Shown piece after piece: positions 1-64,000 of a stretch of 64,000 nt of DNA (position 1 is the stretch's first letter; the number at the start of each line of letters is the position of its first letter). This DNA comes from Albula goreensis. Its lineage: Eukaryota > Chordata > Actinopteri > Albuliformes > Albulidae. The position numbers and the translations under genes are program-made. Below the pieces are notes generated by a model. The model was given only the letters and a program-made list of their open reading frames with translations, was not told the DNA's origin and did not search any database. Location of the stretch: the NCBI GenBank assembly GCA_022829145.1, contig CM040744.1:3005001-3069000 (forward strand), in the 5' to 3' direction.

Positions 1-218
1 ATTGTCATCACAACCAGGGAAAGGGTTTGCACATGTAAAGATGTGGAAATCTAAATTATGAGTAAGTCACAGTTAAAAGCGAAGGCGCATAACTGTAAAT
101 ACTGCTGAATAAACATTATGTATCTAAAGTCAGAAGATGAAAATATCTCCACAGTGACCCTGAACCATCCTCCATCCAATAGTTTCAGAGTGAAATATGA
201 GTCTCTTACCACTGAACT

Positions 219-434
219 GTGTGTGTGTGTGTGAGACAGAGAGTGGGTGTGTGACAGTACGTTTCTGTGTATTCCAGAGCCTCTGTACGTACGCGTGTTT
301 TAAAAATGTATTTATTATTACATTTTAACAGACCAAAAAATGTGGTATTTAATTAAAATCACATGTAAGGAAATACACCCCCGTATGTACACACACACAG
401 TTTCTGTCCCTTCCTGGCTCCCGCCCTCACACAT

Positions 435-471
<37 letters not shown>

Positions 472-905
472 GACACAGGGTTACGGTTGGAGGCAGTGGC
501 AGTGAGACTAAGAGGAGCCAGAGGAACAGAGAGGGGGAAGACGCGCCCCATTACTAATGTAGAAGCCCCATCCCCCTATCCATCATTCAACAACAGGGTC
601 TGCCAGGATACAGTCATGCAGACAGGCACATACCTGTGTGTGCATGTGTGTGTCAGTGTGCATGTGTGTCTGTGTGTGAAAGTATGTGTGTATGTCTGTG
701 TGTGAGACAGAGACTGTGTGTCCCTGTTTTGAGTGTGTGCGTGCGTGTGTGTTTGTGCGTGAATATGCGTGAAAGTGTGTGTGCATGTCTGTGTGTGAGA
801 CATAGACTGTGTGTCAATGCGTGTGTGTCTATGTGTGAGACGAAAAATGTATGTGTGTGTGTGTGTGAGAGAGAGAGAGACAGAGAAAGAGAGCGTGCGT
901 ATGTC
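219..905. repeat. CA/TG-rich simple repeats
   Basis: A pure (CA)n run at about 437-469 is followed by degenerate TG-rich sequence with GTGTGAGACA units from about 635 to 905. The apparent reading frames here (cysteine/valine or histidine/threonine only) are by-products of the dinucleotide repeat. Confidence 0.9.
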
Positions 906-1042
906 TGTATGTAGTTATTAATTCACAGGGACCATGTGAAATTACTGACATGAATTTCACAATATGAAAGTTGATTCATCATTCCAGAGTTAGCGTCAGC
1001 TAATGTCCATCTGCGGTCCCATATGTGAGTCTGTGTAAGGGG

Positions 1043-1075
<33 letters not shown>

Positions 1076-1494
1076 CACGTCAGGACAGAGGGATAAAGAG
1101 AGAGAGCAATGCATTTGGAAACATTAGTTGAGTATCATCCATTTGTTTCATGTTTTTCATATGGAAATCCTCTTCTTGGGCAGCAGGAGCCCTGCCCCCT
1201 GTCCATGCCCCGCCCCCTGCCCCGCCCCCTGCCCCACCCATGCCCAAGGCAGCCCGGCAGACCCAGACAGGGAGCTGGGCTAATGCAGTGTCTTGTCTCT
1301 ATCTCTTTGCCTTAAATTATTCATTTTCACACATTCTGCACTGAACCGTGCACCTCTCCACAAACATCATCCCTCCCCCGATTGGCAGGATTACTCCAGC
1401 AAATCTCTTCCGACTGGATGAAGTATGCCACCCAATCTCTCCCCTGATTGGCCAATTAGTCCATCGCATCTTTCCCCAGTTCAGATCGGGACCT

Positions 1495-1615
1495 GTAGAG
1501 TGACTGCGCCGCTCAGCTGCGGGACTGCAGAGTGACTGCGCAGCTCAGCTGGGGCAGTGCAGAGTGACTGCGCAGCTCAGCTGGGGGACTGCAGAGCGAC
1601 TGCGCAGTTTAGCAG
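1495..1615. repeat. About 36-bp tandem repeat, three to four copies
   Basis: GAGTGACTGCGCAGCTCAGC followed by a short G-rich spacer recurs with small changes. It lies in the ntrk2 intron. Confidence 0.8.
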
Positions 1616-3539
1616 CTTAGCTGTCTGAGACTGGTTGGGCCTCTTCTCTAATAAAACTAGCATCTCTGCTGTACATTCATTTTATGGAACTGGGAAAAAA
1701 AGGATATTTCATTCGTGTTAAAATATGTTTTTTTTTAAATTATGAGTGTTTTCACAGTGTGTCTCCCCCCCTCCTCTCTCTCTAATGGAGGGTTCATTGC
1801 GCCTCTGGCCCTGGGTTCGACGACCTGGGTTAGATGACAAGCCCCAGTGCTTCTGAGGGGTTGTTTTGAAATAAAGCAAACCCTGAAGGAGACAGAACAA
1901 AAAAAAAACACAACCAAACAAATAAGGAAAGAAGCAAAAAACAGGAAATGGTTTAAACAGTACAAAAAAAACATAAATAATAACAGGAAAATGGTTAAAT
2001 GGGCACACAACTGGATCATGATGGATCATGGGTAATAAAAAAATATAACCAATAATTTGATATTTTGTTGATGTTTAGAGTAATGCACTTAATGCTGATA
2101 ATACACCACAGTGTAAAGAAAACCTATCCCTCCAGTGTAACCCTCCAGTGTAAGCCTCGAGTGTAACCTTCCAGTGTAACCCTCTGTGAATCCAGAATTT
2201 TGCACTGTCTGGATGTCGTCATTCAATTTCTGATGGAGCTATCCAAATTTCACAAAATGGCCGCATCTAGCCACCTCTGGTGAATCCAGTGAGGAAAAAG
2301 TTGATGTTGATTTATATTATGCAACTTAGCTGCAGAATTTCACAGTAATGACAGTGCAGCTACCAACCAAAAGGAGAACCCAAACTAACCTTGTATGAGT
2401 TGCGCACAGTAGCCTCAAACTAACCTGGCACGAGTCGCGTACAGTAGCCAATTGGTTTTGTTTTCCTTGGGCACTAAATGACGAGCATGATTCCAGTGGC
2501 TGATGCAAGACAAAAAGTGACGAAATCTGTGTTTCACGAGTTGAATCTAGGAACTGGATAATTCTTCCTATCATGTTTTGTATCATTTGCTGCATAAATG
2601 ACAACTTAATGGGGGAGTGATCTGTGCTAATTTAGCTAGCGTCCATCCTGCCTACCTGACCCTGGGCTGCCTGCTTTCACAGAAACTCACACTTCAGCTG
2701 CTGATGGACTCTAATATACCCGCACAAACATTATGCATCATCAGGGACAGTGACATCATGGCTGTGACATCACACAGATTAGGGGCGTGGTTTAGTGGTT
2801 AGATTGGGTGTTAGTGGTAGTTAGCAAGGTGAGCTCTCGGGAGAATGAGGTTTCCGTGACACCCACAACAGGCGGAGCTATGAGGAGCCGTCACTCATTG
2901 ACTTTTCTGAACCAATCAGAAAGCCTCACTCCCCATGGCCTGACACAATGATTGGTTAAACTCAGTCAGTGCTGAATGCGCGTGCAAGCTCCACCCATCT
3001 GTGGTGCCATGAAACCTCGGTATCTCCCATCACTAGTGAGTGTTAGTCCTGCTGTGAGGAGTGAGGATGTTCACACTCGGCTCTGATCTTGGCAGCTGAG
3101 CTACGATCAAAGAATGGAGGTGAACCCTTTAGTCATTATTGATCCCATGGAACGTGTCGCAAAATGTTGGGGTGGGGGGGTGGAGGGTTCCCCCCTCGCC
3201 TCATAATTCTCTGGTGGAGCTGTCAAGATGATTCTCTCTCCCTCCAGCTCAGGCTGGTTTATGCTCAGTGTTCTGGGGCAAAATGGCTGCCGTGCATCAC
3301 CCAGGTGGGGACCACACAGCTAAGGTGTTTGAGTAGCCCCCTACTGGTAAAGTGCATTAGGGAATTAAAAAAACACTCCATTATGAAACCCCACCTTAAC
3401 ACACACACACACACACACACACACACTTATTCAGAGCTCCTCTACCATAAACAACTGAAAAACAGTTCCAACCCACAATGGGTGCTCCCAGAACAGAGAT
3501 GGGTCTTGTGAATGGTTATTTGTCTGTCACAGTACATCA

Positions 3540-3850
3540 CCGTGCAGTATGCAGACATTTTGTAAATGTAGTGCAGTGTACAGACAGCTGTAGCAGACAT
3601 ATGCAAACTTAGTACAGTATGCACCATCATGGCTACTGTGCTCATCGCATAGTATTCACTCAGCTATTGCAGACACTGAGAGTAGATGGGTATTGCAGAC
3701 GTAGCACAATATGCAAACAGTGATTGCAGATTTAGTACATGTGCAGATTTATACTGTAGATGTAGTGCAGCATGCAGATGCATGCTGTAGATTTAATACA
3801 GTTTGCAGATAGCTATTAAAGATGTTGTGCAGTATGTGAATAGATACTGT
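3540..3850. repeat. Degenerate tandem repeat
   Basis: Diverged units of the form TGCAGATNTAGTGCAGTATG recur at roughly 40-60 bp spacing. Confidence 0.6.
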
Positions 3851-5773
3851 TGAGGATCAGTTTCAGCTTGCCCCATTATTTTGAAGTGTAAAAATATTTT
3901 CGACATGACTTTTGACAGCCATCAGAAAAAGACCCATCCTTTTTCAGAGGAATGTTTTGCTAACTCAATACCTGGGATGCAACTGAGTGTGCTCGAAAAG
4001 CAAAGCCCATTCCAACAAAAACAGCAGCCTGTTTCCGTCTGGTTTAAAAATGGAGATGTGCTACGTCTCCCTCTGACGCCCTGCGTTAGTGGGGCGAAAC
4101 GTTCGCCAGCGCTACGCACATCTTTGGAATGACCTCCGGACCGACGTCGGGAGCAATGGAAATGTCCGTTTTCCCGAGCGGCTCTCGAAAACCCATTTTC
4201 ACGGCACAACTCTTAACACTCAAAACATTTATGTATGAGGAAATGGTGCTCTGCTGTATGAGAGCTGTGCGGCAATTCCCGAAGCATGTTGAGGTTGTTT
4301 ATACCACGCTGCCTATACGAATGTGTGCTCTGAACCTATCTCTATTATTTTATTTGAACAAATACAATTAACATGTTATTATTATTATGATTATTACTAT
4401 TTTCTTCATTAGAGATGAAATGCACCTATTCTTTGGATGTTTAGATCATGTGTGCTCTGGGCCTTACTGTGCCTGTTTTCTCAGCACACCGATTCACCTC
4501 ACCTATCACCTGACCGACGGAGGGTGAGGACAGGATGGGAGATACTCTGCGGCTCATTTCAGACTAAGAACATGGCAAGAACGGCCAATCAGCCCAACAA
4601 AGCCCTTCCCAACAATTTACCTGCAGCCTGCAGCTGTAGCCGCTGAAGCCAGCATATATCACCGCTTGTGTAAGCAGGTATTTTAGCCAGGGTCGTTAGG
4701 GGAAGCCAGCATAAACACCATCCCTCCGGGGACCGAAGCGCCCACCCCTGGCCTACAGAGCATCCAGCACTGTGTCCATCCTGGGCTTTAACACTCCCAG
4801 GGTCTCTGCATCCATCACATGACCTAGCAGGCTGTTCTAACCATTGACAACTTTGTGTGTGAAAAAAAATTCTTTGTGGCATTAGTTGTGTGGCAGCATT
4901 TCGCTGAGTGATGTCAGTGTATTCCTCTATCATGAAGAATCACTGTCAGTGACTGACTGTAGAATATTCACAGTAATTAGAAGGTGTTTCTTTGGGTAAA
5001 TAGAAAGTTAAAACTGCACACTGGTAACAATGAATTCTGCTAAAACTGCTGAACTGAACTGCAGAGAAACGTGAGGAAGTTCCATGTCCAACATTCAAAG
5101 CCAAATTTCCCTTGTAAAGCAGTCCTAATTAGTGGGTATAGGAACCAGTAAAAACACAGGTGTTGTGAGGAACACAGGAGAACATTGGACCCTCATTGTG
5201 AGGACCAATAAATACACACATTTCTTGGAGTTGTCAGGCCCAAAACAGGGCCTGGATTTTCTCAGACAGGCTGAATGACAGACTGTCAGCTTGTCAACTC
5301 AAGGTACAGAGTGTGACCTGTCCAAATTCTGAACCAATACCTCAAACTACCATCCTATCCCACCCTCCTCCCCACAGCTGAGACACCAGTCTAAGAGACA
5401 TTGCTCAGCAATTACAGCAATCCGATTTGCTGTGATTGGTTAGAAAACATTGGGTGGGTGGGTTTATCTCTCTGGATCTATTGCCTGACATGTAGCGGAG
5501 TGCTACAGGCCTGGTTGACAGTAATATTCTCGCCCTACAGGACACTTAGAGAGAAAGGCCTCCTTGACCTTTGACCTTTGGCCCCTGACCTCTGAAGTGG
5601 ATGCAGAGCAGACTAGAGCACCCCTGAAGTGTCCCTCGGCTCCAGGAGCGGCCCCTCCCTGGCGGGAGGTAGTCCACAGAGCTTTCGGGCGAGACCCCAC
5701 CCTCTCACCTGGGGAACAGGTACACAGGGATAACGCTGGGTACACAGTGGTATGGAGCAGTGGGGAGGGGAAG

Positions 5774-5815
5774 AGGGAGGGAGGAAGGAAGGAAGGAAGG
5801 AGGGAGAGAGGAAAA
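5774..5815. repeat. GGAA-type microsatellite
   Basis: Short run of GGAAGGAAGGAAGGAGGGAG. Confidence 0.8.
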
Positions 5816-5916
5816 GTGAGGAGATTCCTCTGACCTTGAGAGTGATTTATCGATCATCCAGCAAACCTTCAAGCACAGGGAAACCTGAAACCTGACCTCC
5901 TGAATCATTAATACCA

Positions 5917-6195
5917 AGTGCACACACTCCTTACACACACTCTCCCAAAAAATCTCTCGCACACACTCGCTTCCTCTCACACACATACACACACTACCTC
6001 ACACACTCACATATATGCTAACACACACTCTCTCACACATACAATCACACACTCTTTCTCTCTCTCACACACACACACACACACAGCATACTCACAGTCA
6101 CATACACAAACACACTCGCTTACTGTATCTCTAAGATACACACATGACACATGCCACAAACACATACTTCAACACACACAGTCTCTCACACCTGC
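5917..6195. repeat. CA-rich simple repeat
   Basis: Degenerate CACACTCTC/ACACAC sequence in the ntrk2 intron. Confidence 0.85.
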
Positions 6196-7406
6196 TGTGT
6201 CACAGGAAGTGTTCAGGTGTCACTTCCTGTCAGGGAACAGGGCGATTTGTCACTTGGTGCTGAAATGGGATCCCAGGGCTCCTCCTCCCCACGCAGACAC
6301 TTCGGCCCCAGAGGGATTATGGGCCGGCAGAGACACGCGCTGATCCGGCTGATATCCTGACGCCCCGAGCGGAATCTCATCCCTCTCTTCCACCCCTCCA
6401 TCCCCTCATCCCCCTCTCCTCAGCTCCTTCACACCACCGCGCTCAGGGACCGCCAATCAATCCACCCAAATTAGACACATCCACCCATCCTGCAGCTCCG
6501 CTTACATCTGCAACTGCATCAGTGATGTGCGCTGTATCCGACGGCAACCGACTGCCACAGACCGTGACCAACAGCAACCAACAGCCATAGACTGTAAACA
6601 ACCACTACCGGATTTCACCAACACTGCCACAGCTACCAACTTATTCCCCAGCTCTCTGTGATTATTTTGTAAGGGGTCAAAATTATCACACTTTGTACGA
6701 TCAATGTCCCCTTTGACACCCGTGTGTATCACCCAGCGCAAAGAAGCACACGGACATCCATAAAAGGCGCTATATTAAAACAATGGCCCCCTCCAGCCCT
6801 GAAATTCCACCCTCTAACCATAGCCCGATCCAGAACACAGTTTACGCCAAAAAGAGCATTAGAATTCTAGACTGGGGATGTATTGTGAGGTCACAATGAG
6901 GTCACAGTGAGGTCGAAGTCAGTGTTTTACGAAAAGGGCACGGCAGCCCCGATTAATGAGTTAAGAGCAAAGTCTGTTAGTAGACACTGTTAGCCAGCAT
7001 TAAAAACAACCAGCACAATCAGGCACTTCTACAAATGTGATTAGCTTCAATCTGAACAGTGAGAATATTTGGATGTTAAAAGTCGACATGCAAGAACTGA
7101 GAGCTACAGCACAGACATTCTTAACAAAGCTCATTTCACCTGCTGCTGGCAGTTTAGATAAACACCTCCTTAAATTCAACACAAGCCTCAGTCACTACAG
7201 AATTTCTTATGTCCAAAAAACAAATTCTGCATTTATTCCCAGCTGATCTATTTATTGGCTTTTTACAGGGTTACTCTGTGCTTCCTCCTTTGTTGCGCTG
7301 AAACTGTGAGCTCATACGAAAGTGTGAGAAGTTCAGTCATTTCTAAGCGCTAGCTAATGGACTGCAGATCTACCTACAAGCTGCTATGTTAAAGCGATGG
7401 ACTTAC

Positions 7407-7506
7407 CTTTGATTCCAAACTTAGAGTTTCTTCCAAATTTGAGGATGATCAACATCAGAACAAATCCAGTAAATGCCACAGCTGCGATTCCCACCACCAC
7501 GTAAAC
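7407..7506 (-). CDS. ntrk2: ntrk2 transmembrane exon
   Basis: A 100-nt exon encoding [20 protein letters not shown] followed by [12 protein letters not shown]: one membrane helix and the basic stop-transfer, as in human VYAVVVIAS...ARHSKFGMK. Acceptor TTGATAG, donor GTAAGT at 7401-7406. It ends in phase 1, as the human exon does before the full-length/T1 isoform choice. Confidence 0.95.
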
Positions 7507-10500
7507 CTATCAAAACAGGAAACACCACTCAAAAAACCGCCATGGCCAATCACATCATTCTGTATCTATTTGTGTCCCCCATGCTGGCAGAGCGAGAGCC
7601 AATCACTGCTCTGTGTGTTGAGTCATGCCCCACATACTGGCAGTGTGACAGCCAGTCATTTATCTGTGTTTTGATTAGTGTCACACATATTGACACTGCC
7701 ATAGCCAATCACATTGCCTATTGATTAGTGTCTTGAATATTGGCATCTTGATAGCCAGTCATTGGTCTGTCTGTTGCTTAGTATCCTGCCTCTGACACTG
7801 ATAGCCAATCCCAGATCTGTGTATTATTCAGACTCACACACTCTCTATGTTGATTACTATAACTTATGATAACACTGCAACAGCCAATAGCATCTGTGTG
7901 TACTGATTACTATTTATATAATAGCCAATGTCTCCAGAGTAGCCTGAAGGTTCTGTGGCCCTGCCCCCTGCTACTGGCTGTGCCCCCTGACCCCACCCTC
8001 TGCAAAATTACACTGCCACTCACTGCAGCACTGTCCTCTTGGTCCAAGGGTGTATCCTCTGTTTTTTTGAGGAGAAAAAAAGAAAAAAAAAAACAGAAAA
8101 TTACTGGTTTAAATTACTCATATAATCCTGTGTAACCCATTCATTGAATTAACTAAGGCCTAAGCCTAAGGCAGGTACATAACACAGAGACACTCACCTG
8201 CCTAAGGCAGGTACATAACACAGAGACACTTACCTGCCTAAGGCAGGTACATAACACAGAGACACTCACCTGCCTAAGGCAGGTACATAACACAGAGACA
8301 CTTACCTGCCTAAGGCAGGTACATAACACAGAGACACTTACCTGCCTAAGGCAGGTACATAACACAGAGACACTCACCTGCTTAAGGCAGGTACATAACA
8401 CAGAGACACTCACCTGCCTAAGGCAGGTACATAACACAGAGACACTCACCTGCCTAAGGCAGGTACATAACACAGAGACACTCACCTGCCTAAGGCAGGT
8501 ACATAACACAGAGACACTTACCTGTGGTGGGATCTGGGCAGCACAGAGGGTGCAGCATTGATAGGAGACAGAATAAGAGAATTTTTAGGTAATTAAACAA
8601 GTTTTGGGTTTAATCCAATATGGTAAACCCAGTATGCCACTTTAACCCATGCTTCTCACATTGCAAACCCGGTGCAGTTTATCTTCAACTGTTTATACAA
8701 TGAATTAGGGGTAACATGAGTAATAAAAGCAAATATTGGGCTCATGTTTTTAATTCCTGAGGAGTTAACTCATAATGTGTTAATGGAGACACTCACCGTA
8801 GTACAGAGGATCTGTTGATGATCCATCTACAGAGAAAACATAAACAAAAGCTCATGTAGTATACTTCAGAACGTTTTTTGCCTTCTCACAAAAGCAGATT
8901 CCCAAATACCGTGTAACACCGGTAACACCGACTACCGCGGCAAGCCTACTGCTGTGTTCCCGTGAAAAACTCACTTTCCCATGGTTCCTTCATGAAGTGG
9001 GAGAAGATGGTTTTCTGGTCCTGGCCGTACTGATTCCTGGCCACCAGGGTGTAATGGCCGTTGTTGACGTGTGTGGGGTTGTCGAGCTGCAGGCAGCCGT
9101 GGTACTCATTTTCGGTGGTGGCGTGGATCTGGGTGTTGATGTAGTCGCCCTCTGGGAGGTCGTTGCCGTTGAACAGCCATTGGAGCTTGGGCTGAGGGTT
9201 TCCCGCCACGCTGAATGGGATGCACCAGTGGTGGTCCGCCACGGCGTCCATCAGCTTAGTGATCTCCGGGGCAACTACAGAACGGAGCGGGGAACGGGGG
9301 GGAGAGGAACAGGTGACCTGAGGGAACTACAACAAGGAATAAGCGGAACAGGTGACCTATGGCGGGAAGAGGAAGAGGATGAGGAACAAACTACAATAGA
9401 GAGGACAAAAGGAGGATGAAGACAAACAGGTAACCTCTGGAGGAGGAACCACAGCAAGGAGCAGGGAGTGAAGAGGAAGAGGGTCAGTCACACCCTCCTG
9501 TGAACATTCACCAGTACAACTGGCTGTATTAAATCACTTGAACGAGAGATGTAAACCCTGTTTAACCTGTGTTTCTGGAGTGAGACACACCCTGTGTAAC
9601 CTGTGTTTCTGGAGTGAGACACGCCCTGTGTAACCTGTGTTTCTGGAGAGAGACACGCCCTGTGTAACCTGTGTTTCTGGAGTGAGACACGCCCTGTGTA
9701 ACCTGTGTTTCTGGAGTGAGACGCGCCCTGTGTAACCTGTGTTTCTGGAGTGAGACACGCCCTGTGTAACCTGTGTTTCTGGAGTGAGACGCGCCCTGTG
9801 TAACCTGTGTTTCTGGAGTGAGACACGCCCTGTGTAACCTGTGTTTCTGGAGTGAGACACACCCTGTGTAACCTGTGTTTCTGGAGAGAGACACACCCTG
9901 TGTAACCTGTGTTTCTGGAGAGAGACACGCCCTGTGTAACCTGTGTTTCTGGAGTGAGACACGCCCTGTGTAACCTGTGTTTCTGGAGTGAGACGCGCCC
10001 TGTGTAACCTGTGTTTCTGGAGTGAGACACGCCCTGTGTAACCTGTGTTTCTGGAGTGAGACGCGCCCTGTGTAACCTGTGTTTCTGGAGTGAGACACGC
10101 CCTGTGTAACCTGTGTTTCTGGAGTGAGACGCGCCCTGTGTAACCTGTGTTTCTGGAGTGAGACATGCCCTGTGTAACCTGTGTTTCTGGAGTGAGAGAG
10201 ACCTTGTGTTTCTGGAGTGAGACACGCCCTGTGTAACCTGTGTTTCTGGAGTGAGAGAGACTTACACTGAATGTCCAGGATGGCAGAGGAGGAGTTTTCC
10301 CCGACAGTGTTCTCGGCAGTGCAGGACACGCTGCGGCCGCTGTCACTGGAGGAAAGGTTACTGAGCCGCAGCTCTGAGGTCAGACCTGAGGTGTTCACCT
10401 GCAGGACAGACAGAACCACCTGTATATCACACACAACGCCCTGTACAGCACACACACCAAGCATTTACCTGCAGGACAGATAAAACGCCCTGCATACCAT

Positions 10501-13500
10501 ACAACATCATAGTAGTCCTGGTGTCAGTGTTATGTTGTGGAGCAGTGCTGGTGTCAGTGTTACTGTAAGTGTTATTTTATGGAATAGTTCTAGTATCAAT
10601 GTTAATTTATGGAGTAGTGCTGGTGTCAGTGTTACTGTAGGCTGTAGTGCTGGTGTCAGTGTTACCTTGTAGTAGGAGAAGAGCGTGCTGAGGTTCCACT
10701 GTAGCTGGGGAGTGGGTGAGCCTGAGGTCTGGCACACCAGAGCGGCGCTCTCCCCCTCCAGCCTGGTAATGATGGAGGGGCTGACCTTCACCATTGGAAT
10801 GACTGAGAACAGAGAAACACACTAATTCAGCACAAACTCAGCACAAACTCCACACAAACTCAACACAAAGTACACACTAACTCAGCACAAACTCAGCACA
10901 AACTCCACACAAACTCAACACAAAGTACACACTAACTCAGCACAAACTCTACACTAACTTAGCACAAACTCCACACTAACTCAGCACAAACTCCACACTA
11001 AATCAACACGATCTCAGCACAAACACCACACTAACTCAGTACAAACTCAGCACAAACTCCACACTAACTCAGCACTAACTCAGCTCAAACTCCACACTAA
11101 CTCAGAACTAACTCAGCTCAAACTCCACACTAACTCTCTCTGCTATAAGCCTGGTGAAAGCAGTGCAGTTCAGAGTGATAGTGCCAGGTTTACACCTCTC
11201 TGCTATAAGCCTGGTGAAAGCAGTGCAGTTCAGAGTGATAGTGCCAGGTTTATACCTCTCTGCTATAAGCCTGGTGAAAGCAGTGCAGTTCAGAGTGATA
11301 GTGCCAGGTTTATACCTCTCTGATGTAAGCCTGGTGAAAGCAGTGCAGTTCAGAGTGACAGTGCCAGGTTTATACCTCTCTGCTGTAAGCCTGGTTAAAG
11401 CAGTGCAGTTCCCGGCAGTATAAACCTGTCCACATTTGGGAAGAGTCCAGTCAAATATTTACCTCACCATACAAGGCGGATGTGTATCACAAACGGCGCT
11501 CTGACTGGCCCTGTCCCTGCCATGGCTGTCACTGTGACAGTAAGTGCAGCTGCAGACGGTAACACCAGAATGTCCTGAGATCTCTCCAGGTCTCACTGTC
11601 TGAGTCTCTAAAACTAACGCGACCCAAAAACCCTGGAGACCCTCTCAGAGACAGAGCTGTGCTCAAACCATGGCCGGGGGAGAGGGAGAGAGACCAGCCC
11701 CGCTCTGCACCTGGGCAGATGCACTTTAACCTTGGGCCTGACCTTGGGCCCGAGGGCCGGGGGATGGGAAGCTGATCCCAGGTCAGTCTGAGCAGCCCTG
11801 ATGAAGGTTTTATTCCCCAGGGCAGGGTGACCCCAGACCCACGCCTGCCCCTCAGCCGCTGCATGTGCAGCTTCAGTAAGGCCAGTTAGTGAGGTGATCC
11901 AAATAGATCTCTCCGCACAGCTAGTCTCCAACTCCACACACCTGCCTGTGACTCCACACACCTTCCTGTGACTCCACACACCTTCCTGTGACTCCTCACA
12001 CCTGCCTGTGACTCTACACACCTGCCTGTGACTCCACACACCTTCCTGCTTCTCTCCCCAAAGTCTAATTCATCTAAACCTAAAACCGGTTACACACCTG
12101 ATAAAAACAGAGAAATAAGTTATATGTGGATGAGCATGTGTGAGTGTGTGTTTGTCTCTCTGTCAGTCTGTCTGTGAGCATGTATATGTCAAATATTTAG
12201 CCTGGCTTTACCATTTTGGATTGCATATTTGTGTCCAAGTGATGTGGACTCCAAAACTAAACTTACAGCTTAATACTCATATTCAAAGGCAAAAAAAACC
12301 CAAGTGTGTAGAGCACCCCCACTCTGGACCAATCATTACGCAGCCAGATTATCTGATCTCGACCAATCATCACATAGCCAGAGAGGATCTGATCAGGACC
12401 AATCACCACTCAGCTGGACGTATGGAGGAGGAGCACCAAGCTTCAATGAATTTTCAACCAATCAAATGAGCGTATCCTCTTTAAGGGCTTTTGCTATGAA
12501 AGAGCACATTCCAAACGAAACACTAGCTTGTCTTCCATAAAACAGAGGATGCTGAAGAGAACTTATGTTATACTGTAAAAGTCTGTTTTGACTGAATGCC
12601 TGAAAGACCCCAAAGAGGTCACGCTTGTTTGAATAAACCCAGGCCTTATTCTTTTGACTCAAATACTTCCACAAGTTAGTCACATTTTGGTAATTCTATC
12701 CTCAAAAAAATCTGATAAAATATTGTGAAAATAAACAAAAACTTTTAATTTCTGTTTATAATTTAGTATAATTTTTGTCATGGAAATGTAAAAGTAATTA
12801 ATGTACCTACAGACAGTCGCTCACCAACATTACACTTTATGCCACTGTAGATGAGACTCAGATGAATAATATTTTACCAAATAATATATAAATAATATAT
12901 TTTACTAAACTTAATATTTCTGTAAATAGCCATATCCAAATATTAACGCTAACTCAAGGGTGACCAAAAATCTAAACAAAAATGTGACCAAAATCATATT
13001 TTTTTTGTGAGGACATTTGATTTGATTTGATAATTAGATTTTGAGAACTCTTTCTGCAAGATGTTGTTAGAGTTCTGAACTTCTCTGCTCCAGAAATATT
13101 TCATTTGCACCAGTGTTATGAATTTTAAGGCTAATCGTTAGCTGTAAATAAATCATGTCATATTCCAAAATGTATCTGTAAATGGATATAATGTTTAATC
13201 AAGGTGAGCGCACATAGCATTAGCATCTAGCAAGCTGACTGGCAATTCTTTTTTCATTTGTTTGTACCAAGACATGAGTTTCCAGTACCGATTTTTAGTC
13301 ATCATATTTTTCACTCCAACTTCCCAGAGAAACGTTGTTACTTTCATTCTTATTGTAAAGAATTTAAATTCTCCTCATAGTTATTGGTGACTGAATTATT
13401 CTTTGTTTATTTTCATCATTATTTTGTTGATTTTTGTTTGTCATTTTTGTTGAGGTTTGTTAAATCACCTCTGTTTGATTTCAAGTTTTTAATTTGTAAG

Positions 13501-16500
13501 CCTGTGTAGGACTTTTCTGCAGTGCAAACACAAGAGAAACAGGCGCCCTGTATTTCAGATAAAAGGACTGAGGACAGGCTTAGGACTGAATGAAGAAAGG
13601 TGAGGGCCAAAAGTGAGAGGGGAGAAAGGGCAGGGGCTTGTGGGCCATGGGAGGGGCAGAGGGAGGAGTTAATTTTTCAGTAGGAGGGGTAAGGGTTTGT
13701 ATATGATGTATGGGAGGGGTTGTGTGGGTAATAAGGGAGGGATATGGGGAGGGTTTTATGATGAGAGAGGCGGGGCATGATTATGAGAGGGGAAGGGCAT
13801 GGGGAGTGGTTTGATGGCAAAAAGGGAGCACCAATAGAAGGGGTGTGAGGGGAAAAGGGGCGGGGTTTTAGCGTGAGAGGGGAGGAGCTCAGGGAGGTTA
13901 CCGCATTCGGGGAGGGTGAGTTTATGCAGCGGCTGGCTCTGGCCCCGGTCGTCCACACACTCCAGGTCCTGCCGCTCTGACTCCTCCCCCAACCACTGCC
14001 TGATCCAGAGGTTCTCACAGCGACACTGTAAGGGGTTACCTGAGAGGAGCCTGTGGAGCACGGACACTCAGTTACACACTTACACACACGCATACACATG
14101 AACACACTCACTAACACAGACACACAGTTACACACACTTACACACACACACGCTCACTAACACAGACGCACAGTTACACACTTACACAACACACTAACAC
14201 GCTCACTAAGACAGACGCACAGTTACACACTTACACACACACACACACTACACACTAACACACTCACTAACACAGACGCACAGTTACACACTTACACACA
14301 CACATGCAACACACACTAACACACTCACTAAGACAGACGCACAGTTACACACTTACACACACACACTAACACGCTCACTAAGACAGACACACAGTTACAC
14401 ACTTACACACACACACAGACAATAACACGCTCACTAAGACAGACGCACAGTTACACACTTACACACACACACACACACTAACACATAAGACAGACGCACA
14501 GTTACACACTTACACACACACACACTACACACTAAGACAGACGCACAGTTACACACTTACACACACTAACACAGATGCACAGTTACACACACACAGCTAC
14601 ACACTTCACTAACACAGATGCACAGTTACACACTTACACACACAGCTACACACTAACACACTCACTAACACAGATGCACAGTTACACAACACACTACACA
14701 CTAACACACTCACTAACACAGATGCACACACTAACACAGATGCACAGTTACACACTTACACACACACGCAACTACACACTAACACACTCACTAAGACAGA
14801 CGCACAGTTACACACTTACACACACTAACACAGACGCACAGTTACACACTTACACACACACAGCTACACACTAACACACTCACTAACACAGATGCACAGT
14901 TACACACTTACACACACACAACTACACACCAACACACTCAATAACACAGATGCACAGTTACACACTTACACACACATGCAACTACACACGAACACACTCA
15001 CTAACACAGATGCACACACAACTACACACTAACACACTCACTAACACAGATGCACACACAACTACACACTCACTAACCCAGATGCACAGTTACACACTTA
15101 CACACACACCTACAGACTGACACACTCACGAACACAGATGCACAGTTACGTACTTACACATTAACACACACACAACTACATACTAACGCACTCACTACAC
15201 ATATGCAGTTACACACACTAACACACACTCACAATTACACACTAACACATTTGCACAGTTACACACACACACATACACACACACACAACTGCACACTAGC
15301 ACACTCACTAACACATACACACAGTTACACACACACACTAACAAACAGTAACACAGACACATAGTTACATACACACAAACACATGTGCACAGTTACAGGC
15401 TTACACACTAACGCAAACAAACTGTACACTAACACACTCACTAACACAGACGCTCAGTTACACACTTACACACAGCCGTGCACACACTCCATACATACAG
15501 CACTACATAGTCTCACATACGCACAGTTACACACACACACAACATTACACAACCTGTACAAATGCACACAGTTACATACTATCATACGCACACATATGCA
15601 ATGCTACAGACTAACCTACTCATACACACAAATGCGCAATTACACATTATCACAGTAACAAGCACAGTAACGTATACACAGAGTAATACAAATGCGCACA
15701 AACACACACATACGCAGAGTACGACACTTAAACAGCATTCCTCAAACACACCCAATAACAGCCTGCAGCAAGAAACAGAGTCTGCATTACACACTAACGT
15801 ACACAGTTATACAAACACACCAACTCGTCCTTTGTAAAGAATAACCGCCCAACACACTGTTTAATTCATAGTTACTGTATCTCTGATTTACGTGTTTAAA
15901 GTAATCTCAAAGTCCTCTTGTCTCTCAGCTAAGCATCAAATATAATATATTTTAAACCAGTCTATGGCTGAAAGACTACATTTAAAACCAATCTGTATTT
16001 AAGCCAATCCTTTTACAGCAGGCATGTGAGACGCTGCTACTAGCTTAATACACAGAGAGACCGAGCGTCCCGAACAGAGTGTGAATAGCGTGATTTGGGG
16101 AGACAGACTTACGGAAATGAAATGTTTAAATGCCTCATGCTCTTCCAGGACAGGAAGGCTATCTTGTTGTCTTTTAAATTCCTGCAATTTCAAAATATAA
16201 TTATTAGAGCAGACTCATTATTATATCAGAAACTGTGCCTACGTTAAGCCCCTGCAAAATAAAAAGTGATGAATTGGTTTATTGATTGATTGATTCGTAC
16301 ATTTGGTGCCATCCTGTTTTTCATTCTAATGTGCCTTGCTAAGCTAAACAGATTCTCCATTTCCAGACTTTTTAGTACTTCAGTACGAAACACAATTTCA
16401 CATAAAACTTCTTCCACAGATAATAAAATAACAGCTATTCAACCACGGAGGTTGATAGCTAACAGACTACCACAACATTGTCTGCACATAAATTAAATAA

Positions 16501-19015
16501 GCACAAAAAAAGGGCATGCTGAAATACAGGTATATATTGATATATTTTCTCTTAAATCACTTCCTGTCCAGTAAAATATATGTTTGTGTTTTCACATTTC
16601 TACATTTGAAATACATAAACATTACTTACAAATACTGGATCTTCCCATTGTTATGAAATGCCATATCAGATATATTGGTCAGTCTAGTATTTGTCACAGT
16701 TCTGTGAGAAGGGAAAGTAAATTTAATAGAGTTATTTATTGGCATTTGTGCTCTGGTACCCATCACTAATACACACTCAAATCACCAAAAATCAGAAACA
16801 AAATGTCACACTTACAAATTTCTGAGGTTCCTGTAGAATCTCAGGTCCCAGTCATTGATAGCAAATAATCTATCCTGATTTTCAATGTATCTGTCAAAAT
16901 TAAATATTAAAATAAAGCAGTAATAAGTTAAGATACACTCAATAATAATAACAATAGTAATAATAATAATAACAATATGCTGTTGTTTTTGTTATTGTTG
17001 TAAAAAAAGATTTTCTGCATATAGCTACATACTATTGTGTTACTACTTCTGTACAAAACAGAAGATGTTAAATTATGTCAAATATGGTTTAGTTGATAAA
17101 CTGAAACGGAATGTATGATCGTTGTTTTATGATAATGAATAGTTTGTAATCCGATTATCTAGGCCTACCTTTTATTTAACTCCACACCTCACCTCACAGT
17201 AAAGAGGGACACAGGATAAATGGTGAATATCGGTTAAAGAGCAAACGGAATTTCAATTCGTTAAAGCCGTGTAGAATGAATGCCGTCGCGCAGCACCGAG
17301 ACAGGTGTTCGCACAGAATGCGCTCACAACATCCAAGACGTGTATCTCTCTCAACAGGGATTACTGACTGCCTGTTATTACCGCCGATTATTGACAGAAG
17401 TCATTGTTTTGTCTGTTTACGAATTGTATATATTGTCATTTTTAACGGAATTGGTCCCTCTGATTTGCACCCGAGCTGGTAGTTTTGATGTAGGCTAACA
17501 GCCTGCCGAGTGCACGACATGACGCTTCTGTCTACATCAGCGACATCGACTCATCCTTATACATGCTCAAGAAGAACATACCGTGTTAAGAATATGATTA
17601 AGTAGTAGGCAATCTAAAAACTTGAGCTGGCCGAGGACATTTACCATGAAATGTATGTAATAATAGCAAGGCGGCCAATTGGTTGTGTAGTTCAGAAACA
17701 TAATGAATCGTCAAATGAGAGGTCACCAATTTCGCAGACGAATGGCACAGAATACAACTACAGAATACTGACTAAGCCTACGTCATAGCGTGCAAAAGTT
17801 TGATGATTGTTTGTATGTGTGTATGTTTGTATGTTGGGGGAGGGGGTCAACAAACAAAACAACCTAAATTCTAATTGTGTTGCCTAGCAGACGACGGCAC
17901 CCCCATTCTGAGTCTGCGGTGTAAAAATTATTTCAGCGAGTCTCACCCTCCCCTCACGCGAAACATTCCATCTTACTGCGTCTATTTTAAAAACACAACT
18001 GGGCTACCTACCCTCACACCGCTCCAAAAAACATACACGGTTCCCAAAGCGAGCCAATTCTGTGGATTCACGAGTCGGAATTGATGCATGATTTAACCGT
18101 TGGTTGTTGCTCCTTCGGTTTCTTGCGTACTATAAATGATCTTACTCCACCAAGAGCATCTATGCATTATCATATTAGCAAAAATTCTCCTTTTCGCTGA
18201 ACGACTTGGTGGTCGTATGAATCTCTACGACCCACCTTCAAAATAGGCTATACCACATCGATGTACATGGTATTTAAATGTATTATAAATCATGACTACA
18301 TTTCCAATGGTACAGACTGTCACCCAGCGTTAATGTAGACGTCTGAGATGATCAGGAAACTATACCGCTACACGTCGTTTCGCCATTGGTATCGATGATC
18401 CTGTTTATGTCGCTTAATGATGTGTTCCACGAATATTGATAATTCCATTGAACAATTATTGGCAATCCTATTGAATGATTGCTTGCAACCCTGTTGAATT
18501 TTCACTGTAATTATTTTGAATAATAACACAGTGTGTTTTAAATGTGTAATTGTAACGTTGACTATGATTATTAATATTGGGATTAAATTATTTCAGTAAA
18601 TACTCTGAATAATTATTGATGAGGCAACTGAACGATCTAGAGCGTTCCTCTGGTTTGAATCTGTGTGAACACAGCGTTAAGGTTTATACAAGTCGCTGGT
18701 ACCTCATTGGGAATATGTGTAGAAATTGTATTTAATAATTGTATTTTGCTGTTTAGTATTTTCCACTATGTTTTCATTTGGCACCATATGGATTTTAATG
18801 TATCCCAATACTCACATATCAGTAATCTCATCCATTTTATAGTCGGATTGTAGAAGTGGGAAAGACGTTATCCCTCCGTCCTGATCGATGCATGTGATCC
18901 TCATGTTGGTGCAAGTGCAGGACGCGGGACACGCGGCGCTGAACCTCCAAACACCGAGCAGAACCCAGCACAATCCCCACCGCGCCATTCCGTGGCCCCT
19001 CCACAAGGAGAACAT
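7407..19015 (-). CDS. ntrk2: ntrk2 (TrkB) neurotrophin receptor, extracellular and transmembrane part
   Basis: This gene encodes the receptor tyrosine kinase for BDNF and NT-4 at the neuronal plasma membrane. Eleven coding exons are read on the minus strand: 18816-19015, 16816-16890, 16630-16701, 16113-16181, 13902-14050, 10666-10802, 10266-10398, 8975-9274, 8797-8826, 8522-8533, 8024-8058 and 7407-7506 (the three tiny ones are juxtamembrane). All borders are GT/AG and codon phases join through the whole chain. In order they give a signal peptide, LRR N-cap, leucine-rich repeats, LRR C-cap, two Ig domains, a short stalk and a transmembrane helix. The membrane-proximal Ig domain ([23 protein letters not shown]) matches TrkB far better than TrkA or TrkC. 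The kinase exons and the truncated-isoform exon were not found and should lie left of the window. Counting every listed interval gives twelve exons, eleven if the optional 12-nt microexon is left out. Whether this is the a or b paralogue cannot be told. Confidence 0.95.
7540..7950. repeat. Degenerate about 60-70-bp tandem repeat
   Basis: ATAGCCAATCACAT...TGTGTTGATTAGTGTC...ATTGGCA recurs five to six times with heavy divergence, between the 35-nt and transmembrane exons of ntrk2. Confidence 0.65.
8024..8058 (-). CDS. ntrk2: ntrk2 juxtamembrane 35-nt exon
   Basis: A 35-nt exon encoding [12 protein letters not shown], acidic like the human stalk. Acceptor AAAACAG, donor GTGAGT (8018-8023). It enters in phase 1 and leaves in phase 0, exactly what the phase-0 transmembrane exon needs; without it the preceding exons do not join in frame. 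Confidence 0.7.
8156..8521 (-). repeat. 36-bp minisatellite carrying splice donors
   Basis: About ten copies of a 36-bp unit containing AGGCAGGTACATAACACAGA. On the ntrk2 strand each unit contains CAG|GTRAGTG, a consensus 5' splice site. The first unit begins at the real donor of the 12-nt microexon. Six of the nine extra sites read GTGAGT and three GTAAGT. Copies differ by only one or two bases, so the array is young. Confidence 0.95.
8522..8533 (-). CDS. ntrk2: ntrk2 putative 12-nt microexon
   Basis: ATCCCACCACAG lies between a good acceptor (pyrimidine tract then GCCCAG) and a consensus donor (CAG|GTAAGTG). It adds four residues (DPTT with the split codon) and keeps phase 1, so it can be included or skipped without changing the frame. 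It is placed by splice signals and phase only; there is no homology support. Confidence 0.55.
8797..8826 (-). CDS. ntrk2: ntrk2 juxtamembrane 30-nt exon
   Basis: A 30-nt exon encoding [10 protein letters not shown], comparable to human DDGANPNYPDVIYEDYG. Acceptor TCTGTAG, donor GTGAGTGTCTC, phase 1 on both sides. The donor shares GTRAGTGTCTC with the next microexon's donor. Confidence 0.8.
8975..9274 (-). CDS. ntrk2: ntrk2 second Ig domain, ligand-binding
   Basis: A 300-nt exon encoding [20 protein letters not shown] through [25 protein letters not shown] and [13 protein letters not shown] are near-identical to human TrkB; in the family this membrane-proximal Ig domain binds neurotrophin. 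Acceptor CTGTAG, donor GTGAGT, phase 1 on both sides. Confidence 0.96.
9551..10262 (-). repeat. 34-bp minisatellite at an ntrk2 donor
   Basis: About 21 copies of TGTGTAACCTGTGTTTCTGG plus 14 more bases, exact 34-bp spacing (for example 9592 and 9626). The last copy runs into the donor of exon 10266-10398. All three minus-strand frames stay open for 245-300 codons, because the unit has no stop in any frame; this is not evidence of a protein. Confidence 0.95.
10266..10398 (-). CDS. ntrk2: ntrk2 first Ig domain, C-terminal half
   Basis: A 133-nt exon encoding [20 protein letters not shown], then [15 protein letters not shown], the DSG/YxC-like end of the Ig fold (human [20 protein letters not shown]). 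Acceptor CTGCAG, donor GTAAGT at 10260-10265; phase 0 in, phase 1 out. A 34-bp minisatellite begins at this donor. Confidence 0.94.
10511..10665 (-). repeat. Tandem repeat at the donor of the first Ig exon
   Basis: Imperfect copies of AGTGCTGGTGTCAGTGTTAC, the last of which forms the GTAACACTG donor of exon 10666-10802. Confidence 0.8.
10666..10802 (-). CDS. ntrk2: ntrk2 first Ig domain, N-terminal half
   Basis: A 137-nt exon encoding [20 protein letters not shown], then [15 protein letters not shown] with the Cys and Trp of an Ig fold. Acceptor TCTCAG, donor GTAAC; phase 1 in, phase 0 out. A tandem array starts at the donor. Confidence 0.92.
10825..11130. repeat. About 20-bp tandem repeat
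   Basis: CTCAGCACAAACTCCACACTAA and variants recur about fifteen times just upstream (gene sense) of the first Ig exon's acceptor. Confidence 0.9.
11131..11415. repeat. 60-bp minisatellite, about 4.7 copies
   Basis: CTCTCTGCTATAAGCCTGGT and following bases repeat exactly every 60 bp with few changes. Because 60 is a multiple of three, it holds an open frame by chance. Confidence 0.95.
11931..12050. repeat. 20-bp tandem repeat, about six copies
   Basis: Copies of ACTCCACACACCTTCCTGTG with single-base variants. Confidence 0.85.
12060..13901. other. ntrk2 intron, mostly unique sequence
   Basis: AT-rich unique sequence to about 13600, then GGGAGGGG-rich degenerate sequence to 13890 next to the LRR C-cap donor. 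I see no further feature. Confidence 0.6.
13902..14050 (-). CDS. ntrk2: ntrk2 LRR C-cap exon
   Basis: A 149-nt exon encoding [20 protein letters not shown] and then [19 protein letters not shown], the cysteine-rich LRR C-cap (human ILVGNPFTCSCDIMWIKTL). The CACAG acceptor at 14051-14055 is chosen because the nearer CAG would give an immediate TAA. The donor GTAACC is weak. A long CA-rich array begins just upstream of the acceptor. Confidence 0.92.
14078..15830. repeat. CA-rich compound minisatellite
   Basis: Units such as ACACAGACGCACAGTTACAC plus CACTTACACACACAC and CTAACACACTCACTA recur in changing lengths over 1.7 kb, starting 28 bp from the LRR C-cap acceptor. The array decays towards its right end. 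Confidence 0.92.
16113..16181 (-). CDS. ntrk2: ntrk2 LRR exon 3
   Basis: A 69-nt exon encoding [20 protein letters not shown], one leucine-rich repeat, equivalent to human [20 protein letters not shown]. Acceptor TTGCAG, donor GTAAGT, phase 2 on both sides. Confidence 0.93.
16630..16701 (-). CDS. ntrk2: ntrk2 LRR exon 2
   Basis: A 72-nt exon, one leucine-rich repeat long (24 residues). It encodes [16 protein letters not shown]..., matching human LTIVDSGLKFVAHKAF. Acceptor CTCACAG, donor GTAAGT, phase 2 on both sides. Confidence 0.93.
16816..16890 (-). CDS. ntrk2: ntrk2 LRR exon 1
   Basis: This 75-nt exon lies between acceptor TTTGACAG and donor GTAAGT. It encodes [18 protein letters not shown] and so on, aligning with human FIANQKRLEIINEDDVEAY. 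Phase 2 in and phase 2 out, as for its neighbours. Confidence 0.93.
16891..18815. other. ntrk2 first coding intron
   Basis: AT-rich unique DNA. I see no exon or clear transposon. Confidence 0.6.
18816..19015 (-). CDS. ntrk2: ntrk2 first coding exon: signal peptide and LRR N-cap
   Basis: The start is the ATG at 19013-19015 ([20 protein letters not shown]), which aligns with the human TrkB N-terminus; the frame is open further upstream but only from a TTG codon. A hydrophobic signal peptide is followed by the cysteine cluster [14 protein letters not shown] of the LRR N-cap. The second ATG, 27 nt downstream, also fits a start. The exon ends in phase 2 at donor GTGAGT (18810-18815). Upstream sequence to about 19480 is pyrimidine- and purine-rich and probably 5' UTR. 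Confidence 0.93.
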
Positions 19016-20893
19016 CTCGGCACCCTTGGTGCCCAATCCTGGACTGCTCAAACCGTGTTACTTCGGAAATCCCCTTCGGTGGTTCGTTCGAAAACGCAGC
19101 CGAACGGGCATGCGATAAGCACTTGTGTAAGAGATGAGACTGTAACGGAATTGTATTCTCCTCCTCGTCTCCACACACACACACACGCACACACACACAA
19201 AAAAAGCCAAGCACACAATATTACATTTGGAGACTGAAACGTGTACACCAAGGATTCCTTCCTTCCCCCTCTGTCTCTCTCTCTTGCTCGTTCCCGTTTC
19301 TCCCTCTCTCTGTCGGTATCTTCTCTCCCCGAGGAGTGTGAGCTGGCTGCTGGTTCAGAGCTGCAAACGGAGAAAAACACCGTTGTGGCTCGTGCTGCAA
19401 GCTGGAGTAAAAAAAAAAAAAAAGAAAGAAAAAAACAGGCAGAGACGGCGCGCGCGGTACCAGCAATAGCTTAATGTTCGTCACAGTCTACGACAATATG
19501 TCCAACAACAATCGTTTTAATTGCAATTAGGCAATGATTATTTCGGGTATCCAGAAGTAGTCCCTCAGTCATTATCTTAACACTGTTATCATAGTCCGTA
19601 GCCCGAATTTCGGCCAAGGTGTGTGCTTATCAATCAGAAAAATCTAAAAGGTTTAGGACAGAAAACGGCGGAGATACCTAATCAAATTTTTGCTAAAAGA
19701 AAACATAGGAGCGGACACATCCTTCACACCACTTAAAAGGTGTTGCTACAGTGCATAGAAACCTTACCATTTATTTGTCTGGTATTGTTTTAGGTTATAG
19801 CATCTCTCCGACCAGTTTCGAAAGCTGTCAGTTACATTCTCCACATAAAATATGAAATGAGAAACCAGATTTTCTTATCAATGTCATTTAGAATATGTGT
19901 TTTGAATGAATTGCATGGAATTTGCGAGACGGCGGTTTGAAGGACTCGGCTCATTAAAACGATGCTGTGAATCAGATCGGTGATACGTACTGGTGCCGCT
20001 GTCAGTCTCTAATTCCTGCATTACCGATCAGCACAGCGTGTTTAGGAACCAGGAGCGGGGCATTTGCGGGCTCTGTACAGCCAGCCCCCACCTACACCCC
20101 CCCTCCTCCCCCCCAACTTCTCCACTCTGCGCGTGACGTGCGTTTTGACGCACACGATGAAGGGCTGAATCGAAGTAAAAACATATGTAAAAGCAGATAC
20201 ATATATATTAAACAAAATTTGCCTATTTTTTTACAATAAATAAACATTTCAATACTATTATCAAACGAAAGTAAGAAACAACTGTAGGTTGAAGATTGTT
20301 AAAATATGTAAATAATAATAATAGTAGTAATGTTGATGATGAATTGGAAATATCTGTGAATTTATTCATATGGAGACGTCGCCACTTAACCAACAGCTGG
20401 TACTGTCAGAAGAATAATTTACTCGGAGCTCAGCATAGTCAAGCATAGGCTATGCAAAATTATCAATGACTATATAACTGTACAATATAGCAATAACACT
20501 GTATTTTCCTTCCAAATCTGAAAGAGTTTGATTTCATGATAATATATGCTCATATTTACAGAACAGGGCTTCTATATTGTCTTCTGGACAATAGGCCTGC
20601 CCACAAATTCGCGGTGAGAATGGAAGATTACGCGTCCTGAGGGGGAAATAAAGTGCACTTCTCGATGATAGCGGTGGCGGTTGCCAGCGAGTGAGGGGGA
20701 ATGTATTTTCTGGGAATTGGTCGTTTCATTAGTGGGCCAGACGATGAACCGCAACGGTTTAACACGCTGGGTTCTTCAGCAGTAGAGAATTAAGAGTTTA
20801 TCCTGACACCTGGTGGCAACTCTATACACTAACATTCCCTCTCTCGTCCTGATGACGTACAACTCTGTTTGGTCTCTGTCAGGTTATATGAAA
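19016..20893. other. ntrk2 5' UTR and upstream region
   Basis: Close to the start codon lies a polypyrimidine/polypurine stretch (19150-19440) and a CpG-richer patch (19430-19470). A C-rich patch follows at 20085-20130. The transcription start cannot be fixed from sequence; TrkB genes usually have several non-coding 5' exons. Confidence 0.5.
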
Positions 20894-22677
20894 TAGTGGT
20901 TGACCGATATGGCCGATTCCGATATTTAGATGGCCGATATATAATGTCGATATCATGTTGTTGTTGTTGTTGTTTTTGCATCTGATAAAATACAACAATT
21001 TAATAATAATAACAACTGAGACTGTAATTCGCTGCAGATATTGGACTTGGCCTTCCTTGGTGTTGGCTCAGTGAAATACAGCCATAAGGGACTACATTTC
21101 TGTCCAGCCATCTGTAATTATTAAAAAAGAAGAAAAAATACAAGGTCAGTATTTGGGTTAAAAAAAAAAAAAAAACAAAGAATAGTCATGTGTAATTCCA
21201 TTATTCCATGCACATTACAATCTAATATACATTGATATCTTAGCCGGTCACATGTTGACTTATATGGAATTTTTATTAATTAATGAAATAGAAAAATACA
21301 TTGGGCTATGCTGTAGATTTCAGAACGTGACTGGTATTTAAGGGAGAGCAGGGTACAGTATGTCAGAAGCGACGTCATTCAACTGCATTATTCTATACAT
21401 CATAACATAATATATATTTAACGCTAGCCTGTAACAGCTTTAAATTATATTTGCTGTCATTTAGGATGGGTGAAATGTGTTAAAATTCAGAAAACATTTT
21501 GGTGACTGGGGAAATTTAGGCCAGCGTTTATAGCAGGGTGCACGAGAGTTACAGAACACAGCTCAAAACTAACTTTTTCACCACCTTCCCAAATCTGTCC
21601 TGAAGCATGTCTTTGTATGCTTGTTTATGTTTGTTGACAGACTAAGTTTTAAGCCAAATAGCCAAACTAAGCGATCGATCACATTAAAAAATCATAACTT
21701 TGTTCACTGACATTGCACAGGCTGCTCATATCATCCACCAAGTGTCTAGAGGTGGCAACAATTTGATAGAGCAGAGATTCTGTCCCACAAATCCACTACA
21801 ATCTCTCATTAAACACTGTGCCAAGTTAGCTTGGTGTATTGAAGCACAGACAAAACACACACACACACACATGCAGAGGGAGAGAGACACGCACAGAAGT
21901 GCAGAAACATTATTTTTGCTGGAAGCCCATAATGTTTGTTCCCCAAAACATTGTTGGCAAGTTTATGCTTAAGCATAAAGCTAAGATAATGATAACACTT
22001 AGCTTTATGACTCCTGTTAACTTGTTAACCTGTTAACTGAATCTAGGCCATTAGCAAATGGAACCAACTGTAGCTAATGTTAGGTATCTTACAACTATCA
22101 AATCAATCGCTCACGACGTTAGATTGTTGAGTTGAGATGAGAGGAGAGGTTTGTCAGTCCTGTCTTCATCCTCTTCCTCAACTGACAACAGATGCCTTCT
22201 TCAGAATAGTTCTGCTAGCTGGCCATTGATGTTACTCTACTGCTTGCCAACTTGCACTGGCATGATCAATCTAATTATACAGACAATGAACACTGTATAT
22301 GGTATTAAGAGTGGCCAATTAAATATAGTGAGCTTTGAAAGCTAGGAATTTAAGTCTTACCATTTTCTCTCAGGTAACTTTACATCCGGCATTGGCACGT
22401 TTCCCATTGTTACACAGCACCCATTGACGTCTACCCGTTCAAAGTTCAAAGTATCTTTATTTCAGAATGGCGAAATTGACACAAGGGGGAGCGCTAACAT
22501 AGTTCCACAGCAGCCACACTGACGAGGCTGCCCTCAGATGTGTCTGCAGACATTTTTTGTTTATGTGCCCCGTGAGCGCACGCATCGGCCGATGCCGATT
22601 ATCTCAGAATGCCAGATATCGGCCCGATTAATCGGCTGACCGATTGATCGGCTGACCGATTGATCAGTCAACCACTA
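20894..22677. mobile_element. Non-autonomous hAT DNA transposon
   Basis: The ends TAGTGGTTGACCGAT and, inverted, TAGTGGTTGACTGAT form terminal inverted repeats that fit the hAT 5'-YARNG rule. An identical 8-bp sequence, ATATGAAA, flanks both ends (20886-20893 and 22678-22685), the target duplication size of hAT elements. CCGATAT/ATCGGCC motifs cluster inside both ends. The 1.78-kb interior shows no transposase-like frame, so it probably moved with enzyme supplied elsewhere. Confidence 0.92.
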
Positions 22678-22685
22678 ATATGAAA

Positions 22686-24997
22686 CGTCACAAAAACGCA
22701 GCAAACTCCAAGCAAACTCACATGGGCCTTAATAGCTCATTTCAGCTATCAGAAACAGTCCCAATATTATGAAAACATATTTTCCTAGAAATTATTATCA
22801 TATTGGTTGAATACATGGCCAGTTGAACTAATTATATATTTATTTACTTTAAAGCTACATTATATAATAACTACAACGTCTTTAATGACTTGCATATCAC
22901 ATATTTAGTCTTTTTAAATCGGAAATGACGAATCAGTCTTACCATATTTACATTAGGAAGCACTCTACTGAAACGTTTGTCTCATGAAGGGGCATTTCTC
23001 AGGAACTCAGAAAATACTAAATGAGGCACTTAGAAGAGCCTGCTGGCTGAATACGAGTTTTAGTCCAGTCTGTGGGAAACTCTCCATGGTAAAAGAGAGG
23101 AACCCCGGGTCCGCTGGACACACAAAGCCACAAAAGACGGGGTTTTATTGAGGTGGAAAAAAGCTCTTCCTTTCTTGAGAGCCTGAGAAAGAATTGGTTA
23201 TGTGAATGACTGGAATTGCGTCATACTTTGGCGGTAATTTTCCATGTCGTTTTTGTATCGTTTTGTTATAGGCTATTCATTTTAACCTGTTTCTTGTGTC
23301 TTAGATTTTTTTGAATGTGTTTGTTTTTGATTATATTTGTTCTTGGTTTGTTCAATATTTTGGCAAATTCGAAACTTGACATGCCACCGTTTTCCAGGAA
23401 CACCCCTCAGCCGATTTTCTCACGTCTCTAGCTGTCTCACCCTTTAAAGAGGGCAGGGAATAGTTTTCCTTTAGCTCTGGGTTTTCGGGTTCCCAGTTCC
23501 TCTTAGAAAACGTACTCCCTCCAGTGCTTTGTGTCTCTTAAATTGTAATGTGTGCTAATAACATACATATTTTGGTAGATATATAAATTGAGGTAAGCTG
23601 AAGTTCTACAGTGTAAGTACAAGCAACTCAAAGGTATACTTGCAGTAAAAGAATTAAAAAAGGGAGCTAAAATCGAGGTACTCTGGTTAGTAGGAATAAT
23701 TCTTTAATCCATCTCTGACTCCAAAGGGAACATTTGAATTATTAATACGTAAGTGAGAAAGTACTTGTCTAATTTAAGGCTAAGACAAATGGCCAAAAGA
23801 CTGAGAAACTGGACATGGTTTCGCATCTCTTCAATGCTTAGATGTTTAAGAAGTATTCATGAGTATCTGGGAGTGAAATTATGGCATGTATGGTATGTGT
23901 ATATACTTCCATCCCTTTGAATCCGTTGAGAAAAAGATTTAAAAACACAAATTCTGTACTCCTACTAATTCTGTAGTCCACTACTGTTGAAGTGGCGGTA
24001 TACTGACACCATGCGGTCGATAATATAAACTGCACCATGTAAGAGCGCGCGCTTCCTCAGCGCCAATTAGTCAAGACAAATCACGTGCACTCTCGCGCCC
24101 TTGATACTTACGAGGCTTACCATGGCATCTGCCAGATCAGCAGAGAAGTCCCATTTAAGCGGGCAGAACACAGCCCATTATGCTGTGTGTTCAATAATGC
24201 CATGCTAAATAAATGACGTTAGCAGGGGCAACATTGCATTAACGCACCAATCAGTAAAAGCGCTTCCTGTCGGGGGGGTGCGGCCGCACGACGCTGATTA
24301 ATTGCCTTGGAGGGAAAGACCACGCGCGATTCCCAGGTCGCGGACCGACGGGAAATGACGCCGTTTCTCTCACAGGCACTTTACACTCTCAACCGACTTA
24401 ATTCTCCCAAAGTTTGCTGAGATGTGTCATACAGCAAACAGGGTGTTTATTTGGCACACAGGGACACAGTCTAAAATGACCAATAAGGAAATACAACAGG
24501 TTTGATGGGTGATCACGACGCCCCAAAGAACTGAAGCGGGGAGAATCGCCAGTGCCAGAGGACGGCCTCCGAAGAGAGAGGAGGAGCGGGCGATGACGTA
24601 GGCGCGTATGTGAGAGGAGACATCCAGGGAGCATTAGATAGGTTCCATTAGTCACGGGCCGAAAACGCTACTGCACTATTGTCTCTCTGTGTGTTCAGCC
24701 AAAGGAGAAGGAACCTTAAAAGTATTATGAATCATTTATATACAAATAACAGTATATGCTTTCACAACCGGGTACGTGCATGGATGCGTATCATCTTACT
24801 GCGAGCGAGGGTCAGGGTGGGGCAGCATAGGGTGGGGGTGTGGGGGGAAATGACTCCTCCCAGAGTGGGCCGTTAAGGCGGTGGAGGGGTGGGGGTAGGG
24901 GATGTGTGGGTTAAGGTTCTATCAGCTGATTAAATTGTTATATTTTTTTCTGGTCAGGTGAAATAATGGGTTAATGAATCCATTGTATGACATGAGA
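22686..24997. other. Intergenic DNA between ntrk2 and slc28a3
   Basis: Unique sequence. A CpG-rich patch (about 24030-24660) with CACGTG could be an upstream promoter, but no transcript feature can be shown. Confidence 0.45.
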
Positions 24998-25873
24998 TGG
25001 GTAGAGGGTGGTATGGCTAATTAGCTTCAGCAGTGTGACAGTAGAAGGGTACAGGGTGGTATGGCTAATTAGCTTCAGCAGTGTGACAGTAGAAGGGTAC
25101 AGGGTGGTGTGGCTGCTTAGCTTCAGCAGTGTGACAGTAGAAGGGTACGGGGTGGTGTGTGCTTAGCTTCAGCAGTGTGACAGTAGAAGGGTATAGGGTG
25201 GTGTGGCTGCTTAGCTTCAGCAGTGTGGCAGTAGAAGGGTACAGAGTGGTGTGGCTGCTTAGCTTCAGCAGTGTGGCAGTAGAAGGGTACAGGGTGGTGT
25301 GGCTGCTTAGCTTCAGCAGTGTGGCAGTAGAAGGGTACAGGGTGGTGTGGCTGCTTAGCTTCAGCAGTGTGACAGTAGAAGGGTACAGGGTGGTATGGCT
25401 GCTTAGCTTCAGCAGTGTGACAATAGAAGGGTACGGGGTGGTGTGGCTGCTTAGCTTCAGCAGAGTGGCAGTAGAAGGTACAGGGTGGTGTGGCTGCTTA
25501 GCTTCAGTAGTGTGACAGTAGAAGGGTACAGGGTGGTATGGCTGCTTAGCTTCAGCAGTGTAACAGTAGAAGGGTACAGGGTGGTATGGCTGCTTAGCTT
25601 CAGCAGTGTGACAGTAGAAGGATACAGGGTGGTGTGGCTGTTTAGCTTCAGCAGTGTAACAGTGGAAGGGTACAGGGTGGTATGGCTGCTTAGCTTCAGC
25701 AGTGTGACAGTAGAAGGGTACAGGGTGGTATGGCTGCTTAGCTTCAGCAGTGTGACAGTAGAAGGGTACAGGGTGGTGTGGCTGCTTAGCTTCAGCAGTG
25801 TAACAGTGGAAGGGTACAGGGTGGTATGGCTGTTTAGCTTCAGCAGTGTGACAGTGGAAGGGTACAGGGTGGT
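24998..25873. repeat. 48-bp minisatellite, about 18 copies
   Basis: AGAAGGGTACAGGGTGGTGT followed by GGCTGCTTAGCTTCAGCAGT and GTGACAGT repeats every 48 bp. Since 48 is a multiple of three, open frames of up to 279 codons appear on both strands; these are composition artefacts with no domain. Confidence 0.95.
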
Positions 25874-25879
25874 GTGACC

Positions 25880-28716
25880 AATTATGATCATCAGTGAGGT
25901 ACAACCTTACTTATTATGTCAGAAATTAGATTTCTGAAAATGATTGTTTCTCTCTTTACACAAATGACTGCACTTCCAGGAGCCTGATGATCTCCTCAAC
26001 TTTGCAGAAGCGAATACCGTGGTGGGACCTATTGCCAACAATGGTGAGTCCATCTTTCGCCGTAAAGTGAATTAGCTGGTGTCCTGGCGCAGCTTGTTTC
26101 CTCAGAACTGTAGAAAGGATTGCTCATTTCAGGAAACAACTGCGCCACCCTTTTCATAAACGACTCGGGCGTCAATAGAGACGAGTCATTCAAATTCCTG
26201 AGAAACTGCCAGAAGAACTCTGAAGTCAGCTGAAGTCCTGTGCAAATTCCGGAGCGAGGAAGCAAAGGAGAGTACTCCCGACCCCTCCCCACATTCTCCA
26301 AACGTGGTCCAAAAACGCTCCTCTGGCAAACAGTTTCAGCCACGTATAACCAAAACAACATGTCATGTTATTATTCAGTTTCTGATTGTACTCTCACGAT
26401 ACATTGTTTTTCATCTGACCCTTGTAAAATGTCAGTGTGAAGTATTTTTTGTTGCTTGTACTATGCAGAAGGTTTTAAACAAAAAAGTTATTAATGAATG
26501 TATAAGATTATAATAAGTATTATTTTTTACAATGTTAACCTGTGAGGCTGTTTGTTACGTGAACTAATGTGTGTCAAAGTGAACGAGTATCATTACTGTT
26601 ATTACTATTTATGATATGAAATAAGCAGGATAAGCAGATAACAGGAAACTGTGGGCAGATATTAAGATAATAAACTGTTTAGTGACTTCAGATGAATCCA
26701 TACCCATTTCAGCATTCACCCAATGAGAAGGCAAAGCATGACAATGACATCACTATTGTTTAATGAAACAAAACGCGAACGGTGGCTTTAGTGATGTGTT
26801 TGTGAGGTCATATCCAAGCACACGGCGACCTGCTGGAGAGTCTGACCTTTCTGTTCTCTGCCAGAGAGAAGCCGGAGAGTCTGGTCACAATGGCAACAGC
26901 GAGGGGAGCGTACCCAAAACATTCATCTCCCCTCACAATCATGGACAGCGTCACCCAAACAAGCGTCTCCGAGGCTTGGCAAGCCTCCGCTGGCAGAGCG
27001 GAGACCTTCGGCTCGATCCGCAGGGTCGCGGAGCTCAAAGGCAGCGCGGAACGCAGACGCGGACGCTACTCTCTGTTCTTAACGATTCCTACTGCTCGCA
27101 TCACCAACTGCGCGCCTGGTTATTTACGGTGCGCACACCAGCAATCAAATACACAGCCATCCTCAACAAAGAGAAAACAAACAAGGCTTTTGGTCCCAAG
27201 TGGATAATATTTTTAAGAGATTTTTAAGGTGTTCCTCTAACGTCGATGTGTTTCAGATACGTTTCATTTTGTGCTGGCTTAGCACAGTAGTTTGCATGGC
27301 TTACAGTGCTTTTCCCAGCTGGATACGCACTGAGGAAGACAGGCTAAGTGCCTCATTGAAACCTCTCAGTTACAAGCTTAGTTACTTCACTACACTGTAC
27401 TGCACCATGACTACTCTACAGTTACATGACTGCTACACAACCTGTAATCTATTCTCACAATACACCACCACTATTCTACTGTTACAATACTTCTACACAT
27501 TCTCTACTCTCCTGCCACACTACACCACCTTTGCTCTCTGGCTACTCTATTGCAACACAACCTCTACTGCTATGTTACCTTGTGGGCTGATAGAACGACG
27601 ATTCAGTCTCGATGGAGAAAGAGGAGGGGCTACAAACTGAGCGGGTGGAGCCATGACCCCCTTACCCAGTGAATCATGGTGGAGGTGAGGTAGCAGAGCA
27701 CATGGTGTACCCCAGGACTGACCAGCCCTGGTCCCACAGAATTACAGAGTGTACTTGGCTTTGTTTTCACCTTAAAATCAGTAACCGATTCAGACTCAAG
27801 AAACCAGGCATGATTAATTAGTTAGCTGCGTAATCAATTTAGCTGATCAATTAAGTGCTGAGAAACAACAAATTCCTGTGCGCTCTACAGTACTCCTCCA
27901 AACCCATTGCTGGGTGCTCCTAATGTACTGTACATTCAAGCATGTATTTCTTTCCATTTTTAATAAAAGTTGGATAATGGGGAAACAGATTATTCACTGG
28001 TGTGTTTTGGATTCAGTCAGCTTTGGAACTACTTTTTTTTTTTTTACAAACTGTTCACTTTAAACTGAAATTAGAACGAAAAAAAATGTTGGAAATATTT
28101 CAAAAATATTGGAAATGGTGCAATATTGAACATCCGCTTCACATTAGTTGCTGATATGTTGATTGGACATAGTGTGATTGTGATCCTGAGATACGTCCGT
28201 CATTTCTAATTCTAGTTCTACTTGCACTCCCTTAATCTCCAACACGCCCATGTTATACGATCTGAGGAATTTGGCAACATGTAATAAACAGTTCGGAGTG
28301 AACATCCGAGTCAAAGGACAAAATGTTCAATCGTAATGCAATGTTTAGCCTATTGAATGACTTGAAGGAGCCATTTCTTATTTCCTGGTTCTCATCTCTT
28401 CATCTATTTTGATAGATCGTCTGCCATGTCCCTCAGGGCCTCCTTCTTACCGGGTAAACCAGGGACATCTGCGATCTCTAAAATTCAGCGATACACGCTG
28501 TAGCACCTTAAGCTCACACCAGAGGGCGCTGTTTCGAGAGGGTGGAGAGAGAGATAATGCACCTGCAGTCCAGTCTGTGTGATGGTGACAGGGCACAGGC
28601 TGGACTGAATCTATTGAGCAAAAAGAAACTCTTGAGTAACATCCTGGAGAAGCAGGGGCAGGCAGCACCGATTTGGGCCCAATATGCACAGTTGAACCAT
28701 ATGGACATACCTACTA
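25880..28716. other. Intergenic DNA
   Basis: Mostly unique AT-rich sequence. A GC-richer block at 26760-27130 has a moderate open frame, but I recognise no family in it. Weak CTACAC-rich degenerate repeats occur at 27370-27580. Confidence 0.5.
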
Positions 28717-29292
28717 CAGTGGAACCTCGGCCCGCGAACGCCCCTGACTCACGAACAAATCAGCCCACGAACACGCTTTTCGCACAAATTTTCACTCGGC
28801 CCGCGAACAAGCCCTCGGTGCACGAACGCACAAACTCGTGGACTTCCTGCCGTAGCGCGTTGTGGATAGCATCAGTTGTGCTTAGTACTCAGCATTGTTT
28901 ATATCATTCGTCGTTGTGTTTTCCTTTGAAACACATTCTTTTTGTGCTCTTTCCATTAAATTTGCCCTCATTTTGGCTCCCAAGAAAGTGCTTCTGATGG
29001 TGGTGTTAAGAAGTCTAAGCGTAATACAGTAGAAACGAAACTGTGCCAGAAACTATCAACCACAAAGGTAAAGTGTACAATCATTATGTTTTATTTTAGT
29101 ATTAATGTATTTTTCTATAATTAAGGTTATCTTTAATTCCTTTCTATATTTTGCCACACATAAACCCATAAAAAAGTTTTAAAAAAGTGTTTCTGGGGCT
29201 GGAGAACAGATTAATTGGATTTACATTAATTTCAATGGGAAAAATGTTTTCGGTTCGCGAACAAATTAAGTTTGTGGGCTGAGGTGCCACTG
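28717..29292 (+). mobile_element. Tigger/pogo DNA transposon, internally deleted
   Basis: Ends CAGTGGAACCTCGGCCCGCG and, inverted, CAGTGGCACCTCAGCCCACA are flanked by TA on both sides, as for Tc1/mariner-class pogo elements. Inside, about 28977-29045 reads as APKK then SASDGGVKKSKRNTVETKL, which resembles the N-terminus of Tigger transposases. The frame is broken between the two parts and the start codon is altered. The remainder of the transposase is gone, leaving a 576-bp derivative. Confidence 0.82.
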
Positions 29293-29519
29293 TACTTTCT
29301 TTTTTTGGGCTTGGGGGTAGAACCAGGCAAAATGGTGGTGAGAAATGCAGGAGATGTAGAAGACTTGAAGCCTGCTTGAGGTCTATGAGAGGGCAGCTTC
29401 AGCCCTTATAAACTGGGATAAGTGCGATAAGGTGTCCACCCACCCCCTCTTTTTTTTTTTTTCGGGGAGGTCATCATTGATTAAAAGCAGATGTTTTACA
29501 CGTGCAATTGGCTGAAGGA

Positions 29520-30955
29520 GGTCGGGCCTCATACACATGGAGAGTAGAATATTAGCTTCCAGACTGCAAACTGTAAAGAAAATGTTATTTTGTAAGAAAT
29601 CTGTGCCTCGAGTGTCCTTTGCCTGTTCAGTTATCAGGACAGAAGGAGAATTAGGCCTTGACCATCACCGTTTCCTGTTAGATAGCACAGCACTTTATCA
29701 TTTAAATTCATTTCATGGTTTTAAAAGTGTGCTTAATGTTTAAGGCTGCCAGGGCAGGGGTTAGCCTTACTGGCAGAACCTTTGTTTTTTAATCCTTGTT
29801 TTCCTCAACAACTCTCCCCTCCACGCAGCTTGATGGAGAGGTTTGTGGAAGCTGGGGTAACCCAGATCCAACATTTGTTGGATTTCAAAAGGCATCACTG
29901 GAAAACTGAGGAGGAGGTAGCAAAACTCACGAGATATCAGTCCGCCCAGGTCATTAAGTCTTCAAGGTTCAAGGAGTCGTTATCCACTGAGTATAGACAG
30001 TTCCTGGCAGAGGGCTTTTGATCAGGGGTCCTTTCTAGGCTGGGTGGTTTTCCATCTCCTACCACGGGTCCTTTTGACCCTGGGACCAGAGAGCATGGGT
30101 GGCTGTTAAAATTGAGGGGGGAGGGGGTTGATTTAATTGGAATTGAAGAGTAAACAACCAGAGCATACAAGGTTTCATTTCCAGAGCAACTACAGCAGCC
30201 AGACACAAGGTGGAGGGCTCACATTGGTGTCAGCGGTGAGTACCATCCATCCTGTAAGTTGCATCCTGTAAGGGGCCCCTCCCCAAAAGGTTTGGGGAAG
30301 TGGAGGATTTTGCACAACAAAATGGCCGATAAAGCACCGCTAATCGGTTTAGCTGGGCAGTCGCGGAAAGTTGTCCTTTCTGCCTGGCGGCAGAAAATTG
30401 CTTCCATTTATTTGCTGAATCTGCTGAGTGTCCAATGTTGTCTGCTTTGTTTCAGTTTGGGAGCGCTTGACAGTGAGGCTGGGTTTTCAGTGTCCAAGAT
30501 CTTTGTTTGTTTTTGGAGTGAAACGTTCTGAAGATAACAGGGACGTGTTCTCATTGGTTGACTTTATATTTGGATATGCAAAATGTGCCATCTTGAAGAC
30601 CCTGTAAGGCTAAAATGGAGCAGCAGCGGTCGCAGGACTGTACTACGATGTTCGGGACAATGATGATTACAGGCATAAAATTGGTGTTTGCTTTTTACAA
30701 GCTGAATCGCAACTCTGCGGACTTCGACCAAATGGCCATGTTTTCTGTGAAGTGGGAGATGGAGAGCTTGTTGTAAGATGTTGAGGTTGTTGGGGGGTTT
30801 TTGATCATCATGTTTTCTGTTGGGTGCTGTCTACTTTGTTGTTGTTTTTTGCTTCTTGCTTAATTGAGCTAATTCTGTTTTTTTTTTGGCTGACATGGAG
30901 TTTGAGTTTTTTTACACTCATGCCCTTTGAATGCTTTGTCAAATAAATGGTTTTT
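29520..30955 (+). mobile_element. Tx1-like LINE, 5'-truncated 3' end
   Basis: Fragments on the plus strand read RTEGELGLDHHRFL, LMERFVEAGVTQIQHLLDF, EEEVAKLTRYQS, then YAKCAILKT and FYKLNRNSADFDQM. Their order and style match the C-terminal region of fish Tx1-clade non-LTR retrotransposons. Several frame changes show it is dead. The 3' end has AATAAA (30941) followed by a CT/CA microsatellite. The reverse-transcriptase catalytic part is missing. Clade is judged by eye; other LINE clades are possible. Confidence 0.6.
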
Positions 30956-30962
30956 AAAAGTC

Positions 30963-31075
30963 AACACACCCTCTCTCTCTCTCTCCCACACACATCCAAA
31001 TACACACACTCTCTCTCTTTCTCTTTCACACACACATTCTCTCTCTCTCTCTTCCTCTCTCTCACACACACATAG
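30963..31075. repeat. CT/CA microsatellite
   Basis: Alternating (CT)n and (CA)n runs directly after the LINE 3' end. Confidence 0.85.
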
Positions 31076-31327
31076 CAGTATGCATATGCCACAAAGAGTC
31101 ACTAATAGACTCTGGCCAGTGTATTTGCATTGTTTGGTGTAAATCCCTGATCAAATGTGGAGTGTAAGTTAAACTATTAACCAGTATTCACTCAGTTTTA
31201 AATTTTATTGGGTATGGGCGTAGAAATGGGGTGTTTGCCACTGGAGAAAGATAGGCAGTACATTATGCTAACTTCCTTGTTATTATTATTATGAGTACAG
31301 ACTGTAACTGAAGTACAGGATAATCAC

Positions 31328-31330
<3 letters not shown>

Positions 31331-31426
<96 letters not shown>

Positions 31427-31740
31427 CAGAGAGAGAGAGAGCGAGAGAAAATGTGTGTATGTGAGAGTGTGTGCCTGAGCATGTATGTGTATTTGTTTGT
31501 GTCTGTGTGTATATCTGTATGATTGAGTTCTCAAAAATGATGAGTGTGTGTATTTCAGTTGGTGAAGGTGTATGTGTGTACGTGATTAAGTTTGTGTGTG
31601 TGTATGAGTGTGTGTGTATCTGTATGATTGAGTGTGTGCCTAAATGAGTGTGTGTATTTCAGTTAGTGAGAGTGTTTGTGCGTGAGCGTGACTAAGTGTG
31701 TGTGAGTTTGTACATGACTAAGTGTGTTTGTGTGTGTGTG
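31331..31740. repeat. (TG)n microsatellite with degenerate flank
   Basis: An uninterrupted (TG)n run of about 45 units (31331-31421), then GA-rich and degenerate TG-rich sequence. It lies just upstream of slc28a3 exon 1. Confidence 0.95.
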
Positions 31741-31803
31741 TCTGGCACCTCCCCCTGAGAGCTCATATCTCTTAGTGAGATTCTGGGTTGCGGCTCAGAC
31801 TGA

Positions 31804-31902
31804 ATGATGGAGCAGCAGGAAGGAGACGCTCAGGTGCATGGGGCACCAGCGACCAACGGGACACTGAGAGCGGGAGTGGACAACCCGGCCTTCCACACTC
31901 AG
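31804..31902 (+). CDS. slc28a3: slc28a3 exon 1
   Basis: Begins at tandem ATGs (31804 and 31807) and encodes [20 protein letters not shown] plus VDNPAFHTQ, a hydrophilic N-terminus. Donor GTGAGG, phase 0. Confidence 0.8.
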
Positions 31903-34900
31903 GTGAGGACTGCGCACCTGCGTCTCCAATAGCAGTCTGAGAGCTCACCTGATCTGGGTTTCAGAATAGCCAGATCCTCTGTGCTTACCTGAGGAATGTG
32001 GCCCACCTGGGGTGATTCGGGGTCAGGTGAAAACGAACAAAGAGCGGGAAGAATGTGTGTGCGCGTGTTTGTTTTTGTGGGTGACGAAAGAAGCCGCACT
32101 CGTAGCGTTGTTTATATTCAGCTTTACTTGCACAAATGGGTTGCAGATGTATCAAAATCACGTTTATCAACCTGACTACTGTGTTTGTGTCCTGTTTTGA
32201 GTATTCGTCAGCACAGAATGTCTTTTTTGGTCACTCTTTTCCCTCTAAATAACTTCTGTGAGCTTTGATTGTTATTCTGTTTCAAAATAAGCAGTCAACC
32301 AAATCTCCAGTTTGGAGTCCAGTGCAGTGAAGGTGGTGACATGGAGCCTGGGACATTTTGATTAAAAAAACACATTTTTGAGAGTTAATTTTTTCTCTGG
32401 AATTCTCTGTGGGAACTTAGTAGGTGGTGGGGGTTATGATCGGACCCCCCATGGTGCACCTGTGTCTGTAGCTTAGAGACCTGTGTCAATTGTGTCAGTC
32501 TGTCAGTTTTTTTCTGCATTTTGTTAGTGAGCTATGCCTCTTCTCTTTGATTTGCATGTATGAGTGATAATGTGTATACCTGTTCAGTGATGTATATCTC
32601 TGTTCTGTGATTTGTGTGCGTTTGGTTTGTGATTTGTTGTACTCTGGAAATCCAAGTACCGTGTGCAGATTTTACTAATGCAAGTTAGCTTAGCAAATGT
32701 GCAGATTTGACCCCAAACATGTACCGTTAAATAACCGTAGCCTAACATCTGTGTTGTTCTTGAAGGAAATCGTTTGTCTTGATGTGGAAGATGACAGAGG
32801 AACAGAGGAGAGGGAGGAAGCAGCAGAACACAAACACAAAAAAAGGTCTAATGAAACCGCTGTCACCTCACATCTCTCATGTGAATGACCAATCACCTGC
32901 AATGTGTTTCGTACAGACAGCCAGTCATGTCATATCTCTCATGTGAATGACCAATCACCTGCAATGTGTTTCGTACAGACAGCCAGTCATGTTATATCTC
33001 TCATGTGAATAATCAATCGCCTGAAATGTCTCTTACTCAGACGACCAATCGCCACACATCTCTCTCATTTAAATGACCAATCACCACACATCCACCACTG
33101 AACTTTACTAACGTAACCCTGGCATTTCCTGGCCTGGCTGGGCCAGTTATAGCCACTCATGGTGTGACTTGGTATCATGTGCTGTGCCACTCTCTCACAC
33201 AATTCAAAAAACAACCAATCACATCCCATACAATCTGTCTCTCTCACATCCCACAAAACAACCAATGATCTCACATCCTACAGAACAACCAATGATCTCT
33301 CTCTCTCAGCATAATAGAATGGTTAGAGCTAAACTTATAACCCAGAGGCTTGCAGGTTCAGTTCCAAGGAAGGGCATAGTATGTAAAAATGTAATCTGTA
33401 TGAATCACTCTGGATAAGACCATTTGCTAAACGCTTAAGTGTTAATTCATAGCCTCCCACTGTTAGAGACAAATTAGTGAAGCAGATAGTGATAGCAATG
33501 TTCCACAGAACGTTCACAGAATTTTTGATTTTACAGAATATGCTTATTTAGCATAAGCCTGAACGATTAAATGTTTGCAGAGTGCAATGGAAAGCACAAA
33601 GTATTTAAGCACAATGTAATTCATAACAAACACTTCAACTTCCTACAGATTCTTGGAGAGGAAAATGGAGGCGTTCCACCAACGTCTGGACAAACACAAG
33701 AAGAATCTGGGCCGGGTGTGTTCGATGGTGTTCCTGGCAGGTAAAAGCTGGAAATGAGCACATAGTTTTTTTATTGCAGTAGTTTCTTGTGGTAAGACAA
33801 CATTTCGGATGCACCATTGTTGTCGAGTGGTATTATCAGTGGGCTCAGTAACTAGCTCAGGGCGCGGACTTACCAAAAAAATCTGCATCCGACTTCCTGA
33901 TGGTGTAGTCTAAAGGTCGTCAGTCAAACGTGCTTTGGGGTCAGTTCTAGTGAGCTAATAACCCAGAGAGATACTAAACCAGCCAGTCAAACATTGCCTC
34001 ACGCTGCGAATAAACATTTACTGGGTCATTTAGCTATTGTGTTTTTACTTCAAAGAAGGAATGGCGACCCAATTAACAACCAATAAACTCTACATCGCCG
34101 TCTGACGGCAGTTATCAGGCAAAACATCATTTGGCGCTGCTGTGGGGTAAAATCTGTTTTCACTATAATGTCTTTTGACCTTGTAAAGACGTACGCAAGT
34201 CCATAAAAATTCAATTCATTGCAATTTAACTTCCTTTGAGTATGTTGTTTTATCGGAGACAGGCAAGCCAGCCCTTTGTGATGTGTCAAAGTAGAATAGC
34301 ATGGGCCGTCAAAGAGACCGAGGTTCATTTCTATTGAATGAATAATCTCTTAAAAAGACTAAGTGCGTTTGATTGGATGGAGCCCACTGTCTTTAGCACT
34401 ACTATTGGAGAAACAGTCTCTAATGTTGTCATAGACTATAATTCAGTCCCTCATGCTGACACCGTACCACATCTTTAACCCTCTATTCAAGGTTTTCCAA
34501 TTGTTCATGGTGGGTTTCGTTACCCTTTAGGTTGCATTTCACCACCAGTCCATAAGTATGAGGAAAAAACTGAACTCAACCAAACCTCAGCGCGACTTTT
34601 TCCCAAAGAATTCCATCAAATGCGCTAGCATCTGTACGGGTTTTGTAAACCAAAAATATCAAACACTGTGGGCGCGCCTTGTAGCTTGTAGCCATATGCT
34701 GTTTACATCTTAAAGGAAAGAAGATTAGGTAAAATCAGGTATGGGTCAAAAATATGATATAATCACATGTTCTAATTTAAGGATGGCGGTTAGGTTTGGA
34801 AAGAAAGCCAACGCCTGCAGTGGATCTGATTTTGAGAGCTCTTGTCATTAAACATCAGATCACATATTTAGTGCTGTCATAGATTATTATTCAGTCAAAC

Positions 34901-37900
34901 ATGATGCAATTTCACATGATCAAACCACGCCCTGTAAAAACCCATTTTTGCTCCATCCAGGCTGTGGATTACTCACTGAGCCATGGTTAGGTATCTGAGT
35001 ATTTACAGTGTGAATGGTGAAATCCTCCTATTGGTTCAGCTCATGGAAACACCCTGGTTTGGCTGAGCCAGTTGCTGCCTCACTCATGTGGCCAACAACC
35101 TTTGGCCACAGATGCTGGGGCTCAAACACCCAGCAGCACCACAGACATGCTCTTTTACCCTGTGAGCCACCCGCTGGCCCCAGACAGGATCTTGTGCGGC
35201 GAGGAGCAGGTGCCAGGCTCGTACCTCTCCGCTGTTAATCAGCACAGCTCAGAGTGAAAACTCACTTCCTTCCGGGACGTCTAAGGGGGAGGCAGTGTTT
35301 CATACTGGAATATTAATCATAAACATAAAGATACAGCAGAATACATGTTAATACAGGGAGTAGGTAATGTTACAATGCTTTACAGTGAAGGGGGGAGACT
35401 CACCTTGACTACCCTCAATCTGTAGCACCTATGTGGGTGGGGAGCGGCAGCCATTTTGTGCCCAAATTCTTATTACACATCAGCTTGAACTGGAGGGGGT
35501 GGGAATCATTGAGGTGATTTAACTATGCAGCATAAGAAGATGACTGTTTGTCTGTCCGTCTGTGTGTCTGCCTGCCTCTCTCAGCGTACATTGCCATGGT
35601 GATATCGGCATGCGTGCTGAATTTCCAGCGGGCCCTGGCGCTCCTGGTGATCACTCTGGTGGGGGCATTCTTCCTGGCGTGGGACGAACTGATGCGGCGG
35701 TATGAGACCCACCTGCTCATCCTCCTCCAACCTGTAGGAGGCGCCATCAAAAACAGCAGTACTGGCTCAAATGGTATGCATCTGCATGAATTTGTTATGT
35801 ATATGTAAATATGTCAGTGTATGTATCTATGCATGTGGGTGTGTATGTATGGATATATGTTATGCCAGAAAACTTAAACACTCCCTGTTTGTAGGGTTGT
35901 GTATGAGTGTGTCTGGTGCTGCTGGGAGCTGTAGTTTATATGTACATGTGTGTGTATGTGTCGGTGTGCTGGAGTCAGTGTGGTATTATATGAGCTCTTC
36001 CTGTTTATAGGGTGCTGTGTGTGGTGCTGCTGGGAGGTGTAGTTTGCTGGCTGGTTCTGGACACAGCCAAACAGGGGACACGGCCACTGGTCTCCTTCGC
36101 TGGCCTCATCACATACGTGCTGCTGATGGCCATATTCTCCAAGAGTCCTTTCAGGGTATGTCACTCAACCTTGTTCCCGTGTCAACCCCTACTCAGCCCC
36201 TATACAGGCCATTTACTACTCTATAACAGGCTGTGAGCTCTGGCTGGGTGTTTGTGCTCTGATTGGCTGATGAAAGAGGCTGCTCTAAGGCTGTGCTGTG
36301 ATTGGCCAGGTGTCCTGGAGGGTGATGCTGTGGGGAATGGGGTTGCAGTTCCTGTTCGGGCTCTTGATTCTGAGGACTAAGGCAGGGTTCACTGCAGTCG
36401 AATGGGTGGGAAGGCAGGTGGAGGTAAGTCCGTCGCCATAGAGCCAAACTGCTGCCCTTTGGTCCCGACTGTCTGTTAAGACAGGTAGCAGAACCAAACA
36501 AATTCTGTGAAATCCAAAGACACTCCCCATCTCTTTCATCAGAGGACCAATCCCCACACAGGATAGTAAACCCCGCCCACTCCTTCATTCTTCTCTTTCA
36601 GATTTTCCTAGCATATACAGACAGCGGCTCAAAGTTTGTTTTTGGTGACAACTTCCAAGACCATTTTTTTGCATTCAAGGTAAGGGTTTATGAAACCTGC
36701 AAAAAGAGAAAAGTACCATCTACCGGGATGTTTTTGTGTGTGGATGCTAACTGGTGTTGATTTGTGTTTTTGTCACCCCCTGCAGGTCTTACCCATCATA
36801 GTTTTCTTCAGTACTATCATCTCCATGCTGTATTACATAGGATTCATGCAGTGGCTTATTCTCAAGGTGCAGTAGTGCATACACACACACACACACACAC
36901 ACACTCACACGCTGTATAGTCTTACTGCTCTCCATGGGAGGATTCATTTGGCCTTTGTTCACACAAAGATACTGTGTACATATACGTCAATGCACTAAGA
37001 GAGAACAAAAAACAAATAACACTTTACAAGATAAGATACACATTAAACTCATCTTAAATATCAGAGAAGAGCCATTAGCAAATGGTGGAATCAATGAGTA
37101 CAACATAGTGAGAGTGCAATACAAAATCATAAAGTTCCATAGAGATGTAAGTAAATAAAATGATGTACTGATATGAATGTACTCATAGACATAATTATGT
37201 TTCACTCTGTCACACATTCTCGCTAACTTGCTCACACACATACACCCACACACACACTCTATTACAGAAAACTCACACTCAGACTAACACTCACATTCAT
37301 ACACACATTTACACACTCTCTCTCTAAATGATCACATACACACACACACAAACACACACACGCAGCCCTGACTGGATTACTTTGTGTTTGATGCTCTTTT
37401 CCAGGTGGGGTTCGTCATGCAGATCACCATGGGAACGTCCCCCACGGAGTCCATGGTGGCAGCAGGGAATATATTTGTGGGGCAGGTAAGAGGGTGGGGC
37501 CTCAATAATGATCAAATCCCCAAACCAATCACTTTTAGAAATGAAATATCAAACTAAACTCAGTCAATACCACTTCCAATAGTGTATGCATGTCCCAAAC
37601 ATCTCTGAACCAATCATAATGAAACTGTACACATCAAGTGTTAATGAATGTAATGCATCTTAAACAGACCAGCACAGGTACTGTGCCATAACTCAGCACA
37701 CATTAAGCCCCGCCCCCTCACACCCCCCACAGACGGAGTCGCCGCTTCTGATTCGCCCATACATCGACAAGCTGACCGTGTCTGAGATCCACGCGGTGAT
37801 GAGCGGTGGTTTCGCCACCATCGCTGGGAGCGTCCTCGGAGCCTTTATCTCATTCGGGGTAAGAGGAAGAGGAGGAAAAAAGGGTCATTTTAAAAAAGGA

Positions 37901-40900
37901 GGGTGACACCTTCTCCTATCGAAGCAGGACCTGCTGTGGCCTTATAAAGCCTCTCTTTATGACATCACTGGCACTAAAGGAAGTGAATTTACATCCATTC
38001 ATTTTTGTTCGTGAGTTTTTAATGTCTCCATCAGTGAAAAGTCAAACTTTGCTAGCTGTCATCTCAAAGCAGGCTTCTCAAGTGAGCAACTGATCTGAGA
38101 TCAGATGCAGGGCAGTGTGCTGGGAGCACCGCTGTGTTTTCAGGGTGTGCCTGACCCCCTTGACCTTCGTCCTCTGACTGCCCTCTCTGCCCCCCTCCCC
38201 AGATCCAGGCGTCCCACCTGCTCACAGCCTCAGTGATGTCAGCGCCCGCCTCCCTCGCCATTGCGAAAACCTTCTGGCCCGAAACGGAGACGCCGAAGGT
38301 CAGCAAGAAGGGCTTCAAGCTGGAGAAGGGGTGAGATCAAAGGGAATCTGCTCCACATTTTGATTTCGGTTGGAATCATGAAAATCACGTACAGTTACTG
38401 AATTACGTTTGGTATAGCAGTGCTAGGCTCTCAGGCCTGCGAGGGAAGGAAGTGACAATTCTCACCTGAAAGTGCTAATCTATGACTACAGGAAGTGACC
38501 ATTCCTACTTTAATTTCTGATTATGACTACAGGAAGTGACCATTCCTACTTTAATTTCTGATTATCACTACAGGAAGTGACCATTCCTACTTTAATTTCT
38601 GATTATGACTACAGGAAGTGACCATTCCTACTTAAATTATTGATTATGACTACAGGAAGTGACCTTTCCTACTGTAATTACTAATTATGAATGCAGGAAG
38701 TGACCATTCCTACTTTAATCACTAATTATGAAGACAGGAAGTGGCAGTGCATGTTGTTCTGAAAACAGAAACTGAAGATCCTCACAGTTCATGACCGCAG
38801 AATGATTGTTCTGTGCTGATGTGTGATCCATGCAGGGAAGGCAGGAACTTTCTGGAAGCGGCCTGTCACGGTGCCTCGGCCTCCATCGTACTGGTGGCCA
38901 ATATCGCCGTCAATTTGATCGCGTTCCTGGCCCTGCTCAGCTTCCTCAATGCTGCCCTCTCCTGGCTGGGAGGCATGTTTGACTACCCTCAGCTCAGCTT
39001 CTCTGTAAGACATGTATACACACACACACACACACGCACAGACATTTGATGTACATGTAAAACGTCTGAAAGATGCTGAGAACAATACATGCCCATTGCC
39101 TGCAACTCTGTTCTGGTTTCCATGGTGATGCAGCTGATCTGCTCGTATGTCTTCATGCCGTTCTCCTTCCTGATGGGCGTGGCCTGGGAGGACAGCTTCA
39201 TAGTGGGCGAGCTGATTGGTCTGAAGACCTTCTTTAACGAGTTTGTGGCTTACGAGCGGCTGGCCGAGCTCATTGAGAAGAGGAAGGAAGGGGGCCCCGA
39301 ATATGTGGAGGACGTCAAGCAGTATCTCTCTGTAAGTGAGCCAATCAAATTTCACCAACCACAGTATCCCAGTAATCAGCCAATCATATTTCACCCAGCA
39401 TATCATCCCATTAACCAATCACATTCCACCAAGCACAATGCCACACCAACAAACCAAGCATAGTATTTTATCAAATAACAGTCCAGCGATATTTTACAGT
39501 AACTGCTTTTAAAAGGTATGTGTTTTTGCATGATTCCACCGGATACAAGATTATAGTCTGTTCCATAATGCCATTAGCTGTGACCTCTCTCATTAGACAC
39601 AGACCGTATCCCAGAACTGGCACTTTTTGATGACTTCACATGAAGCTGTTTTTATTCACTCTCTCATTTGTCTCCATGGAGCCCAGATTCACTCTGAAAC
39701 CATAGCAACATACGCGTTGTGCGGATTCGCCAACATCGGCTCCCTGGGCGTGATGATCGGAGGCCTGTGTAAGTAACGGAACCTGCGGTGGCGGGCAGCC
39801 TGTGTAGCTGTGTGGTGAGGTTGTGTTTTATGTTTTATTGTGGCTTTATTGTGGTGCTGAGTGATGTTGCTATGCTGCGACTTTGAGTTGGGGTTATATT
39901 GTGTTGTTGTGTGGTTGGGTTGTCTCGTTCTGTGATTTGTGTTCTGGTTACATTGTGTTGTTGTGTGGTTGGGGTGTCTTGTTCTGTGATTTGTGCTGTG
40001 GTTATATTATGGTATGGTTATTCTGTGGGTTGCTTGTGTTATAATCACGCTGTAGTGTCGTTTTGCCATTGCATTGACAGAGTTGATATCTGTAACGTTG
40101 CTGTGACATTGCTGTAATGTTTGTTTCTCTACGACTGACATATGATACATTTGTCTCCGTATCTGTATTATCTGTAACGTTGCAGTAATGTTTCTCTCTC
40201 TGCGATATCCATAATGTTGCCCTAACGTTGCTGTAACGTTGCCCCAATATTCCCTGCTCCCACAGCTGCCATGGCACCAGAGAGGAGAGGGGATATTTCC
40301 AAGTGTGCCGTCAGGGCGCTTGTGTCCGGCACTGTGGCCTGCTTCATGACAGCGTGTGTGGCAGGTACTGAGCACGTGTGTGTGTGTGTGTGTGAGGGAG
40401 AGAGAGATTGTGTGTGTGTAAGTGAGTGAGAGAGAGACATTTATTCATATATTTATGATCTTATTAAATCAATGTCAACAATTAGTAAACGTACAGTTAA
40501 AATTGGAACTAAACAAACAAACAGCAGGGCTGCAGCTTAAGCCCCACCCTATTCAACATTTACATAAACGAACTGGCAAAATTATTGGAGCAATCTGCAG
40601 CACCTGACCTCACTCTCAATAACAAAGAAATAAAATTTCTTTTGTACGTAGATGACCTGGTTCCTCTGTAACCCATTAAAGAGGGGTTAGAGCAGAGCCT
40701 GGCTCTGTTAGAACAATTCTGTCAGACCTGGGCCCTGACAGTTAACCAAAAGAAAACCAAAATATTGATATTTCAGAGAAGGTCCAGATCTCAGGGAATT
40801 ACTCAAGACTTTAACATAGGAAAAGAAAATTGAATCAACAAACAATAACACATATTTAGGTTTATGAATCAGTTCCACTGAAAATTTTTTGCGTGGCCAT

Positions 40901-42469
40901 AAATGAGCTGAACGAGAAAGCAAGAAGGGCTTTCTACGCCACTAAACAGTCATTCAAAACCAAAATTCCACTTAGGATTCGGCTCAAAATACTAAAACCA
41001 GTGATTGAACCAACTGTACTTTATGGCAGTGAGGTGTGGGGTCCACTCACACAACATGATTATGTTAAATGGGACAAACATCCAGTTGAGACACTGCATG
41101 CCAAACTCTGTAAAAACATCCACCAGGTGCAGAAGAAAACCCCAATCAATGCATGCAGGGCAGAATTAGGCCAATATCCTCTTCTGATAAACATCCAAAA
41201 ACGAGCCATCAAATTCTGGAAACATTTAAAAACGAGTGACCCCAAATCATATCATTACAAAGCCCAGCAATGCCAAGAGCTGAATATAGAGAGGAGTCCC
41301 CTCAGCCAGCTAGTCCTGAGGCTGAGCTCCCTTACAGATACTAACACCACTAACCCCGATCAGCCTCAGGACAGCCATACAGATGCTCAAAGAATTAGCG
41401 TAAACCAAATTATGACTAAAGAAAAAAGAAAAATACATCACTCATTGTTACAAACCACACAGACTCAACATAAGCTTGAATGCTTTTTTGGCCCTAAAAA
41501 GAAAGTACTCCATGGCAGAATATTTGACCATGGCGACTGATAACAGGTTGAGGAAAACACTGACAATGTACAGACTCAGTGAGCACAGCCTGGCCATAGA
41601 GACCGGCCGTCACAGGCAGACATGGCTGCCCAGAGAGGACAGGCTGTGCTCCCACCGTGATCAGGGGGCGGTGGAGACAGAGCTGCACTTCCTTACAGAA
41701 TGCCCCAAATACCAGGACATTAGAAATACATTTTATTAAAAAATTGGATGATTGAATGATAAACTGAGGGACCAGCGAGGCACCATTTCTTCTTTTGTAT
41801 TGGTTCTTCTGTCTTATTACTGTTCTTATTAGTATTTGCCAAGCAAAGCTGTCCAATTTCTTTCTTTGTCCTTTCCCCCCTTTTATATCTTATTTTATTC
41901 AACTGTATTAAGTATGTTTGTAATGTGTGACTTAACTGTTTCATTGCTTTAGCTTTGGCAATGTTGCTTGTATACAGTCATGCCAATAAAGCATTATTAA
42001 ATTGAAATTGAATTGAGAGAGAGAGAGTTGTGAGTGAGAGAGAGAGAGAAAGAGAATATGTGTGAGTGAGAAAGAGAGAGTGTGTGTATTTGGATGTGTG
42101 TGGGAGAGAGAGAGAGCGATAGAGTGTGTGCATTTGGGTGTGTGAGAGAAACAGAGAGAGTGTGTATGTGAAAGAGAGTTTGAATGTGTTTGAGAGAGTG
42201 TTTGAGTGTGTATATGTGTTTTGAGAATGTCTATATGTTTGAGAGCGTGTGTGTGTGAGTGTGCATATGTGTGAGTAAATATGCTCATGTAATAGAGTTT
42301 GTGTGTATGTTTAAGAGTGCATATGCATTTGAGTGTGTATGATTGACTGAGAGTGTGATTGTATATGCAAATGTCATATGTAGTATGTTCATTATTTCAG
42401 TATTTTTCAGTTTGTATTTGTGTGCATATGTGTGAGACTGTGTGTATGTGTGACAGGGTGTATGAAAGA

Positions 42470-42554
<85 letters not shown>

Positions 42555-42956
42555 GATCATTTCTTAATCTTTCTCATTGACTCATTGCAGGAGTATTATA
42601 CCTACCTCCATTTTCATGTCAAAATTTCCTGGAAACGGAGTTCAGCTCTTCATCGGTGACTAACAGCACGACTCTGCAGGCCTGCTGCTCAGACCTCTAT
42701 GACTGGTACATCCTCTTTCCGCTGTGTTGTGAAACTGCTGGTCCTCCCCTCAGTACTGAGGAATTACAATTACTGTGATAACCGCACGTATCCAGACACA
42801 ACGGGGAAGTGTGTGGGGTGTATTCCTGACCTCAGTGTGTGAGTGTGCTGCGGGATGGAGTGTGTGTGTGTGTGTTTGCATATGTGTGTGTGTCTGTGTG
42901 AGTGTGCTGCGGGATGGTGTGTGTGTGTGTGTGTGTGTGTGAGTGTGCTGCGGGAT

Positions 42957-42995
<39 letters not shown>

Positions 42996-43066
42996 ATATG
43001 TGTGTGTGTCTGTGTGAGTGTGCTGCGGGATGGTGTGTGTGTGTGTGTGTGAGTGTGCTGCGGGAT

Positions 43067-43105
<39 letters not shown>

Positions 43106-43141
43106 ATATGTGTGTGTGTCTGTGTGAGTGTGCTGCGGGAT

Positions 43142-43178
<37 letters not shown>

Positions 43179-43469
43179 GGATGGTGTGTGTGTGTGTGTG
43201 TGTGTTTGTAAATGCTGTAGATTGATTGATTCTGGTCTGTCATTTGTGAGTCATTTGTTATTGCTGTGGACTGATTGACAGGTGTCAGTGCTGTAGATTG
43301 ATTGACAGGTGCAAGCGCTCTTCATTCACTGATGTGTTCCTCTTCCCTCAGGACGACAGCGATTGGTCCCTCCAACATCACAGTTGGTGGCAAATTTACA
43401 CTGGACATGGTCCACAACTGCTGTTCTTTCAGTTACCACAACTCCACCTGTAGCTACATCCTCCCCTAA
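31804..43469 (+). CDS. slc28a3: slc28a3, Na+/H+-coupled nucleoside transporter CNT3
   Basis: CNT3 moves purine and pyrimidine nucleosides into cells using sodium or proton gradients. Seventeen coding exons (listed separately) join with matching phases, except for one apparent base loss in exon 4. Visible family signatures are [12 protein letters not shown] (substrate/Na+ site, with the key Glu), [39 protein letters not shown] (second key Glu) and [18 protein letters not shown]. Length is about 640 residues against 691 in human; the shortfall is in the N-terminal cytoplasmic tail and the C-terminus. Synteny with rmi1 and ntrk2 favours CNT3 over CNT1/2. Confidence 0.95.
32766..32845 (+). CDS. 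slc28a3: slc28a3 exon 2
   Basis: Encodes the acidic-then-basic cytoplasmic stretch [17 protein letters not shown]...KHKKR. The donor GTCTAA is weak, but phase 2 matches exon 3. Confidence 0.72.
32868..33060. repeat. 60-bp tandem repeat, three copies
   Basis: TCTCTCATGTGAATGACCAA plus TCACCTGCAATGTGTTTCGT and 20 more bases recurs three times with slight divergence in slc28a3 intron 2. The first copy begins within 25 bp of the exon 2 donor region. Confidence 0.88.
33305..33445 (+). mobile_element. tRNA-derived SINE with L2-type tail
   Basis: The left part has an A-box-like GGTTAGAGCTA and a B-box-like AGGTTCAGTTCC, spaced as in a tRNA promoter. The right part, CTCTGGATAAGACCATTTGC TAAACGC, matches the stem-loop tail with GGATA loop shared by fish L2/UnaL2 LINEs and their SINE partners, by which the LINE enzyme recognises them. 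Divergence suggests an old copy. Confidence 0.72.
33649..33740 (+). CDS. slc28a3: slc28a3 exon 3
   Basis: Encodes [20 protein letters not shown] then the start of the first membrane helix (VCSMVFLA). Acceptor CTACAG, donor GTAAAA; phase 2 in, 1 out. Confidence 0.88.
35585..35773 (+). CDS. slc28a3: slc28a3 exon 4, with apparent one-base deletion
   Basis: Encodes [20 protein letters not shown] and a second helix, near-identical to human [20 protein letters not shown]. After LLQP (about 35733) the matching frame shifts: the next frame reads [13 protein letters not shown], which aligns with human GRRLLNSHWFWLKW and gives the phase 2 needed by exon 5. As read, the exon is one base short. This could be an assembly or read error, or a real allele. 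Confidence 0.9.
36011..36155 (+). CDS. slc28a3: slc28a3 exon 5
   Basis: Encodes [20 protein letters not shown], then [20 protein letters not shown]; human counterpart LAFDTAKLGQQQLVSFGGL. Phase 2 in, 0 out. Confidence 0.93.
36310..36423 (+). CDS. slc28a3: slc28a3 exon 6
   Basis: Encodes [20 protein letters not shown] then LRTKAGF...WVGRQVE (human VYWRPVLWGIGLQFLLGLLI). Phase 0 on both sides. Confidence 0.94.
36602..36679 (+). CDS. slc28a3: slc28a3 exon 7
   Basis: Encodes [20 protein letters not shown] then HFFAFK; human TFLEYTDAGASFVFG. Acceptor TTTCAG, donor GTAAGG. Confidence 0.94.
36786..36866 (+). CDS. slc28a3: slc28a3 exon 8
   Basis: Encodes [20 protein letters not shown] then MQWLILK (human VLPIVVFFSTVMSMLYYLGL). 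Donor GTGCAG is weak but the frame is right. Confidence 0.93.
37405..37485 (+). CDS. slc28a3: slc28a3 exon 9
   Basis: Encodes [20 protein letters not shown] then GNIFVGQ, a re-entrant hairpin region of CNTs (human GSSPIESVVASGNIFVGQ). Confidence 0.94.
37733..37858 (+). CDS. slc28a3: slc28a3 exon 10
   Basis: Encodes [20 protein letters not shown] then [18 protein letters not shown]. Contains the (GQ)TESPLL substrate-site motif. Confidence 0.95.
38203..38330 (+). CDS. slc28a3: slc28a3 exon 11
   Basis: Encodes [20 protein letters not shown] then [20 protein letters not shown]. Donor GTGAGA, phase 2 out. Confidence 0.95.
38482..38750. repeat. 41-bp tandem repeat, about six copies
   Basis: ATGACTACAGGAAGTGACCA followed by TTCCTACTTTAATTTCTGATT repeats every 41 bp (38482, 38523 and so on) in slc28a3 intron 11. 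Each unit has an ETS-like ACAGGAAGTG core. Confidence 0.92.
38836..39004 (+). CDS. slc28a3: slc28a3 exon 12
   Basis: Encodes [40 protein letters not shown] and [10 protein letters not shown]. Near-identical to human in the helix [17 protein letters not shown]. Phase 2 in, 0 out. Confidence 0.95.
39134..39331 (+). CDS. slc28a3: slc28a3 exon 13
   Basis: Encodes [36 protein letters not shown] and [19 protein letters not shown]. Contains the conserved FFNEFVAYE motif. Confidence 0.96.
39687..39768 (+). CDS. slc28a3: slc28a3 exon 14
   Basis: Encodes [20 protein letters not shown] then GVMIGGL. Donor GTAAGT, phase 1 out. Confidence 0.95.
39890..40015. repeat. About 60-bp tandem duplication
   Basis: GTGTTGTTGTGTGGTTGGG, TCTGTGATTTGTG and TGGTTA recur twice in slc28a3 intron 14. 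Confidence 0.7.
40266..40364 (+). CDS. slc28a3: slc28a3 exon 15
   Basis: Encodes [20 protein letters not shown] then [14 protein letters not shown] (human [18 protein letters not shown]). Phase 1 on both sides. Confidence 0.95.
40438..42016 (+). mobile_element. Nimb/I-clade LINE, 5'-truncated
   Basis: The plus strand encodes reverse-transcriptase motifs [20 protein letters not shown] and FLLYVDDLV (YVDD in place of the usual FADD/YADD), then [29 protein letters not shown] and [20 protein letters not shown]. This order matches the C-terminal half of fish Nimb elements. A stop follows the YVDD block and frames change, so it is dead; an open frame of 215 codons survives (40893-41540). The 3' end reads GCCAATAAAGCATTATTAAA then TTGAA-type repeats. 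It lies sense within slc28a3 intron 15, inside a GA/TG microsatellite present on both sides. Confidence 0.85.
42017..42553. repeat. GA/TG-rich repeats ending in a (GT)n run
   Basis: Degenerate GAGAGA/TGTGTG sequence, then a pure (GT)n run of about 40 units at 42472-42553, ending 37 bp before the slc28a3 exon 16 acceptor. Confidence 0.93.
42591..42705 (+). CDS. slc28a3: slc28a3 exon 16
   Basis: Encodes [20 protein letters not shown] then [17 protein letters not shown]: an extracellular region with cysteines and an N-glycosylation site, as in human. Acceptor ATTGCAG, donor GTACAT, phase 2 out. Confidence 0.88.
42836..43207. repeat. Compound TG minisatellite
   Basis: GAGTGTGCTGCGGGATGGTG separates (TG)n runs of changing length, with TTTGCATATG in the longer units; about six copies in slc28a3 intron 16. 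Confidence 0.93.
43352..43469 (+). CDS. slc28a3: slc28a3 last coding exon
   Basis: Encodes [20 protein letters not shown] then [18 protein letters not shown] and stop TAA at 43467-43469. NIT and NST are N-glycosylation sites. Matches the human C-terminal pattern SLKGCCTLLNPSTFNC loosely. Confidence 0.88.
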
Positions 43470-43880
43470 ACACCTGGACCTCCACCCTCCTCTAGACACC
43501 TTTACCTCCAGCTCCGCCCTCCCCTAGACACCTTTACCTTCAGCTCCACCTTCCTCTAAACACCTTCTCCTCCAGCTCCACCTTCCTCTAGACACCTTCA
43601 CCTTCAGCTCCACCCTCCTCAAGACACCTTCACCTTCAGCTCCACCTTCCTCTAAACACCTTCTCCTCCAGCTCCACCATCCTCTAGACTCTTTTACCTC
43701 CAGCTCCACCCAATTCTAAACACCTTCACCTCCAGCTCCACCCTCCTCAAGACACCTTCACCTTCAGCTCCACCTTCCTCTAAACACCTTCTCCTCCAGC
43801 TCCACCATCCTCTAGACACCTTTACCTCCAGCTCCACCCAATTCTAAACACCTTCACCTCCAGCTCCACCCTCCCCTCAC
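43470..43880. repeat. 32-bp minisatellite in the slc28a3 3' UTR
   Basis: ACACCTTCACCTCCAGCTCC plus ACCCTCCTCTAG repeats every 32 bp about thirteen times. The array starts right at the stop codon: CTCCCCTAAACACCTGGACC looks like its first, diverged unit. It lies in the 3' UTR if the transcript extends past 43900. Confidence 0.92.
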
Positions 43881-45300
43881 ACCTGCACTCTGGAGCAAGG
43901 AGTAATCCTGAATAATGAGATGATGAATTTATGCCGCTTTTTTATTCTTTTTTATGTAAACGATACTTGAAACTTGTGTGTTAGATTATATACAATGTGT
44001 ACATTCTTTTAATGTAAATTGTAATTATATTTGTAAAATAGATTTACATCCAAAGTCTCCCTTTCCAGTGTTTGAAACTACTTCTGTATTTTTGTAAACT
44101 GTACACAAGTATACCTCTTCCTCATTTAATAGAGGAATATTAAAATAGCAATAATTAGCCATACCAACTCTATGAACGTCTGATTTTGTTGGATTGCTTT
44201 GTTTGTCCATACACGTAATATACATTTTGTTTCCTGAGGATTGCCACATGGGGGTACTGTTGTTCCTTAACTGGCTTAGGCCCATTTAGGAACCGAAGAG
44301 GCCAAGCACCTCTTTTGTAACGTTGACGGTAACTGTGGATGTTCGAGTCCCAACCACACTATTAATGACTACGGCCGGCCGTCTACGTTAGCTAGGTGAA
44401 AATTGGCCCACGGAAACATAGGGGTTAGGTGAATTAAGTTTGTTAGTCTCGTTGTCCGTGGTGGCCACTTCTAATTGGCCAGGTGCCTGGGGATGTACAA
44501 ACCCAGTATATTATATGCAGAATTTGTCATCTCCTGATTTAGGCAGTACTTGCTAATATGTCTACACAGTGTAAAGAAGCGAGGGATTTATTGTTACGTG
44601 AAACATGTTATGTTCATGACTGTCTCCTCCCAAATTTACGGGACACGGTTGCTGTGGGAGGCTAAATAGTTCGGGTGAATTAATGTCGAGCGCTACATAT
44701 CAAATTAACATGAAAACGCTGTTGATTAGCGGAACCTGAAGTCCTGGGTACAGTGGTCTCGTCTCCAGACATTCAGAATCTGATGTAGAATTTGAAAAAC
44801 GTGTGTCAATTTTATCTGAATTTTACGCCTGTTTGGCCGATAAGATTACTGAGATTGGATTTGAGGTCGGCCGGGACGGTTTCCAGCTCTTAATAAAGAC
44901 ATCTTGGACACCTGCTGAAACCTCAAAATGTAATAAACACTTCAGACTGGAGTCCCATCGCAATGAGATCCCGATTAGTCAGAAGTAGTAACTGCTTGTC
45001 TGTTTGTTAGGAAAGAACACCCTGGAAGTCAGGCGGTTTCACACCACCCCAGAGACAATATTTACGATATTATCATTCTGAGGCGTGTGAGGCCATTGAA
45101 TGGTATTTTTTGGCATAACATGGTTCAACTTCCTGGCTGCTCTTTGATAATAAAACATTGGTTAGTTACTACTACAGACGGGTCACAATGTAATGTAATC
45201 AGCACATGAATTTGAAGTGGTTTTTCAGTGTTGGAAGAGTGCCCCAGCAAACCAAACCCACAGGGAGAATTAGCTCTTCTGTGTAGCACTGATATGTATG
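43881..45300. other. slc28a3 3' flank
   Basis: AT-rich sequence. ATTAAA near 44138 could be a poly(A) signal. A stretch at 44290-44530 has a B-box-like TGTTCGAGTCCC and could be a degraded tRNA-derived SINE, but the evidence is weak. Confidence 0.4.
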
Positions 45301-45314
45301 TATGATGTAGTACT

Positions 45315-45560
45315 GATTCCATAAATTTGCGCAAATGCTGTCCGTCTGCACTAACCCTGTCCATTTGCGCAAATGTTGCCCGTCTGCACTAACCCTGTCC
45401 ATTTGCGCAAATGTTTCCCGTCTGCACTAACCCTGTCCATTTGCGCAAATGCTGCCCGTCTGCACTCACCCCATCTGTCTGCACTAACCCCATCGTCTGT
45501 ACAAATGCTGCCTGGCCGCACAACCCTGTCCATCTATGCAAATGCTGCCCATTACGCTAA
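45315..45560. repeat. 38-bp repeat with C/EBP-like palindromes
   Basis: CCATTTGCGCAAATGCTGCC plus CGTCTGCACTAACCCTGT repeats every 38 bp. TTTGCGCAAA occurs at 45326, 45364, 45402 and 45440, then the array decays to about 45780. CATTTGCGCAAATG is a perfect palindrome containing TTGCGCAA, the known C/EBP consensus core. Confidence 0.9.
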
Positions 45561-45779
45561 ACACTGGTGATATGTGCTACTTCCATCCAACTGTACTAAA
45601 GTTTCCTGTCCACGTTAACACTATCGATATGTGCTAATTCTGTCCAGCGCCATCACAGCTAATGCTGTCTGTAACCACTAACGCTGTCAATCTGTGCTAA
45701 CACTGCGCTTCTATGCTACGCTAACGCCGTCTATCTGCTCTAAAGCTGCCCGTCTGTGCTCGGAGTGTTCATCTGCGCC

Positions 45780-48700
45780 AATGACTACGATAATGTCATG
45801 TGAATTCTCTGAGCATTCAGCTAAGGGTCAGTGAGGAGCTCAAAGGCAGTGAGATTTATGTGTTTACCATTAGCCTAATGATAATCTCTGACCACAGGAT
45901 GAGATAAGCCCTTCCACCGGGCTGCGCTATGTCCGCCTAACCTTCTCGCACACATTCATAATCATAGGATAAGTGCCATATTCAAATCAGGGAATAATAA
46001 TATAATTACGCCCTCCGTGGAGTGGCTACCTGAGATGTGAATGGTTAATTAAAGTCAGGCTGTATTTCCATCCGTAATTAAAGGAGAGGGAGGAGGCCAT
46101 TATCCATCTATTGTGTCTGAATAATTCAGTCTGTGCTGTGAATTTAGAGAGAGGGGAAAGAGCGAGACCAAATGGAGAGAGAGGAGGGAGATGGGGGGGA
46201 GAAAGAAAGGGAAAAAGACAGAAAGGAGGAAAAAGAATAGGGAAAGATAGAGACAAAGTGAGGGAGGGAGAGTGGGAACATCTCCATTTTGTTGTTCCTC
46301 TTTAAAAAGAGATTCACCAAACATTAATTACCGGTGGGGTGGGGGGTTAGGAGTTCCACAGCCCCTTCTGTGTGTGTGTGTGTGTGTGTTGGGCTGACAG
46401 CCTTGTTAATATCGTTATAGAGTAAACGTTATTGTGTGTGTGTGTGGGGGGTTTAGGAGCCCCTTTTCCGTGTGTGTGTGTGTGTTGGAGGAGTTAAAAA
46501 TGGCTGCTTAGCTGACAGCCTTGTTCATGTCTTTGTAGAACGAAAGTTACTATGTCACATGTCCTAGGAAGGCATAATTAACAAACATATTTTTAAACTA
46601 TCACATCCAATCATATTATTTTGAGGTAAAAATATGAACGTTTCAGCAGTTGTCAGTCCTGGGCAGGTGATCTCTGATGAAAGGGTTATGGCAGTTTGGC
46701 ATTGGAGGAATGGCCCCGAGTACAAGATAGTCATCGATAATGTGAATTGATTAGCTGCAGGGCATTGTGGGTAGGCAGAGTGACCCTCCCACCCTCGTGC
46801 CACAGGTGTTGCACCTATCCATGAGCGGGGTTCACTACAGAAAGTCTGTGAATGAACGGCTGCAGATATAGAACAGCCTCTGCAAACTCTATCAGCTCAG
46901 GGGAACCAGACCTTCCCAGCAAGCCCTGGTCCTGGAGGGTGTAGGATGTGTTGATTTTTATTTTCACCTTAAAACACAAAATAAGAGAAACCAGCAATTG
47001 AATTGTGTGGTCACCTGTGCTAACTCATCTGTTTAGTTCTGAGTAACAGCGTAGTTTATAGATTGGCCTACCTGGCTAACAAATAGTGGGTAGGTAAATA
47101 AATAAATAACAGGTAATTGAACGAGCAGCCGCTCAACAGAACCTTTCGAAATTGGACCTCCGAGTGGTACACATAAATTCACCTCTTATCCTTAAGAGAA
47201 ACTCCCACGGGCCCCATGTTGCCATGGCAGCCCCTGGCTATCAAAGACACACAAGAGCCCTTAAAATTGTTCCTATCCTTGGTTTGAAAAAAAAGAAGAA
47301 AAATATAAAAAGCACTGTGGAGTAGAAATGTTTGTTGTAGTGAGGACACATCCACTGCTCAGGGCCAGAGACTGCACTCACAAACTCGCGGCAACTTACA
47401 CAAAATATGCTTTCATTTTTACAGCGAGAAGCTAAGCTCCTAGCCTCATGTACCAGACTTCCTCTGTGACAAAACTGTAAAAGCTTCGAATAAAGCAAGG
47501 ATACATGTTAGTGTAATCAGAACCATTAAGTAAATTACACCCACCACACCGTGAGCCATGGTCTGAGACTCTGCGCAGTTTGAATGCGTGGTGATCCCAC
47601 TATGCTAAGTGCTGCGTTGAAACTCTGCGCAGTGTGTATGTGCGGTGATCCTGCTACGCTAAGTGCTGTGTTGACACGGTAGGGGAGAGTGTCATGAGAT
47701 CCCTCCATCGCTCTCTGTTGGTTTGCAATATCACTAATCTCCTCAGGTGAAGAGAGAGGCCTATGTTTCCTTCTGTGCTTTGCCCCCATGGCAACAGGAG
47801 GGCAACCCCCCCCATCTCAGCTTCCTAAATTATAAGATTAAGAACCACCACCAGATTTGCAATAAATTTTATTTTTTTTCTTCAATGTTTACCTCTGATC
47901 ACTCATTCAACTGATATTTCAATTCTCTCCTCAAACGGAGCTGTTGACTACTGCTGAGTCTAAGAAAAATATCGGGATTAACAGATTTGGTTGTGGCCAT
48001 TTTGAACCAGGACAACAGATGGCCATTAGGTCACACCATTACAAAAATCATTTTAAGATCAAGGTGGGAGACAGCTAAAAGTGTACAGTTTTTATACCAT
48101 CAGGTGGCAAGTGTCGGGTGTATAGTGTGCTTCTAAGTTATAAGTAATGTTTTGCCATCATCGATAATAATGTTGACATGATCACCAGCCTCGATCGGCT
48201 GTCGCAAAACCGTTATCCCCCCACCCACCCCCCGCCGGGTTATCTACAGGCTACGTCAGTCGCGCTCCGAGTGGAAGCGGGCGCCCGCTGCGAGGGCGCG
48301 CGGTTTGTTTTGATGGTAAGGACGTGAGCGCGTACCAGCAGAGGCAGCTGAGCGCTTAAACGGTAACGAGGTCTAATTCAATTTATTAGCGCTTCTGCTG
48401 AATACACTCAGATTCTTCTCATCATCTGCTATCCCAATCTTATGCGATTATTTATGTCCCATGTGGTGTTTTTTGTGGTCAATTTTCTATATGATTAGGG
48501 CAAACGCTTCTTCTCCATAAAACGAGAGAAATTAACGATTAGCTTGGAATGGTGACTTCCCCATGATGTCTTCCTAACCCGCTTTTGTAACTGGGTGAGT
48601 AATGAAGTAGGCAACCTGTGTATTTTATGACTGTCGCGCAGAATTCCTCTTATAATACGATGTGACCAGCCTCCATCTCCCTCCCCCGCGAATAAAGGTA

Positions 48701-51700
48701 AATAATAAAATAAGTCCAAACTTAAATGGAAAGGACGGAAACCAAACGGAAGAGTAATTTAATAGGCTATATGTTTTTCATGAATGCCTGTCTATGAGGC
48801 CTTCCAAAGCGTTCGATGTTTCGTGTAGGCTACTGCATTAAGCCCTAAACAGAAGATATTTCAATTATTTTCAGTTTAATTGATTTTCATTTTGTAGGCT
48901 ACTGAAAGCATGTTGGACCAGGTACTTTGGTTGCCTCTAATTGGATTCCCCTCGAATACCAATTAGTTACCGGATCGGAACATTTATAAAGATGCATCAT
49001 CAAAGGAAAAAATATACGAGCCCTCGCGCTGGGGGCGTGCGCGCGAGATGGGCTGGAAGGGCTGTGCCACCTGACATGCCAATGACCCACAGAGACCTGG
49101 CTGGGACATCTTTGAGGATCGTTTTCCCAGAATATTGCTCTTTAGATGTAAATTAAAGTCTTCGTGTTCTTTTTATTCCTTCCCTTTTGGAAAAAAGTTT
49201 CATATGACGATTCTAAATAGTTCTAAATAGTTAAAAAAATGTAATTGGTTGTTTGTCCGATGCTTTCCTCGCAGCGGATGGATGTTGCAGGTCATTCTAG
49301 ATAAATCCCTTACCAGTAAATTGGGTTAATTTATTTAATTACAGCTTTAGTCATCATCATCAACAACATCAATATTATTTATATCGTAATAAACAGAGTA
49401 TAAAAATGTAATTTTATTGATGAGCTGACTGCCAGGGGTTGCACTTTAAGATTTAACAAATAAAATAGCCTTTATAAACAGAGAGAGAGACTCCATTTCT
49501 ACGTGTGAGGAAGACTAAAGCACGCTCCACTTAATGGATAATTGCATTTCCATAATTCAATATAATTAATTAAACAATCCTTTCCCTTGTAGTGCGTGAG
49601 TGTTCAGCGTTACGGTGCGCGTCCCCAATTTACTGATTATCGTTCGGAGTGCCAGAGTGAATCGCGCCCTTTTCCCCGTCACTCGGAGGCTGTGCGTAGA
49701 AACACTCTGTTCCTGTTCTCCATCTCCCCGCAAACACCGCGGCGGCCATTAGGCCCGACGGAGCCGTAATTACAGCGCACTCTGGTCGCTTGACTTGTTC
49801 TCCAGACTGTAAGCGCAGCCGACCACGCTAAGAGCATTTAAATAGCGAGAGAACGAAAAGAGGAACAACTCTAGCTGTTCTGCTTGAATGTTCACTCTAC
49901 ATAGTGCATTCTAAACCTAGTTACAGCCGGCAGTCTTGCCGGTCGTTGGCTAGTTTTTGTTGTTGCCTCTTACCTTCACTAGCTTACAGTGTAGAGGAAG
50001 ATAGGACCTGAACAATCTGAGATGTATGCATTATCAAATACAAAACTGAATATATTAACATAAAACTGTAGTATGTATGTAGATTTTTATGTGTGGGTAT
50101 AGAAAATATATGTGTGTGTATCTAGATAAATGTGGTAATTGCTGCCAGACCCCTTTCACTTACTTCATGGACCCTGGCGTATGTTTCCTTTTCTTCCAAC
50201 TGCAACTGCAACCACTGCAGTTTTACAGGAAGGGAACTGTTCTCATTTTCTTATTGCAATGGTGTTAATGTGCACTGGGGGGAGAATCTGACATCTTAAA
50301 CCACATTATATCAGAAATAATTCTGTGTACCTTGAAGAGTAAATGTCCATGAAAAAATCAGCCAATCAATTCATGAAGTCAGAATTCCTTTTTCGTCCAG
50401 TACAAGTACTGAATGTGTGCGTACAGAATTTGTGTGACCTTTGCATGTGTGGTTGACTTTCTGATAGTAGCAATTCTTTCCCAACCAATTCTGTTCCTGC
50501 ATGGCGGTGGAAGGCATTTCAGTCAGCAGTAAAACCGCGGCAGTTTACAGATAATACATGATATTGTTTAAATAATCAATGGAATGGGTAGTTGTGTCCA
50601 CCAGAGGGGTTCTTTGTGTGTAATCACAGGGGAACCCTTTGTGATACGAATACAGCTATTTATGAACCATCTGGTAACACGGAATAATAACGCTTCATTA
50701 ATGGTTCCAGGACCAAAACATTTCCCAATAAAAAAACTTGCTTTTGGTGCTATCTAGGACCTTTTTAAGACCATATTCTTGAATAATTTTATTTCCTCTC
50801 TAGACCCTGAATTGTAAAAGAACAGACCCATTAAAACGCTCACAATCATGAGGCCAGAAGAGGGGTGAGAATGCAAATGGAGTTTAAAAAGTCAACACAT
50901 TTTAACGTCCTGGCTCCTCTGGGTTTATTTCTGAAAGCCACCCCTGACAGCGAAGGCACCATAAAGACAGAGTGCAGACTGCTGCTCTTTTGCAATTTTT
51001 TAAGAAGCGCACTGAAGAAATACCTTTTTTGGCAGAACATGTTCAAAATTGATATAATTATTTCATACAGTAGCCTAAGTAAATGAGCCAGGCTATAGAA
51101 ACGGGTCAGAAGAAATGGCAGCAATTTCTGAATCCCATTGTGAACTTGTCATCTTTTATTCCTCTGTTCGGGGGTAATGAGCTTTTTCATTAATTCCTTT
51201 AACATTGCACTGGGGGCAGAACAGGAGGTGGGGGGGGGAGCGCCATTCTCCCTGTACCTCTTGCCATTTTTACTCCAAGTGAATGACGCAGCTCCTTGTT
51301 TCCGTGAGCAACCTCCAGTGCTCGGCAGAGTGCTCATGTTACCATTTTTTTTGGCCCCCATTCATGTGTATGCTCTAAGAGCTCAAACCCAAAGGCAGAA
51401 GAGGAGAAGCTGCGGGGAAAAAGCGGTGTTTTTCCGATGTACGTCGCTAGCGTCGCACATTGTCATTTCGTTTTCTTGTCGCGGTGGGCAAAGTTCGCCT
51501 GGAGGGTGACATGTTCAACTGCTCGCTTGCGTTGTGCCACAATACAGACTTTCTGATGTGAAGTCAGGCACCAGGCCGCCCCGTTCAATTAAAATGTAAC
51601 ATCTAAACCCACCATTGCATATCATTGGTGGCTATGTATACACCAGCAAAGAAGTAACCAATAGGCAGGTAAACTACATTCAACTACAAACCACAATAAG

Positions 51701-54700
51701 GGCCAAATAAGCCGGTCTCATTCATAGACACAATGTCAGTCTAAGGCCAGTAGGTATTGGCACAAGAATCGCAAAATTCACATTGCTTTATTGACATACT
51801 GCTTCAAATGCATCATTATAGTTATTTGGTAGACAAACGGCACTAATGTAGCATTTGAGACAGGCAGCCAGTGCAGCAATGTGAATATCCTGTATTAGAT
51901 CAGTCCACCATCTGAATTAGTGAAATTCTGAGATTCAGATGATAGTATTGTATATGAACAATTAACACCTGCAACACACACACAAAAATATTCTATACCC
52001 ACACAGAAAGGAAGACACCTTTGTTCTAAATATTTACATACAAGAGATATTTGAATATAAATATGTATACTTAATAAAATATGTAAATATATACATATAG
52101 TAGAACCAGGCCTGAACTCCTAAAGTGTAGAGATTCTAAATGATCTAAATTAGCTGACTGGATAAGAAGATGAATGGGACATTTTGAGGGGCCGATGCGT
52201 GCGAGTTTCCCCCTAATGCTTCTCTCAGGCCGGGCCATTTACGAAAAGCATGCAGAATTCAAAGAAAACAAGCCACTCTGAATTTTCACTACGCCATCTA
52301 TTAGGGGCCATAAATTACAGCCCCCGGACATTAGTTTGGATTGACAAGGTATGTTTGTCTAAAAATAAAGACAAAAAAAGGGAAAAAGGCGAGAGTAAAA
52401 CGCACCCAGAGAAAAACATTAGAGAAATTAGCACTGTGCCTTCCTCCACTTCCCGCCCTCTCTCACGCAATTTGGAAGTATTCGTCCCTGCGAGTTAAAT
52501 ACCCTTTTAGCTCTTGTGGTGATTAAGCATAATGCCTGAAACAGCAGGCGCATAAAAGATTTTTGAAAAAAAAAAAAAAATCCCAAATTGCTTCAATTAT
52601 TTTTATTGAATATTTTCATTTCTTCTGTAATAATTAATTTAGGCCCAGAAAACTGGAAAACCTGTGACCTTGTCTGAATGTTGAAATCTGCATTTGTGTA
52701 AAAAGGTCAGTCGAATTCTCACCACAGAGAGGGAGAGAAAAAAAACACTTTTAAAAAGAGCTACTTTCAGTGAGGCTGTCTTCACACTGACTCACCCATC
52801 AGTGCCAGAACATTCCGCACAAAATTGGCAGAAAGGTGGTATTTCAAGACAAGCAACATAATGTTTAACATTCATTCTTGTCAAAAAGGCTTTTGCACTA
52901 AATCTTGATTTAAATCAGTTGCTCTGTGTTATGCTGTTCTTCTGTGACAAGCACAGGTACCCTGAATCTGTGGCAGTTTGCCCAAATATATAATGCCCTG
53001 TTTGAAGGGAAGATTATGATTGTGATATTAAAACAGCTAATGTGTAAACCCTAATTGAAACCGCCAGCCATGTATGTATTTTTAATTTTAAGGATCTCCA
53101 CCTGCCACATTGCAGTGGCACGCATGTGCATTAATGGCGCAATAGTGTCTCCTTAAAGAGGATAAAATGGCCTAATCCAATGTGTGCTGATGACCGTGGC
53201 GCTAAGTGCTAACAGGATGCATGTTGAGATGTGTGTGAGTGTGTATGTGTGTGTGTTTAAGACACAAGCACATTTGAGTATGGTGCCGCCACATACTCCT
53301 GTGGTTTCTGTCCCCCTGTGGGCATAATTTCACCGGTTTATGTGCTCGCACAGCCGGTCATTAGGCGGTCTTAAGCACTGGCCTAGTAATTAACAAATAA
53401 CACAGCGATGAAATGCAACGCAGGCTACTAATTAAGATGTTGAACTTGATTAAGGAGTAATTCATCGGTACGGAGAAATCTCATTCGCGCTCACGGAGGC
53501 GCATGATAATGAAGGGGAGAACCGCACGCGGAGGGAGGATGTTTTCCGGAAAATGGCTTCACCAGGGGTTCAGTCTCGCCCAGTGGGGAGCAGCACCCAA
53601 GAGCCCCGCACTTCAACCTGTTTATGGGGACAGGTCTGTTACCCCGAAATCTTGTACAAGGTGGCAGTTATGTTATCAACAAACTTTTTTACAGGGGAAA
53701 GTTCTGTTACCTCAGGTTGTTTGAAGATTTCAACTCTATGTCCCCCATATTTTTCACTAGGCAATTTTGTTCATTCTATAGTGTTTAAATGATATGAAAT
53801 ATCAACGAACATTTTAAAATTTCTTTTCACTTTCAACTGAAACGCTTGAAGGGGTAATTGCTTTTGTAACCTGACTGACTATATGCATGCTCTGAAATCA
53901 TCCACATCATGTACAGTACGACCACGCTTGTTTTAACATTACATCTTAATGAAGCCTGATTTCGAATTACAAATCCTGTATTACAGAGGTGTGCCGCACC
54001 ATTCCTGGAGGGCTGGTGTGTGTGCAGATTTCAGCTTCGACCAATTACGCCAGCTCAATTAGCCAATTAGCAGTGGGCACTGATGCCTACTCACCTGTAG
54101 ATTAGACCATGATAAGATTTTATATATTCGGACACATGAGGGGTCCTCAGCTGTCATCACCAAGCGTATCAATATGTTATTGAAATGTCTTATCTCATAA
54201 ATGGTCTGTCAAAAACAATTAAGTGCAGAAGTTGGCTGAAATCCAGAATGATATGGCCCACCCCGTTCATTTAGTTCTTGCACCACTTTGCTGGGATTAG
54301 GTAGAGCTCTCTCTGATCTCTTTAGCTTTATCTGTCATTTTAAACATTGCCACCATCTCTTCAGAGGAGAAGCACAAAGTTGCTGCATTTGTCTAAATGC
54401 ATTTGCTCAGCTTCCGTGTTGCTTTTCAGAAGAAGTCACAAAGCCCCAGTGTAGGCAGCCTGCCTTAATATCTACTTAATATCACTACTCCACAAGCCCT
54501 GCTCGGTTCAATGTAAATGACTTACATAATTTCAGAAAAACCCCTGTTTAAAATAATTAATAGACCAAAATTATCTGCAGGTTGGTTTAAAAAGTCCCCA
54601 GTGTTTTAAAAGAAGGAAAATAATACTGAATTACAAAACAATCCTTGTCATGAAATGGTGGGTTTAGGCATTAACCTTAAAACCACAAAAAAAAAACAGG

Positions 54701-55270
54701 CAACTAAAGGCAAGTTTGAAATGCCCAACAGGATTTCAGTCGCAGCTCCTCCTGTGAAAGCCCTGTTCCACTGTTTTTAAAAAGTATAAATGAAACAGAA
54801 AATAGTATAAATGTTTAAAAAAAACCATCTGTATGACACTAACATTAATTTCATTTGGTGGATTTTCATAACTGTTGGTTCCAGAAATGACAATGACGTG
54901 TGAATAAGACTGTATTCCCAGTAGCATGACCAAGGGTAAAGAAATTACATTATGTGAAATGCGGCAATCCCAAAGCTGAGGACTCTTCCTTTTAGACCCA
55001 ATGCAAACTCTGATTGGCTACACAAAATTCAAGTTCACACAAAATATACAGTTCTTTTACCTAAAGTGCAGCATCGGTGTAATACGCAGTGAAAATGATA
55101 CTAGCAGGTGATATTCAGTGCACAAATGACAATGTCTGTGTCCAGTATCTACTATCTGTTTTAGGTCTAAAAACCTTTTGCCTAAATTTCACAAAACACA
55201 ATCAATGTGTTAATCCTGTGGATTTGCTGTGAGGTGAACAGACAAATGTACACTTACAACACTTCAAATG
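45780..55270. other. Gene-poor interval between slc28a3 and rmi1
   Basis: No exon could be recognised. TG runs lie at 46370-46490. Several non-repetitive AT-rich blocks with homeodomain-type TAATTA/TTAATTAA cores (45960-46140, 48360-49170, 49540-49870, 52190-52560, 53090-53530) have the texture of conserved regulatory elements. This is an inference from composition only. Confidence 0.4.
54000..54125. repeat. Possible dispersed repeat fragment
   Basis: ATTCCTGGAGGGCTGGTGTG and CAATTACGCCAGCTCAATTAGCC resemble a repeat commonly met in fish and amphibian DNA. Recognised from memory only; ends are not defined. Confidence 0.35.
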
Positions 55271-55279
55271 ATTCATCAG

Positions 55280-55505
55280 TTTATTTTAAGGTTTTTTTAT
55301 TGTAACATTTTAGTTTTATTTATTTTTTTAAAAATGGAACCTCATGTCAAAAACACCATCTTCAGTTTGATTTCCAAACATTCCAGCACAAAACCGGAAA
55401 GCAAGGCTCATCTGTCTGTATCGTGTTCCAGACTCAGGTGATTTACCTCAGTGTGCAGTGTTACCTGGCCCAGGTATAGCGCAGCGTTTAGGGTTGTGGT
55501 CCAGC
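55280..55505 (-). terminator. rmi1 3' UTR with poly(A) signals
   Basis: On the minus strand, AATAAA occurs at about 55280-55285 and again near 55315-55324, roughly 185-225 bp after the rmi1 stop codon. Either could serve as the cleavage signal. Confidence 0.5.
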
Positions 55506-57281
55506 TTAGTTTTGTGCACGCCGGTAGTGGACACGGTTCTTCAGCTCTTGGCAGGTGTCAGACGTGACCTCATCAGCACGCAAAACCACGCCGGTGACAG
55601 AGGTGGGGTCATACTGTAGAGTCATCAGGTGGCACGTGTCCACCAGCTCGCGCTGGCACCTCTGCATGGCCTCCTGCACCTCCCGCCGGCCCTCCGGAGA
55701 CCTCCGCAGTACACGCGACTCCGTGGCCGTGAGCCCGATCAGGCCAGCCAGCATGCCGTCCGACAGCCGCACGTCCAGGAAGCCGCTGCCATCGCTGATG
55801 GTGGCACTCACCTGCCAGGCACCTGAGCTGCTCTGCAGGCTGCTCAGCAGAGTCAGGATGAAGGCCTTCACCTTCACCTGCACACTCTCACCTGTTCCCC
55901 CCTTAGGCAACGTACACAGGTAGGTGAAGGGAGAAGTGCTTGAGTCTGTTGACGCAGTTGAATCAGTGGTGGTCAAATCTACTACATCTGCTCCCAATGT
56001 CTTGGTGCCCCGAACTTCATCTGGCCGGCCAGGACCACGGTCCGAGTTTGTGTGACGGGAGGAAGGTTCTGTTGGTGACTGGTGTTTCTCTTCTCCCAAC
56101 CTGGGCCGTCCCGCCCCACTGAAAGCAGCCGATCTACCCTGAGGTCCAACAGGTGAAGCCCTTACAGCGACCTGATCTCTTTTCTCCAGGCCAATAAACA
56201 CGTTCTGCAGGCAGGGCCCTGCCCTAGAACCCACCTCCTCCAACACAGGCCCCTCCTCCACTACCATAGGCTCCTCCTCCACTAACCCAGGCTCCGCCTC
56301 CACAGGAGGATCAGGCTCCTGGAAGATGACGCTGTCCAGCTCATCCAGCGGGATGTCGTCAAAGTCCTCATCCATGTCGTGAGGGGCGACAGGGTCATGG
56401 CTGGGGGCGGGGCTGGGTGTGAGGAGTGAGCTTGGTGCCCTCTCGGCAGCACTGCCGCGATACGACCAGTCCGAAACCTCGCTCCGGCTGCCATAACCGC
56501 TTTCCACTGTGGCCGCTGCCTCCAGGCTGGCCAGCAGCTCCTCATCAGAAAAGCCTTCATCTCCTTGGTGAGGCTCTGCCCCCTGCTCCTGGGCCCCGCC
56601 GCCACCTTCCTGAGCCCCCTCCCCCTGGGGTTCATCCTCAGGGAGCCCCAGGACCCGGCAGAGCACCTTCCCCTGCGAGTTCGCCTCCTTCAGTTCCTCT
56701 ACCTCCCCCCCTAGCACCCTGATGTTCCCTTGCTCCAGCAGAAGCACCCCCAGCCTGCACGCTATCACCCCCTGCAGGAGCAGCTTGGTGCCGGGCGGAA
56801 GGTCAGGTCTAAGGGCCGGGATTGCTCGGTACTCGAGGGCCTCCAGGTCCTGCACACCATCCGTTATCTTTAGCATTAGCATGCGCGCTGGAGCCGCCTC
56901 CCAGGGCCGCTGGGTGGGCTGCGTCACCGCCGACACCTGGTCATTACCGCCGGCCGTACCCTTCACCTGCTGCAGCTGTGCGTATGCCGGGCGGCTGACG
57001 TCCAGCATGGAGTCTACCTGCACGCAGTAGCTACCGCTCAGCTCCACCTTCGTGGTCTGGCCCAGGTGGGCAGGGAGGACCGGGTGTTGCAGATCCCGCA
57101 AATCCGTCAGCAGCCACTGCTCCAGAACCTGCTGGTTCACCTCGGCCTGTGACACAGGCGGACCCCCGGCCTCCTGCACCACCCAGCCCACGCACGCCTC
57201 CAGCCAGGCCTGGGGCACTCGCACCTGCCAGGTGGAGCTCAGCCACTCCTCGGCTCTCTGCCACACGCCCCGTCCACTCAT
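55506..57281 (-). CDS. rmi1: rmi1, RecQ-mediated genome instability protein 1
   Basis: RMI1 is the OB-fold subunit of the BLM-TopIIIa-RMI dissolvasome, which resolves double Holliday junctions without crossover in the nucleus. One uninterrupted exon codes 591 residues (human 625, also a single coding exon). The start is the ATG at 57279-57281: MSGRGVWQRAEEWL aligns residue for residue with human MNVTSIALRAETWL; the longer open frame begins only with GTG. Visible blocks are VPQAWLEACVGWV, NQQVLEQWLLTDLRDLQHPV, PWEAAPARMLMLKITDG, DLPPGTKLLLQG, RLGVLLLEQGNIRVLGGEVE (OB1), an acidic low-complexity middle with SDEELLASLE, and a C-terminal OB fold (VQVKVKAFILTLLSSLQSSS, CQRELVDTCHLMTLQYDPTS). The middle is divergent, as usual in this family. 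Confidence 0.97.
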   Translation of the reverse strand: MSGRGVWQRAEEWLSSTWQVRVPQAWLEACVGWVVQEAGGPPVSQAEVNQQVLEQWLLTDLRDLQHPVLPAHLGQTTKVELSGSYCVQVDSMLDVSRPAYAQLQQVKGTAGGNDQVSAVTQPTQRPWEAAPARMLMLKITDGVQDLEALEYRAIPALRPDLPPGTKLLLQGVIACRLGVLLLEQGNIRVLGGEVEELKEANSQGKVLCRVLGLPEDEPQGEGAQEGGGGAQEQGAEPHQGDEGFSDEELLASLEAAATVESGYGSRSEVSDWSYRGSAAERAPSSLLTPSPAPSHDPVAPHDMDEDFDDIPLDELDSVIFQEPDPPVEAEPGLVEEEPMVVEEGPVLEEVGSRAGPCLQNVFIGLEKRDQVAVRASPVGPQGRSAAFSGAGRPRLGEEKHQSPTEPSSRHTNSDRGPGRPDEVRGTKTLGADVVDLTTTDSTASTDSSTSPFTYLCTLPKGGTGESVQVKVKAFILTLLSSLQSSSGAWQVSATISDGSGFLDVRLSDGMLAGLIGLTATESRVLRRSPEGRREVQEAMQRCQRELVDTCHLMTLQYDPTSVTGVVLRADEVTSDTCQELKNRVHYRRAQN

Positions 57282-57312
57282 CCTCTCCAAAAAAACCACT
57301 GGCACGCTGCTG

Positions 57313-57342
57313 TCACTCACTAGACTGGGCCGATTTCATCAT
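57313..57342 (-). other. rmi1 upstream ORF
   Basis: Just inside the acceptor of rmi1's second exon, two ATGs open a nine-codon frame (MMKSAQSSE) that stops 31 bp before the rmi1 ATG, in another frame. It could lower translation. That is an inference. Confidence 0.5.
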
Positions 57343-57862
57343 CCCTGGGGATAAAACAAGTTTGTATGTTTACAGTTAACCTTCCTTCACATTGTGGTTT
57401 AAGAATAAGTTTAGCTAAATTGCAAATTAGTGATAACCACAAACTTGAGAGGGTTTATTCCTCCAAGATGTGCCCCATTTTAGGTAGTCAGCTTGTGTAA
57501 GGCTGGTCAGAACACTTAAGCCAATTCTGAATCATCTATATCTTGTTGCTTCGAGTAATGTCTTCATCGAAAATTAACATACATCATCAATTAAATTTTT
57601 AATAACCGTATTTAGTGGGTTCAATCACCACTGAAAACTTACACTTGTTTGTGCAAATCAAACCCGAAGCCATTTCTTGAGTTAACCTCCTAATTTTGCT
57701 ATGCAGTTGTCTGTAGCTAACTTCACTCTACCTAAACAAGTCATAACATGACGTTAGCTAGTAAGTAAAACATAACATTACGGCTTTCTTAATGATAACT
57801 ACATACAAAACATTTACAGTTCGCTACCCACTGTTAAGTAATTTGCTAGCTACGGTACTTAC

Positions 57863-57960
57863 AACAAAAGGCTGAAAAGATCTTCAGCATAACAAAATTA
57901 AGATGAATGTAAATTTCTCATCCCAGTCTGCTTCTACTGCACGGACTTGCCAGGGCGCCA
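57863..57960 (-). other. rmi1: rmi1 non-coding first exon
   Basis: The minus strand has a strong donor (GTT|GTAAGT at 57857-57862) that pairs with the acceptor TATCCCCAG (57345-57352) upstream of the coding exon. The 5' limit is uncertain; CpG-bearing sequence (CAGGGCGCC) lies near 57955. Confidence 0.6.
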
Positions 57961-58440
57961 AAATGTGAGTAGAACCACGCGAGAGAGTTCAGTGTAAAAG
58001 CTCGCTGGGTGAGTTAGCTAGCTAGCATTTAAGGGGCGTTACCATGTTTATTAGTATTTGTATGGGAATAAATAAGTCTCAGTAATGTGTAGGTTTACTT
58101 AATCTTGAGTAAGTGAATCTCGCACATACACTTCGCAAAGCATGCACAGAATATAGTAACAGGTTTGATGGATGGCTCTGCTTAAACGCTGCACAGACGC
58201 TAGGAACTCATTTCACATCAACCAAACACGCTAGCTGTAAGAGGAAGGGGTGACGTGCTACGAGAACGTCTGAGTGACAGTTTCACTATCCAATCGATAA
58301 AGAGGTTTTTCGTCTCTAAGTCAAGCGCCGCCAATCAGAGAACAGAACCAGTCGTGAGGACGATTCTTTGATAGCATCAAAGATCAGTAGCTTTGCTTTT
58401 AGAGTGGGACGTGAAGGAGCTAAGACGGGGTGTACGGCAA
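57955..58440. promoter_or_regulatory. Probable rmi1/hnrnpk bidirectional promoter
   Basis: This lies between the divergent 5' ends of rmi1 and hnrnpk. It contains CCAAT boxes in both orientations or close variants (GCCAATCAGAG near 58330, TCCAATCGAT near 58290) and CpG-bearing sequence, with no TATA box. In human the two genes are also head to head with transcription starts very close together. Confidence 0.5.
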
Positions 58441-60362
58441 GGTTCGTAGCAAAAAGTATACCTAAATTAATCGTTAAGTTATACAAAAAACTTGGTTTAC
58501 ATTTATGAATAGTACAGCGATAGTATGAACCAACATGTTACGATAATTTTAACATTACACTATTAGACTGCGCCAGTTACATGTTTCAGTTTGCTAAATG
58601 CTACCTAGTGTTAGCTAGCCACATTGTGCATGTTCTTCGGCCCGACACAAAACAATGTAATTTCACTTATAGCATTTTGGTTTTAGTCATGTAATTGGAA
58701 ACATTCTGATAAATTAATTCATGCTAAGTGTCTGGCCAAGGTAAACAACCAGCTACGAAATATGTGGAACTATTAAAAGAACAGAGTAGCCATCTATGAC
58801 TAGCTTTTAGCGAATCGAGTTAATGAGCATCACACTGTTGGTCTGCTAAAGGTAGGCCTTCCTGGGTTAAAAGGATTTCCAGTGACTGTGGTGTACTTTC
58901 ACTTTTAAAACCAACTATGCTGCCAAGAGCAGCTGAGCTGTTATCCTTAGCTCACTGCTGCATGTTGAGATTGTAACGTTAGTGCTGTTGTTGATCACGA
59001 TGGCCATTTAACTTTAGCTTTGTGTCAGGCTGCAAACCCCGACTTTTGTTTGAACGCTTTCAGGCCTAGCTAGCAGTGGATCTGAATCATTAGCTTACAG
59101 TGTTTCGAAACAAGCCAGATAAGCTTACATTAAACGATGCAATATTGAATACATTAACAGCAGGATGAGCATTAATTGCATTAGATGCATGTCGACATGA
59201 AGTAAAACCATTCTCAAATTATATGTGAGACTACGGCGGTCGCCATAATTTGGTTGGTAACGTTTAAACTGCAGGTAAGATTGAAGGCTAGCTCAGCTAA
59301 CGTTAGTTTTCCTAAACACTGACTACCAATCAAGTCTATTTTACACAGCCATTTCACGGGGAAGTACGGTGGAAAAACGTCCCTATATCTGTTGAGCTAT
59401 TGTACGTAGCAGTAGCAAATGGCTAATGTTAACGAGATTGCTAATCACTCGAGAAACAATGCTTCCTGTCTCCATTGTATCTTGGGTAGTTGGCCGGCGG
59501 TCTCAACACAATGGCAAGAAAGCTACCTGTGGACGGTACTCCTAATCGACATGAAATGTTTTTAGCACACAGTGCTTCATTCGCTAGCTAGAGTAGTATC
59601 TTACAGCAACGTGATCGTGCTTTGCCCTGAGCGGAAGACTCTGATGACCAGTGTACTAAAATATCAGTGTGACTTCATGTAGCTGTAAGATCCGTGTTGA
59701 AATTAAAATGATTTGTTGCTCTGAATGCCAATTGTTCTCTTTGCTTGTAGTCCTCTGGTGATTTGGCTTAATTTGCAGTTGTATTTTATTCAGTTTGCAA
59801 TTGTGTTTTAAGATTTCTCACACTGTACAATAGTTCTTCTTAATGAGCATTGTGGTTGTTTATCAAGTGCCGCTCAGCTTAGTGTATACAATTAAGGTCC
59901 AGTCTCTGAAGCAAGATAACCACTTGAATGTCCAACAGAGATGTATCTTGTGTCAAAATCTGTTACAGTTGCGAGTTGCTGACCGTCTGTAGTACTCATC
60001 CTACCACATCCGAACAGATGTGTATTTGACTTATTAGCATAGAAGATCCGGTTATAATTTTTACCCGGTGCTGGTCATATGTACCACACCCGCGGGGTCC
60101 GTGTTCGGCTGCAACTTAAGACACCGTTGCTGTTTCGTGTCGTGATAGGTTGGAGCAGCTATTGGAGGCCGCTGTAGTTCCGCCCACGACACGCCCCATT
60201 CGAGCGGCTTAAATAGAGGTGAGCCGGTGAGGTTGATTCAGTTTCTCCGGTCGGGAGATTGAGAGATTTTTGGGGGGGTACGACCTCACTCGCGATGTTT
60301 CCTCACAGAAGCTGGGTGACGGAGAGAGGAGCTGCGCTTCATTTCACTGCGTCTAAAGGACA
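58441..60362 (+). other. hnrnpk 5' region, non-coding exons or intron
   Basis: AT-rich sequence with many GCTAGC/TTAGCTA motifs. Near 60180-60250 is a GC-box-rich stretch (CCGCCCACGACACGCCCC) with CTTAAATAG and a possible donor GAG|GTGAGC. A possible acceptor, TTTCCTCACAG, lies just before AAGCTGGGTGACGG at 60311. The exact 5' UTR structure cannot be fixed. Confidence 0.4.
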
Positions 60363-63445
<3,083 letters not shown>

Positions 63446-64000
63446 GTATGTTCCAGGTTACTCCGTCACTGCCTGATTAGAACAGAACAAATGTGTCTTT
63501 TTTTTTTTATATTTATAATCTGCCTTTTTATTTTCATTTCATTTCAGTTATTTGACATTATTGCAGTAACATTCTCCCCTCCCACCCCCACTCCCCCCTT
63601 TTTCAGCAGCAGTGTGACTTTTTATCTGTTGTATTTCTGTCTCTCTCCACCCCCCCCCCCTTCCCCCATTACACCTCTTCATTTCGGCCTTTGTGTGTCA
63701 CTTCGCCCCTCCCTCTCTGAGCCCTCCCACTTCCTCACATTCACTGTGGAAGGAGCGCAGCTTGAAGTGTTGCTGCATCGCTGTTGGTGTTTATTTAATT
63801 TTTTTTTTATTTTTGTTTTGCGTTATTGTTGGATTTTTTTTTTTTAGGATGCCTTTCTTGCTGTGTTCTTGTGGAGGGGCCCCCCCTCCTCTCCTCACCT
63901 CTCCTCCTCTGCGTCTCCCCAGCACTCTCCATAAATCACCTGTACTTCATGATCTCCATAGACACTCTAGCCCCCCCCATCTCTCACCCCACCCTCACTC
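63446..64000 (+). other. hnrnpk intron, pyrimidine-rich, to window end
   Basis: Long T and C runs (63497-63510, 63647-63665, 63797-63845). The next KH1 exon (human ILSISAD...) is not found before the window ends. Confidence 0.6.

Follow-up and report, generated by a model that had tools for sequence, protein, structure and literature searches.

A minisatellite that begins at the 5' splice site of a 12-nt ntrk2 microexon in Albula goreensis and repeats this site in nine copies with predicted hairpins

The window, that is the whole 64-kb stretch of Albula goreensis DNA analysed here, carries on its minus strand the first 12 exons of a gene that is, by sequence comparison, ntrk2 (TrkB). Further ntrk2 exons were placed using the human TrkB protein, and the model built from them joins 12 exons into 437 codons with no stop among them; the remainder of the gene lies outside the window. 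The modelled protein contains the LRR part, Ig1, a TrkB-like Ig2 and a membrane segment, and its Ig2 exon (9274-8975) matches the solved TrkB chains 1wwb/1hcf at 3e-41, compared to 1.5e-29 for the best TrkA and 1.6e-20 for TrkC. A protein search with model residues 250-437 (188 residues) gave 270 matches, the best 120 of which were listed; among these the top homologs were Aldrovandia affinis (P0001, 84%) and a partial record from Albula glossodonta (P0002, 98% over 83% of the query region), both Elopomorpha, and since several fish matches bear the name ntrk2a, the gene is probably an ntrk2a copy. No convincing kinase-domain match was present within the 64-kb window (best 54027-53863, E 1.1), past whose end the model gene continues, and none of the window's three minus-strand frames contained a T1-type truncation exon (F-V/I/L-L-F-H/Q/N). 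The features discussed below are the following (a slash within a donor motif marks the exon/intron edge):

7407..19015, minus strand: ntrk2 gene model, exons 1-12 up to the transmembrane exon, based on AG and GT edges, the open codons, the PDB TrkB match and homologs.
8797..8826, minus strand: exon 9, 30 nt, stalk, phase 1, in-frame skippable, ending PLYY, based on the gene model.
8534..8565, minus strand: microexon acceptor, four TGC triplets in 32 nt, SRRM4-type layout, based on the TGC count.
8522..8533, minus strand: microexon (exon 10) ATCCCACCACAG, encoding DPTT, 12 nt, phase 1, in-frame skippable, based on sequence, gene model and protein stalks.
8515..8524, minus strand: real donor CAG/GTAAGTG, GT at 8521, without the 8-bp hairpin, based on motif and fold analysis.
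8165..8524, minus strand: minisatellite of ten 36-bp units, each starting CAG/GTRAGTG, based on TRF and motif search.
8195..8501, minus strand: nine predicted hairpins UACCUGCC-UUA-GGCAGGUR, each covering CAG/GT of one copy, based on motif, inverted repeats and folding.
8059..8521, minus strand: intron 10, 463 nt, about 357 nt of which are array, based on the gene model.
8024..8058, minus strand: exon 11, 35 nt, stalk, 12 residues, based on the gene model and matched by the Aldrovandia and A. glossodonta proteins.

A first-pass annotation of this DNA had placed a 12-nt ntrk2 microexon next to the minisatellite, and the comparison with other fish indicates that the microexon is probably genuine. 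On the minus strand, TGCTGCCCAG is followed by the microexon ATCCCACCACAG, whose donor GT is at 8521, then by GTAAGTGTCTCTGTGTTATGTACCTGCCTTAGG and finally by CAGGTGAGTG. The exon has the size and frame of neural (SRRM4-type) microexons, which are at most 30 nt, a multiple of 3 and in frame, and its skipping keeps the frame (phase 1 to 1), yielding PLYY-EDTPLDQ without the insert. From the best 120 of the 270 protein matches, 30 teleost-type stalks could be extracted and classed by the residues after YY: 13-15 residues follow in 19 stalks (insert-sized, for example DPTT in Esox and DTTT in Aldrovandia) and 11 in six (insert-less, for example DDTPLG in zebrafish isoform 6), while YY is absent in three and the stretch is longer in two. 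The presence of a four-residue insert at the same place in 19 of the 30 stalks and its absence from six, an absence that in a protein record could also reflect an annotation fault or a lost exon, argue that the microexon is real and skippable in frame, and the insert seems to be ancient and optional in teleost TrkB. The A. glossodonta record, the only Albula-named one among the 120 matches listed, has AQKT in place of DPTT at the microexon; this partial model is of poor quality, being in the wrong frame at its start and running into intron 11, and AQKT can be derived from CCCAG at 8538-8534 and AAAACAG at 8065-8059 of the window. Because the joints needed for this are non-canonical, AQKT is possibly a gene-model artefact.

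The microexon acceptor has the highest TGC count among the 11 acceptors of the gene, and its four triplets are equalled in 28 of 9802 intronic 32-mers, a background that excludes intron 10 and includes intron 9 with this acceptor. The SRRM4 layout described for zebrafish microexons in PMC12626420 places UGC motifs near the acceptor; the main text of that paper names neither ntrk nor TrkB (0 matches). In its short in-frame exon and its UGC motifs near the acceptor, the ntrk2 site resembles this SRRM4-dependent layout, and neural inclusion of the microexon is putative.

The donor of the microexon is also the first unit of the minisatellite, which includes the last 3 nt of the microexon and which TRF reports at 8164-8524 with period 36, 10.0 copies, 97% matches and a score of 687. 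The sequence CAGGTRAGTG occurs 11 times in the 64-kb window, and ten of these occurrences lie in the array, on the minus strand and at exact 36-bp steps, compared to a chance expectation of 0.41 and a largest count of 3 in 100 shuffles. That the array is a chance donor-like repeat was rejected on these counts. The units differ from one another at 2 of 36 positions, namely donor position +3 (A in four units, G in six) and position 35 (one unit), and donor positions +1 to +7 accordingly read GTAAGTG in units 1, 6, 7 and 9 and GTGAGTG in the other six. The array described in the first-pass annotation, a real donor with nine further copies of CAG/GTRAGTG beside an ntrk2 microexon, is thus recovered by TRF, by the motif steps and by the TrkB match, and its claim that a downstream donor leads to an early stop holds in the gene model for all nine: each adds 36k nt, reads through 10 residues and then meets a stop. 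Since this stop precedes further exon junctions, NMD would be expected. Such an array was not found in the literature on minisatellite or VNTR splice donors or on NTRK2 microexons, as far as titles and the openings of abstracts tell, mostly from journals outside subscription.

The first-pass annotation had further described the ten donors as near-equal. In letters this stands, all ten having a near-perfect U1 match of -12.9 or -13.0 kcal/mol, but it fails for predicted access, since copies 2-10 lie in a hairpin and the real donor does not. Nine hairpin 19-mers are found on the minus strand with starts every 36 bp from 8195 to 8483, one of them with a mismatch; they form 8 bp with a 3-nt loop and hold CAG/GT of copies 2-10 in the 3' arm, the stem being shorter in the one copy with UUAAG. 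The hairpin was also detected as inverted repeats, with fold energies of -8.9 to -12.9 kcal/mol, and its arm is carried by all nine copies and absent before the real donor. We computed the cost of opening each 9-nt site as a ViennaRNA constrained-ensemble difference at pairing spans of 40, 60, 100 and unlimited. In these folding predictions, which take no account of proteins, helicases or kinetics, the real donor within ten units costs 5.5-7.5 kcal/mol and the copies cost 10.7-15.4 kcal/mol over the four span settings, compared to 1.0-6.3 kcal/mol for the other 11 donors of the gene (spans 40, 60 and 100). The nine copies are therefore predicted to be structure-sequestered 5' splice sites, whereas the real donor is only slightly above the other donors, although it is itself not very open, its 7.5 at span 40 exceeding all other 11. 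At 25 C and span 60 the order is the same (real donor 6.9, copies 12.4-16.9). Given an equal U1 match (about -13) and differing opening costs, net binding would favour the real donor by about 4-10 kcal/mol, varying with copy and setting. Window-averaged probabilities give a smaller gap than the opening costs: by the 9-nt measure the real donor ranks first among the ten at windows 60, 80 and 200 and is narrowly exceeded at window 120 by the copy at 8308 (0.0011 for the real donor, 0.0013 for the copy), and by the 6-nt measure it ranks first in all four settings. Because window averaging cuts across the hairpin, we preferred the constrained-ensemble difference.

The predicted gap depends on the bases around the donors. 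In the main control, the 26 non-donor bases of the unit were permuted in 60 shuffles and ten units were folded with their flanks at span 60. The median opening cost of the copies was 13.5 as observed compared to 5.0 when shuffled (sd 2.3), a value reached by none of the 60 shuffles; the lowest copy cost 11.0 compared to 3.4, and the copies exceeded the real donor by 7.9 compared to -0.05 (sd 2.1), each of these two values being reached by 1 of 60. When the arm was broken in silico, the copies fell to 4.3-6.3, close to the real donor (5.5). In a cruder control, which folded five identical units without flanks and scored one middle donor, the cost was 8.5 kcal/mol, a value that 64 of 500 shuffles equalled or exceeded; since the cost of the copies varies with their place in the array and only a single, unflanked copy was used here, the ten-unit control took its place. 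We also considered that the array might keep the real donor clear of the UACCUG arm that lies downstream of it and rejected this, as opening that donor costs 4.6-7.2 when one unit is present and 5.5-7.5 when there are ten. U1 is limited where RNA structure sequesters a 5' splice site, a mechanism at work in SMN2 exon 7 and tau exon 10 (PMC9311317). The ntrk2 copies are like these sites in that they are predicted to be sequestered in a local stem that limits U1, and differ from them in that the predicted sequestration concerns nine additional copies instead of the functional donor.

The array lies in a repeat-rich gene. Arrays cover 3563 of the 11609 bp of the gene body (about 31%), and among the 24 exon edges that were checked, six have an array no more than 40 bp away, two of these six being the microexon's own edges. 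In intron 4, a complex, GT-rich minus-strand array (14074-15474) has 34 GTRAGT hexamers on the gene strand and ends 23 bp before the exon-5 acceptor. An array of 21 units of 34 bp (9556-10256) fills most of intron 7 and starts 9 bp behind the exon-7 donor, or 4 bp if an overlapping TRF row is counted; the stretch 9556-10265 has 20 CAGGT, but GTRAGT only at the real exon-7 donor. Because nearby arrays also contain bare GTRAGT, the letters of a donor do not by themselves point to function, and since arrays are common in the gene and often near exon edges, one that begins at a donor calls for no particular explanation. This richness in arrays and the hairpin around each copy are additions to the first-pass annotation. 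The whole 64-kb window is likewise repeat-rich, with 71 TRF rows, some of them overlapping.

We consider it reasonably probable that the minisatellite grew from the donor region of the microexon by tandem duplication, that its donors are strong but folded, and that splicing proceeds mostly from 8521 or skips the microexon. This reading starts from what the sequence contains, namely the array, the microexon, the hairpin complementarity, the stop codon and the counterparts of the insert in other fish, and from the computed accessibility gap between the real donor and the copies. The repeat would have grown from the 5' splice site of the optional 12-nt ntrk2 stalk exon, and because the repeated segment consists of the last three exon bases (CAG) and the first 33 intron bases, each duplication would have copied a consensus donor. 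Duplication would also have joined the donor to an intronic stretch (UACCUGCC), whose bases resemble the 5' end of U1 (UACCUG), and so made the hairpin; we infer that it placed GG before CAGGT, which completed the stem. As the 5' arm emerges before the donor during transcription, copies 2-10 would be cloaked cotranscriptionally, whereas the real donor, without an arm ahead, would stay more open. Cells would mostly use the real donor or skip the microexon, and the downstream donors would give at most low-level early-stop transcripts that are destroyed by NMD or yield a soluble ectodomain. The array would for the most part be tolerated by the gene, not selected, and would play a small regulatory part or none. 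A related course is AGGT intron gain, described in PMC4974935, in which a tandem duplication likewise copies AG/GT; the ntrk2 array differs in that the duplicated stretch spans an existing exon/intron edge and the copies lie inside an intron. If the preferred reading is right, it suggests how a gene can tolerate a minisatellite that begins at a donor: one and the same duplication provides the donor copy and the lid over it.

Exon definition is difficult for an exon of 12 nt and would be better served by a 48-120 nt extension, which favours the downstream donors and speaks against the preferred reading. The closest precedent is the minisatellite of human IFI6 (6-16, G1P3), which was reportedly described by Turri and colleagues in 1995. 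Two downstream units of IFI6 are reported to be used, giving three mRNAs (PMC4526556), and this use of downstream repeat donors also counts against our reading. The ntrk2 array is of the same kind in that tandem units, each with a consensus donor in 10 of 10 units, start at the real exon/intron edge, and in both cases the units supply several splice donors, for ntrk2 as deduced from its letters. It differs in its 36-bp unit, the IFI6 unit being 12 bp long and frame-keeping, in the stop that follows downstream use, in the 12-nt microexon and in the hairpin on each copy.

These points bear on the alternative of a donor-competition switch, in which the downstream donors are used to a meaningful extent and array length or tissue sets the choice between full TrkB and early-stop transcripts. 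We regard this alternative as unlikely, though still to be reckoned with, and the copy-number splicing switch proposed in the first-pass annotation as possible but unsupported. That all ten donors match U1 equally and that every downstream donor gives a stop after 10 residues would suit a switch, and splicing from a downstream copy would ease the difficulty posed by so small an exon. The copies are, however, hairpin-cloaked in the model, the real donor being easier to open by the 4-10 kcal/mol given above, and it is the usable repeat donors of IFI6 (PMC4526556), together with the weak definition of a 12-nt exon, that keep the switch in consideration.

A doubtful alternative is that the array acts as a cis-element on microexon inclusion, its UCUCU and UGUGU stretches, decoy U1 binding or a hairpin block altering the recognition of exon 10. 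TCTCT and TGTGT each occur 10 times in the array, the acceptor is SRRM4-like with its four TGC, and the four residues are present or absent among teleost-type proteins; but the presence of motifs alone is weak evidence, and the opening of the real donor barely depends on the number of units, as the costs with one unit and with ten indicate. We attach little probability to a self-cloaking ladder of donors, in which each unit would carry a strong donor along with its own U1-like antidote, silent when folded and acting as a poison cassette when the hairpins melt. If it were true, melting could be brought about by a helicase, by temperature in this ectotherm, by an RNA-binding protein or by a slow polymerase, and would lower TrkB or free a soluble TrkB ectodomain with a 14-residue end, with array length setting the strength, beside a stalk region that in human TrkB has sulfotyrosine and contacts BDNF. 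Recursive splicing or new introns, in which CCTTAG or GGCAG would serve as acceptors before the next donor (AG/GT) and give zero- or 4-nt exons or proto-introns, are very improbable even though CCTTAG occurs nine times in the array, AGGT lies in every unit and tandem duplication of an AGGT segment is the intron-gain route mentioned above, because 36-nt steps are too short for one intron and acceptor and donor lie within the same hairpin.

Returning to the preferred reading, in which the folded copies are mostly silent, the locus is a natural test of how splicing chooses among ten donors that have nearly the same U1 match and differ in predicted structure and position. Silent copies would be good evidence that local structure, not letters, sets donor choice at this microexon; if they are used, repeat length could tune a BDNF receptor. 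In related receptors, an 18-nt juxtamembrane exon (exon 9) of TrkA occurs mainly in neurons, and the protein containing it has stronger NT-3 binding (PMC4652384); chicken TrkB without exon 9 is more BDNF-specific (PMC13228283). The ntrk2 microexon is, like these, a small in-frame stalk exon between Ig2 and the membrane, where inclusion changes neurotrophin selectivity in TrkA and chicken TrkB, and differs in being 12 nt long and in a teleost TrkB gene; by analogy, the effects of the TrkA and chicken TrkB exons suggest that the place of the insert matters.

Exon 9 of the fish gene (8797-8826) is also tiny and in frame, and its counterpart residues are absent in the Anabarilius grahami protein (P0032). 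It has YY at its end, followed by an acidic residue, and lies in the region of the human TrkB sulfotyrosine motif; PMC13228283 considers the human sulfotyrosine in this region likely mammal-specific, and sulfation of the exon-9 YY in fish is only a guess by analogy. One non-receptor frame of the array (8165-8524, gene strand) encodes a repeated 12 residues and is open over the 117 nt translated; this frame should stay open throughout, the units being alike and 36 being divisible by 3.
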